Origin: a virus
Reading direction: 5' to 3' (one strand)
DNA length: 39,293 nucleotides
Virus record (IMG/VR): IMGVR_UViG_3300028610_000326
Location: 1 to 39,293 of that record
In this document: piece by piece, positions 1 to 39,293 of the stretch
Numbering within the stretch: position 1 is the first letter of the stretch
Layout of the letters: the number at the start of each line of letters is the position of its first letter
The notes under the pieces: model-generated
Seen by the model: only the letters and a program-made list of their open reading frames with translations
Databases searched by the model: none
What the model was told of the DNA's origin: nothing
Position numbers and translations under genes: made by a program

Positions 1-144
1 TAAATTTTAATTAGGGATTACAATATATAAAAAGCCTTGTTGAAGTAACCATTGTTTATAGTGGTTTATCATTGGATTTTTGTTTTCGGACTTAACTTCA
101 TAATAGTTGGGTCTCACTTTATCAAAAGCTATCCTAGATACTAC
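1..144. repeat. Terminal direct repeat, left copy (circular closure)
   Basis: Bases 1-144 are repeated exactly at the right end (39150-39293). The sequence is ordinary coding DNA (3' part of the 87-aa gene). It is therefore best read as the overlap of a circular or circularly permuted assembly, giving a unique genome of about 39,149 bp. A true short terminal redundancy cannot be excluded from sequence alone. Confidence 0.9.
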
Positions 145-270
145 TGTTCTATTATAGTGCTTTTCTAATTGTTCTTCTGTCACATTTGCTATTTCTATTG
201 CTTTAAGGGGCGCGCTCTTGTTGATGTTTAACGGTCTTTCTTTTGTTGGGGAAAATCCTGTATTGCTCAT
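7..270 (-). CDS. Hypothetical protein, 87 aa, last gene before the portal across the circle
   Basis: Not recognised. The 87-residue product has a polar, Pro/Lys-rich N-terminus and a charged middle (EEQLEKHYNRTVVSR), and ends in a hydrophobic stretch (GFLYIVIPN). No membrane segment or metal site is obvious. The start codon overlaps the stop of the preceding 84-aa gene as ATGA, so the two are translationally coupled. Because the genome is circular, the next gene downstream is the portal. The three small genes between TerL and portal sit in the packaging/head region, but no function can be assigned. Confidence 0.75.
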   Translation of the reverse strand: MSNTGFSPTKERPLNINKSAPLKAIEIANVTEEQLEKHYNRTVVSRIAFDKVRPNYYEVKSENKNPMINHYKQWLLQQGFLYIVIPN

Positions 271-521
271 TTTTTATCCTTGTCCCGATTTAAAAAATCA
301 CTTATCCTGCTGCTTGCAATCACAATATTTAGTTCATTCTTTCCATCTGAATCGCTACCAAAAAGACTAACAAGAATATTGCTTTTATCTACATCAACAC
401 TCACAAATGTTTTAAGACTATCATTAATGCAATCCCATTTTGAGAACTCTTCCCACTCACTTTCACATTTAAAAAGACCTAAACCCTCAATCTCTACAAC
501 TTTTTTAAATTCAACTTTCAT
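267..521 (-). CDS. Hypothetical protein, 84 aa
   Basis: Not recognised. The protein is 84 aa, with an acidic centre and alternating hydrophobic strands (SVDVDKSNILVSLFG), which looks like a small beta-rich soluble domain. I start it at ATG 521 rather than the in-frame ATG at 539. ATG 521 overlaps the stop of the ribbon-helix-helix gene (ATGA) and has AAAGGA six bases upstream. The gene is coupled downstream to the 87-aa gene by another ATGA. Confidence 0.75.
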   Translation of the reverse strand: MKVEFKKVVEIEGLGLFKCESEWEEFSKWDCINDSLKTFVSVDVDKSNILVSLFGSDSDGKNELNIVIASSRISDFLNRDKDKK

Positions 522-640
522 TTGTTGTCCTTTATCCATTGATTGCAGAACATTGCAATAATTTGACTCATCGGCATTCCTAGCTCTTCACTAATCTCTT
601 TGAGTTTTTTATGTGTTTTATCAGTTACTTTGATTTGCAT
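518..640 (-). CDS. Small ribbon-helix-helix (Arc/CopG-like) DNA-binding protein, 40 aa
   Basis: A 40-aa product: a short N-terminal strand (MQIKVTD), a Lys/Glu helix (KTHKKLKEISEELG) and a second helix (MPMSQIIAMFCNQWIK). This strand-helix-turn-helix order and length fit the ribbon-helix-helix fold of Arc/CopG/MetJ-type repressors, which bind DNA as dimers through the N-terminal strand. AAGGA lies eight bases before the ATG. It is the first gene after TerL, and a palindrome overlaps a candidate -10 box just upstream, which fits autorepression and possibly control of the head genes that follow around the circle. The fold is inferred from pattern only. Confidence 0.7.
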   Translation of the reverse strand: MQIKVTDKTHKKLKEISEELGMPMSQIIAMFCNQWIKDNK

Positions 641-663
641 TTATATATCCTTGCTGTAATAAT

Positions 664-677
664 ATACTGATAGTATA
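664..677 (-). promoter_or_regulatory. Candidate -10 box with overlapping operator palindrome upstream of RHH gene
   Basis: The plus strand reads ATACT-GAT-AGTAT (664-676), a 5+5 palindrome. On the minus strand it overlaps a good -10 hexamer TATACT (677-672). A third AGTAT half-site follows at 683-687. No good -35 is visible. Small palindromes over the -10 are typical operators of RHH repressors, so this is a candidate autoregulatory site. Confidence 0.45.
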
Positions 678-712
678 CCATTAGTATTATTAAAGATATA
701 TTAAAAGTGCAT

Positions 713-2113
713 TTACACTATGCTTCCGTAATCAAACGGTTGATTCATATAAGTTAATTCCACTCCATCGATTAAAGTATCAACCATATCATCATGTTTT
801 CCATTAGGGAATGTTTGAAACTCGTTTAAGAACTCATTCATCGTTGGCAAATCATTCACAACATATAGTCCGTATATCTCTAAGTAAGGTGTTATGTTTT
901 CCGCTCTAAAGATTTTATCTGTATTTCTTTCAACTTCAAAAACCATATCGCCATCATCTTTCATTCTTTGAAACAAATCAATGCCTGATGCCTTTTGCTC
1001 TATGAACATTCCTTGAAATGGATACTTATTATGCTTTTGGTAAAATGCTTTTGCAGTTACTTCACGTTCTTTACTTCTTGGCTTGCCTCTGAACATATCA
1101 AGCAAGTAGGCTCTATTCTCAAATACCCCAAAGCTAGAATAAACCGTATAGTCATTCTTTTCTTTATCTTTCAAGGCACTATCTACTGTGATAAATCTCT
1201 TCTCAAACAAGATACTATCTACTGCTTCACGGCTTATATATTTAATCCATTCAGTCTTAAGAAGATTCCCACCTTTTGCAACTGGGTTCTGCTGATACAA
1301 TGCTTCAAAGTTTTCACCCATTATCTTTTTACGCTTTAACAGGAAGTCTATTGATTTATGTTCGGGGATTAACGCTTCACCTTCAAGTCGATGTTCTTCG
1401 TCTTCTTCTGCAATAGCTTTATACTTTAAAACTTTAACACTTGAATCCTCTTTGATTAATCTTGCTGCTGGGTCATCTATATGCCATCTAGTAAGAATCA
1501 TTAAGAAACCAGCGTTTTCACTAAAGCGTGTAAAGAAATCATCTGTGAACCAATCCCATGTTTTGTTTCTAACTGTTTCAGAGTTAGCAGCTTCTCGACC
1601 TTTTAATGGATCATCGATTACCCCTAAATCAAGCGATTCTCCAGTAATACTTCCTTGAACAGTTGTATTTCTAAAGTATCCTTCCTTGTCAACGTATTCA
1701 AGTATTTCACGGTTTCTTTGATAGCTTGTTCCAGTAACAACATTTTTAATATTTATTATAGTTTTTGGAAATATATCTATATATACTTTTCTTGTGTATA
1801 TCCTTTGAAGTTTTAAGTTAGCCCTTACACCTAATCTTTCACTAAATGATGCAAATATAGTTTTGCAATTTGGATTCTTTCCAGCTACCCATGATAAAAA
1901 GTCAGTTATCGCTTCACTCTTCCCGTGTTGTGGTGGAGCTTCTATTATTAGCATAGGCTTCTTGCCTGCTACAAGGTCATCATAAAATGTTTGAAGTTCT
2001 TCTGCCAACCCCTCTACAAACCAGTTAACCTTTAACCTTGGATTGATTAGCTTTCTATACTGCAAAAAGTCATTTCGTGCTTTAACTACTTTGTAATTGT
2101 ATATTGCTTCCAA
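713..2113 (-). CDS. terL: Terminase large subunit (TerL)
   Basis: 466 aa. This is the ATPase-nuclease motor that packages DNA into the prohead. The N-terminal half has a Walker A motif (IEAPPQHGKSEA, about residues 57-68), a Walker B-like segment ending in two acidic residues (LDLGVIDDPL) and a coupling motif (ILTRWH). The C-terminal RNase H-like nuclease half shows the acidic residues expected in FITVDSA, FIEQKASG and HDDMVDT. The length is normal for the family. It follows TerS by 11 bp. The only usable start is TTG at 2113, and no strong Shine-Dalgarno precedes it, so translation may depend on coupling with TerS. Confidence 0.95.
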   Translation of the reverse strand: MEAIYNYKVVKARNDFLQYRKLINPRLKVNWFVEGLAEELQTFYDDLVAGKKPMLIIEAPPQHGKSEAITDFLSWVAGKNPNCKTIFASFSERLGVRANLKLQRIYTRKVYIDIFPKTIINIKNVVTGTSYQRNREILEYVDKEGYFRNTTVQGSITGESLDLGVIDDPLKGREAANSETVRNKTWDWFTDDFFTRFSENAGFLMILTRWHIDDPAARLIKEDSSVKVLKYKAIAEEDEEHRLEGEALIPEHKSIDFLLKRKKIMGENFEALYQQNPVAKGGNLLKTEWIKYISREAVDSILFEKRFITVDSALKDKEKNDYTVYSSFGVFENRAYLLDMFRGKPRSKEREVTAKAFYQKHNKYPFQGMFIEQKASGIDLFQRMKDDGDMVFEVERNTDKIFRAENITPYLEIYGLYVVNDLPTMNEFLNEFQTFPNGKHDDMVDTLIDGVELTYMNQPFDYGSIV

Positions 2114-2124
2114 TTGTGCATAAG

Positions 2125-2754
2125 TTAATGGTCTGTAAGCGCTGATAGTGTCACTCCTAATTCAAGGGCTTTCTTCATTGCATCTTCTTCGCTTAGTTCA
2201 ACGGTTGCGTTTTGTTGTAGGTTGTTTTGATTGTTTACTACTACTTGGCTATTGGCGTGTCTTTGATTAGTGTTGTTTGTTATACTTGCTTTATCAACGG
2301 TGTCTTGCATGTTCTTAAAATCGCTTGTATCTAAATCAACATCTATAACATCAAGGCTTTCAGAGCTTCCATTCTCTTTGCTGTATTCCTTAACTTTCAT
2401 CACTATCTGCTTTTTGCCTTTGTCTAGCAGCTCGTTAACTTTTTCTAGTATCTTATCAGTTGTTTGGTCTATCTTAATTCGTTTATTATCAATACTTAAT
2501 TGTTCTTTTATCTTATTGTCTACTGCTTGATTGATTGCTTGTATTTCTGTCGAACTTTTCTCTAACTTTTTAACATTTTCTATATAGAGTTGGGCTTCGA
2601 CAATATGGGAATTCTTAGGCTGTTCGCTTCCGACTATTTTGCCTATCATTACATCACTAACTTTATAAGTCTTTGCTAGTGCTACTTTAGTGTATTGTCC
2701 TGTATCCCATTTAGCTTTTATCTTGATCTTCTGTCTATCTGATAACTTAGCCAT
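2125..2754 (-). CDS. terS: Terminase small subunit (TerS)
   Basis: 209 aa. The N-terminus holds a helix-turn-helix (residues about 20-45: GQYTKVALAKTYKVSDVMI), as in TerS proteins that recognise the packaging site. The middle is a long charged, probably coiled-coil segment (EIQAINQAVDNKIKEQL), followed by an Asn/Gln-rich linker and a short acidic C-terminus. Its place directly upstream of TerL supports the call. I use ATG 2754 (MAKLSDRQK), which overlaps the end of the small membrane-protein gene; an upstream TTG at 2766 is less likely. Confidence 0.85.
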   Translation of the reverse strand: MAKLSDRQKIKIKAKWDTGQYTKVALAKTYKVSDVMIGKIVGSEQPKNSHIVEAQLYIENVKKLEKSSTEIQAINQAVDNKIKEQLSIDNKRIKIDQTTDKILEKVNELLDKGKKQIVMKVKEYSKENGSSESLDVIDVDLDTSDFKNMQDTVDKASITNNTNQRHANSQVVVNNQNNLQQNATVELSEEDAMKKALELGVTLSALTDH

Positions 2755-2890
2755 AATGCAACCCAACTAAAAACGAAATTGTTAAAAAAATATAAATAAA
2801 GTATTCAAGCTTGCCGGGGCTATCAAAGCTTAATTGTTTCCTGGAAGGCTTTATTTTGGGTTCTGTTGGGGTTTTTGGTTTATGTGCCAT
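2747..2890 (-). CDS. Small membrane protein, 47 aa
   Basis: A 47-aa reading frame that exactly fills the gap between the 83-aa Cys-containing protein and TerS. It overlaps the first by 11 bases and the second by 8. The N-terminal 30 residues are basic and Pro-rich (MAHKPKTPTEPKIKPSR), followed by one hydrophobic helix (EYFIYIFLTISFLVGL) and a short tail. The tight overlaps at both ends are the main evidence that it is a gene. It is probably a single-pass inner-membrane protein; the function is unknown. Confidence 0.65.
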   Translation of the reverse strand: MAHKPKTPTEPKIKPSRKQLSFDSPGKLEYFIYIFLTISFLVGLHYG

Positions 2891-3131
2891 TTTTAATTCT
2901 CCATGCCATACCGCTTCCTGCATAAACTGTATTGGTTGATTCGTCTAAGCTTAATGCTATTTGTTCTTTGCAGCTTCCACATACTATTCTTTCAAATGGA
3001 ACACATTCTGACTTATCTAGTTTAAAAAAATCTTCTGCTCTTGGGAACTCGTGGATGTAATATTGTCTGTCTTTACAGTACATAGCTATCTTTCCGCATT
3101 CTTTATGAATAACTTCTTTTAGCTCTGCCAT
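2880..3131 (-). CDS. Small Cys/His protein, possible zinc ribbon, 83 aa
   Basis: 83 aa with Cys/His pairs spaced as in zinc ribbons: HKECG near residue 9 and a CGSC knuckle near residue 51, plus single Cys residues between. Family not recognised. Its ATG overlaps the stop of the upstream signal-peptide gene (TAATG). The short gene cluster 2747-3430 just before TerS looks like accessory DNA rather than part of the packaging machine. Confidence 0.7.
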   Translation of the reverse strand: MAELKEVIHKECGKIAMYCKDRQYYIHEFPRAEDFFKLDKSECVPFERIVCGSCKEQIALSLDESTNTVYAGSGMAWRIKNGT

Positions 3132-3430
3132 TATGAAGCCTTACTAATTGCTTCAAGTATATTCATTAGCTTCTTGCGTTGTTTGTTCGCTTCTTCTATT
3201 TGAGTTTCGTTTAGGTCACATTCGACCATTGCCCGTTCAAGACTTCTTAGTGCGTTGTTAGTATGCCATTTGATTTGGAATACATTTTTGCGCTCATATG
3301 CAAAGCCTAAAAGCTTTTCACTCTTTAAGTAGCTGTCCGTAGACATCTGACACATTGTTTCGTTAGCCCCTAAGCTAAAAACTATTACCATTGTTATTGT
3401 TGTTATTATTTTTTTCACTGCTCTCTCCAT
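3131..3430 (-). CDS. Putative exported protein with signal peptide, 99 aa
   Basis: 99 aa. The N-terminus is a classic secretion signal: basic MERAVKK, a hydrophobic core (IITTITMVIVFSLGA) and a probable cleavage site near residue 22-25. The rest is a charged helical domain (LRSLERAMVECDLNETQIEE). It is probably periplasmic or membrane-tethered. A phage protein of this form could act in lysis, superinfection exclusion or envelope modification; nothing chooses between these. Confidence 0.7.
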   Translation of the reverse strand: MERAVKKIITTITMVIVFSLGANETMCQMSTDSYLKSEKLLGFAYERKNVFQIKWHTNNALRSLERAMVECDLNETQIEEANKQRKKLMNILEAISKAS

Positions 3431-3482
3431 TATTTTAAAAATTTGTTTTTTCTTAACTCTGCTGAGTTATTTCGATCTCTTG

Positions 3483-4595
3483 CTATTCTTCCTTATAGAT
3501 ACTTATGTTTCCTTTATAGCCACTACCGATTGTGATTACTCCGCTTACTGCTTGAGATGACAATATTACGTCATTCTCTTGCTCTACTATTAAACCACTT
3601 GCGGGCAGACTAACATTGCCGCTTAGTACATCACCTACTGTATCATATGGAAAAGTTCTAACTGTTATATCTACTGTTTCTGTATGCGTAGGTATATCTG
3701 CATATCCTATACCATCACATTCTAATTTGTCAAAGCTACTCCCAGTAGGAACACCATTTACGTCTCTTGTCCAGAAGCATGTTTGTAAGCCATTCTTTAA
3801 GTTAATAGCATTATCTCTTACTGCTGTTGTATAGTTTGCTATAGGATAGGTCATCATTGTTACTAAATCGATTACAGTGTTGCCAGTTTCACACATAGGC
3901 ATATTAACTAATACATTGTCTATCACCGATTGTGGAAGAATATGTGACTTTAACACTCCAACTTCTATATATATAAATTTTTCTGGGCAGGTGTATTGAT
4001 TTTCTATTTGTGCCAGAGTTAGACTTTGATTTATAAAAACTAAATTCTTAACTATAGAAGGGCTGTATGAAGAGTTATTCCTTGAAGAGCCTATCCCGAT
4101 ACTTCTTATTGCGTTCGTTAGAGTATTAACTGCTTCAGATATTTTCTCTTCGTTGTTAAGAATTACTGTAATATTGCCACCTGTGATATTAACTTGCACT
4201 GTGTATTGATTCCCAACGATAAGTGTCTCAACGTCATGGTTAGATACCCCATCAAACACTTTAAGTGTGTTCCCTGAACACCATACAATAAGGCCGTCGG
4301 CATAATCAAAAAGATATCCTCCTCCATTATGCTTAAAGTCAAAACTAATATAAGCGCTCTGTGTAGTAAGTTGCTTTGTTCCAGAGATTATATTTTGATC
4401 TACCCCGTTGAACTTAACACCTCTTCCATAAAATAGTTCTGCATTTAAATAAGGTGTTCTTCCTATATCAGCCAAGTATCTAATCCCATCTACTTTTGGC
4501 TGAGTTGTATTCCAGCTATAGTTTATCAACTCTACAGGGTCAAATTGACCATCTGACATTGAGCCAGTTGTTTTGAGTGATAACCCTAGATTCAT
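3483..4595 (-). CDS. LamG/concanavalin-like virion protein, possible adhesin
   Basis: 370 aa. Residues about 60-200 look like a LamG/concanavalin A-like sandwich: FNGVDQNIISG, YISFDFKHNGGGYLFDYADG, VQVNITGGNITVILNNEE, IRSIGIGSSRN and a closing NLVFINQSLTLAQIENQY. This repeated pattern is common in phage adhesin and fibre modules that bind surface glycans. The C-terminal 150 residues form a separate beta-rich domain. It overlaps the 84-aa gene by 4 bp (ATGA). Its position outside the tail operon is unusual. Assignment as a structural adhesin is inference. Confidence 0.65.
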   Translation of the reverse strand: MNLGLSLKTTGSMSDGQFDPVELINYSWNTTQPKVDGIRYLADIGRTPYLNAELFYGRGVKFNGVDQNIISGTKQLTTQSAYISFDFKHNGGGYLFDYADGLIVWCSGNTLKVFDGVSNHDVETLIVGNQYTVQVNITGGNITVILNNEEKISEAVNTLTNAIRSIGIGSSRNNSSYSPSIVKNLVFINQSLTLAQIENQYTCPEKFIYIEVGVLKSHILPQSVIDNVLVNMPMCETGNTVIDLVTMMTYPIANYTTAVRDNAINLKNGLQTCFWTRDVNGVPTGSSFDKLECDGIGYADIPTHTETVDITVRTFPYDTVGDVLSGNVSLPASGLIVEQENDVILSSQAVSGVITIGSGYKGNISIYKEE

Positions 4596-4846
4596 ACGGC
4601 TGTTACTCTTATAGAAGTATCTTTATTAAATGCTCGTGCATAAATTCCACCAGAAAGAGGAGCTAAATATATTTGTGCATCACGAGTCTCTATTCTATCT
4701 GAGTTATCCGTATCTGTCGGAAGTGCTGCTGAATAAGTTATATACACTCCTTTTTGATTAGGTTTTTGAACCATGCATTTAACGGTTGAAATTAAAACCC
4801 AAGTTGTTCCAGTAAGTGAAATTGTTGTTGTTACATCTGTTGCCAT
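4592..4846 (-). CDS. Small beta-rich structural-type protein, 84 aa
   Basis: 84 aa, all-beta by appearance (TTTISLTGTTWVLISTVKC, QIYLAPLSGGIYARAF). Small proteins of this form occur beside phage fibre or decoration genes, but the family is not recognised with certainty. It is the first gene after a candidate extended -10 promoter and has TAGGA seven bases before ATG. ATGA coupling to the LamG gene suggests they work together. Confidence 0.65.
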   Translation of the reverse strand: MATDVTTTISLTGTTWVLISTVKCMVQKPNQKGVYITYSAALPTDTDNSDRIETRDAQIYLAPLSGGIYARAFNKDTSIRVTAV

Positions 4847-4872
4847 TTTGATTTCCTATTTTTGTTTTCCAT

Positions 4873-4886
4873 ATTATAACATAAGT
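4873..4886 (-). promoter_or_regulatory. Extended -10 promoter, minus strand (TGTTATAAT)
   Basis: Read on the minus strand the site is ACTTATGTTATAAT, an extended -10 (TGn-TATAAT) with a perfect hexamer at 4878-4873. The same 14 bases recur exactly at 10827-10840. It lies about 27 bp before the ATG of the 84-aa structural gene and would drive the 4592-713 block. No clear -35 is seen. Confidence 0.6.
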
Positions 4887-4898
4887 ATTCGTCATGCA

Positions 4899-4961
4899 TT
4901 ATTTCGTCTTCTTCTTTCTGAAACCTAATATATCACCTGATTGTTCTTCTGAATCACTCAT
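4899..4961 (-). CDS. Possible 20-aa peptide
   Basis: A 20-codon frame (acidic start MSDSEEQS, basic end FRKKKTK) with AAAGGA seven bases before ATG. It lies between the 56-aa gene and the promoter at 4873. The start context is good, but nothing else supports it. Confidence 0.35.
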   Translation of the reverse strand: MSDSEEQSGDILGFRKKKTK

Positions 4962-4974
4962 ATTAAATCCTTTT

Positions 4975-5145
4975 TTAGCTTTTCATTACCTGTTCTCTAA
5001 ACCATTCAACGATTTGTTTTTTATCTTCATCAGATAACTGTGCCATGTCATCACGATTCAAATCTTCATCTTCTTTTCTGTCGTAGTACATAAAAGCACC
5101 TACTAGGTCAGTAACTGTATTCTTAATTATTTGTTCTTTTTTCAT
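4975..5145 (-). CDS. Hypothetical protein, 56 aa
   Basis: 56 aa, acidic and helical (MKKEQIIKNTVTDLV, then DEDKKQIVEWFREQVMKS). Not recognised. It begins one base after the stop of the 75-aa gene and has GAAGGGA before the ATG. It fills most of the gap up to the next promoter. Confidence 0.6.
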   Translation of the reverse strand: MKKEQIIKNTVTDLVGAFMYYDRKEDEDLNRDDMAQLSDEDKKQIVEWFREQVMKS

Positions 5146-5146
5146 C

Positions 5147-5374
5147 TTAATTCCCTTCTATATCGTCTATATCAGGCTCAACTTCTTTAATTAAGTCTAA
5201 CGCATCTTTGTTCGTGTGTCTTACCCCGCCATTGAGTGCAATGTTTAGCACATCAATATTCTTGTCTTTCTCTTCTACTGTTAGATCTCCGTTTGTTTGA
5301 ACGCTTTCTATCTTTCTTTGAAGTTCTGCTTTACTGTTTCCTTGCAAGTCTGATAGGTTGTATACTCTTTTCAT
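5147..5374 (-). CDS. Hypothetical protein, 75 aa
   Basis: 75 aa from ATG 5374 (MKRVYNLSDLQGN), chosen because AAAAAGGA lies six bases upstream. The longer frame above it overlaps the NUMOD1 gene and is unlikely. The product is acidic and probably helical (KAELQRKIESVQTNGD), ending in an Asp/Glu-rich tail (EVEPDIDDIEGN). No family recognised. Confidence 0.65.
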   Translation of the reverse strand: MKRVYNLSDLQGNSKAELQRKIESVQTNGDLTVEEKDKNIDVLNIALNGGVRHTNKDALDLIKEVEPDIDDIEGN

Positions 5375-5375
5375 A

Positions 5376-5564
5376 TTAATCCTTTTTCTTATAGTGCCAT
5401 TGATACCCACTGGCTGATTTCTTTCTACCTCTGCAACATTTAGAAATATCACTTGGGCAAGCTCCCGTGTCCATGTAAGCATCATTTATAGACTCATACT
5501 CTTTATGTTTAACACATCCATCATAAGCTACTACTGCTCTTTTATTGCTTCCACCGCTAGACAT
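5376..5564 (-). CDS. Stand-alone NUMOD1-type DNA-binding protein, 62 aa
   Basis: 62 aa that match the pattern of one NUMOD1 module: VVAYDGCVKHKEYESINDAY, then DISKCCRGRKKSASGYQWHY. NUMOD1 modules are helix-turn-helix-like DNA-binding units usually attached to HNH or GIY-YIG homing endonucleases. No nuclease domain is present here or in frame with it. The gene is therefore either a relic of a homing endonuclease or a free DNA-binding protein. It starts 2 bp after the 348-aa gene. Confidence 0.7.
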   Translation of the reverse strand: MSSGGSNKRAVVAYDGCVKHKEYESINDAYMDTGACPSDISKCCRGRKKSASGYQWHYKKKD

Positions 5565-5566
5565 GC

Positions 5567-6613
5567 TTATTCTTTGCCATCACAATAGAGACTCATTACT
5601 TCTTCTTTTGTTGCTAGTCTATATTTATGTTTGTACTGTGTGTTAAGGCTAACTTCATTAAAAACCAAGAACTTATTATTTGTATCATCTTCTATTAGTA
5701 AAGCTGGAAAATTACTCTCATCTTCATACCATTTAGGCTCAATAGGCTTCACTAAAGAATATAAAATAACTTCCGAGTTTGGTGTAAATCTTCCTAGTGA
5801 AGCAAAACCATCGAGCATGCCACGACTATCCGATACACCTCTATATTCTTCGTCATCGTCGGTTATTGAGATAGTTGCTTTATCGTGTACGGATGTCAAT
5901 ACATTACATTTTTCTAACAAGTCATCTACTGTTTTGATTGGTTTAGTTTCTGTGAACTCTCCGTCTATTAAATATAACCTATTAGAAGTTATTGGCTCAT
6001 ACTCATAATTAAAATATATATTGCCTTCTTCTATTACAATATATTTTTCAGTAGTTGTCCAAGCATTAGATTCTTTATGCCCTAGCCTTACCAACTTATC
6101 ATAAGCTTCTTGACTAGCTTCTATATAGTAGCCGTTCCATTTGTTGCTACATGCAGCTTCTTCGCTTTTTAGAGTTTCTTTTTCGCCCTCAAACTGGGGT
6201 ATCATTTCGCCTAGTGGTTTAAATATTTTTAATTGATACATACATTTAGGGTTATACGATTCAAAGAAATTTAATCTCAAGGACATATAGTCAAAGTCTG
6301 TCTTGTTTTTCCATACAATTTCCACATAATGATTAGCAATTACTGCATCAGCTATATGTTCGTGTTCTTTTAGGATTAACTTATAATGCACCATCAGCGA
6401 GCCAAAAGTAGGCTTTAAGTTTTTATGAGTCCAATTCATCCCTTTATGTACATGGCCTATATATGTCACCCACTTATTAGGATCACCTTCATATAGTTCC
6501 TTCATTTTTTGGTTGTTTCTAGTAGCTATTTCAGGGGCAGAATCTATCTCCATCTCTCTCTTAGCTTTTTGATTTTCTTCGTATGTTAATTCGTTTTCTT
6601 GATTGTTTTTCAC
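5567..6613 (-). CDS. Hypothetical protein, 348 aa, under a structured leader
   Basis: 348 aa, not recognised. The N-terminal 40 residues are very polar. The rest mixes aromatic-rich strands (IYFNYEYEPITSNRLYLIDG) and acidic patches (ATISITDDDEEYRG); no catalytic motif, membrane segment or signal is visible. Start is GTG at 6613 with GGAGG six bases upstream. That Shine-Dalgarno lies inside the 3' arm of a 10-bp hairpin (6620-6669), so translation is probably controlled. It is the largest unknown gene in the window and ends directly before the NUMOD1 gene. Confidence 0.75.
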   Translation of the reverse strand: MKNNQENELTYEENQKAKREMEIDSAPEIATRNNQKMKELYEGDPNKWVTYIGHVHKGMNWTHKNLKPTFGSLMVHYKLILKEHEHIADAVIANHYVEIVWKNKTDFDYMSLRLNFFESYNPKCMYQLKIFKPLGEMIPQFEGEKETLKSEEAACSNKWNGYYIEASQEAYDKLVRLGHKESNAWTTTEKYIVIEEGNIYFNYEYEPITSNRLYLIDGEFTETKPIKTVDDLLEKCNVLTSVHDKATISITDDDEEYRGVSDSRGMLDGFASLGRFTPNSEVILYSLVKPIEPKWYEDESNFPALLIEDDTNNKFLVFNEVSLNTQYKHKYRLATKEEVMSLYCDGKE

Positions 6614-6619
6614 GGTAAG

Positions 6620-6683
6620 CCTCCAAGCCTATGTTATTTTAGTAGAAACTAAGAGTATCGGCCTGGAGGGTGTGACCCCTTAG
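6620..6683 (-). promoter_or_regulatory. Leader hairpin sequestering the Shine-Dalgarno of the 348-aa gene
   Basis: On minus-strand RNA, CCUCCAGGCC (6669-6660) pairs with GGCUUGGAGG (6629-6620): ten pairs including one G-U that would be an A-C mismatch on the other strand. The 3' arm contains the GGAGG Shine-Dalgarno of the GTG start at 6613. The loop holds UUAGU-UUCU-ACUAA, and its CUUAG (6653-6649) can instead pair with CUAAG just 5' of the hairpin (6683-6679), giving a pseudoknot option. It looks like a translational switch. Confidence 0.6.
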
Positions 6684-6712
6684 CCTCAACTAACTTAACT
6701 TTAACATAATTA

Positions 6713-7252
6713 TTATAATCCTAAAAGCTTTGTTTTTTTATTAAAAACTCTTATAACTTTTAAATAGTATTCATTACTGTAACTTTTGGTAACTTTGCTT
6801 TGTGCTTCTAGTTTATTAAATCGCTTTTGCCCTATCTTTTCCAGTAGTGCTATTTTGTACGGAACTAGATTTCCATGTAAAAATCTGTTGCATTTATAGC
6901 AACTTAAATGTGCGTTATCCATATGAAATCTTACTGCACTGTGACCTCCTACTGAAAAGAAATGGCTACTATCTCCTTTGGCAACATTGCAGCCACAAGA
7001 AATACAATTGTTTTCTTTATCCCTTGTTCGTATATATCGGTTAAATGCATTTTGTGCCTTCATCTTCATAGTTGTTATATCTTTTTTATAAAAAGCTTTC
7101 TTTTCTTTTCGCGCTGTTTTCTTCACTTCAAGTTTCTTTTTAGCTAAATGTTTGTTTCCGTACTCTATGGCACACGAAGGTGAGCATACTTGTTGAAGCT
7201 GTCTTTCAGGGCGGAATTTTTTCGGACACATTTTACATTTTTTCATTTTCAA
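6713..7252 (-). CDS. ninG: NinG/Rap-like recombination endonuclease
   Basis: 179 aa. The pattern fits the lambda NinG (Rap) family of Holliday-junction-type endonucleases. It has an N-terminal zinc knuckle (CKMCPKKF then VCSPSCA), a basic linker, then FNRYIRTRDKENNCISCGC, DSSHFFSVGGHSAVRFHMDN and AHLSCYKCNRFLHGN, which carry the Cys/His residues of an HNH-like zinc site. TTG at 7252 has AAGGAAG six bases upstream; ATG 7246 is the alternative. It lies directly after the methyltransferase frame and probably acts in phage recombination. Confidence 0.9.
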   Translation of the reverse strand: MKMKKCKMCPKKFRPERQLQQVCSPSCAIEYGNKHLAKKKLEVKKTARKEKKAFYKKDITTMKMKAQNAFNRYIRTRDKENNCISCGCNVAKGDSSHFFSVGGHSAVRFHMDNAHLSCYKCNRFLHGNLVPYKIALLEKIGQKRFNKLEAQSKVTKSYSNEYYLKVIRVFNKKTKLLGL

Positions 7253-7329
7253 AATAAACTTCCTTGTACTGCTTCTAAGCGTTTGTTTGCTATTTCTACA
7301 TAATCGGCTTCTAGTTCACAACCGCATCA
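7249..7329 (-). other. Residual methyltransferase C-terminus after an in-frame UGA
   Basis: The frame continues from the UGA stop (7329-7327) for 25 codons: CGCELEADYVEIANKRL, then EAVQGSLF, ending at TGA 7251-7249. This is the usual C-terminal end of phage beta-class methyltransferases, where a Trp or other aromatic normally sits at the stop position. The coding sense is intact, so the UGA is recent, read through, or a sequencing error. Confidence 0.8.
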
Positions 7330-7968
7330 TTCTAAGCCTATTGATTTACATGCTACTGCTGTTGTGCCACTTCCCATGAAAGGATCGAAAACTTTACAAT
7401 TTGGTACTAATGATTTTTTTGCTAAAAACTCTATTAAGTCGACTGGTTTTTGAGTAGGATGTAAATCATTTTGTGTTCTTGTTGCTTTTATTATGTTTGC
7501 ACTTCTTCCATCATTTAGTTTTGTATTGCCATTGCTACAAAACAATATCATTTCATATTTAGGTGCATAGTCACCTTCTAAGTCACCCATTCCTATATTA
7601 TTTTTTTCCCAAATAAGAATATTTTTTACTTTTCGATATTTCTGTAATTCACTTTTAAATACTTCTACGAAATGATGCGAACAAAATAAATATAAATGGG
7701 CATCATCTTTGGCAATCCTATCGAGTTCTTTTACAAAATCAGGTAACCAGTCTAAATTATCATCATTAGCAATTTTTTTATGCTGCTCTTCTCCGCGTCT
7801 ACTTTGAAAACTCATACCAAATGGTGGGTCAGTCAAAACCAAATCAAAGTAATTATTAGGTACTTTCTTCATAAACTCTAAACAGTCTATATTGTGAATT
7901 TTATTCATTTTATCTTGCATATCTAAATTTTGTATTTCCATTTCTAATTCCTTATATGTTTTACTCAT
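7327..7968 (-). CDS. DNA N4/N6 methyltransferase (beta class), interrupted near the C-terminus
   Basis: 213 aa up to the first stop. Motif order is beta class: the catalytic DPPF (VLTDPPFGMSF, about residues 45-55) precedes the SAM-binding motif (DPFMGSGTTAVACKS, near the C-terminus). HPTQKPVDLIEFL sits between, as in N-6/N-4 DNA methylases. It would methylate A or C in phage DNA, protecting it from host restriction. AGGA precedes the ATG, which overlaps the upstream stop. The frame is broken by UGA after SIGLE, but a conserved 25-residue end follows in the same frame (see 7249-7329). Activity of the short form is doubtful. Confidence 0.9.
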   Translation of the reverse strand: MSKTYKELEMEIQNLDMQDKMNKIHNIDCLEFMKKVPNNYFDLVLTDPPFGMSFQSRRGEEQHKKIANDDNLDWLPDFVKELDRIAKDDAHLYLFCSHHFVEVFKSELQKYRKVKNILIWEKNNIGMGDLEGDYAPKYEMILFCSNGNTKLNDGRSANIIKATRTQNDLHPTQKPVDLIEFLAKKSLVPNCKVFDPFMGSGTTAVACKSIGLE

Positions 7969-8174
7969 TTTATTTTCCTAAAATCTTCCATAGCTAAAGT
8001 CTCACACTCTCTCCCATCTAGCTTTATATCTTGATGCACTACTTGACACGCAGTTTGTTGATCCATCACTAACGCAAGAAACTCTAAGTCCTTCTCAACT
8101 ACTACCCAACTAGAAATTTTTTGTATTACTAAGTCGTATCCTATTCCGTGTTCACTTAAGTATCTTTTTCTCAT
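7965..8174 (-). CDS. Hypothetical protein, 69 aa
   Basis: 69 aa, not recognised: a basic start (MRKRYLSEHGIGYDLVIQ), then a mixed strand-helix body. ATGA coupling at both ends (with the 60-aa gene upstream and the methyltransferase downstream) supports it as a real operon member. Confidence 0.7.
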   Translation of the reverse strand: MRKRYLSEHGIGYDLVIQKISSWVVVEKDLEFLALVMDQQTACQVVHQDIKLDGRECETLAMEDFRKIK

Positions 8175-8353
8175 GATTCTTCCTCACTCCATCCTAAGTT
8201 TATTATATCGCTGTCACACTTTTTAGCTTTCCATGCAGCTTTAGCTATTTCTCTAACCGCTCCCATTATTGGAAGTTGTGAGTCTAACAACATTATTCGC
8301 CCTTGCGCCTCGAACCACTTTGAAAATCTTATGTCATCTTTACTATGTTGCAT
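8171..8353 (-). CDS. Hypothetical protein, 60 aa
   Basis: 60 aa, helical (GAVREIAKAAWKAKKCDSDI) with an acidic end. Not recognised. It overlaps both neighbours (11 bp with the upstream gene, ATGA with the downstream one), as expected of a compact phage operon. Confidence 0.65.
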   Translation of the reverse strand: MQHSKDDIRFSKWFEAQGRIMLLDSQLPIMGAVREIAKAAWKAKKCDSDIINLGWSEEES

Positions 8354-8924
8354 CTTTAGACCTTTTTATAATTAGTGAAATCAGAGGGGTTGACACGTTT
8401 AAAAAGTTAGCGATTTCTGTCATTTTAAACTTTCCTGTAGCATGAGCTTCGCATATTTCAGATGCTTCATCTTCAGATACTTTGGTTTGTGCTCTTCTTG
8501 AATTTTCACCTCTTGTAACCCATTCACAATTGCTTGGCTCGTAGTTCCCATTTGAGCTAAGCCTATCTATTGTGAGGTCATCAGCATATCCATTATTTAT
8601 TGCCCACTGTTCAAATACTATATAGTCTTGCCATTCCATACAGATTGCAACACCTTTGCCTCCGTACCATTTAAAGCAATGCTCGTTCTTATTGTAGCAT
8701 CTAGCTTTCATTCTTAGCCATATGTTATAAAGTCTAGTGTATGAACTTCCGTGTGTTTTGTTTGATTGGCAACCACATGACTGTCTATTTTTTGCTGAAT
8801 CTTGTCTAATCCTAATTATTTTTCCACATCTACACTGCGCTAAACACATTTTTCTTCCAGAATCATTTGTCCCATCTTCTTTAATAATTTTTACTTTATT
8901 GAATGCTATATCATTTTTGCTCAT
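8343..8924 (-). CDS. Zn-ribbon, nuclease-like and HTH phage protein, 193 aa
   Basis: 193 aa in three parts. Residues about 25-55 form a Cys-rich ribbon (CRCGK then SCGCQ). Residues about 60-150 carry a pattern common in small phage DNA-cutting or DNA-binding proteins: YNIWLRMKARCYN, WYGGKGVAICMEWQD, LTIDRLSSNGNYEPSNCEW. The C-terminal 45 residues look like a helix-turn-helix (TEIANFLNVSTPLISLIIK). I start at ATG 8924: GGGAGG lies six bases upstream and the codon overlaps the upstream stop. The in-frame ATG at 8939 sits inside that Shine-Dalgarno. Probable homing-type or regulatory protein. Confidence 0.65.
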   Translation of the reverse strand: MSKNDIAFNKVKIIKEDGTNDSGRKMCLAQCRCGKIIRIRQDSAKNRQSCGCQSNKTHGSSYTRLYNIWLRMKARCYNKNEHCFKWYGGKGVAICMEWQDYIVFEQWAINNGYADDLTIDRLSSNGNYEPSNCEWVTRGENSRRAQTKVSEDEASEICEAHATGKFKMTEIANFLNVSTPLISLIIKRSKDAT

Positions 8925-9142
8925 TGTTTTGCCTCCCATTTATTGCATAAAAAATCTTTAGTGACTCTTATTCCTAATTTTAAACAGAATGAATTCCCAT
9001 AATCACTAGCATTACAACTCTCACATGTTCTGCTTTCAAAGTCATCATAGATTTCATTTATCAGTTCGTTGCATTCTACTTTGCTTAGAGTGTTAATTCT
9101 GCCAGTTGCCCATAGTTTTTCTTTTGATTCTTCTCTAGTCAT
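8921..9142 (-). CDS. Small Cys-rich protein, 73 aa
   Basis: 73 aa. The C-terminal half has CESCNASDYGNSFCLKLG and a last Cys in FLCNKW, a spacing that could hold one zinc ion. ATG 9142 is preferred (AAAGGA six bases upstream) over GTG 9145. It follows the 179-aa gene and is coupled by ATGA to the next. Function unknown. Confidence 0.65.
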   Translation of the reverse strand: MTREESKEKLWATGRINTLSKVECNELINEIYDDFESRTCESCNASDYGNSFCLKLGIRVTKDFLCNKWEAKQ

Positions 9143-9145
9143 CAC

Positions 9146-9685
9146 TTATCCTTTTATCATTTTTTTAACTGTCGCGTTTTCAATAGCACCACTATAACTA
9201 TTTGAATATTCGATTGCATTTTTAAAAGCCGTTAACTGTTCTAAACTTGTTCTGTAACAACTTATCTTAGCAACTAGTTGTTTGTAGTCGGTATATGGCT
9301 TAACTTGATTCAGTATCGCTATATCATCTTCATTTACATTTGGAAACTTTACAATCTTTAGCAAATCTACAAAAGGTGCTCCACAATTTTTTGCATCTTC
9401 AAAGACTTGGTTGTTTATTGAGTGGACTAATGCTATAAGTTCTTTTGCTTTCTCTTCTGTATGGTCTACATGTAGAGGTTTGAACTGTTCGGCTACTTTT
9501 GCCACTCTATCTAGCCCTAATAAAAAAGCGTGTTGTGTTCCAAAAAGTGCTTCATAAAACATTTGCAGTTTATCATCTGCAATATGTGACATATTTTTCT
9601 TAATGATTTGCTTGTTAAAAGTGTTGTCTGTAATTTTCAACTCTTTTATTATTGATCCCATTAAATTATCTCTCAAGTTGTACAT
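9146..9685 (-). CDS. Hypothetical protein downstream of the replication initiator, 179 aa
   Basis: 179 aa, mostly helical, with no clear motif. It starts inside the 3' end of the replication-initiator gene. I use ATG 9685 because GGAGG/GGAG lies about seven bases upstream; the ATG at 9700 would overlap that site. Proteins at this place in phage replication operons are often helicase loaders or inhibitors of replication proteins, but there is no Walker motif here, so that is only a positional guess. Confidence 0.65.
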   Translation of the reverse strand: MYNLRDNLMGSIIKELKITDNTFNKQIIKKNMSHIADDKLQMFYEALFGTQHAFLLGLDRVAKVAEQFKPLHVDHTEEKAKELIALVHSINNQVFEDAKNCGAPFVDLLKIVKFPNVNEDDIAILNQVKPYTDYKQLVAKISCYRTSLEQLTAFKNAIEYSNSYSGAIENATVKKMIKG

Positions 9686-10418
9686 CAATCGCTCCTCCAT
9701 TTAAATGTTCTTGCATTGCCATGTTTTCATATTCGCTTAGTTTATCCCAGTCTGCTTGAGAGAATGGATCAAAACCACTATTTAATAAACTGTTAATGTT
9801 TGCAGACTTCTCTTTTGCTTTAGCCTCGTCTTGTTGCTTAAAGCTTGTAAGTTGTTTAGGATTATCTTTATTCTTACTGTTCCATGTAGCCAATGATGCT
9901 TTCCATGACTTCATTTTATTTTTTCCTATTTTCCATCCATTAGATTCATAGAAGTTAAAAAATGTATCTGCATTGACATTATAATTCTTTTCTTGTATAT
10001 AAGATAAAATATTAGAGACAGAAGGTTTTTTAAAACCGCTACTCTTTTGTACTTCTCCTTTACCTTTACCTTCCTCTTTAACTTGTACTTCCTCTTTACA
10101 TTCCGCCTTGGGTGTTTGCATACCCTCATGTATACCCTCGTTGGGTATACAGGATTCATCATAAACCCCTAAGTAAGGTGCTTTTATAGTTTCTCTCTTT
10201 TGACCATCTAAAAAACCGTTAATACTTTTATTGATACTATGCTTTTGAGACTTCCAAACGATACTAAGTGTTTTATCTTGAAACTTTACATCATCTACTT
10301 TGATTCGTAAAAACTGAACATCTAATAAAGTTCTAATGTATTTAGCTAATTGAGCATCTGTTAAATCCTCTGCTACATCATCAAAGCTTTTATAAAATGG
10401 AAATTGTTGTCGTGCCAT
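9666..10418 (-). CDS. Phage replication initiator / replisome organizer-like protein
   Basis: 250 aa. The N-terminus (FPFYKSFDDVAEDLTDAQL, KYIRTLLDVQFL) resembles the DUF6291-type domain at the start of many phage replication proteins. A charged Lys/Glu linker follows (residues about 100-125). The second domain reads NADTFFNFYESNGWKIGK, MKSWKASLATWNS, the usual C-terminal signature of these initiators. It probably binds the phage origin and recruits host helicase. The linker's biased composition is normal. The gene is preceded by about 450 bp of structured non-coding DNA, with a three-way-junction RNA in its 5' leader. Confidence 0.75.
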   Translation of the reverse strand: MARQQFPFYKSFDDVAEDLTDAQLAKYIRTLLDVQFLRIKVDDVKFQDKTLSIVWKSQKHSINKSINGFLDGQKRETIKAPYLGVYDESCIPNEGIHEGMQTPKAECKEEVQVKEEGKGKGEVQKSSGFKKPSVSNILSYIQEKNYNVNADTFFNFYESNGWKIGKNKMKSWKASLATWNSKNKDNPKQLTSFKQQDEAKAKEKSANINSLLNSGFDPFSQADWDKLSEYENMAMQEHLNGGAIDVQLER

Positions 10419-10459
10419 CTTTTGCTTTCGGACATTGTTAATTTAGAAGTTTTGGTGAG

Positions 10460-10555
10460 AGGTGTCTAAGTTCTCAATACTTACAATAAGCAACTTCAAG
10501 CTATCTAAAATTGAGAAGCCTACCCGAGAGGATAGACCGCAAGGCTTAGACACCT
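10460..10555 (-). ncRNA. Three-way-junction leader RNA of the replication gene
   Basis: Three helices lie close to each other. P1 pairs 10460-10470 with 10545-10555 (11 bp, perfect). P2 pairs 10471-10478 with 10510-10517 (8 bp, perfect), directly next to P1. P3 is a hairpin, 10520-10525 with 10530-10535. Read on the minus strand P3 is CUAUCC-UCUC-GGGUAG with a G-U pair; on the plus strand it would have one C-A mismatch. It begins about 20 bases after a candidate promoter start and ends about 40 bases before the ATG, so it is the 5' leader of the replication mRNA. No known riboswitch class was recognised. Confidence 0.6.
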
Positions 10556-10578
10556 TGAATGTGCTATTAAATATTTAA

Positions 10579-10594
10579 AAGCATTATATCATAA
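10579..10594 (-). promoter_or_regulatory. Extended -10 promoter, proximal copy
   Basis: Minus strand TTATGATATAATGCTT: TGn-TATAAT with a perfect hexamer (10588-10583). It is 15/16 identical to the copy at 10823-10838 in the same orientation. It would start RNA near 10576, giving the replication gene a leader of about 155 nt that begins just before the three-way junction. Confidence 0.55.
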
Positions 10595-10595
10595 A

Positions 10596-10767
10596 AGTTC
10601 TTACAGCGTCTACTATTTTGTGTCGCTGTACCCTCATCGTAGTTATCTTGGAGGATTGTCGCTATATCTTTCAATATTTCAGTTACGTTAAAACTTCATC
10701 AGGCGACTATATTGATAACCTACACCTCTCTATCACCGACACCCGGAGAGGAAACGCTGTAAGAACT
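10596..10767 (-). ncRNA. Large structured RNA enclosing the hammerhead ribozyme
   Basis: A perfect 13-bp inverted repeat, AGTTCTTACAGCG at 10596-10608 and its complement at 10755-10767, closes the element. Inside, CCUCUC (10751-10746) pairs with GAGAGG (10730-10725). The loop of that hairpin holds GUGUCG (10742-10737), complementary to CGACAC (10625-10620), a possible 6-bp pseudoknot. The hammerhead (10642-10720) fills the centre. There is no credible coding frame. The element lies between the 35-aa gene after dut and the replication gene and could act in RNA processing or at the origin. Confidence 0.7.
10642..10720 (-). ncRNA. Type I hammerhead ribozyme (minus strand)
   Basis: All core parts are present in order on minus RNA. 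Stem I: GUCGC (10707-10703) with GCGAC (10662-10658), extended past an internal loop by GUUAUC (10719-10714) with GAUAAC (10647-10642). CUGAUGA: 10702-10696. Stem II: AGUU/AACU (10695-10692, 10684-10681) with a 7-nt loop. GAA: 10680-10678. Stem III: AUAUU/GAUAU (10677-10673, 10668-10664) closed by a GAAA tetraloop. The cleavage triplet AUA ends at 10663, so the predicted cut is between 10663 and 10662. Stem I is open, making it type I; its internal loop is placed for the usual contact with loop II. Confidence 0.88.
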
Positions 10768-10771
10768 CATT

Positions 10772-10823
10772 ATGTTAACACTAAGCCGATCGCGATTCCG
10801 CAGTCCAAAACCTAATGTTAACA
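10772..10823. repeat. Paired ATGTTAACA repeats
   Basis: ATGTTAACA occurs at 10772-10780 and 10815-10823. The inner TGTTAACA is its own complement, so the two copies can also pair in RNA around a 35-nt GC-richer spacer containing CGATCG and TCGCGA. They could be a protein-binding site, origin iterons, or the 5' end of the structured RNA. Confidence 0.45.
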
Positions 10824-10840
10824 AGCATTATAACATAAGT
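10823..10840 (-). promoter_or_regulatory. Extended -10 promoter, distal copy
   Basis: Minus strand ACTTATGTTATAATGCTT: TGn-TATAAT with the hexamer at 10832-10827. Fourteen bases are identical to the site at 4873-4886 and 15/16 match the copy at 10579-10594. RNA from here would begin near 10820 and run through the whole hammerhead element. Confidence 0.55.
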
Positions 10841-10869
10841 TAATATATATAATGATTAAAACTGGCTAT

Positions 10870-10977
10870 TTATACTTTCCTTTTCCAATGTTTATTAAAT
10901 CTTTCTATAAAAGCATCCATTCTTCTCTGCCATTCTATTGTTGTCATCGATGTTTTTTTTGATGTTTTGCAATTCAT
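10870..10977 (-). CDS. Small basic protein, 35 aa
   Basis: A 35-aa frame whose ATG overlaps the dut stop (ATGA): basic, with a helical C-terminal half (TIEWQRRMDAFIERFNKHWK). GGGAG lies nine bases upstream. Not recognised. It ends 30 bases before the distal promoter of the hammerhead region. Confidence 0.5.
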   Translation of the reverse strand: MNCKTSKKTSMTTIEWQRRMDAFIERFNKHWKRKV

Positions 10978-11528
10978 GACCCTGTACTCCCAAACCCACC
11001 ATTGCGTTCTGTTTCAGTATCTACACCAAACAGATATGATTTATGTTCTAGTAGAGTTGTTTGAGCTATTCGTTCGCCTTTTTTAACTAGAACATTCGCT
11101 GTATTGTTGTTATTGTAGTTTGTATCTAAACCTAATTGTGATGCTAGTCGGTCTATCCACCAAGTAATATGAAATTCTTGTATTGGATTATGAATAATCA
11201 TTTTAATCTCATACTCATAATCAAGGTCAATGATACCTACACCATTTGGAAGAATTAAACCTTTTTTGCCCAGTGAACTTCTTAGCATTAGTTGCAGATA
11301 GTGGGAGCTTAAAAAGTGTCTCCAATATTTAATATCAAATGCAAAATCATTTACTTGTTGAAAGTCTTTACTTTCTTTCAGTTTATCTAAATCAATACAA
11401 ACTCCAAGACCAATAAGCTTAGTTTCACCAGCACCAATAACTACATCTTCGTTTGAAAAAAGGTCAACACATGCAGAATATTTGCTGCCTTTTGTTGGTA
11501 GCTTTCCTCCATTAACTGTTTTAAACAT
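10974..11528 (-). CDS. dut: dUTP diphosphatase (dUTPase)
   Basis: 184 aa. It hydrolyses dUTP to dUMP, keeping uracil out of phage DNA. All five trimeric dUTPase motifs are visible: SACVDLFS (I), RSSLGKKG (II), GVGIIDLDYEYEIKM (III, with the catalytic Asp/Tyr region), KKGERIAQ (IV) and RNGGFGSTGS (V, Phe-containing P-loop-like end). It is about 40 residues longer than the minimal enzyme. The extra length lies in the SSHYLQL region before motif II and an Asn-rich insert before motif IV. It overlaps the 60-aa upstream gene and the 35-aa downstream gene. Confidence 0.95.
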   Translation of the reverse strand: MFKTVNGGKLPTKGSKYSACVDLFSNEDVVIGAGETKLIGLGVCIDLDKLKESKDFQQVNDFAFDIKYWRHFLSSHYLQLMLRSSLGKKGLILPNGVGIIDLDYEYEIKMIIHNPIQEFHITWWIDRLASQLGLDTNYNNNNTANVLVKKGERIAQTTLLEHKSYLFGVDTETERNGGFGSTGS

Positions 11529-11703
11529 TATAATCCTTTACTTGTTTTGCTAAATCTTCAATCATTTCTTTTTCAAGTTTGCGGTATAATCTTCCTCTCC
11601 ATGTATTTTTTTCTTTTGCCCAGTTTGCCATTGTTGGTTTTGGTATTCCTAATGTATCTTTAAAGTGGTCTGCAACTTCAAACGATTTTAGTAAATTTGC
11701 CAT
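11521..11703 (-). CDS. Small HTH-like protein, 60 aa
   Basis: 60 aa. Residues 8-30 (VADHFKDTLGIPKPTMANW) read like a helix-turn-helix that contacts DNA, followed by a basic helix (RGRLYRKLEKEMIEDL). It lies between the repeat-protein gene and dut in the leftward early operon, where a small regulator would be expected. It starts one base after the repeat gene ends. The fold is inferred from pattern only. Confidence 0.6.
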   Translation of the reverse strand: MANLLKSFEVADHFKDTLGIPKPTMANWAKEKNTWRGRLYRKLEKEMIEDLAKQVKDYNV

Positions 11704-12549
11704 TTATTGCTCCTTGTTTTCATAAACACTTACTAAATTCTCGTGTGTTGATAAAATAAACTTTTTCCATTTAGTCCACCATGCTAAAGCACCACTACCC
11801 ATTTTTTTAATTTGCTCATCTGTAAAACTAGCCCACTTTTCAGGAGAATGTTTTTGACAACCTATTTTTATTAAATCACTCATAAAAAATAATCTATAAG
11901 TATCTTGAAAAAATGATAAAGAGAATTTAGTTTTTAATCCTAAAATTTCGATGTCACCTTCAACTCTTTGGTCACCTTCAACTATTTGGTAACCTTCAAC
12001 TATTTGGTCACCTTTAACTATTTGGTCACCTTTAACTCTTTGGTAACCTTCAACTCTTTGGTAACCTTCAACTATTTGGTCACCTTTAACTATTTGGTCA
12101 CCTTCAACTATTTGGTCACCTTCAACTCTTTGGTAACCTTCAACTCTTTGATAACCTTCAACTATTTGGTCACCTTTAACTCTTTGGTCACCTTCAACTC
12201 TTTGGTAACCTTCAACTATTTGGTAACCTTCAACTATTTGGTAACCTTCAACTATTTGGTCACCTTTAACTCTTTGGTAACCTTCAACTCTTTGGTCACC
12301 TTCAACTATTTGGTAACCTTCAACTATTTGGTCACCTTTAACTATTTGGTCACCTTTAACTCTTTGGTAACCTTCAACTCTTTGGTAACCTTCAACTATT
12401 TGGTAACCTTCAACTCTTTGGTCACCTTTAACTCTTAAATTGATTTTAATAATCACATTTCCATTTACTTCAAGATTCCCATTTAGTTCAAACCAAAAAC
12501 TTTTTTTTTCTAAGCCTTTATAGTTCTCGTCTATTACAACTGTTTGCAT
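11704..12549 (-). CDS. Hexapeptide-repeat protein with about 27 xVxGxQ units
   Basis: 281 aa. Residues 1-37 are a polar cap ending in LEVNGNVIIKINL. Residues about 38-199 are 27 uninterrupted hexapeptides of the form [R/I]V[E/K]G[D/Y]Q, as expected of a beta-solenoid with inward Val. The last 80 residues form a non-repetitive domain (IKIGCQKHSPEKWASF, GSGALAWWTKWKKFIL). It is the first gene of the leftward early operon, behind a near-consensus sigma-70 promoter. It therefore probably acts early, perhaps by binding or mimicking a polymer such as nucleic acid. Repeat number may vary between isolates. Confidence 0.85.
   Translation of the reverse strand: MQTVVIDENYKGLEKKSFWFELNGNLEVNGNVIIKINLRVKGDQRVEGYQIVEGYQRVEGYQRVKGDQIVKGDQIVEGYQIVEGDQRVEGYQRVKGDQIVEGYQIVEGYQIVEGYQRVEGDQRVKGDQIVEGYQRVEGYQRVEGDQIVEGDQIVKGDQIVEGYQRVEGYQRVKGDQIVKGDQIVEGYQIVEGDQRVEGDIEILGLKTKFSLSFFQDTYRLFFMSDLIKIGCQKHSPEKWASFTDEQIKKMGSGALAWWTKWKKFILSTHENLVSVYENKEQ
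11950..12437. repeat. 18-bp tandem repeat array inside the hexapeptide gene
   Basis: About 27 copies of an 18-bp unit. Almost all variation is at three single-base sites per unit (GAA/AAA, TAC/GAC, AGA/ATA in the coding frame). Units 3-8 and 21-26 have the same amino-acid pattern, which suggests internal duplication. The opposite strand stays open as a by-product of the repeat. Confidence 0.95.
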
Positions 12550-12580
12550 TTTTCAATCCTTTTATTTTTGATATACCGAA

Positions 12581-12609
12581 ATGATACACTAAAAATATTT
12601 TAATGTCAA
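12581..12609 (-). promoter_or_regulatory. Early leftward sigma-70-type promoter
   Basis: Minus strand: perfect -35 TTGACA (12609-12604), 17-bp spacer, -10 TATCAT (12586-12581). It drives the repeat protein, HTH-like protein and dut. It is the best promoter in the window. Confidence 0.85.
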
Positions 12610-12645
12610 GGAATAATATTGAATTTGATTAAAACATTTTTTAAG

Positions 12646-12673
12646 TTTGATTTAATTTTAAACATGCTACAAT
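12646..12673 (+). promoter_or_regulatory. Early rightward promoter
   Basis: Plus strand: -35-like TTTGAT (12646-12651), 16-bp spacer, and extended -10 TGC-TACAAT (hexamer 12668-12673). The start lies about 25 bases before the first rightward gene. It diverges from the leftward promoter, so this 155-bp region is the early control region; no clear operator was identified. Confidence 0.7.
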
Positions 12674-12704
12674 TTTCTCATGCGTTTAAAAACAAGGAGA
12701 AATT

Positions 12705-12845
12705 ATGAACAATGCTTTTAGAATAATCTTTGATATAGTTAAGGGACAAAAGCCATACGGACATGCTGAAAGAAATCGTGATAACTTGAAAACGATTGCT
12801 ATTGCGAAGAGAGAAATTGAAGCAATGTTGGGAGAAAGAAAATGA
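12705..12845 (+). CDS. Hypothetical protein, 46 aa
   Basis: First rightward gene: 46 aa, basic, with a helical C-terminus (TIAIAKREIEAMLGERK). It has AAGGAG before ATG 12705. Not recognised. It is coupled by ATGA to the membrane peptide that follows. Confidence 0.65.
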   Translation: MNNAFRIIFDIVKGQKPYGHAERNRDNLKTIAIAKREIEAMLGERK

Positions 12846-12943
12846 CAATAATTTTACTTTTAATAGTTACTGGATTAATTTTATGGATATTTGTATTAGT
12901 AAATGATATTGCTTATGAACTTGTAGGCGAAAGGATTTTGTAA
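12842..12943 (+). CDS. Single-pass membrane peptide, 33 aa
   Basis: 33 aa: one hydrophobic helix (ILLLIVTGLILWIFVLV) and a short acidic tail. Overlaps at both ends (ATGA and TAATG) show it is part of the operon. A possible early membrane toxin or exclusion peptide, by analogy only. Confidence 0.55.
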   Translation: MTIILLLIVTGLILWIFVLVNDIAYELVGERIL

Positions 12944-13047
12944 TGGATGCTGAATATAGAGAGATTGTTATTAATCAAAAGAAGATAGAAGAAGAGATAG
13001 CGAAGATAGATTTAGAGTTATTTAGAATTAAAATGAAGGGGAAGTGA
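12943..13047 (+). CDS. Small coiled-coil protein, 34 aa
   Basis: 34 aa, almost entirely a charged amphipathic helix (INQKKIEEEIAKIDLELF). The ATG overlaps the upstream TAA, and the stop overlaps the next ATG (TGATG). Function unknown. Confidence 0.5.
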   Translation: MDAEYREIVINQKKIEEEIAKIDLELFRIKMKGK

Positions 13048-13331
13048 TGAGAAAGTTAGAAGATATAGTTCATGAGTTCGAGGACAGCACAAGAAACAAT
13101 GAAGAACTTGCAAAATTTATAAAAGAGTTTAGTGGATATTTCTTTGCTCAAATAGATGAGAGAGATGAGACTATTGATAAAATGGAAGAATTATTAGAAA
13201 GATCATCTTCCATAATCAAAGAAGCAAGAGATGATACGAGTATGCTGATTAGCAAAATGGAACAACCTAAAGCAATACTCAGCAAAGTTATTGCTAAGGG
13301 TTTGTTTTGGATAGCAATGAAGAAAGGATGA
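13047..13331 (+). CDS. Helical protein, 94 aa
   Basis: 94 aa, rich in Glu/Lys and probably helical throughout (DERDETIDKMEELLERSSSI), with a hydrophobic end (VIAKGLFWIAMKKG). I start at ATG 13047, which has AAGGGGAAG upstream; GTG 13044 is the alternative. Not recognised. Confidence 0.65.
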   Translation: MRKLEDIVHEFEDSTRNNEELAKFIKEFSGYFFAQIDERDETIDKMEELLERSSSIIKEARDDTSMLISKMEQPKAILSKVIAKGLFWIAMKKG

Positions 13332-13334
13332 ATA

Positions 13335-13565
13335 ATGAGTACACTAGAGATTACATGTAAAGGTATTGCAACTGCATCAGCTACAATAAGAGGTGAGCTA
13401 GATATAACACTTCAAGAAGTAAACCCTGACTTTATAGAGCAGTTAGATATTAAAGATATTATGATGTGGGCTGACCAAAAGAAGTTGATGAACGAATTCA
13501 ACTTTGATGAGCTTGCGGAATATTTAGAGATGAAATATGATGTTGAAGTTAAGGAAAAAAAATGA
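13335..13565 (+). CDS. Hypothetical protein, 76 aa
   Basis: 76 aa: N-terminal strands (LEITCKGIATASATIRGELD), then acidic helices (FNFDELAEYLEMKYDVEVK). Good Shine-Dalgarno (AAAGGA). Its stop overlaps the next ATG. Family not recognised. Confidence 0.65.
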   Translation: MSTLEITCKGIATASATIRGELDITLQEVNPDFIEQLDIKDIMMWADQKKLMNEFNFDELAEYLEMKYDVEVKEKK

Positions 13566-13948
13566 ATGAGTTTATAGTATGGGATGAAGCAAAAAAAGAG
13601 TTCTTAAATAGAGAGCAAGCTATAGTTTGTAACGGTGAAATATTTGACCATATCGTAGCATTAGAAATGGGTATTGAAAATAAAAATGCTAAAGCTTTAT
13701 GGAGTATAGGTAAAATAGATATAGAGGGTAATAAGATTTATGCTGATTGCAGTATTGTTGAGTTCACTGTAGCAGATTATAAAACTAAAGATATTGGATA
13801 TTTCACCTATGATAGTGACTATGCATCATATTTAGTAAAAAACTCTAGGGGCATTACTTTAAAATATTCAAAAAAGTTTATTAGAAACCTAAAAGTAATA
13901 GGCACACTACAAGAAGATAAACATTTGTTAGGAGATAGTGATGAGTAG
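13562..13948 (+). CDS. Divergent YopX-like protein, 128 aa
   Basis: 128 aa. The start (MNEFIVWDEAKKEF), the middle (GKIDIEGNKIYADCSIVEF) and the end (FIRNLKVIGTLQEDKHLL) follow the same order as the YopX protein encoded next. There the matching parts read KFRAWDNHHKIM, DKNGVEIYEGDVL and VIGNIHENPELL. It is probably a diverged tandem copy of YopX, a common small phage protein of unknown role. Confidence 0.6.
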   Translation: MNEFIVWDEAKKEFLNREQAIVCNGEIFDHIVALEMGIENKNAKALWSIGKIDIEGNKIYADCSIVEFTVADYKTKDIGYFTYDSDYASYLVKNSRGITLKYSKKFIRNLKVIGTLQEDKHLLGDSDE

Positions 13949-14318
13949 AGAAATTAAATTTAGAGCATGGGATAATCATCATAAAATTATGATATGCCAA
14001 AGAGAAACAGACAGAGTTGATAAATGCTTAACTTATTTTGAAACAAATATAAAAGTTAATCTTATGCAATACACAGGCTTAAAAGACAAAAACGGTGTAG
14101 AGATTTATGAGGGGGATGTATTAGGTGGCGTAAATGGCTCAATAAATGGCACAGCTTGGAAGATAGATTTATTCGCAGTTGAGTACAATATATGTAAAGG
14201 TTTTAATCTTCATATGTTTATGTGGGATGATGAAGGTAATTTAAAGATGGATAGCACCCACTATTGTGAAGTAATCGGAAACATACATGAAAACCCAGAA
14301 CTATTGGAACATAGATGA
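13941..14318 (+). CDS. YopX family protein
   Basis: 125 aa. A clear YopX pattern: REIKFRAWDN at the N-terminus, MQYTGLKDKNGVEIYEGDVL in the centre, EVIGNIHENPELL at the end. YopX proteins form barrel-like oligomers and are frequent in phage early regions; their function is not established. ATG 13941 is used (TAGGAGA six bases upstream) rather than GTG 13938. It overlaps the previous gene by 8 bp and the next by 4. Confidence 0.9.
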   Translation: MSREIKFRAWDNHHKIMICQRETDRVDKCLTYFETNIKVNLMQYTGLKDKNGVEIYEGDVLGGVNGSINGTAWKIDLFAVEYNICKGFNLHMFMWDDEGNLKMDSTHYCEVIGNIHENPELLEHR

Positions 14319-14446
14319 AATTTAATTTAATTATGCACAAATTTAATCTGTTTAGTATAAAGCATGACAAAGTTTTTTCTTTTATGGTGTTACTTTTAGT
14401 AATTGTTTTTTGTATTTCTGCTTCATTTTATGTTATTGGAAGCTGA
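14315..14446 (+). CDS. Small membrane protein, 43 aa
   Basis: 43 aa: a polar N-terminus and one C-terminal membrane helix (FMVLLLVIVFCISASFYVI). The ATG overlaps the YopX stop (ATGA). It ends just before a candidate promoter. Not recognised. Confidence 0.5.
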   Translation: MKFNLIMHKFNLFSIKHDKVFSFMVLLLVIVFCISASFYVIGS

Positions 14447-14453
14447 GACATTA

Positions 14454-14459
14454 TATAAT
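14454..14459 (+). promoter_or_regulatory. Candidate -10 box before the Gp157 leader
   Basis: A perfect TATAAT hexamer seven bases before the first helix of the structured leader; the -35 is poor. It could give Gp157 and the genes behind it their own promoter. Confidence 0.4.
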
Positions 14460-14465
14460 TATGGT

Positions 14466-14557
14466 CTACATCGGGTTAATATACGATACCCCAGAGAGGA
14501 TTCAAACACTCTCTACGCCTCACATAAACAATTAACGGAATCACTATTTTAATGTAG
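14466..14557 (+). promoter_or_regulatory. Structured leader of the Gp157 gene
   Basis: CTACAT (14466-14471) can pair with ATGTAG (14552-14557), which overlaps the AGGAG Shine-Dalgarno (14556-14560). Inside are hairpins GGGT/ACCC (14473-14476, 14488-14491) and AGAGAG/CTCTCT (14493-14498, 14509-14514). GTTAAT in the first hairpin (14475-14480) can pair with ATTAAC (14531-14536). It looks like a regulatory leader; no riboswitch class was recognised. Confidence 0.45.
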
Positions 14558-14567
14558 GAGAATCACA

Positions 14568-15071
14568 ATGAATACACATGACATAAAAAGCGAATTTTTT
14601 GCAATTCAAGAACTTTTAGAAAATGAAGAGTTTAATGAAGAAACAGGTGAGCTTATAGATAATACAGGGGCTATCCAGTTGCTACTAAGTGAGATAGTGA
14701 GCGAAAGAGATATTAAGGCTGATAGCATTGCTTATCTATTGAAGCAAGCTAATGATGCAGAAGTATCTTTAATTACAGAGGTAGCCCGTTTAAATGAACG
14801 TAGGAAGATGTTTACAAGACAGCAAGAAAGTTTAAAACAATTATTAGACTTTTTGCTTGGTGGAGAGAAACTAAAGACTACTAAATTTACATACAGCTAT
14901 AGAACATCTCAATCTGTTAATATTGTTGATGAAAGTTTGATCCCAGCAGAATTTTTAAACGTTGTTGAAAAAATAACCCCTGATAAAAAACGAATTAAAG
15001 AAGCCCTTGCAGATTTTAATGAAGTTGCTGGTGCAGAAATAATAGTTAAAAAAACTTTAGGAGTGAGATAA
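14568..15071 (+). CDS. Siphovirus Gp157-like protein
   Basis: 167 aa. The layout fits the Gp157 family: an N-terminal helical part with EETGELID, a long coiled coil (EVARLNERRKMFTRQQESL), LKTTKFTYSYRTSQSVNIVD, and a basic end (ITPDKKRIKEALADF). Gp157-family proteins sit beside annealing proteins and SSB in phage recombination operons, as here; the first member was linked to phage resistance in Streptococcus. AGGAG precedes the ATG by seven bases. The stop overlaps the next start. Confidence 0.85.
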   Translation: MNTHDIKSEFFAIQELLENEEFNEETGELIDNTGAIQLLLSEIVSERDIKADSIAYLLKQANDAEVSLITEVARLNERRKMFTRQQESLKQLLDFLLGGEKLKTTKFTYSYRTSQSVNIVDESLIPAEFLNVVEKITPDKKRIKEALADFNEVAGAEIIVKKTLGVR

Positions 15072-15607
15072 TGGCAGTTTCAAAAATCCCAACAATTAAT
15101 TTAAAAGGTAAAGAGTACACAGAGGTTAAAGACAGGGTAATGTTTTTTAGAATGGAAGAGCAATTTAAAGGTTACTATTTTATTACAGAGATTATAGAAC
15201 TTAACCAAGATGTTGCTTCTTTTGTATGTAAAGTTTATAACAATGATGGTATTATTATTTCTACTGGTACTGCATATGAAAGAACTTCTCAAGGCCCAGT
15301 AAACAAAACTAATCATGCTGAAAATGCTGAAACAAGTGCTGTTGGTCGTGCCTTGGGGTTTTTAGGGATTGGTATCGTTGGCGGAATTGCAACTGCTGAA
15401 AATATGAAAGACGCTCCTTTTATAGAAGAGTGGATAAATAAATCCCAAAGACAAGAGCTTGCGAAGATGATTCAAGATAGCAAAACAGACTTAGCGAAGT
15501 TTAATGATAATTTTATAATAGAAAAATTGTCAGAACTACCAACTAAAGAGTTTGAAAGAGCAAAAGCATTGTTGCAATCAAAACTTAACAAGCTTAAAAA
15601 CAGCTAA
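15071..15607 (+). CDS. ERF/Rad52-like single-strand annealing protein
   Basis: 178 aa. It contains the signature ENAETSAVGRALGFLGIG (about residues 85-102), preceded by a strand-rich region (YYFITEIIELNQDVASFVC, IISTGTAYERT). This combination marks a widespread phage family related to ERF-type annealing proteins, which pair complementary single strands during recombination. Its neighbours, Gp157-like, DUF1367, SSB and HNH, are the usual ones. The C-terminal 55 residues are helical and may contact partners. The exact subfamily is uncertain. Confidence 0.7.
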   Translation: MAVSKIPTINLKGKEYTEVKDRVMFFRMEEQFKGYYFITEIIELNQDVASFVCKVYNNDGIIISTGTAYERTSQGPVNKTNHAENAETSAVGRALGFLGIGIVGGIATAENMKDAPFIEEWINKSQRQELAKMIQDSKTDLAKFNDNFIIEKLSELPTKEFERAKALLQSKLNKLKNS

Positions 15608-15617
15608 AGGATAAATT

Positions 15618-15833
15618 ATGAAAGATTCATATTCTAAACGGGAGGTTGTTGAGCTTCTAGTTGGTAGCAGTAAAAACACAACGGACATCTTTAGCGCGCT
15701 AGAATATTTTGTAATTAAAGATGAAGTTGTTATTTGTTATAGAAAAAGCTTCTTTGGAGATAAGGAACTCTCTAGAAGAACTTTTGACGAGATAATAGAC
15801 GAAGCAGAACATGGAATTTTGTCGTGTTGCTAG
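15618..15833 (+). CDS. Hypothetical protein, 71 aa
   Basis: 71 aa (REVVELLVGSSKNTTDIF near the start, acidic helix near the end). Good Shine-Dalgarno (AAAGGA) before ATG. It overlaps the DUF1367 start by 10 bp. Not recognised. Confidence 0.65.
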   Translation: MKDSYSKREVVELLVGSSKNTTDIFSALEYFVIKDEVVICYRKSFFGDKELSRRTFDEIIDEAEHGILSCC

Positions 15834-16240
15834 AGTTCACAAAAGGAGCAGACGGTAAACTTATACCTTGTTCTGATAAAAGTATCGATAAGGTATTTAA
15901 GATTAAGTCTGGTGACATAGTTTTAATGGACTATAAATCCAAGAGAAATGTAATGTTTCATAGAAAGGGTTTTGCGTTATTAAATTTGATATTTGAGAAT
16001 CAGGATAAGTATGATAATTTAGAATCAATGCGAAAAGAATTTTTATTAAAAGCAGGGCATTACGATATTCATGTCACTTTAAAAGGAGTACCGCTTTATA
16101 TACCAAAAAGTATGTCGTTCGCCGAGATGGACGAATTGGAGTTCGCTGAAATATTCAGTAAGTTTATAGATATAGCACTTAAGCATTTTGTTACGATGGA
16201 AAAGCAAGAGCTTGAAGAAGCTATTTTAAGATATATATAG
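15824..16240 (+). CDS. DUF1367 family phage protein
   Basis: 138 aa. Pattern of DUF1367: KIKSGDIVLMDYKSKRNVMF, HRKGFALLNLIFENQDKY, KAGHYDIHVTLKGVPLYIPK, SMSFAEMDELEFAEIFSKFI. These proteins occur in phage recombination regions; their biochemical role is not known. The start is GTG 15824 (or TTG 15827), inside the end of the previous gene; no ATG is available. Confidence 0.8.
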   Translation: MLLEFTKGADGKLIPCSDKSIDKVFKIKSGDIVLMDYKSKRNVMFHRKGFALLNLIFENQDKYDNLESMRKEFLLKAGHYDIHVTLKGVPLYIPKSMSFAEMDELEFAEIFSKFIDIALKHFVTMEKQELEEAILRYI

Positions 16241-16250
16241 GAGAAAAGAA

Positions 16251-16430
16251 ATGAACGATTTAGTAAAAATTATGTGGTGGGTTATAGGATTAGTTGTATT
16301 AGTGGGACCGTGGATTTATCATTTAATTTATTGTTTTAAACAACATGAGTATGTATTGCTTATTGCTGGTGGTATCATCCCTCCTATTGGATGGATTCAT
16401 GGTCTTGGCGCTTTCTTTGGTTGGTGGTAA
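16251..16430 (+). CDS. Two-helix membrane protein, 59 aa
   Basis: 59 aa with two hydrophobic helices (IMWWVIGLVVLVGPWIYHLI and VLLIAGGIIPPIGWIHGLG) and a short polar turn (KQHEY). AGGAG precedes ATG 16251. Similar small proteins resemble superinfection-immunity or Pmp3-like membrane proteins (GGIIPPIGW), which is a possible but unproven link. Confidence 0.6.
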   Translation: MNDLVKIMWWVIGLVVLVGPWIYHLIYCFKQHEYVLLIAGGIIPPIGWIHGLGAFFGWW

Positions 16431-16433
16431 AAG

Positions 16434-16496
16434 ATGTTTAAAATATTATTATTAATGGTATTAGTTTTAGTGGGTGTACTATGCCTGCAGAATTAA
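16434..16496 (+). CDS. 20-aa signal-peptide-like leader peptide
   Basis: Twenty codons, nearly all hydrophobic: MFKILLLMVLVLVGVLC, ending LQN. It looks like a lipoprotein signal with a Cys after VGVL. It overlaps the start of the next gene in another frame. It may be a real peptide, or the displaced signal peptide of the following protein. Confidence 0.4.
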   Translation: MFKILLLMVLVLVGVLCLQN

Positions 16497-16702
16497 GTGA
16501 GGAAAGTAAAAACAAAGAATTTAAGTGTACGGACTTTAGAGATGGAGAGATGTTTTATTTCAACTCTAATACAATAACCAATATGAGGGCAGGTTTTGGT
16601 ACGGATCATTCATACGATATGATTGATACTAATGGAACGAAACATACAATGACATCTGGTATGGAAAGTCATATGAAGTGTGTTGAAGTGAAGGAGAAGT
16701 AA
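16481..16702 (+). CDS. Hypothetical protein, 73 aa
   Basis: 73 aa. The body (CTDFRDGEMFYFNSNTITNM, then HTMTSGMESHMKCVEVKEK) resembles in layout the 89-aa protein encoded next (LEAGDCFWFYHPNTNMQT), so the two may be paralogues. The Shine-Dalgarno is weak (GTGGGTG). The upstream overlapping frame encodes a signal-like peptide, leaving open that the real protein is exported. Confidence 0.6.
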   Translation: MPAELSEESKNKEFKCTDFRDGEMFYFNSNTITNMRAGFGTDHSYDMIDTNGTKHTMTSGMESHMKCVEVKEK

Positions 16703-16703
16703 G

Positions 16704-16973
16704 ATGAAAATTATAATAGAGCAAAATAAAGCTGAACCAATAAATATAGAAACCTTAGAAGCTGGAGATTGTTTTTGGTTTTATCATCCAAATACTAACA
16801 TGCAAACTGAAACTAAAAATGGAAAATTATGGATGGTTATTAAAAATCCACTAGAAACTAAAGACTATATCACTATTGTAAGATTAAGTGATGATTTTGA
16901 AACAGTAAAACGTGGATTTGGCTATTTGGTTGTTAAAGAAAAAACAACTATTAATATTTTAAAGGAAAAATAA
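16704..16973 (+). CDS. Hypothetical protein, 89 aa
   Basis: 89 aa, beta-rich (NGKLWMVIKNPLETKDYITI), with a GDCFWFY motif shared in form with the preceding gene. AAGGAGAAG precedes the ATG. The stop overlaps the SSB start. Function unknown. Confidence 0.65.
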   Translation: MKIIIEQNKAEPINIETLEAGDCFWFYHPNTNMQTETKNGKLWMVIKNPLETKDYITIVRLSDDFETVKRGFGYLVVKEKTTINILKEK

Positions 16974-17449
16974 TGCTACCTACAATTACAGTAATTGGAA
17001 ATTTAAAAAGGATTGAAACTAAATTTACTCAAAGTGGTAAACAATTAACAAAGTTTCAGATTGAATGTGCAGAAAAAAATGCAAAAGGTGAATGGACTAA
17101 CTTATATTTAAGTGGTGAATGTTGGGAGAAGTCAGCGGAATTTGTAAATCAATATTTTAATGATGGGAGTCCTGCGGTTGTTACAGGAAAACTTTATACA
17201 AATATTTATGAGAAACAAGATGGATCAAAAGTGTATGAGAATAAACTATTGTTTCCTAGTGTTTCGTTTGCTCCTAAGGATAAGAGTGATGGTGGTCAAG
17301 CTCCTCATGCAAATCAACAACAAACGCAAAGCTATCAAGCTCCAGCGCAACAACAACAGTCTCAATATGGCAACCCGAATAAGCAACAAGCGCCATCGTC
17401 AAATCAATTACCAGCGATAGATATTGACGAACAAGATATTCCGTTCTAG
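16973..17449 (+). CDS. ssb: Single-stranded DNA-binding protein
   Basis: 158 aa. An N-terminal OB fold (residues 1-105: TITVIGNLKRIETKF, TKFQIECAEKN, NLYLSGECWEKSAEFV, GSPAVVTGKLYTNIYE), then a Gln-rich flexible linker (QQQTQSYQAPAQQQQ) and the acidic tip DEQDIPF, which recruits replication and repair partners in bacterial SSBs. It coats single strands during phage replication and supports the annealing protein upstream. AAAGGA precedes ATG. Confidence 0.93.
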   Translation: MLPTITVIGNLKRIETKFTQSGKQLTKFQIECAEKNAKGEWTNLYLSGECWEKSAEFVNQYFNDGSPAVVTGKLYTNIYEKQDGSKVYENKLLFPSVSFAPKDKSDGGQAPHANQQQTQSYQAPAQQQQSQYGNPNKQQAPSSNQLPAIDIDEQDIPF

Positions 17450-17507
17450 AATGGTATAACTTGCGAATAATTCCTTTTTTAGATATACTTTTATAAAGGG
17501 GATTATT

Positions 17508-17975
17508 GTGGAATGTAGATGTGGAGAAACAAAGGATATCGAGTTTTACGACTCTAATAAAACTAAATGCAAAGCCTGTATAAAAAAAGCTGTTAGTGAT
17601 AGAAGAACCAAGAACATTGAAAGAGTAAGGGAATATGATAGAAATAGACCTAATGCAAAAGAAAGAGTAAAACAAAATCAAGAGCGTATGGATAGATATA
17701 AAATTGAAAATCCTGAAAAGTATAAACAGGCTCAAAAGCAAAAACTAGAATGGGCCAAAAAAAATAGACTTAAAAGAAATGCACATCTTAAATTATCTCG
17801 TGCTATTTTGAATGGGTCTGTAAAAAGATTATATTATTGCGAACACTGCAATGCAACAGAAGATATAATTCAAGGGCATCATCCTTCTTATTTTAAGCCT
17901 CTTGATGTAGTATGGCTATGTAGTGCTTGTCATGGAAAAGAGCATAAAAGATTAAATGAAATAGAAAGGAGATAA
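17508..17975 (+). CDS. HNH endonuclease, 155 aa
   Basis: 155 aa. The N-terminus has zinc knuckles (CRCGE and CKACIKK). A long basic, Arg/Lys-rich helix follows (residues about 25-100). The C-terminus is HNH-like: YYCEHCNATEDIIQGHHPSY, then VWLCSACHGKEHKRL with CxxC pairs and the catalytic His. The start is GTG 17508 with AAAGGGGA five bases upstream. It could be a free-standing homing nuclease or a recombination enzyme. Confidence 0.85.
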   Translation: MECRCGETKDIEFYDSNKTKCKACIKKAVSDRRTKNIERVREYDRNRPNAKERVKQNQERMDRYKIENPEKYKQAQKQKLEWAKKNRLKRNAHLKLSRAILNGSVKRLYYCEHCNATEDIIQGHHPSYFKPLDVVWLCSACHGKEHKRLNEIERR

Positions 17976-17976
17976 A

Positions 17977-18195
17977 ATGAGTTTTGATGTTTTTTTACAC
18001 ATCCTGTTGAGTGTTTATTTAATAGGATGTGTGGTATCTTTTGCTACACTTATTTATTATATTTTTAATATTTTTAAGTTCTCAGAAGATTGGTATATGG
18101 TTATTGTGTTTACTTTATTCAGTTGGTTTGGGTTTGCTTGGGTAGCAGAAGACATTGAATGGATAAATGATTTCAAGAAACAAAAAATGTCTTGA
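17977..18195 (+). CDS. Membrane protein, 72 aa
   Basis: 72 aa with two membrane helices (ILLSVYLIGCVVSFATLIYY and MVIVFTLFSWFGFAWVA) and a basic tail. Last gene of the rightward operon, directly before the terminator. Function unknown. Confidence 0.65.
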   Translation: MSFDVFLHILLSVYLIGCVVSFATLIYYIFNIFKFSEDWYMVIVFTLFSWFGFAWVAEDIEWINDFKKQKMS

Positions 18196-18202
18196 TTAAG
18201 AT

Positions 18203-18238
18203 AGAGAATGTTAAACTATTTCTATAGTGACATTCTCT
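18203..18238 (+). terminator. Terminator between convergent operons
   Basis: AGAGAATGT (18203-18211) pairs with ACATTCTCT (18230-18238), extended by ACTAT/ATAGT around a TTCT loop, followed by TTTTC on the plus strand. It ends the rightward operon and overlaps the last codons of the leftward lysis gene. A U-tract is present only for plus-strand RNA. Confidence 0.75.
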
Positions 18239-18633
18239 TTTCTATCTAGAGCGTTTTTTACTTTAGCGTGTAGAGCTTTATAGGCAACCTTGCTTCCGCC
18301 TACCCAATCATCATCGTCTTGTCTATTTGTAGAGCCGACAATAACGCAGCCATCTGTGTCCTTGGATGAGTTACCAGTATGTATTCTTATGCCTCTAAAG
18401 AAAGGAACATTATTTATTGCTATTAAATCTTTTTTAAATCTACTGCTTCGTGTTATCTCAATGTGATAGAGTCCTCTAGGGATTGCGGTCATTCCGTATA
18501 TTTTTTCTTCTTGGTTATCTTCTAGGTGTCTGTCGGTATCTTCTATTGTGTAGCATTCCATTACATCGTCGATGAAAAGCTTGCCCTCTGTGAAAGTATG
18601 ACCTTCTGTTGATCTTAGTAGTTTCAGTTTCAT
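18211..18633 (-). CDS. DUF5675 family protein, probable lysis or cell-wall protein
   Basis: 140 aa. The pattern fits DUF5675: KLLRSTEGHTFTEGKLFID, YTIEDTDRH, GMTAIPRGLYHIEITRSSRF, then IRIHTGNSSKDTDGCVIVG. The IHTGN...DGC arrangement resembles the catalytic HxxN...GC of L,D-transpeptidase-type cell-wall enzymes, but a catalytic role is not established. It is the last gene of the leftward operon, right behind the membrane-anchored coiled-coil protein and holin. It is the only candidate cell-wall-active protein seen, and a conventional lysozyme or amidase is absent. Confidence 0.7.
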   Translation of the reverse strand: MKLKLLRSTEGHTFTEGKLFIDDVMECYTIEDTDRHLEDNQEEKIYGMTAIPRGLYHIEITRSSRFKKDLIAINNVPFFRGIRIHTGNSSKDTDGCVIVGSTNRQDDDDWVGGSKVAYKALHAKVKNALDRKENVTIEIV

Positions 18634-18634
18634 A

Positions 18635-19111
18635 TTAGTCCTTTATACTTCTAACTTCTTTTCGTACAACTTTTGCTATCCCTTTATAATTGAGCTTTGA
18701 AGATTTAGTGCTGTGCTGGTTGATTGTTCTTGTTGTTTGACTTAACTTTCCCATAATCTCTTTCCTTAGTTCTTGTTGGCCTTTATACATTTCCCGTATG
18801 ATTTCTATTTTATCCGCATGCTGTTGTTTTAGTATTTCTGCTTTATCAGCACTTTGTTGTTTTATTCTTTCTATTTTATCATCGCTTTGTTGTTTAAGGA
18901 TTGGCAATACTTGATCTATATATACCCATGTAACAATGCTAATAAATGCAAGAGCTATTATCTTCATCCATTTTGTGTCGCTACGAAGAAGCTTTATGCC
19001 ATTTAAGATTGGTTCCGCCCATTTTTGAAAAGTCTCTAAGGTTGTGAGTCTTCCTTTAATGTGGTATATTTCAGCACAAGTTGTCTCGCACTTTTCGCAT
19101 TTTTCACCCAT
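18635..19111 (-). CDS. Membrane-anchored coiled-coil lysis protein (spanin-like)
   Basis: 158 aa. The N-terminus has CEKCETTC, followed by one membrane helix (about residues 49-68, MKIIALAFISIVTWVYIDQV). A periplasmic coiled coil follows, built of three or four 11-residue repeats (KQQSDDKIERI, KQQSADKAEIL, KQQHADKIEII), with a basic end. This shape and the place between holin and DUF5675 suggest an inner-membrane spanin. No separate outer-membrane lipoprotein partner was found. The start overlaps the holin gene by 8 bp. Confidence 0.55.
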   Translation of the reverse strand: MGEKCEKCETTCAEIYHIKGRLTTLETFQKWAEPILNGIKLLRSDTKWMKIIALAFISIVTWVYIDQVLPILKQQSDDKIERIKQQSADKAEILKQQHADKIEIIREMYKGQQELRKEIMGKLSQTTRTINQHSTKSSKLNYKGIAKVVRKEVRSIKD

Positions 19112-19478
19112 CGATAGTTTTTGTTTCTTTTATATTGTTGGAAATATTAGTTCCAAAAGACGCGCCGACAATGGCTGTGAACATAGTGGTGATTGGAATA
19201 AATAAATCAGTTAAACTATTTATTGCTTCTTTGACTCCATCAGTATCGCCAAGCCCGAAAGATTGTACTATCACTAATGTGGCAGTTAAATATATATACA
19301 CCATATACATTTGAGAAACTTTTTGCGATATTCCCCTTCTCATAGCTCCATTAGGATCAAGAGTTTTTACAAATAATGCTTTTGCTTCTGCCGACTCTTT
19401 GTCTGTGTCAATCCACTCTTTAGCAACTTCACCTATTGTATCAACAACTCCTCCTGTAAAAAACTTTAGTATATTCAT
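19104..19478 (-). CDS. Holin of the 3TM (GTA-type) family
   Basis: 124 aa. It resembles the 3TM holin family: GGVVDTIGEVAKEWIDTDKE, then YMVYIYLTATLVIVQSF and LFIPITTMFTAIVGASFGT as membrane helices, with a polar tail. Holins open the inner membrane to start lysis. It overlaps the next two lysis genes at both ends. Confidence 0.75.
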   Translation of the reverse strand: MNILKFFTGGVVDTIGEVAKEWIDTDKESAEAKALFVKTLDPNGAMRRGISQKVSQMYMVYIYLTATLVIVQSFGLGDTDGVKEAINSLTDLFIPITTMFTAIVGASFGTNISNNIKETKTIDG

Positions 19479-19795
19479 TCTATATCCTTGTTTTTTATAT
19501 TATTCACTATATAAATCATTATGTATATTATACCTAACATTTCAATGTATGGATATTTGTGTGGAATTATTGGATTAAAAAAAGCGAATAAATAGTAAGC
19601 TTCATTTAGAAGAAGCATTATCGAAATGGCATATAAGCTGATTTCCATCCTTTCAAATAACAATAAAAACTTTTCTTTTTTAGGAGATTTAACAATACTG
19701 AGAAGTATTGATAGTTTATATACGAACCACACTTTTGCTGAAAAAAATATGATGTGGCTAGTAAATAAAAATGCGGTTGTTTTTGACAATACCAT
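19475..19795 (-). CDS. Three-helix membrane protein, 106 aa
   Basis: 106 aa, highly hydrophobic, with about three membrane helices (FLFTSHIIFFSAKVWFVYKL, EISLYAISIMLLLNEAYYL, IEMLGIIYIMIYIVNNI) and a basic loop (KSPKKEKF). It overlaps the holin start by 4 bp. Its place in the lysis cassette suggests a second holin or antiholin. Confidence 0.6.
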   Translation of the reverse strand: MVLSKTTAFLFTSHIIFFSAKVWFVYKLSILLSIVKSPKKEKFLLLFERMEISLYAISIMLLLNEAYYLFAFFNPIIPHKYPYIEMLGIIYIMIYIVNNIKNKDIE

Positions 19796-19803
19796 TTTGC
19801 GTT

Positions 19804-20088
19804 CTATTGTCCAATTATCTTAACGTCCCACTCTGAGAGAACCCAAGTATTGCTCGTCACTGTATTCGACTTATATAGAGAGCCATCTTTTATTACAAAC
19901 CTTTTTGGAGGATAAGATAATAGTTCATGGTCGTTTAACCCTTTTGGTGGTAAAGGCAACGTGTCATCATATGGTTTCGCCCAGCCCATCTGCACATATG
20001 CAGACTTTTCTACTTCATCTATTGAAATAAACTCTTCTTCCTCTACTAATCCCCAATCAGGAACTGTCATAATCGCAATAATTCTCAT
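19804..20088 (-). CDS. Hypothetical protein, 94 aa
   Basis: 94 aa from ATG 20088 (MRIIAIMTVPDWG), chosen because GGAG lies six bases upstream and the codon overlaps the previous stop. It is a Pro/Leu-rich, beta-type protein (LPLPPKGLNDHELLSYPPKR). It lies between the tail-fibre accessory genes and the lysis cassette. Not recognised. Confidence 0.65.
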   Translation of the reverse strand: MRIIAIMTVPDWGLVEEEEFISIDEVEKSAYVQMGWAKPYDDTLPLPPKGLNDHELLSYPPKRFVIKDGSLYKSNTVTSNTWVLSEWDVKIIGQ

Positions 20089-20324
20089 TTTATTCTCCAT
20101 TTTTTTATCATTTTTCTAGGGTATTTAACTAAACACCCTATAGCACCGCCAGCTGTAATAGTGAAGGCTAACTCGTGATTAAAAACTAGTGGTTTTAATT
20201 CCTTAACTAGCGCCTCATAAAACTTAGAAGTACTGCATGTATCGTCATGTAGCTTACAAGCGTTTCCTATATAGATACCAAATATAGTATCAGGAAACCA
20301 AGTGCAGTAATCTTCTTTCCCCAT
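20085..20324 (-). CDS. Phospholipase A2-like small protein, 79 aa
   Basis: 79 aa. CTWFPDTIFGIYIGNACKLH followed by DDTCSTSKFYEAL carries a Cys-x-x-His-Asp motif as in the phospholipase A2 active site, and a hydrophobic C-terminal helix follows (ITAGGAIGCLVKYP). Small phage proteins with this motif are encoded near tail fibres and lysis genes. It might act on membrane lipid at entry or lysis. The calcium-binding loop is not obvious, so activity is uncertain. Confidence 0.5.
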   Translation of the reverse strand: MGKEDYCTWFPDTIFGIYIGNACKLHDDTCSTSKFYEALVKELKPLVFNHELAFTITAGGAIGCLVKYPRKMIKKWRIK

Positions 20325-20325
20325 T

Positions 20326-20754
20326 TTAGAAGTCCACGCTGTCCAGAACAGCTTGAAATTCTTCGTCTGTCGGGAGCACAGTTAGCGTATCCTGATAATC
20401 TCTTACCACTTCCCACACGTTAACGCTCCAAGTGAATACTTTTCCACACCAGACCTGATGTGTATACCCTTGGTGTCTTGAAAAAGACTCGCAGTTGTGA
20501 ACACTCTCAAAGTCCAAGCCATATAAAGTATTATATGCGTCCACGCGCTCTTGTAAAAAAGCTTTTGTTTTATTTTTAAAATAACTAACGGCTTCTTTTT
20601 GTAACTCTTCAGGAGTAAACTCAGGTTCGGGAGTATTTTCTTCTAGCCAGTCTTCAATCAACTTGCTGTATCTATGCCCTCCTGCTATAGGCATGTATAG
20701 CGTGCCGTTCACTAAGTACCTATCGCCTCGTATTGCTACTGTGTTTATCTGCAT
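20326..20754 (-). CDS. Tail-fibre accessory or assembly protein, 142 aa
   Basis: 142 aa, directly after the tail fibre gene. The N-terminal part is beta-rich (VAIRGDRYLVNGTLYMPIAG), followed by a Pro/Glu linker (ENTPEPEFTPEELQKEA). The second half has KAFLQERVDAYNTLYGLDF and YQDTLTVLPTDEEFQAVLDS, as in small fibre-linked proteins. Its role as chaperone or fibre cap is inferred from position. Confidence 0.55.
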   Translation of the reverse strand: MQINTVAIRGDRYLVNGTLYMPIAGGHRYSKLIEDWLEENTPEPEFTPEELQKEAVSYFKNKTKAFLQERVDAYNTLYGLDFESVHNCESFSRHQGYTHQVWCGKVFTWSVNVWEVVRDYQDTLTVLPTDEEFQAVLDSVDF

Positions 20755-20767
20755 TATTTAATCCTTT

Positions 20768-21775
20768 TTATAATTCAGCGTCAGCTGTATAGTTAGATAT
20801 TAGACAAGTTGTCCCCGCCACAGTTGCAACACAAGCAAGCTGTATAGCTCCAACATCTCCTGATAAGACTGGACTAGCTGTATTTGATATACTACCTGTC
20901 TCAACAGGGTCAATACGCATAGTTACCGTCCTTGCATAATAGCCTCGCCTAACTGTGCTATCGGTAGTTACTATATATAGGAAAAGTGAAGCAGCAGTTT
21001 GATAGTACCGCTGGCATGAACTAAATTCCGAATCCTCTGACCTTTGCTCAAAGCTAGTGACTCTATCTCCTGCCTCTATTTGTGGGAGTTCAAAAGTACC
21101 ATTAAAAAATTTAACACTCACATCTGTTCCGCCAACAACCGTGAAAGTTTCTCCGTTTGTTTTAGCTACTCCATCAACAGTACAAGTAGCAGTTAATAAG
21201 CCTGAAACTACAAATGTGCCTGATTGCAAATTGTTCCCCTCAATTATCTGCTCCACACCATTTAAGGGCGCTGTAAATGTAGTTTTATTGTTAGTAGTTG
21301 AAAAAGTTAATGCTTCGCCAAGAGTGATAACGCGCCATCTGTCCAATGTGTATTCATTTGCCCCTGTTGTTACAGTGCCAGATACATATCCTCTTTGGTT
21401 AATAATCCCATTAGGATTGATTAGCCTATTTTTAGAGCCTGTGATAGCGTTTGTTATTACTTCCTCCCAAAATGCTGGCGATATTTCAGGGTCGTTTCCT
21501 GAATTGGCATCTGATAGTGATCTATAGATGGCTCCATTTCTCATTATTCTTGAGTGTTGATTGTATGAAACCGTTGCGTCATATTGTGCAGTGCCATTAA
21601 TTTTATAATAATTGATCCATTGATACCATTCATTAAACATGAAGCCATGATTTGCTGAGAGAGGGATTTCGTTTGTAACATAACCATTAGAAATTTGTGA
21701 TGCTGATGGCGCAGATACATTTGTTTTATTTGCATCAAAACTAGCTTGTAGTGTTGTTGGGTTTGTTATTGCCAA
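20768..21775 (-). CDS. Tail fibre / receptor-binding protein
   Basis: 335 aa. The N-terminus (residues 1-110) is an attachment-type domain with FNEWYQWINYYKINGTAQYD and SYNQHSRIMRNGAIYRSLSD. From about residue 115, NRLINPNGIINQRGYVSGTV begins the common phage fibre C-terminal domain, with YTLDRWRV, QIEAGDRVTSFEQRS and SCQRYYQTA, typical of host-binding fibres. The HNH gene just upstream may be a homing insertion between the baseplate and fibre genes. Confidence 0.85.
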   Translation of the reverse strand: MAITNPTTLQASFDANKTNVSAPSASQISNGYVTNEIPLSANHGFMFNEWYQWINYYKINGTAQYDATVSYNQHSRIMRNGAIYRSLSDANSGNDPEISPAFWEEVITNAITGSKNRLINPNGIINQRGYVSGTVTTGANEYTLDRWRVITLGEALTFSTTNNKTTFTAPLNGVEQIIEGNNLQSGTFVVSGLLTATCTVDGVAKTNGETFTVVGGTDVSVKFFNGTFELPQIEAGDRVTSFEQRSEDSEFSSCQRYYQTAASLFLYIVTTDSTVRRGYYARTVTMRIDPVETGSISNTASPVLSGDVGAIQLACVATVAGTTCLISNYTADAEL

Positions 21776-21785
21776 AATTTATCCT

Positions 21786-22259
21786 TTAATTGTTTGTGTA
21801 GTTATATAATATTTCTGCATTTTTTCTTGCATTTACTGCATCTGAAAAAACTAAAAAACGACCTAATTTAACTTGCTTTCCATCTATATTTATTTGGGAT
21901 AACCATCTATTAGATTCTGTATCAAAACATACTCCTGTCACTCCACTTGTATTGTTTTTATTCTGTGTTCTATTCCTTTGATTTTCACTTCTTGTGCATT
22001 CTCTTAGATTTTTTAATCTATTGTCACTTCTTACTTTATTTATGTGATCTATTTCTTCAGGAAGATAGCCATAAACATATAACCATGCTAATCTATGCAC
22101 CCTATAATATTTATGTTTATATATTACTCTTACATATCCACTCTTGTCAATAGTTCCGCATTTTTTACTTAGATTTCCATCTTTTTTGATTTTATGGAAA
22201 ATACCCAAATCTTCATTGTAAAGAAAATTCTTTTTTAGCTCTTTTTGTGTTATTGCCAT
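21786..22259 (-). CDS. HNH homing endonuclease with AP2-type domain
   Basis: 157 aa. The N-terminal HNH_3-type nuclease has GYVRVIYKHKYYRVHRLAW, YGYLPEEIDHINKVRSDNRL, KNLRECTRSENQRNR. The C-terminal AP2-like DNA-binding domain has NTSGVTGVCFDTESNRW and KLGRFLVFSDAVNARKNAE. This is the standard layout of free-standing phage homing endonucleases. It interrupts the otherwise continuous tail module between the DUF2612 and fibre genes and breaks neither of them. Confidence 0.93.
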   Translation of the reverse strand: MAITQKELKKNFLYNEDLGIFHKIKKDGNLSKKCGTIDKSGYVRVIYKHKYYRVHRLAWLYVYGYLPEEIDHINKVRSDNRLKNLRECTRSENQRNRTQNKNNTSGVTGVCFDTESNRWLSQINIDGKQVKLGRFLVFSDAVNARKNAEILYNYTNN

Positions 22260-22271
22260 TTGTGTTCCTTT

Positions 22272-22895
22272 TTACCAAGCTTGGATATATGGAGCGACTC
22301 CATAAGCTGAAATGCCATATTGAAATGGCTGAGCTGTATCAGATGTTCCTAAGAAGCCTCTGCTTATTGTAAGATTGTCGACTCTATCTGAAAGGAATTC
22401 TATCAGCCTTTTGTCAAAGTCGCTTAAATCCTTTTTGATAATTATATCATAAGTACTTGTTTTATTTACTATTACCGCGTCCCCACCAGACAAAACAGTG
22501 TAAAATTTTATCCAATCGTCCATTGTTCCATTGAAAGTTGTTAATGTTGCAGCAGCTTTTAGTAGCCTTGTGTATTCCGGATCAGTTAGTTGTCTTATGC
22601 TTTCGTTTTTCCCAATATATGGAAACTGATCATATCCATTAGTGTTATATTGAAAAAATCCTTCCGCTTGTGTTCCTATTTCTAAAAATGGTCTAGGGAA
22701 AACGCCTAACAGTTTCCCAATTTCATTCAATACTAAAGTACTTGATGATTCTAAATTTTTTAAATCTTTAATTATTTGAACATCTGATACAGTTTTATCA
22801 AATATACTCGTTGTAAATCTGAGAATATTTTTATAATTATTAGCTTTAGAGAATTTTGGAGTAATCCTAGATATTGCTAATTCTTGATAGGTCAT
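22272..22895 (-). CDS. DUF2612-type baseplate protein
   Basis: 207 aa. NEIGKLLGVFPRPF, YTRLLKAAATLTTFNGTMDD and WIKFYTVLSGGDAVIV follow the DUF2612 pattern; these proteins act at the baseplate periphery where the fibre attaches, like gpI of P2. The C-terminus ends in a Tyr/Gly-rich repeat (YGISAYGVAPYIQAW) that may bind the fibre. It overlaps the baseplate J gene by 4 bp. Confidence 0.8.
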   Translation of the reverse strand: MTYQELAISRITPKFSKANNYKNILRFTTSIFDKTVSDVQIIKDLKNLESSSTLVLNEIGKLLGVFPRPFLEIGTQAEGFFQYNTNGYDQFPYIGKNESIRQLTDPEYTRLLKAAATLTTFNGTMDDWIKFYTVLSGGDAVIVNKTSTYDIIIKKDLSDFDKRLIEFLSDRVDNLTISRGFLGTSDTAQPFQYGISAYGVAPYIQAW

Positions 22896-24010
22896 ACTAC
22901 GGTCACATTAGATAGATTTGTTACAAATAATTCTTTAAAAGTAGAAATTAAATTAACAGAACCGCCATCAAGAAGAACTGCTGCGCTCAGCACTCCATTA
23001 ATTAGACAAACTGTTTGAACTTTTTGGATAATTAAGTCCTCTCCTATTTCGAGACTATTAAAATAAGCCACTATATTGTCAGAAACTTCTTCAAGCCCCG
23101 TGTCTGTATTAAAAGTTGCGTCTGTCGTGAGTGTCACCGCCACAACTGTTAGCAATTCTGTAGGAATGTTAAAAGAAATTGTGTAGGCATCACCAGTAAC
23201 ATCACTTATTAAGAGTTGAGAAATGTCTCCAAAACTTGGATTTCCCACTCCCATGTATCTAAATATTATCTTTGCTATTTCTGCACGGTTTCCACCAACT
23301 ACAACAGGGCTAAAGTTTCTAGCAGGCACTCCGTCAATTGGTGAGTCTGTGTTGTTATCTAATATTTTAACTTTCGATACATTCGTAAGCTGAGTTAATG
23401 CTAAAAATAATCCCTCTTTTAGATTGTTCGTGAAGGGTGAGCCGATAAATTGCAGTCTTGTTCTTAAAAGTGCATCGCTTTCTTCATCAAAGCCAACTTC
23501 TGCTGGTGTTTGATTAGTTGCACTCGTTATGTCGATGATTGATGATTTTAACGATAATGTTTCGGCATCACAAACGACTTCATTAATTAAGCTTGTTACG
23601 CTCACATATGCTTCCCCACTAGCTATAGTGATTTCAAAGTCTGTTAAAAATTCTTCATCGTTTGCACTACATATTAAAACAGTGCCTTGCGGAACGATTG
23701 TTGTGTTAACACCTTCAAACTTCACATAAGCAATACTCTTCTGGTCTTCTTCTCTTTCTTGATTTTTAATTTCACCAATATTATCTAAGTTTTGACCTGT
23801 TGCGTCAGTTATTGTATTTTGAACAAAAGCATCTGCAATTGTTTGCTGATTTCTAACGTCCATTTCAGAAGTAATTGCGATTAATTCCCCCGCTGCACTT
23901 GAAGCACTTACATCTACTTCACCAGTTTTCTCAGAGTATAAATTTGTATTGTCTTTAACAGCTTCTTCGAGTGTTTGAATATTTACACCATTGTCTGTGA
24001 TTGTAGCCAT
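22892..24010 (-). CDS. Baseplate J-like wedge protein
   Basis: 372 aa. Baseplate J / T4 gp6-like family: the N-terminal TLEEAVKDNTNLYSEKTG and ITDATGQNLDNIGEI, the strand-rich core (GTVLICSANDEEFLTDFEIT), and VGFDEESDALLRTRLQF, NLKEGLFLALTQLTNVSKVK. Six or twelve copies form the wedge ring that triggers sheath contraction. Order with the gp25-like gene upstream is standard. Confidence 0.9.
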   Translation of the reverse strand: MATITDNGVNIQTLEEAVKDNTNLYSEKTGEVDVSASSAAGELIAITSEMDVRNQQTIADAFVQNTITDATGQNLDNIGEIKNQEREEDQKSIAYVKFEGVNTTIVPQGTVLICSANDEEFLTDFEITIASGEAYVSVTSLINEVVCDAETLSLKSSIIDITSATNQTPAEVGFDEESDALLRTRLQFIGSPFTNNLKEGLFLALTQLTNVSKVKILDNNTDSPIDGVPARNFSPVVVGGNRAEIAKIIFRYMGVGNPSFGDISQLLISDVTGDAYTISFNIPTELLTVVAVTLTTDATFNTDTGLEEVSDNIVAYFNSLEIGEDLIIQKVQTVCLINGVLSAAVLLDGGSVNLISTFKELFVTNLSNVTVV

Positions 24011-24013
24011 TTT

Positions 24014-24382
24014 TTAAATCCCTGTTGAAAAGTTAAAGCTTTGCGATGCATCATTTTGAGCGATTACTACAAAGCTAATAAGATAATTTCTATCTTGTTC
24101 TATGTCAATAATAAAGTCTTGCATGTCTTTAAAATAAACCAATACCTTAATTTTATCATAATAAATTGTTTCTAGCGATGTTAAATCAAAACTCTTATCT
24201 AAAATATCATCATAAGGCATACCTTGAGTCACATCATACAGAAATTCTCCTGTGAATGTCTCCAGCAATAAGTCTACTTGTTGAAACAATAAGTCTACTT
24301 GATTTGTTACTTTTGTTAGAGGAAGATCTATATCAAATTGACCTTCTTCGATTTCAGTTACTTCATAATCTATTGTTGCCAT
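24014..24382 (-). CDS. gp25/DUF2634-like baseplate wedge protein
   Basis: 122 aa. A small wedge protein with the lysozyme-fold type pattern of the gp25 group: VDLLLETFTGEFLYDVTQG, GMPYDDILDKSFDLTSLETI. It links the first sheath disc to the baseplate. Encoded between spike and J proteins as in related phages. Confidence 0.75.
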   Translation of the reverse strand: MATIDYEVTEIEEGQFDIDLPLTKVTNQVDLLFQQVDLLLETFTGEFLYDVTQGMPYDDILDKSFDLTSLETIYYDKIKVLVYFKDMQDFIIDIEQDRNYLISFVVIAQNDASQSFNFSTGI

Positions 24383-24383
24383 A

Positions 24384-24986
24384 TTAAACCTTAAATGTAT
24401 CTATTTTTATTTTTAGTGCATCGGCACTTGTTTTATAACCACTAAAAATTGCCTGCTGGTCAATTGGTGTTCCGCCTACTGTTGTAATTCCTAGCGTGTC
24501 ATTTGTATCGCTTAGTAGCTTTAATGTATCACTTAGTAATGTTATTAACTCTTCGCTGTCATTTCGTATTTTGATCTTATTTACTTTAAAGTCCACATAA
24601 TCTTCGATTGTTATTAAATCCGTATTATCATTTATTCCGACCAGAGCAAAAGCATTGTTCATATCAAAATCACTATTGAAGATAAAATCAGTAGTCCCTC
24701 CTAGCCAATCCTCAACAGTATCTTTACTGAAGATTAATAGGCATTTGTCTCCAACACTTATTGGGAACTGCAAAAATTGACTACCGCCCTGCAATGTTAT
24801 AAAAGGTACATCGGGAAGCTCTTGCTTTGTTGAATCAATTGTTACGTCTATTTTAGATTTATCTTCGCCAATAGCAGTAATTGTTGCCATATTAGAAGTG
24901 TTTAATTCTGAGAACCCTTGCTTTACCGCATTTAGTACGAAAGAAATCATTCCGTCATTTGAACTTACCGTTGTATTTTCTGCCAT
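24384..24986 (-). CDS. Gp138-type baseplate spike protein
   Basis: 200 aa. The N-terminal OB-like domain (TITAIGEDKSKIDVTID, LPDVPFITLQGGSQFLQFP, VGDKCLLIFSKDTVEDWL) fits the Gp138_N family, followed by a short beta-prism-like C-terminus (VDFKVNKIKIRNDSEE). Trimers form the central spike that pierces the outer membrane. It is short for a spike, so a separate tip protein could exist. Confidence 0.8.
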   Translation of the reverse strand: MAENTTVSSNDGMISFVLNAVKQGFSELNTSNMATITAIGEDKSKIDVTIDSTKQELPDVPFITLQGGSQFLQFPISVGDKCLLIFSKDTVEDWLGGTTDFIFNSDFDMNNAFALVGINDNTDLITIEDYVDFKVNKIKIRNDSEELITLLSDTLKLLSDTNDTLGITTVGGTPIDQQAIFSGYKTSADALKIKIDTFKV

Positions 24987-25894
24987 TACGAAGTCCTTCC
25001 TGAATTCAATCCAATTATTTCAGTTTGTGCAACTTCTGTTGAAAAATTATCCACGATATGCTTAAGTTCTTGCACCCTATATATGCCATCGCCACTTATT
25101 TGGCTTTTTCTTGGCTTGTATGTTGTAAGATTTCCAAAGCTTATATTTCTTGTTCGAGATTGTACCTGAAACTCTGCCCCAATTTTTAAACTAGAATCAA
25201 TTAATACCTTACAGTTGATTCCCTGCTCACTCAATGTCGGAGGCTCTACTAAGCCACTATTGATGATAATTCGATTATTTTTAATAGTGGTTTTGTTTGC
25301 CAGAATGTTTAATTTTTCTTCGTCAATGTAAACATCTACATCTTTGAAACAATCACTAAGAAGCCTTTTAATATTGGATACTACTTCGCCATTGATCAGT
25401 ATTGATTTTAGCACACTTTTGTCTGTGCATGCCGTTAGCCCTTCAAGCGCACCTTTAACAGCTACTCCTGTTTCGGCAAGCTCTCCTATAAGCTCATCTA
25501 TCATTGTGCTTCTTGAAGTACCTTTATCGAATTTCTTATTAGTCTTTTGTCTAAAAGCGTTGAACCCATCGCCACAATACATTATGGTTTTCCATTCTGT
25601 ATCCTGATTAGAGTATGTGCTATTGACATTGATTAAATCGCCTTTAAACAATAGTCTATCGTCAAGCATTACTTCAATTTTAGTAATCCCAATATCTTCA
25701 GTAAAATTATAAATATTATTATATAGATCTTCTCTGCTGTTTTGGTTAAGCTGGTAGATTTCAATTTCCGCTTCATTTGGAGTAGCGGCTAGTGTTTTTG
25801 TTGCAACGATCCTAATATGTAAGTCCTCTATAACTCTATCAATCGTTTTATTTTTTATTGATACCGTTAGGTTCCTACTACTATACTCACTCAT
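24986..25894 (-). CDS. Baseplate hub protein (gp27 / gpD-like)
   Basis: 302 aa. Hub family: RNLTVSIKNKTIDRV, NEAEIEIYQLNQNSREDLYN, IEVMLDDRLLFKGDLINV, a central alpha part (STMIDELIGELAETGVAVKG), then a C-terminal barrel (CKVLIDSSLKIGAEFQVQSR, GIYRVQELKHIVDN). A trimer joins tube to spike. Gene order plug-hub-spike is as expected. Confidence 0.85.
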   Translation of the reverse strand: MSEYSSRNLTVSIKNKTIDRVIEDLHIRIVATKTLAATPNEAEIEIYQLNQNSREDLYNNIYNFTEDIGITKIEVMLDDRLLFKGDLINVNSTYSNQDTEWKTIMYCGDGFNAFRQKTNKKFDKGTSRSTMIDELIGELAETGVAVKGALEGLTACTDKSVLKSILINGEVVSNIKRLLSDCFKDVDVYIDEEKLNILANKTTIKNNRIIINSGLVEPPTLSEQGINCKVLIDSSLKIGAEFQVQSRTRNISFGNLTTYKPRKSQISGDGIYRVQELKHIVDNFSTEVAQTEIIGLNSGRTS

Positions 25895-26141
25895 TTGTTA
25901 CCAACTTAAACCCTAGAATATTTGAGGCATTTGCATAACTATCGTTCGTGTCAGATGTAAAAGTAAAGCCATTAAACTGGAACCCTGTTACGACCTTATT
26001 ATGGTAAGTGATTACATTCCCGTCTAAATCAAATAAATCAAAATAAAAATAATCTTCATTTGTATTATATTTAAATCTTAATTCAAAGATATTTGTCTTG
26101 ACGATTTTATTTAAAAAGTCTATTGTTAAAAGTGTTATCAT
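25887..26141 (-). CDS. Baseplate plug protein (Pam3 gp18-like)
   Basis: 84 aa, compact and beta-rich (TNIFELRFKYNTNEDYFYF, DLFDLDGNVITYHNKVV, ILGFKLVTNE). It resembles the small plug protein described in Pam3-type simple baseplates, which closes the hub channel. ATG 26141 overlaps the upstream stop and has AGGA eight bases away; the ATG at 26147 is less likely. Confidence 0.7.
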   Translation of the reverse strand: MITLLTIDFLNKIVKTNIFELRFKYNTNEDYFYFDLFDLDGNVITYHNKVVTGFQFNGFTFTSDTNDSYANASNILGFKLVTNE

Positions 26142-26647
26142 GACCATAATCCTATGCTATCATCAATATTAGCCGAAGTATCTTGACCTTCGTTTGTTCT
26201 GTTTTCGGATAAGCCAAAGCTAATTCTTAGCCCCTCTTCGTCAGTTTCAGTATATGAAAAGTTTTCTAAAAAATAACCTTCATAGTTTCCATATTTTGTT
26301 TTAAAAGAAATTGTTTCTCTGTTATTGGAAATTTCTGTTAATCTGTTTAGTTGTCTTTTTGTATATGTTTGAACGAACTTTGCTCCTAGGATATTTGGAA
26401 AATTTGTGATTGCCCTAGAATCAATGATTGTTTGAGCGGTATCTGTTACGATTATTTCAACGCTCAGTGATATTGGGCTATTGTGGACAGCATCGTTTAA
26501 ATCAAATCCGTCTTCGACCGGTCTTTTTGTTACGATATTTGGAACAGTCTGTTGAACACTCATGAACCCATCAAACTTAACAATTATCCCTGTATCATCA
26601 CTTTCTATTTCGTTTGATGAAAACCCGCTAATACTAATTAATGCCAT
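26138..26647 (-). CDS. Dit-like tail/baseplate protein
   Basis: 169 aa. Beta-sandwich layout of the Dit-like family: FDGFMSVQQTVPNIVTKRPV, DAVHNSPISLSVEIIVTDTA, KRQLNRLTEISNNRETISF, KYGNYEGYFLENFSYTETDE. It forms the adaptor ring at the tube end, directly after the tape measure gene as usual. Confidence 0.8.
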   Translation of the reverse strand: MALISISGFSSNEIESDDTGIIVKFDGFMSVQQTVPNIVTKRPVEDGFDLNDAVHNSPISLSVEIIVTDTAQTIIDSRAITNFPNILGAKFVQTYTKRQLNRLTEISNNRETISFKTKYGNYEGYFLENFSYTETDEEGLRISFGLSENRTNEGQDTSANIDDSIGLWS

Positions 26648-26649
26648 TC

Positions 26650-28074
26650 TTATTCTCCAAAAAGTCTATTAGAAGATTGCTGGAAAAATCTATTGATCTC
26701 GTCAACAACAGTTCCGCTTTCGCCACTTACATTTATTGTAATGTTGGCATTTTTTGCACCGCCATTATTATTTGTAATGGCTTGAGCTTGTGGAGAGCTA
26801 CCAAATAACCCGCCAACCGATGAGCCTATATCTCCGAAAGATGGTAGATTAATATCATCAAACGATGGTAAGCTGAAAGAATCTTGTATTGTCTCTGCCA
26901 GTCCTGAAAGAGAAGCGACCATTTCTTCAATGAACGCCATGAATGAAGAGAACTTATCCCCTATTGTATTAAATAAAGTTCCTAGTGAATCAATTACGAA
27001 GCCTATTCCCGTTTTTAATGCATTAAATCCATTTGCTAACATTTCTACATTAAGTCCTAATGCTCCGAGGAAGTCTCCGAACACACTATCTTTGCCTTCA
27101 AAGGCACTTACGATATCTTCTATTACTAAAAACAATGCTCCAGCGATTGCTAAAGGTATCGCGAAAGCTAATAACATTCTTCTTTTTAAGATTGCAAAGG
27201 CTCCCGCGGCTACCATTACAGCATTTTCTAAACCGCCCATTAAATTAATAATTCTTGAAACAAGTGTAAATATTCTTATTAAAACTGAAAATAGAAATTG
27301 AGATGCTTTATTAACTACACTAAAGAACTTTTCAAAACCTTCGATTATTTGCTTCATGTTTGTTTGAGCAAATTTAACAAAAGTTGATAAAAATTTATTT
27401 ATACTTTTCAGTAAGTTTGAGCCGACTTTGTTTGTCACCCCGCCAACTACTGTTGTTGCTCTTAACCATATCGCTTGGAAGTCTCCAGCAACTTTTTTTT
27501 GTTCTGCTGTTACTGTAGCCCCTAGTGAATCAAATTCATTCCCTAATGCTTTTATGTTAGCGCTTCCGCTTTCTAGTGCCTGGAGTAGATTTGTACTAAC
27601 CCCGATACGCTCAAGTAGATTTATTTTTTCTGAATTAGATTGAATTCCCTGAATACTATCTCCAACTGCTAGTAGTAAATCAGCAGAGTTTTGAAAATCA
27701 GCAGGGTTTATTCCTAGGCGACCAAAAGCTTCAATGTCTCCTTTGCCCCTCATCACATCTTCTTGTGCCTTCGTAAGACTTTTTAATGATGCTGTTACAT
27801 CTTCCCCACTAGCGCCAAAATCTTCCGCTGCAAACTTTAATCGTTGGTATTCTTCTGTAGTTGTATTTAGTCTTGGAGCTAATTTAGCAAGTTGATCGTT
27901 TTGATCCGCTACACTTTTAGCAATTCCGAAGGCTATACCTTGTGCTGCAGCAATGGCGCCACCAAGTTTAGCGAAACCAGCAACAGATTTTTTTAGAGCT
28001 TCGTTAAATTTACTAAAAGTTTTTTTATCCCACTTAAAATTTAATTCAAAATCCAGCTCTTCTACTGTTGCCAT
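26650..28074 (-). CDS. Tail tape measure protein
   Basis: 474 aa. The N-terminal helical domain (AIAAAQGIAFGIAKSVADQN, LAKLAPRLNTTTEEYQRLKF, FGASGEDVTASLKSLTKAQE) is typical of tape measure proteins. A hydrophobic region follows near residues 285-320 (MLLAFAIPLAIAGALFLVI), then a Ser/Phe/Gly-rich linker (INLPSFGDIGSSVGGLFG). It sets tail length and is ejected during DNA entry. At 474 aa it is short, predicting a short contractile tail. It follows the frameshifted chaperone pair. Confidence 0.92.
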   Translation of the reverse strand: MATVEELDFELNFKWDKKTFSKFNEALKKSVAGFAKLGGAIAAAQGIAFGIAKSVADQNDQLAKLAPRLNTTTEEYQRLKFAAEDFGASGEDVTASLKSLTKAQEDVMRGKGDIEAFGRLGINPADFQNSADLLLAVGDSIQGIQSNSEKINLLERIGVSTNLLQALESGSANIKALGNEFDSLGATVTAEQKKVAGDFQAIWLRATTVVGGVTNKVGSNLLKSINKFLSTFVKFAQTNMKQIIEGFEKFFSVVNKASQFLFSVLIRIFTLVSRIINLMGGLENAVMVAAGAFAILKRRMLLAFAIPLAIAGALFLVIEDIVSAFEGKDSVFGDFLGALGLNVEMLANGFNALKTGIGFVIDSLGTLFNTIGDKFSSFMAFIEEMVASLSGLAETIQDSFSLPSFDDINLPSFGDIGSSVGGLFGSSPQAQAITNNNGGAKNANITINVSGESGTVVDEINRFFQQSSNRLFGE

Positions 28075-28109
28075 ATAGTTTCCTTTTCCTAATTATATCT
28101 AAATAAAGA

Positions 28110-28780
28110 TTATTTAAAAATCTCCATATACTCTTCGGGTAAATTTAAATCACTTGCTTTCACAGTATCAAGATTATTTAGCTTCTGCTTAAGATCATCT
28201 TTCTTTACTTTTTTATCAGCCTTAGTATTTCCGTTTTTTATCTTTTGCATGAAATAATAAGTTGCTTCAATCTTTTTGAAATCGCAATATCTCATTTCCA
28301 TAAATTCGCTAAAAGAGATTATTTTTTGAGACACAAGAATAGACCCTCTAAAATATAAAGGTGCTATCCCGTGAAGTTTTAAGAAGTCTGCTATCTCTTG
28401 CGAAGCTTCTTTGGCTTCTCTGGTAGCTTTCCCTCTGTGCTTTGCTCCTCGCCTTCGCTTATATAGTCGCCAAGAATTTCCATAATATCAGGCAAACACT
28501 CTTTGAATATCATTAACTTTAAAGGTATATCAACTAAATCATCTTCCGTTAGCTCTTCCCCATCTCCATTCGTATAACAAATTATTGTGAAACGAGTGCT
28601 GTTTAGCTTAATAGTATCCATTACTCCGTTCATTAAAACAGCGGAAAGTTCTTCTTGTTTTTCAGAAGATAGGTTTTCTTTATTAGACATTAATGGAGCA
28701 ATGCTTTCAAATACAAAGTCCTCAAGTTCACATAAAAGTTTATTCTTTACTGTCTTTAGGTTTTTTTTAATTAGTGTCAT
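28110..28780 (-). CDS. Long tail assembly chaperone (GT-like) made by -1 frameshift
   Basis: The second frame has no proper start of its own (GTG 28334 lacks a good site). It is open back to the slippery site, encoding ATREAKEASQEIADFLKLHG then IAPLYFRGSILVSQKIISF. Slippage by -1 at G GGA AAG (28433-28427) joins it to the first 118 codons of the short chaperone for a 223-aa product. Such G/GT pairs bind the tape measure and tube during tail assembly. The place between tube and tape measure is standard. The fusion is inferred from the site and continuous frame. Confidence 0.85.
28391..28780 (-). CDS. Short tail assembly chaperone (G-like)
   Basis: 129 aa, helical and acidic (KNKLLCELEDFVFESIAPL, KLMIFKECLPDIMEILGDY), ending in a basic stretch (KPKKLRKR) after the slippery codons. 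It is the zero-frame product of the chaperone pair. Its ATG directly follows a hairpin that holds the AAAGGA Shine-Dalgarno, and a long structured region separates it from the tube gene, so its level is likely set by RNA structure. Confidence 0.85.
   Translation of the reverse strand: MTLIKKNLKTVKNKLLCELEDFVFESIAPLMSNKENLSSEKQEELSAVLMNGVMDTIKLNSTRFTIICYTNGDGEELTEDDLVDIPLKLMIFKECLPDIMEILGDYISEGEEQSTEGKLPEKPKKLRKR
28427..28433 (-). other. Programmed -1 ribosomal frameshift site (GGGAAAG)
   Basis: On the minus strand, G GGA AAG lies in the zero frame of the short chaperone, identical to the lambda G/T slippery heptamer. Both P-site and A-site tRNAs can re-pair after a -1 slip. The new frame is open for 105 codons. 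Confidence 0.88.
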
Positions 28781-28904
28781 ACTAATCCTTTAATTAGATT
28801 AGTGAAAAGGTTGCAACTCTCCACTTAACGAAACCCATCCGGAGAGTTGCAGGGGTAGGATGGGCTTCGTTAAATGGTTAAGCCAAGGGAAGACCCTCGC
28901 TTAA
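28781..28904 (-). promoter_or_regulatory. Structured intercistronic RNA between tube and chaperone genes
   Basis: On minus RNA, in order. S0: UUAAGC/GCUUAA plus AGGG/CCCU (28904-28878), starting at the tube stop codon. S1: 28873-28858 with 28840-28825, 16 pairs including one G-U that would be A-C on the plus strand. S2: 28850-28841... is the 3'-arm complement 28822-28813 paired with GCAACUCUCC at 28850-28841, 10 perfect pairs. S3: ACUAAUC/GAUUAGU (28803-28797, 28787-28781), with AAAGGA at its loop/arm. S1 and S2 interlock and their connecting loops (0 and 2 nt) are too short for a full pseudoknot, so they are probably alternatives. Confidence 0.65.
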
Positions 28905-29302
28905 TTTTCTAAACTAAGTATTTGTAAGTTACCTTTAAATGTAACAGAAATAGTTTCAACATCTGTTCCACCAGAAGAATCACCGATAGTAACTTGAGTA
29001 GCATTCGCGGAAGCCATGCCCCCTTTAAAACCTGTTCCCTCATCATTTATTGTTAAAGGAAAGTTTATATCTGATAGAATTTGAAGAAGTAAATCGTCTA
29101 AGCCCTCTGTTCCTTTAACAATATTTGCAGTTATGCCAGTAACAATAGCATTTTTATTGCGTTTCACATGCACTACTGCATCAAGAGCACTCAATGTGTC
29201 TCCACGTTCTCCGATATCATAAGTCAAAGAACTCTCCGCAAGACCTTTAATCGCGATACCGCCGTATACGAAAGATATTAATCCTTTTGTTTGTTCAGCC
29301 AT
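28901..29302 (-). CDS. Tail tube protein (DUF3277-like)
   Basis: 133 aa. TKGLISFVYGGIAIKGLAES, SLTYDIGERGDTLSALDAVV, VKRNKNAIVTGITANIVKGT follow the small tube proteins found with DUF3383 sheaths. Hexamers stack into the inner tube. It lies 9 bp after the sheath gene. Confidence 0.82.
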   Translation of the reverse strand: MAEQTKGLISFVYGGIAIKGLAESSLTYDIGERGDTLSALDAVVHVKRNKNAIVTGITANIVKGTEGLDDLLLQILSDINFPLTINDEGTGFKGGMASANATQVTIGDSSGGTDVETISVTFKGNLQILSLEN

Positions 29303-29311
29303 ATTAATTCC

Positions 29312-30706
29312 TTATTGCTCTGTTCTAATAGTTACAGTATTTGTTATGAAATGACCTGCAACTTCTTCAAAGTATGAATACCTACCAATGATTTCACGAT
29401 TTTGTACATCGCCCGCACTAAACACTATCGTAAATGGAACATCTGCATTTCCATCGATAATTCCCTGTGTAATTCCAAGCTCGAATACTGGGTTTACAGT
29501 ATTTTCTAGTAGCGTAAATCCATCAAGACTAATTGGAACTTTTACTGTTGTCAACAGATTATAAATAGACTCTTCTAGTTGAACTTTAATCCAAATAGAA
29601 CCAAGTGAAGTATCTATAAAATCACCATCTTTTAATGTTGTTCCTTCTTTTACGAAAGATTTCCCGATACGTTCATTTGTACCCGTGTAAACATTAGTGT
29701 TTTTATTAAGCGTGTTTGTAAGCTCCGCGTTCGTCATTGATACAGCGTCACTATTTTTAGGCTTCATAAATTTAACTGTTTGAGTTCCAATGTCTTTTGA
29801 CATTAGTTTTCCCATCACACCAAATGACACAAAGTCTGTGATATCATCAGTATAAAAGAATGATACATTTCCAACTCTTAATTTATCATCACCGCTTAAG
29901 TTATCATAGAATAATTTATTAACAGATGCGATATCTGTTGTTACTCCAGCAATAACATCTGCCTCGCTAGTGTCAATACTAACATCATATTCTTTATTGA
30001 ATACAAATTGCGTTAATACCGCTTCATCTATCTGTTTAGTGATTCCTAATGCTTTATCCATTCCAACTGTTACAAAGTTAAATGCAGGATCACTATCATT
30101 TTCTAGCTCTGTAAGTTTTCCAGTAATATCTTTATCACCTGATGTTGTAGAAAATTCTGCTAATAGAACTGATAAGTCTGTCCCTGTTCCTTCGACTGCC
30201 ATTGTTGTAACTAATGAAGTTAAACCCGTCGTAAGTGATGTTAATACGATTGAATTACCTATCCCTACACTAGCACTTGCGCCAAGAGGAGTTGTTACCG
30301 CATTGATTGTTACTGCTATTTCCGCAACGCTTGTGTCCGATGTGAAATCCATTGCTAATGCACTTTGAATAACACTATCAATAGTAATGTCAAATGTTCC
30401 ATCTGATATTGATGTGAAATCTGTAACAGTTACAGCGATTGATGTGTATGTTCCTGAGCTTTCGCCAGTTACTGGAACAGCATATAATTGCGTTGCACCT
30501 TCATCGAAGTATGCCTTAGCCATTGCGAAGAATGGAGAAGTTGTCAGAAAGTCTGCAGCAACTTCCTCTAAGTTTGTGTAAAGTCTTTTTAGTTCCGTGA
30601 TTACTGTTGTATCACTTATTAAAGCAACTGTTTTATTTATGTCCACAAATGATGTAACGAGTTCTTTTTTTACATCTGTTGTGACTGCTCTACGATTTAA
30701 TGCCAT
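29312..30706 (-). CDS. Tail sheath protein (DUF3383)
   Basis: 464 aa. DUF3383-type sheath: TTSPFFAMAKAYFDEGATQL near the N-terminus, variable Ser/Thr-rich middle domains (ITVTDF-type strands, residues about 85-190), and the conserved C-terminal part (AELTNTLNKNTNVYTGTN, KEGTTLKDGDFIDTSLGSIW, RYSYFEEVAGHFITNTVTI). The sheath contracts to drive the tube through the envelope. It marks the phage as a myovirus. Confidence 0.9.
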   Translation of the reverse strand: MALNRRAVTTDVKKELVTSFVDINKTVALISDTTVITELKRLYTNLEEVAADFLTTSPFFAMAKAYFDEGATQLYAVPVTGESSGTYTSIAVTVTDFTSISDGTFDITIDSVIQSALAMDFTSDTSVAEIAVTINAVTTPLGASASVGIGNSIVLTSLTTGLTSLVTTMAVEGTGTDLSVLLAEFSTTSGDKDITGKLTELENDSDPAFNFVTVGMDKALGITKQIDEAVLTQFVFNKEYDVSIDTSEADVIAGVTTDIASVNKLFYDNLSGDDKLRVGNVSFFYTDDITDFVSFGVMGKLMSKDIGTQTVKFMKPKNSDAVSMTNAELTNTLNKNTNVYTGTNERIGKSFVKEGTTLKDGDFIDTSLGSIWIKVQLEESIYNLLTTVKVPISLDGFTLLENTVNPVFELGITQGIIDGNADVPFTIVFSAGDVQNREIIGRYSYFEEVAGHFITNTVTIRTEQ

Positions 30707-30715
30707 TTTTTTTCC

Positions 30716-31216
30716 TTATGTTGAGATGGATATATTTTCTTGATCTAATGTAACGATATCCGCTATTAAAACCTCTTCTGTATGACTGTTGTCATAGCTA
30801 AATATTAACTCGTATAGATAACCTTCTTCATTTCTAGTGTTTTTTAGTTGAGGTAAAGAACTAATCGCACCTAATCCCATAAATGAAACACCCTGACTCG
30901 CAAGAAGTTCCTTATTCGATATTGTATCTAAACTATTATATAAAGTTCTAGCATTAAGAAAACTATTTTCGCCCCTAATGTCAAGACTCATAGTTACTAC
31001 CGTCGTTGGAGTGTATTTAACATCTAGAAAAGTTGGGTTGCCCGAGTTAACTTCTTGACTTGTATTATTTACGAAACTTGCTTTTTCTTCATTTAACACA
31101 TAGAATGTTACATAATCACCGTTAGGCTGTTCAAAAGTCAATGCACCATCAGAAACATCAATGTTACTTAGCTTGTCTTCTATATATTGGACAATTATCG
31201 GTCTATAGTCAATCAT
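30716..31216 (-). CDS. Tail terminator / neck protein (LIC_12616-type)
   Basis: 166 aa. DYRPIIVQYIEDKLSNIDVS, PTTVVTMSLDIRGENSFLNA, RTLYNSLDTISNKELLASQG fit the small neck/tail-completion proteins encoded just before DUF3383 sheaths. It probably caps the sheath and tube at the head end. It overlaps the next gene by one base. Confidence 0.7.
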   Translation of the reverse strand: MIDYRPIIVQYIEDKLSNIDVSDGALTFEQPNGDYVTFYVLNEEKASFVNNTSQEVNSGNPTFLDVKYTPTTVVTMSLDIRGENSFLNARTLYNSLDTISNKELLASQGVSFMGLGAISSLPQLKNTRNEEGYLYELIFSYDNSHTEEVLIADIVTLDQENISIST

Positions 31217-31566
31217 TAGTCTACCACCAATTCAGCAAAGAATTTTGAATAATCCCCCACAACCTTTATGTTGTCTTTCATCACTCTATAATTTTGACCT
31301 CTGTATTCTACTTGGTCGTCTATTAAGATATCTGCATTTTCGCTAGCAAAGATTTTCACCATGTTCTCTATATGATAACCTTCCCTTGAAACATCACGAA
31401 TCTCTTTATCACTTGCGGGATGAATATAACAAAATATGACTGTCGATGGGACTATTGGAGTAAGGACTTCTCTACCAAGATTATTCTTAGTTTTTGTAAA
31501 TCTTGTAAATGTAAAATCTTTTGAAAATTCCGTTATTACTTCTTCGTATAATTCGAAGTCGTCCAT
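31216..31566 (-). CDS. Head closure / neck protein, 116 aa
   Basis: 116 aa, beta-rich (TFTRFTKTKNNLGREV, IFCYIHPASDKEIRDVSREG, DDQVEYRGQNYRVMKDNIKV). It resembles head-closure (stopper) proteins in this position. One-base overlaps with both neighbours show tight coupling. Confidence 0.65.
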   Translation of the reverse strand: MDDFELYEEVITEFSKDFTFTRFTKTKNNLGREVLTPIVPSTVIFCYIHPASDKEIRDVSREGYHIENMVKIFASENADILIDDQVEYRGQNYRVMKDNIKVVGDYSKFFAELVVD

Positions 31567-32015
31567 TATTTAGCCTTCACAATAAATGTAACAGATTGTA
31601 GCATGTGTCCTGAATCAATTAAAGGATTTGAACTTCCTTTTATCTTAGCAGTTACTGAGCTATTCGGTGGACTTCTTAGCGCCGTTATCTCTTTTTGTAC
31701 ATCGCCCTGTGCTTTAACACCCAGTAGATTAATAAATCTATTATAGTCTACTGTTTCTAGTTTTGACAATTGTTTTTTTACTATCTTTGTGTAGTTGTTT
31801 TTGTTTTTAGCAAAAGCTATATTAACAAAAGGTCTTTTTGGAATACCAATACCAAAGTTGTTAACAGTTGCTTTAAACAATGCTGACACACCTTCGTTAT
31901 CTGTTGATTCTGTTTCTTGGCTTTCGCTTGGAAATCCAACTTTTACTGATATGTTTTTTAATGATTTAATCTTCTTCTGAAGGTCGAATTTTTTCTTTCT
32001 TTTTAATTCATTCAT
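31566..32015 (-). CDS. HK97 gp10-like neck protein
   Basis: 149 aa. KKKFDLQKKIKSLKNISVKV, FPSESQETESTDNEGVSALF, RPFVNIAFAKNKNNYTKIVK and SGHMLQSVTFIVKAK follow the gp10-like tail completion family, with the usual PxRPF-like strand and terminal 'SG.M..S..' motif. It lies between connector and closure genes. Confidence 0.75.
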   Translation of the reverse strand: MNELKRKKKFDLQKKIKSLKNISVKVGFPSESQETESTDNEGVSALFKATVNNFGIGIPKRPFVNIAFAKNKNNYTKIVKKQLSKLETVDYNRFINLLGVKAQGDVQKEITALRSPPNSSVTAKIKGSSNPLIDSGHMLQSVTFIVKAK

Positions 32016-32035
32016 AATTCAACCTACACAAAACA

Positions 32036-32395
32036 TTATACAAAAACACCGCCAAAGTTAAATGCTCTAATTTGCAAATATCTTTGGCCGTAGCTTGTAG
32101 ACATAAAAAATATATCATTCTGATTCGTAGATGTTGGAACAGCATATGAAATACTTACCCCATCGACAGATTTTGAAACTGCATCTTTTTTAGATGATGT
32201 TCCTGTTTTGCTGTCAATAGTAATAAGGTGAGCCATTAGCAATAAGATAGCTTCATCATTACAATTTCCTGCTACACCGACGTAAAGCGCATTGAAATAA
32301 CATTGATATGTGTTTTCGTTTAATGGAAAATATTTATCAACTGTTGCTTCAGGTATTTCTGGGAAACGTGTTTTGAAGTCATCTATAAATGCCAT
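32036..32395 (-). CDS. DUF4054 head-tail connector protein
   Basis: 119 aa. DUF4054 pattern: IDDFKTRFPEIPEATVDKYF, AILLLMAHLITIDSKTG, VDGVSISYAVPTSTNQNDIF, FFMSTSYGQRYLQIRAFNFG. It is an adaptor that binds below the portal. Encoded after capsid and the 85-aa gene, as in related phages. Confidence 0.85.
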   Translation of the reverse strand: MAFIDDFKTRFPEIPEATVDKYFPLNENTYQCYFNALYVGVAGNCNDEAILLLMAHLITIDSKTGTSSKKDAVSKSVDGVSISYAVPTSTNQNDIFFMSTSYGQRYLQIRAFNFGGVFV

Positions 32396-32396
32396 G

Positions 32397-32654
32397 CTAA
32401 ACTCTTTCTAGCTTTTCTAGTGATATTAATTGCTCTATCTTCATCATAAACATTTCATTTGCAAGCAACTCTTCAGTTAATGTAAATGGCTTATGGTTAT
32501 TAAGAACAAGGGACATACTTAATCTTAATGGATTAGCGATAAGTTTTTTAACGATATAAGAAGATTCCACAACTTGAACTTTTGGTTCAACAACTGCAAC
32601 GTCTTCGACAGTTTGAACTTCTGTATCAACTGTTTTTTTCTTTCTTTTTGCCAT
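32397..32654 (-). CDS. Hypothetical head-region protein, 85 aa
   Basis: 85 aa: basic start (MAKRKKKTVD), Val-rich middle (VEDVAVVEPKVQVVES), and an alpha/beta C-terminus (LRLSMSLVLNNHKPFTLTEE). Not recognised by function; small genes here are common between capsid and connector. Starts 28 bp after the capsid stop. Confidence 0.65.
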   Translation of the reverse strand: MAKRKKKTVDTEVQTVEDVAVVEPKVQVVESSYIVKKLIANPLRLSMSLVLNNHKPFTLTEELLANEMFMMKIEQLISLEKLERV

Positions 32655-32670
32655 TATGTCTCCCTTAATG

Positions 32671-32699
32671 TTTTAACAAGTCCTAAAGACCTGTTAAAA
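32671..32699 (-). promoter_or_regulatory. Hairpin at the end of the capsid gene
   Basis: Minus RNA: UUUUAACAGGUC pairs with GACUUGUUAAAA around UUUAG, twelve pairs with one G-U. It spans the capsid stop codon. There is no U-tract, so it is more likely a 3'-end stabiliser or partial attenuator than a terminator. Confidence 0.55.
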
Positions 32700-33657
32700 T
32701 TTCACCAGCTGAGTTTTCGATAACATCAAGACCAGCGATTCTATAACGTGATTCAACTTGAAATTTGAATGAACCAGTTTTAATAATTTCACCGATTTCA
32801 AGAGGCGTTGGAATTCTCATAATCATTGCTCTGTCGTTCGCAGAGAAACAAACTGTTGCTGTTGCTGCACCACCTGTAAACTCTGCTTTGCTTGTAACTC
32901 CAAAAGTAATACTAGGGTAAGCTCTAACAAGTGCTTCAAGAATTGTTTCGCCTGTCCCTGCTGTATTAAGAATTGCACCCGAAATGAACTCAAATACTCT
33001 TGTTGGCATTGTTACGTTTGTAGGGTTTAAAGTTTCATTCCCTGCTGCTGCAGTTCTACGAGAAACAATAAGGTTTTTAATTTGGTTGTAATCATCAGTT
33101 GCAGAGCCTGTACCAACCTGTGTACCAGTATCAGAAATAAATCCAATAAAGTTTAATAGCCCTGTTGTTTTTGTAGAGCCATCTTTAAAAAGTTGACCAG
33201 TGTAACCAATCGTATCAATATTTCTGTTGTAAAGTTCGTTATGAGCTTCCATCAGTTCAGATACTAGATTTCTTCCTTCTAGGTCTGCTTGTTTAATTTC
33301 GGCATCTGACCACTCAGAAAATGCTTCTTTAAGAAAAACAGGAATTGAATCAGATTCAGCAGCGATTGAAATCTTACCATCTGTATTATCAGCACCACTT
33401 CCATCAGAGAAGTCTCCTTTAATACTACGTTTGATTTTAGTAATAAATTCAGCCCATCCACCAGTATTATTTACAGAAATTCCATTTTGTAGGAAAGTTA
33501 AGCCTGTATATTGTTGTTTGAATATAGTTGGATCAACTGCTTCTAAATGTCTCGCAAGTATTGTACCACTTGCATCATCTTTAAAGTTCATAGATGCTTT
33601 TTCTGCATCTTCAAAACTCTTAAGATTTATAAGGTTGCTTAGTGTATTTTTTTTCAT
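32683..33657 (-). CDS. Major capsid protein (DUF2184, HK97 fold)
   Basis: 324 aa. DUF2184 type: TILARHLEAVDPTIFKQQYT, GGWAEFITKIKRSIKGDFSD, VFLKEAFSEWSDAEIKQADL, NVTMPTRVFEFISGAILNT, IPTPLEIGEIIKTGSFKFQV, ESRYRIAGLDVIENSAGEIL. No separate delta domain longer than usual is visible. Preceded by the cement-type protein and followed by a hairpin at the stop, fitting high expression. Confidence 0.9.
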   Translation of the reverse strand: MKKNTLSNLINLKSFEDAEKASMNFKDDASGTILARHLEAVDPTIFKQQYTGLTFLQNGISVNNTGGWAEFITKIKRSIKGDFSDGSGADNTDGKISIAAESDSIPVFLKEAFSEWSDAEIKQADLEGRNLVSELMEAHNELYNRNIDTIGYTGQLFKDGSTKTTGLLNFIGFISDTGTQVGTGSATDDYNQIKNLIVSRRTAAAGNETLNPTNVTMPTRVFEFISGAILNTAGTGETILEALVRAYPSITFGVTSKAEFTGGAATATVCFSANDRAMIMRIPTPLEIGEIIKTGSFKFQVESRYRIAGLDVIENSAGEILTGL

Positions 33658-33668
33658 TTTTTAGTTCC

Positions 33669-34175
33669 TTATACTAAGTAGTTTTGGATAGTAATAACCC
33701 AAACACCCGATTTCTTCTCACGATTGAAAACCGCGCCTGTCACAATAAGAGCTTCAGTTTCAGCAACATTATCAGTTACTTTCCCATTGTCTGCATTTGC
33801 CACACCATTGATAACGTATACTTGAGCGCCTTGCTCTGCTGTTGCTGCTGCTACCGCTGTTGCTGTCATAAGGACAGTTACGCGACCAAAGTCACAAACA
33901 TCCGCAACTTTATCAGCTAAACCATTAACTGGAGTTGCTACATAAGTATCACTTCCGATTGCTTTATTTACTTTACGCTTTGGAACACCAACTAGCAAAG
34001 GAGTTGCAGACCCATCTAAATTATCAACGCTTCCTGTATCCAACTTAGCAATAAGACCAATCTTAAGACCATCTTCAAATTTATCAAAACTATCGATATT
34101 GTGTGGTGATGTTGTTAAAACTTCACCTTCGTCAATTTGTACTACTTCAGGTAATACTCCTTCTGTAAATGCCAT
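33669..34175 (-). CDS. Capsid cement/decoration protein (gp24/DUF2190-like)
   Basis: 168 aa, beta-rich: TEGVLPEVVQIDEGEVLTT, KIGLIAKLDTGSVDNLDGSA, TPLLVGVPKRKVNKAIGSDT, an Ala-rich loop (LMTATAVAAATAEQG) and NREKKSGVWVITIQNYL. Proteins of this type sit just before DUF2184 capsids and reinforce the shell. It overlaps the protease gene by one base. Confidence 0.75.
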   Translation of the reverse strand: MAFTEGVLPEVVQIDEGEVLTTSPHNIDSFDKFEDGLKIGLIAKLDTGSVDNLDGSATPLLVGVPKRKVNKAIGSDTYVATPVNGLADKVADVCDFGRVTVLMTATAVAAATAEQGAQVYVINGVANADNGKVTDNVAETEALIVTGAVFNREKKSGVWVITIQNYLV

Positions 34176-35275
34176 TATACTTCCTCACTTTCTGCTTTTT
34201 TCCATTTTGATTCAGCTTGTTTGTCGCCAAACTTTTTGTAATCATCAATAGGTGCTTTGTTATTAAGCATTTTAAATGCCACTGATATTTCGCCATCCTT
34301 AAATGTTTCTTTTGGTTTTTCTGCTTTTAAAGCATCACCCATAATTTCAACATTTGATTTGCCTGTGAATACATAAGCATCATCTAAAAATGATTTTGCT
34401 TTTTCTATGCATACCACACGTTCATCAGCGAATTTAATTTGTGCATCAATAAAACATTTAGAATCTTTAAATTCTTCAACTGCTTTAGTTGCTACCTCTT
34501 TTTCTTTACCGTCAAGTTCTTCGTCAGTTATTACCGGTTCAGGTATAACTTCCTCTTCTTCTTCAGGCTCAGGTTCAACTGCATTCATACCAGCAGAAGC
34601 CATAACTTTTTCAAGTATAGGAACAAGTTTACCAAGTTCTTTTATATCCATCTTACTTATAACTTCAGGTAGTTGTTGTGCAAGTTCCATGACTCGTTCA
34701 AGCGAAACAGTACCGTCTGCATCTAAGAAAGAGATTTTTTCTTTTTCCTTCATATCGTCTCCATCTGTGAATTTACAAATATCGCCGCACCGTCCATTAT
34801 TTACAATAGCTAGATGATGAGGCACTATTTCAACTTGCTTAAAATCATATAAATCGTGAGGCACAAGCTTTGCTTTATACCCTAGACTTAATTCTTTTTT
34901 GCCGTTGTTGACTAATTGTACCATATTTTCGTTTAATTTAATACCATTTTTAACTATAACGTGCGTATCTGTGTCAACATCTCTATGCTCTACAGCTTCG
35001 CTTGTATCAATAAACCCTTTTATCATACTATTATCTATTAGTCCATCAGGCTCAATGTGTTCATCTGTTATTGGTAGATTTACAAGCTTGTCGGCTAACT
35101 CGATAATGTCGTCTTTGTCTCTTACGATTTTAAAAACTTTATCAAATGGTTGTAGCCCAAGTTCGATTCCCATGTATTCTTGAAAGCCGTCTCTGATACT
35201 AATAACTTTTTTGTTTTGTGCGTCGAATGTAAATATATGTTTATCTTGAAAGCTTACTTCTATTGGTTCTATCAT
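34175..35275 (-). CDS. DUF2213 head maturation protease with scaffold tail
   Basis: 366 aa. The N-terminal 170 residues follow DUF2213: MGIELGLQPFDKVFKIV, NLPITDEHIEPDGLID (conserved His), KKELSLGYKAKLVPHDLYDF (candidate catalytic Ser), EIVPHHLAIVNNGRCGDIC (second His). The remainder is acidic and helical, with a Glu/Pro-rich stretch near residue 235 (EPEPEEEEEVIPEPVI), and probably acts as scaffold before being cut. Catalytic residues are proposed by analogy. Confidence 0.85.
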   Translation of the reverse strand: MIEPIEVSFQDKHIFTFDAQNKKVISIRDGFQEYMGIELGLQPFDKVFKIVRDKDDIIELADKLVNLPITDEHIEPDGLIDNSMIKGFIDTSEAVEHRDVDTDTHVIVKNGIKLNENMVQLVNNGKKELSLGYKAKLVPHDLYDFKQVEIVPHHLAIVNNGRCGDICKFTDGDDMKEKEKISFLDADGTVSLERVMELAQQLPEVISKMDIKELGKLVPILEKVMASAGMNAVEPEPEEEEEVIPEPVITDEELDGKEKEVATKAVEEFKDSKCFIDAQIKFADERVVCIEKAKSFLDDAYVFTGKSNVEIMGDALKAEKPKETFKDGEISVAFKMLNNKAPIDDYKKFGDKQAESKWKKAESEEV

Positions 35276-35276
35276 T

Positions 35277-36329
35277 TTATATCCTTACTGAGTTTATGTC
35301 CATTGACACACCTAAGAAAGTTATTGTCATATTAGGAGTTGAGCTTAACTGCATTATGTATTTTTGGTTTTGAAAGGCTTCAAATTTGGCAGTAAAGCTA
35401 ATCCCTGCCTCTGTAGCGTCTCTTGGAACATTAAAGGGGAAGCTGTTGACGAGAGCGCTTCCATTTTCTTCAAATATGTCAACATCTATGGTTCTTGTAG
35501 AAGTTGCGGAGGGAAAGGAAATCCCTGCCGTGAAAGTTCCTTGATAAAAACCATCAGCTGGGATATCAATAGTTCCCAGTAGTTTATCAACAGCCATTAA
35601 AATGCTTCCCTCTTTGTCATAATTCAGAAGGTCTTGCGGTGTGGCAGTAAGATTATATACTCCCGATCCTGTCTGATTTTGCAGAAGCCCTAAAACAGTA
35701 GGAAGAGTAATATTATTTATTACAGAAACAAAAAATTTTCCAGAGGAAGCATCTAGTGTCAATACCCCTCCAACTTGCGTGGCAATATCAGGAGCAACTG
35801 AAGTTAGTCCTCCGGCTACCGTATCGCTAAGAAAAATTGGTGCGCCTAATAGTAGTAATGATGTGTCTATGTCTGCAACAATCCCAAAAGTAGTGACTAT
35901 TCCTTTTTCCCCTATTCCTATTTCATGGGTTGTCATTCCTAATATGATGGCATGAGTAAATGTGTCAGCTTGCGCAAGTTCAATCTGTGGGAAACCAGCT
36001 GATACCCCATTGTGCCTTACTGGTTTTCCATTTGCAATAATAGAGCCAGAATTATTTATGACTTCCATTTGTTGCTCTCTCCCTACTTGGAGAGTTACAT
36101 CGTCATATCTTCCTTGAACGTCAAGAGTTCCACATTCTTCATCATAATATAGTTGCCCCTCTTGATACGAAGGGGGAGATACCTGAGGGGTAAGCTTTAT
36201 TGTATTGAAGTCTTGCAGCGTTATTATATCTTGCTCATTTTGATCTGTCTGTGCAAAACCTAAGTTTACTTTATCAGCTATCGTTTTACCTGTCTCGCTG
36301 CCATCTGTTAATATTGGGTCTAATGCCAT
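35277..36329 (-). CDS. Virion structural protein, possible head fibre, 350 aa
   Basis: 350 aa, beta-rich. The N-terminal helix (LGFAQTDQNEQDIITLQDFN) is followed by QEGQLYYDEECGTLDVQGR, a region seen in fibre-type virion proteins, then Gly/Val-rich strands and a C-terminal jelly-roll-like domain (GFYQGTFTAGISFPSATST, FEAFQNQKYIMQLSSTPN). Located between minor head and protease genes, it could be a head fibre or decoration. No enzymatic motif. Confidence 0.65.
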   Translation of the reverse strand: MALDPILTDGSETGKTIADKVNLGFAQTDQNEQDIITLQDFNTIKLTPQVSPPSYQEGQLYYDEECGTLDVQGRYDDVTLQVGREQQMEVINNSGSIIANGKPVRHNGVSAGFPQIELAQADTFTHAIILGMTTHEIGIGEKGIVTTFGIVADIDTSLLLLGAPIFLSDTVAGGLTSVAPDIATQVGGVLTLDASSGKFFVSVINNITLPTVLGLLQNQTGSGVYNLTATPQDLLNYDKEGSILMAVDKLLGTIDIPADGFYQGTFTAGISFPSATSTRTIDVDIFEENGSALVNSFPFNVPRDATEAGISFTAKFEAFQNQKYIMQLSSTPNMTITFLGVSMDINSVRI

Positions 36330-36331
36330 TT

Positions 36332-36922
36332 TTATTCCTTACATAAAGTACATTGAATTGCTAAAGTGTTATCCAGTAGCCATAAAGTGCCATCTGCACC
36401 ACCTATACTATCCGCACAGTTAATTAGTGGGAAGTCTGTAATTATACAACTGTTTAATGTTCCATCTTCATTATATGTCAACTTCCTAACTGTTGCTGTG
36501 TTGTTTGTCGTATCTATTATTATCTCTTCTACTAATTGACCATTTTCATTATAAGTAAAATACTTTTGAATAAGCGCATCATGTATTGCAACCGAACCAC
36601 CTACATTAGCATTAAAAAGTTGTTTACTTATTTTGATTTGACTAGTTGGCTTTAACTCACTTTTAATTCTTCTGACCCAAAATTTAGTAGTCTGAGTGAA
36701 AGGAAAAGACTCTGTTTGTGAGCCTAGTATTAGAGTACCTTGTTTATCGAAAGAACTATCTATTACAACATCGCCAACAGTGTCTATTAAAACCTCTATT
36801 AACTGAACACCGTCATGATAGATATTAACAACTTCTTCTTCGATTACTCCAAGCAGTTTAACTTGGTCTGTTATGTCTGTCCATGTCGGGGTTACAATTA
36901 TCCTTATTGGTATTATTGCCAT
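36332..36922 (-). CDS. Virion-region protein, 196 aa
   Basis: 196 aa, beta-rich: WTDITDQVKLLGVIEEEVVN, YHDGVQLIEVLIDTVGDVVI, then two YNENGxL units (YNENGQLVEEIIIDTTNNTA and YNEDGTLNSC) like YD repeats, and two Cys near the end (IQCTLCKE). Not recognised. It lies between two head genes and overlaps the minor head gene by one base, so it is probably a virion component. Confidence 0.6.
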   Translation of the reverse strand: MAIIPIRIIVTPTWTDITDQVKLLGVIEEEVVNIYHDGVQLIEVLIDTVGDVVIDSSFDKQGTLILGSQTESFPFTQTTKFWVRRIKSELKPTSQIKISKQLFNANVGGSVAIHDALIQKYFTYNENGQLVEEIIIDTTNNTATVRKLTYNEDGTLNSCIITDFPLINCADSIGGADGTLWLLDNTLAIQCTLCKE

Positions 36923-37761
36923 TAATCAAACTCCACTATATATTCAGCTACGCATCTGCAATTTATTTCTTCGCCCGGCTCAATTGGCCCACGACCATCA
37001 GGACATTTTAAACCTTTGCCAACTGTGAATTCTTTGCCTTCTAAAAATCTGTGACAACTTCTTACTCTTTCATCTTTTGCAGTTCTCCAAATCGCTTTAG
37101 TGATGCCAACATTTTCTGCTCTTTTTTTAGACAGTTCACTGTTAAATGCTTTTAATTCGTTTCGTGCTATCAAGTCACCATTCTTAAGTTTCAGCCCTGT
37201 GTCTTTTTTAACTTGCTGAAACAAATCATTGAGATTACTTCCGGCGCTCATTCTTCTAAGTGTATTTTGCTTGTACGCTGCGATAGTTTCACTCTTTAGC
37301 TTTTCTATCATCCCGCGACTTTCAAGTGTCTTAGCGTTAACAAAGCTATTTAAACCATCTGTTTTTAAAACTTCATCTAAGTCAATGCCAAGATTTGCAT
37401 TAACTGTTCCGGCGAATTGTTTTTTATTGAAAGTATTTGTTTCGCTATACAGACCTTTAACAAACTTATTAATCTTCTCTTGAGAGAATTGTTTGTTTAT
37501 CTTTTTTTGAAAGGCTCTTGATAGCTTGTCAAATACAACGGCATAGTTTCCGATTTGAGCATCTTCAAACTTTTCTATCGTAGAAACATTTAGTTTTTTA
37601 AGCACTTGGTTTTCAAAGCGTTTTCTAATTTCATTAACCATGAAGCGATTAAATTTACGCATTTTTTGTTCAAGAGTCATTGGTGTTTTAATTCCTCTTA
37701 GTTTTATTTCTTCTTTTGATTTGTTTTTAGTGCGCTCTTGTTCTGAAAGTTCGATTGGCAT
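36922..37761 (-). CDS. Minor head protein (Mu gpF / SPP1 gp7-like)
   Basis: 279 aa. The C-terminal domain is diagnostic: RNELKAFNSELSKKRAENVG, WRTAKDERVRSCHRFLEGKE, GEEINCRCVAEYIVEF (paired Cys/His). The N-terminal 150 residues are helical and basic. Such proteins enter the prohead with the portal and are ejected or assist packaging. The start overlaps the 39-aa gene (TAATG). Confidence 0.88.
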   Translation of the reverse strand: MPIELSEQERTKNKSKEEIKLRGIKTPMTLEQKMRKFNRFMVNEIRKRFENQVLKKLNVSTIEKFEDAQIGNYAVVFDKLSRAFQKKINKQFSQEKINKFVKGLYSETNTFNKKQFAGTVNANLGIDLDEVLKTDGLNSFVNAKTLESRGMIEKLKSETIAAYKQNTLRRMSAGSNLNDLFQQVKKDTGLKLKNGDLIARNELKAFNSELSKKRAENVGITKAIWRTAKDERVRSCHRFLEGKEFTVGKGLKCPDGRGPIEPGEEINCRCVAEYIVEFD

Positions 37762-37880
37762 TAGATATCGCCTCTCTCTTCATTCCCTATATCTCCCCAC
37801 TCTTTGTAGCCTGCGCTAGATGTTATCGGCTGGTCGGATGGCTTTTTCGGCTTATCTTTTTCTAAGTTATTCTTTGACAT
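37761..37880 (-). CDS. Hypothetical protein, 39 aa, between portal and minor head
   Basis: 39 aa, polar: MSKNNLEKDKPKKPSDQPI, then SAGYKEWGDIGNEERGD. It overlaps portal by 14 bp and the minor head gene by one base (TAATG), and AAAGGA lies before its ATG. Exact fit between two head genes supports it. Function unknown. Confidence 0.6.
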   Translation of the reverse strand: MSKNNLEKDKPKKPSDQPITSSAGYKEWGDIGNEERGDI

Positions 37881-39108
37881 CTTTTAAATCCTTTTCGTCA
37901 ATATCAGAATCTTCAAACAAACTAAACGTATCATCAGTTTTAATACCGTTTTCACTTAGATAGCCTTCCACCTCTTGACCAAGGTTAAAAAGCTTTATAG
38001 CATTGTCAAGAATTATCCCTTGATGAGTTGCTTTTTCTGTTGGCGTTTGTTGTTCCGGTTGTTTAAACTCAACATCGCCTAAGCCAAGCTTTGCCATTAT
38101 TTCGTTGATTGGGTCTATTAAGTAAGCAGTTTGGATATTTTGTATCATCATGAAGAAAGTTGTCATTTCACTTTCGCCAGTTGCCCCAAGACCTTTTACG
38201 CCTTCACCGATTAATACTGCTAAAGGAATCCCAGTAACTAATGCAAGTCTTCTTAGTGTAATCATATCTGTTTCACTTAGGCCTGCTAGTGCTTGTGTTA
38301 AACTTTCAACACTATCCTTAGAGTCAACTATACCAGCGCCATAAACACTTCTTAGATTTTCAAGTGCGGAAAAGTATGCTAATAAATTGCCCTCTTGTTT
38401 GTTTTGTAGTGCCTGCTTGAATCCCTCTACTTTATAATAAACTGTTGAGCTTTTTTCAAGAACTGCTGGTGCTGCTCTTTCTACAACGCCATCATTTTTA
38501 AGTTGTTCATTGATTAATTCAAACTCAGACATTCCGGCATATTGATATGTTGGCGCATCCTTTTCTCTTACTGGTATGTAAGTAAAATCAATAACTCTTG
38601 TGTGATGTATTGTTTCGCCTCTTACTTGGTATGTAGTGGGCTTGTAGTATCTTTCAGACATCAAGTCTCTGTCCGTAGAGTTTGCTGTAACCATCGAGCC
38701 ATCAAAGACTTTAAAAGTTAGAGTGTTTTTATTTACTTCTGGTGATAGTGGTTTAATAAGTTTCTTGTCTTTTTCAATTATTACGAATATTCCACGACCG
38801 AAAGCCATCATCCATAACGAAGAGAGTTTGATTTTTTTAGATAGGAACTTATCGAAGTATTTTTCATCTGCTGTTGAATCGAATATAAAACCTTCTTTGT
38901 ATGAGGTATTGTTTTTAATATTAACAATTTTATTCCCCATTCCGCTTTTATAGATATTATTATTTTCTTCAAAAGATATACGATTATTAACAATGATGTT
39001 GTTTACTTGAACATTTCTTGAATTAGCAAGACTATTTGTTAAGCTAACAAGACCATCTTTAAAGTGTCTTTGTGGCGGTTTTGGTTTATGTGATTTTTTT
39101 CTGCCCAT
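37867..39108 (-). CDS. Portal protein (DUF1073-type)
   Basis: 413 aa. The dodecameric channel at the head vertex. Pattern of DUF1073-type portals: KIKLSSLWMMAFGRGIFVII, RVIDFTYIPVREKDAPTYQY, GMSEFELINEQLKNDGVVER, LSETDMITLRRLALVTGIPL, LIGEGVKGLGATGESEMTTF, and the C-terminal crown (FKQPEQQTPTEKATHQGIIL). AAGGA lies nine bases before ATG. It is the first gene of the structural operon after the circular junction. Confidence 0.9.
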   Translation of the reverse strand: MGRKKSHKPKPPQRHFKDGLVSLTNSLANSRNVQVNNIIVNNRISFEENNNIYKSGMGNKIVNIKNNTSYKEGFIFDSTADEKYFDKFLSKKIKLSSLWMMAFGRGIFVIIEKDKKLIKPLSPEVNKNTLTFKVFDGSMVTANSTDRDLMSERYYKPTTYQVRGETIHHTRVIDFTYIPVREKDAPTYQYAGMSEFELINEQLKNDGVVERAAPAVLEKSSTVYYKVEGFKQALQNKQEGNLLAYFSALENLRSVYGAGIVDSKDSVESLTQALAGLSETDMITLRRLALVTGIPLAVLIGEGVKGLGATGESEMTTFFMMIQNIQTAYLIDPINEIMAKLGLGDVEFKQPEQQTPTEKATHQGIILDNAIKLFNLGQEVEGYLSENGIKTDDTFSLFEDSDIDEKDLKDVKE

Positions 39109-39141
39109 TGATAATAATCCTTGATAGTATTCCTATCCGTT

Positions 39142-39147
39142 ATTATA
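39142..39147 (-). promoter_or_regulatory. Candidate -10 box before the portal
   Basis: Minus strand TATAAT (39147-39142) about 33 bp before the portal ATG; no convincing -35. A possible late promoter for the head-tail operon. Confidence 0.4.
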
Positions 39148-39149
39148 TC

Positions 39150-39293
39150 TAAATTTTAATTAGGGATTACAATATATAAAAAGCCTTGTTGAAGTAACCA
39201 TTGTTTATAGTGGTTTATCATTGGATTTTTGTTTTCGGACTTAACTTCATAATAGTTGGGTCTCACTTTATCAAAAGCTATCCTAGATACTAC
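39150..39293. repeat. Terminal direct repeat, right copy
   Basis: Exact copy of bases 1-144, including the C-terminal 46 codons of the 87-aa gene in the same orientation. See the left copy for interpretation. Confidence 0.9.

Follow-up and report, generated by a model that had tools for sequence, protein, structure and literature searches.

A candidate type I hammerhead ribozyme at the centre of a doubly pseudoknotted phage RNA family

On the minus strand of a viral contig of 39,293 nucleotides (IMG/VR record IMGVR_UViG_3300028610_000326, positions 1 to 39,293; hereafter the window), the gap after dut holds a stretch that reads as a hammerhead ribozyme. The initial annotation took this stretch, positions 10642-10720, for a self-contained hammerhead with a two-helix stem I, lying between dut and a replication gene and cutting their common transcript. 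The locus thus raises the questions of whether the motif is a genuine hammerhead, whether it stands alone, and what a phage might gain from carrying it.

The hammerhead core

Read directly from the minus strand, positions 10707-10658 run GTCGC CTGATGA AGTT-TTAACGT-AACT GAA ATATT-GAAA-GATAT A GCGAC, with the blocks in type I order and all invariant hammerhead positions present (Table 1). The earlier claim of a complete minus-strand core in correct order is therefore borne out, and a strict hammerhead descriptor found one match in the real window and none in 3000 dinucleotide-preserving shuffles of the whole window. The A15.1-U16.1 pair corresponds to A10677-U10664, and hammerhead numbering, with H17 at A10663, agrees with the cut between 10663 and 10662 that had been predicted.

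The minimum-energy fold contains all three hammerhead stems. Since the isolated core folds no better than its shuffles (z = +0.5 and -1.3 in two fold tests), energy alone gives no support to the hammerhead; conservation does. An internal loop adjoins stem I in the window and GNRA-type stem II loops occur in many relatives, features from which sequence cannot show a contact between loop I and loop II.

Several other classes of RNA were considered. A permuted (type-SGC) hammerhead is ruled out by the type I order of the core blocks, and an HDV-like theta ribozyme by its different topology together with the absence of any HDV-type Rfam match for the window. The Rfam models of GOLLD and ROOL match neither the window nor its relatives; for a group I intron, a tmRNA or a T-box, each weighed by eye, Rfam offers no support.

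Architecture and relatives of the whole element

A covariance model built from 14 relatives, with the window left out, returned a single strong match in the window, from 10758 to 10620 on the minus strand (Table 1). The hammerhead does lie within the span first annotated, but the real element is larger, and on sequence comparison the motif is one domain of a predicted doubly pseudoknotted RNA of about 140 nt common to its relatives, so that of the isolated-hammerhead reading only the core stands. From 5' to 3', H1, whose loop pairs with the 3' end to form H2, is followed by the first strand of H3, by stem I and the rest of the hammerhead, and by H5, in the loop of which the second strand of H3 lies; the pseudoknots H1/H2 and H3/H5 flank the hammerhead. 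The second helix that had been assigned to stem I is present, although it has 7 bp rather than 6 and, instead of forming a simple outer part of stem I, crosses H5 in a pseudoknot (H3). Conserved sequence outside the core amounts to about 90 nt and includes GTGTAGG, CTACGATG and AGCGTTTCC. In most members of subfamily A (defined below) and in several others, the element is followed on its 3' side by another hairpin, with a GAAAGA loop; the window lacks it, its copy being flanked instead by the two arms of a 19-nt inverted repeat (Table 1).

Table 1. Features of the element and its surroundings in the window
Feature	Position	Strand	Evidence
Entire conserved element, double-pseudoknot RNA around hammerhead core	10620..10758	-	covariance model of 14 relatives, 104.9 bits, E 1.2e-23
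H1 hairpin, CCTCTC 10751-10746 / GAGAGG 10730-10725	10725..10751	-	two-sided changes in 4 of 6 pairs
H2 5' strand GTGTCG, in H1 loop (pseudoknot)	10737..10742	-	pairs with 10625-10620; flank-swap control
H2 3' strand CGACAC	10620..10625	-	equivalent helix in other non-redundant members; flank-swap control
H3 5' strand GGTTATC, distal to stem I	10714..10720	-	two-sided changes in 6 of 7 pairs across the subfamily
H3 3' strand GATAACT, within H5 loop (pseudoknot)	10641..10647	-	family helices, flank swap, covariation
H5 hairpin, ATCCTC 10656-10651 / GAGGGT 10635-10630	10630..10656	-	two-sided changes in 5 of 6 pairs
Hammerhead domain	10658..10707	-	sequence; 0 shuffle matches; core intact at 9 of 9 sites from the non-forcing pattern
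Stem I	GTCGC 10707-10703 / GCGAC 10662-10658	-	sequence
C3-A9 (CTGATGA)	10702-10696	-	sequence
Stem II, 7-nt loop	AGTT 10695-10692 / AACT 10684-10681	-	sequence
G12-A14 (GAA)	10680-10678	-	sequence
Stem III, one T-G pair, GAAA loop	ATATT 10677-10673 / GATAT 10668-10664	-	sequence
H17 = A10663	10663	-	sequence
Predicted cleavage site, A10663 (H17) / G10662 (N1.1)	10662..10663	-	hammerhead numbering, inferred
Enclosing inverted repeat, 3' arm, 19 nt, 89% complementary	10596..10614	-	repeat search and fold; particular to the window
Enclosing inverted repeat, 5' arm	10749..10767	-	repeat search; particular to the window
Stable hairpin directly upstream	10770..10830	-	-20.9 kcal/mol, z -4.45
Second structured RNA downstream, 11-bp closing helix AGGTGTCTAAG/CTTAGACACCT, three-way junction	10456..10560	-	-37.9 kcal/mol, z -4.79
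Promoter-like site TAGACG-18-TATAAT, TG before second hexamer, directly after element	10583..10612	-	consensus match only

Relatives were reached by several routes. A pattern of core plus stem I yielded two further IMG/VR loci, sharing with the window AGCGTTTCC, GTGTAGG, CTACGATG and several helices of differing sequence. Because this pattern forces the core, the next searches used outer segments only; the strictest of them found eight viral loci besides the window, and at all nine sites CUGAUGA, GAAA, the A15.1-U16.1 pair and G12 A13 A14 are present, with A, C or U at position 17. A scan that forced CTGATGAAGC..GCAGAAACC but left stem I, U16.1 and position 17 free brought in many more relatives, in which stem I differs in sequence and still pairs.

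The member set combines the stem II/III-core scan without stem I, an E. coli prophage to which a weak BLAST match had pointed, and Klebsiella Taipeivirus phages; at least 31 non-redundant members from these phages, the prophage and IMG/VR contigs fit one architecture. Four subfamilies were assigned by eye: A (AGCGTTTCC..GGTGTAGG..CTACGAT), to which the window belongs, B (ATACGGYACC..CAAGTAGGTRCC) of enterobacterial prophages and Klebsiella phages, C (CATCTGGCCCGGC..GGAATAAAT) and D (CACAGGTCCCC..GTAGAGTTGGGGAC). Across the 31 members the inner stem I quartet takes eight forms, all still pairing (TCGC, ACGC, ACGA, TCGA, TTGC, ACGG, ATGC and GCGC), while A15.1-U16.1, G12 and G8 are invariant. 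H17 is C in 20, U in 7 and A in 4, counts to be read knowing that the architecture descriptor behind this set excluded G at H17, which neither the stem-I-free scan nor the unforced nine-site check did.

Subfamily A queries gave only short matches in the phage, plasmid and E. coli collections, one of which, in E. coli SZQ1 (H18), led to the divergent subfamily B. No relatives were found with dut as bait; the downstream protein as bait collected 74 loci, and a hammerhead scan of the loci collected by then matched the window only. Two exact patterns covering subfamily A only found nothing in the genome contigs of 84,980 species, and the genomes of PaP3 and Bcep176, for which phage hammerheads have been published, gave no hammerhead by descriptor or Rfam. 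Matches within coding sequence (the L320 group, L347, L351, L352, L356 and L358) were taken as chance. Contig G011 (the record of L328) has two covariance-model matches, 11508-11632 and 25762-25891 (minus strand), and a single genome may thus carry two or more copies.

Covariation was assessed on a MAFFT alignment of 14 subfamily A sequences without the window (A2), with the structure taken from L098 and H3 included. In this alignment 97.1% of cells pair, against 82.2% when shuffled, and 21 of the 30 pairs show two-sided changes, which none of 500 shuffles reach; sliding the alignment by one column lowers pairing to 38%. Within the hammerhead, such changes fall in one of five pairs of stem I, all three of stem II and two of three of stem III. 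Helices across the 31 members were picked by optimisation and their 100% pairing is partly by construction, so that pairing is tested more fairly by A2 and by a flank swap in which members trade their 5' and 3' flanks; the swap lowers the best helix score from 6.8 to 4.4 for H3 and from 6.4 to 4.0 for H2. The covariance model built on subfamily A also detects the divergent subfamilies, with E-values from 1e-8 to 0.03, and in Klebsiella phage Madison it matches where the element was expected; about 140 control loci gave no false hit at E<=0.1. Relatives found without forcing these features again show the invariant core, follow the NUH rule and have three covarying stems; the assignment of the window motif as a hammerhead of type I connectivity is thus strongly supported by comparative sequence evidence.

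The catalogue itself has no entry for the element: in Rfam 15 no member tested has an above-threshold match. The search with Rfam hammerhead models proposed for the window was negative, giving no hit at the gathering score, none at E<=10 and nothing relevant at permissive thresholds, and the best Rfam hammerhead score among the relatives is 23.3 bits with Hammerhead_HH9, against a threshold of 52. Reaching the gathering score is a matter of cataloguing and does not define a hammerhead chemically.

Genomic setting

In the window, the neighbour called dut is confirmed by a PF00692 match, whereas the label of replication gene for the other neighbour is not established, this gene matching phrog_15768, a PHROG of unknown function. 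The window contains no tRNA genes, and the tRNA-island setting of other members does not directly apply to it. In several whole records the element lies on the same strand as tRNA genes and close to them: 8 nt before a tRNA-like gene (L076), between tRNA-Asn and tRNA-Gly at 12 and 23 nt (L317), 12 nt from a tRNA in a record with 15 tRNA matches (L363), about 30 nt from a tRNA (L344) and 22 nt after a sub-threshold tRNA-like match (L098). A distance of about 35 nt or less was found in 5 of 25 records, compared with 0.1-0.2 expected by chance, and same-strand tRNAs within about 1 kb occur in L313, L315, L325, L327, L330 and L333.

A second recurrent location is the interval between the antiterminator Q and the lysis genes, occupied by the element in the phi80-like phage L121 and in the E. 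coli SZQ1 prophage; the neighbourhood in L319 is likewise Q-holin. In the related Klebsiella phage ST101-KPC2phi6.1 the same Q-to-lysis slot holds four tRNAs.

Some member loci contain further non-coding sequence. Klebsiella phage Madison (L370) has about 3.2 kb without annotated genes (4688-7901), from a hypothetical protein gene to tRNA-Met, with the ribozyme element at 6005-6148; the matching region of phage Magnus is annotated with many tiny ORFs, which are probably spurious. A larger repeated non-coding arrangement surrounds the members in L098 (3550-4130), L324 (reverse complement, 380-680) and L332 (2850-3500), comprising hairpins with GAAAGA loops (two in L098, three in L324), ACACGCATGAG paired with CTCAGCCGTGT, and then GTGTTGGTG..ACCAACAAC; it seems likely that this is a larger modular RNA. 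Other Rfam RNAs at or above their curated scores lie in member loci as well, namely STnc100 (L366, 4323-4537), isrJ (L121, 3283-3359), int-alpA (L144, 2579-2645) and DUF2815 RNA (L364, 5374-5433).

The gap after dut in the window looks, from predicted folds, like a small cluster of non-coding RNAs (Table 1). The upstream hairpin is possibly part of the same cluster as the element, judging by its position, and the structured RNA downstream has no relatives found in phages. A 25-nt stretch, TTATGnTATAATGCTT.., occurs twice on the minus strand with 84% identity (10814-10838 and 10570-10594) and resembles extended -10 promoters; one copy precedes the upstream hairpin, the other directly follows the ribozyme element and covers the -10 of the promoter-like site. 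Elsewhere in the window, a 281-aa ORF (11704-12549, minus strand) consists mostly of short tandem repeats (QRVEGYQIVKGD..), and the strand opposite is also open.

Predicted cleavage, rival readings and known systems

The observations are best explained, and quite probably so, by a family of unlisted phage non-coding RNAs of about 140 nt with a type I hammerhead at the centre of a double-pseudoknot body, predicted to be self-cleaving. In the proposed mechanism, the loops of H1 at the 5' side and H5 at the 3' side would each pair across the cut site, through H2 and H3, giving a compact body in which the pseudoknots probably keep stems I and II positioned for activity. The core would then most likely cleave itself between A10663 and G10662, leaving the upstream product with a 2',3'-cyclic phosphate and the downstream product with a 5'-OH. 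Because the cut is spanned by three helices, stem I, H2 and H3, totalling about 18 bp, the halves should stay joined as a nicked RNA, and simple two-way cutting of a transcript is only partly supported. The element may serve in RNA processing, in protection of ends (5'-OH) or as a nicked structural RNA; its use by the phage to process polycistronic RNA, such as tRNA arrays, Q-to-lysis transcripts and the post-dut transcript of the window, is possible but doubtful.

The pair 10.1-11.1, which closes stem II, is normally G-C in hammerheads, an identity that is highly conserved without being obligatory. Among the 31 members it is A-A in 25, U-U in 3, C-A in one, A-U in one (the window) and G-C in one (L076). 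Mainly because of this mismatch, confidence in fast cleavage is lowered and activity is not certain, the window itself having A-U. Natural hammerheads with a U-U mismatch at this position are known, in which U-U supports more activity than other mismatches, and natural phage hammerheads and core variants are active (PMC3088659). The departure from consensus is therefore treated as unusual, neither excluding a hammerhead nor serving as a defining feature.

The same mismatch would fit a real family in which the hammerhead fold survives as a structural junction of three helices within a scaffold RNA, with cutting lost or negligible. Many conserved nucleotides outside the core (GTGTAGG, CTACGATG, AGCGTTTCC) point to another function, and the cut-bridging helices make release of products unlikely. 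Against this, position 17 is A, C or U and never G where it was left unforced, a pattern expected under selection for cleavage, and the general-base G12, G8 and the A15.1-U16.1 pair are kept in every member, which makes a purely structural role unlikely. The bridging helices bear on a further idea, in which a ligand, a protein or the host state shifts the balance of nicked and intact RNA and so alters phage gene expression. Products held together by three helices would suit such reversible cleavage and ligation, and the conserved unpaired segments could bind a partner, but no ligand or protein partner is known and gene neighbourhoods as different as dut in the window, Q-holin in L319 and tRNA islands speak against it, so that a switch appears improbable.

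A coding or DNA-level element (a small ORF, a recombination site or an origin) is very improbable. A 65-aa ORF does overlap the element on the plus strand (10618-10815) and a 32-aa hypothetical protein is annotated over the copy in Klebsiella phage Magnus, a subfamily B element at 22506-22347 on the minus strand of MN045230, but the compensatory changes preserve pairing rather than reading frame, members differ by indels, and in the related phages MDA2066 and Madison the place of the element is free of annotated genes. That a hammerhead-like string arose by chance in intergenic sequence rich in AT, as the frequency of short motifs in large databases and the missing Rfam hit might suggest, is refuted by the shuffles, the family-wide covariation and the covariance-model E-value of 1e-23.

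The putatively self-cleaving RNA family favoured here has its closest counterpart in the type I hammerheads of bacteria and phages (Rfam Hammerhead_1 and Hammerhead_HH9; Perreault et al. 2011, PMC3088659), with which it shares C3-A9, G12-A14, A15.1-U16.1, H17, three stems, an open stem I and the phage setting. It differs from them in its two outer pseudoknots bridging the cut and in the roughly 90 nt beyond the core that are conserved, in the A-A usually found at 10.1-11.1 and in scoring below the Rfam thresholds. Pseudoknot-assisted hammerheads and the natural U10.1-U11.1 mismatch have been described (PMC3088659); the known pseudoknot joins the stem I loop with stem II, whereas stem II takes no part in H1/H2 or H3/H5. 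HHphage of the haloviruses HF1/HF2 is also a phage hammerhead, located in an early-transcript leader with a mapped 5' end within three nucleotides of the cut; in contrast to the element it is a core variant 13 nt before a helicase gene, for which a pseudoknotted scaffold is not mentioned (PMC3088659). Type-SGC and other permuted hammerheads resemble the element in having several pseudoknots and in having been sought comparatively, but theirs arise from the non-circular order of the core blocks (PMC10085705), while the element has the classical type I (CGS) order and its pseudoknots lie outside the core.

Among other phage RNAs, theta ribozymes are self-cleaving, occur in Caudoviricetes and adjoin tRNA genes, but have an HDV fold with another core and topology and a proposed role in tRNA 3' trailer processing (PMC10879173). 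GOLLD and ROOL, whose function is unknown, are non-coding RNAs with pseudoknots that phages and prophages carry, often in the neighbourhood of tRNA islands; they are much larger, and a self-cleaving core has not been described for them (PMC12286853). It is tempting, if tentative, to see in the element a new class of structured phage RNA, a hammerhead domain within a multi-pseudoknot body that would keep its products joined as a nicked or reversibly ligated particle, in tRNA islands and early or late transcripts, a setting like that of GOLLD and ROOL but with self-cleavage. No description of the family was found in the open-licence literature surveyed.

That phages carry hammerheads is known, but not to what end. 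With a fixed architecture, representatives in cultivated Klebsiella phages as well as in an E. coli prophage, and a recurrent position next to phage tRNA genes, this family brings the question within reach of bench work. It would also be an example of a ribozyme organised to retain its own cleavage products and would extend the hammerheads by a form in which A-A occupies the first position of stem II; further, it would give a model for an RNA group missed by the current catalogue, with a known ribozyme in a new architecture and setting.

The scans of viral contigs also returned candidates that look like plain type I hammerheads without pseudoknots, L321 (3072-3125, minus strand), with a stem I of six bp, and L340 (about 1300-1380, minus strand), with one of five; L321 and the L340/L348/L360 group were not counted as members.
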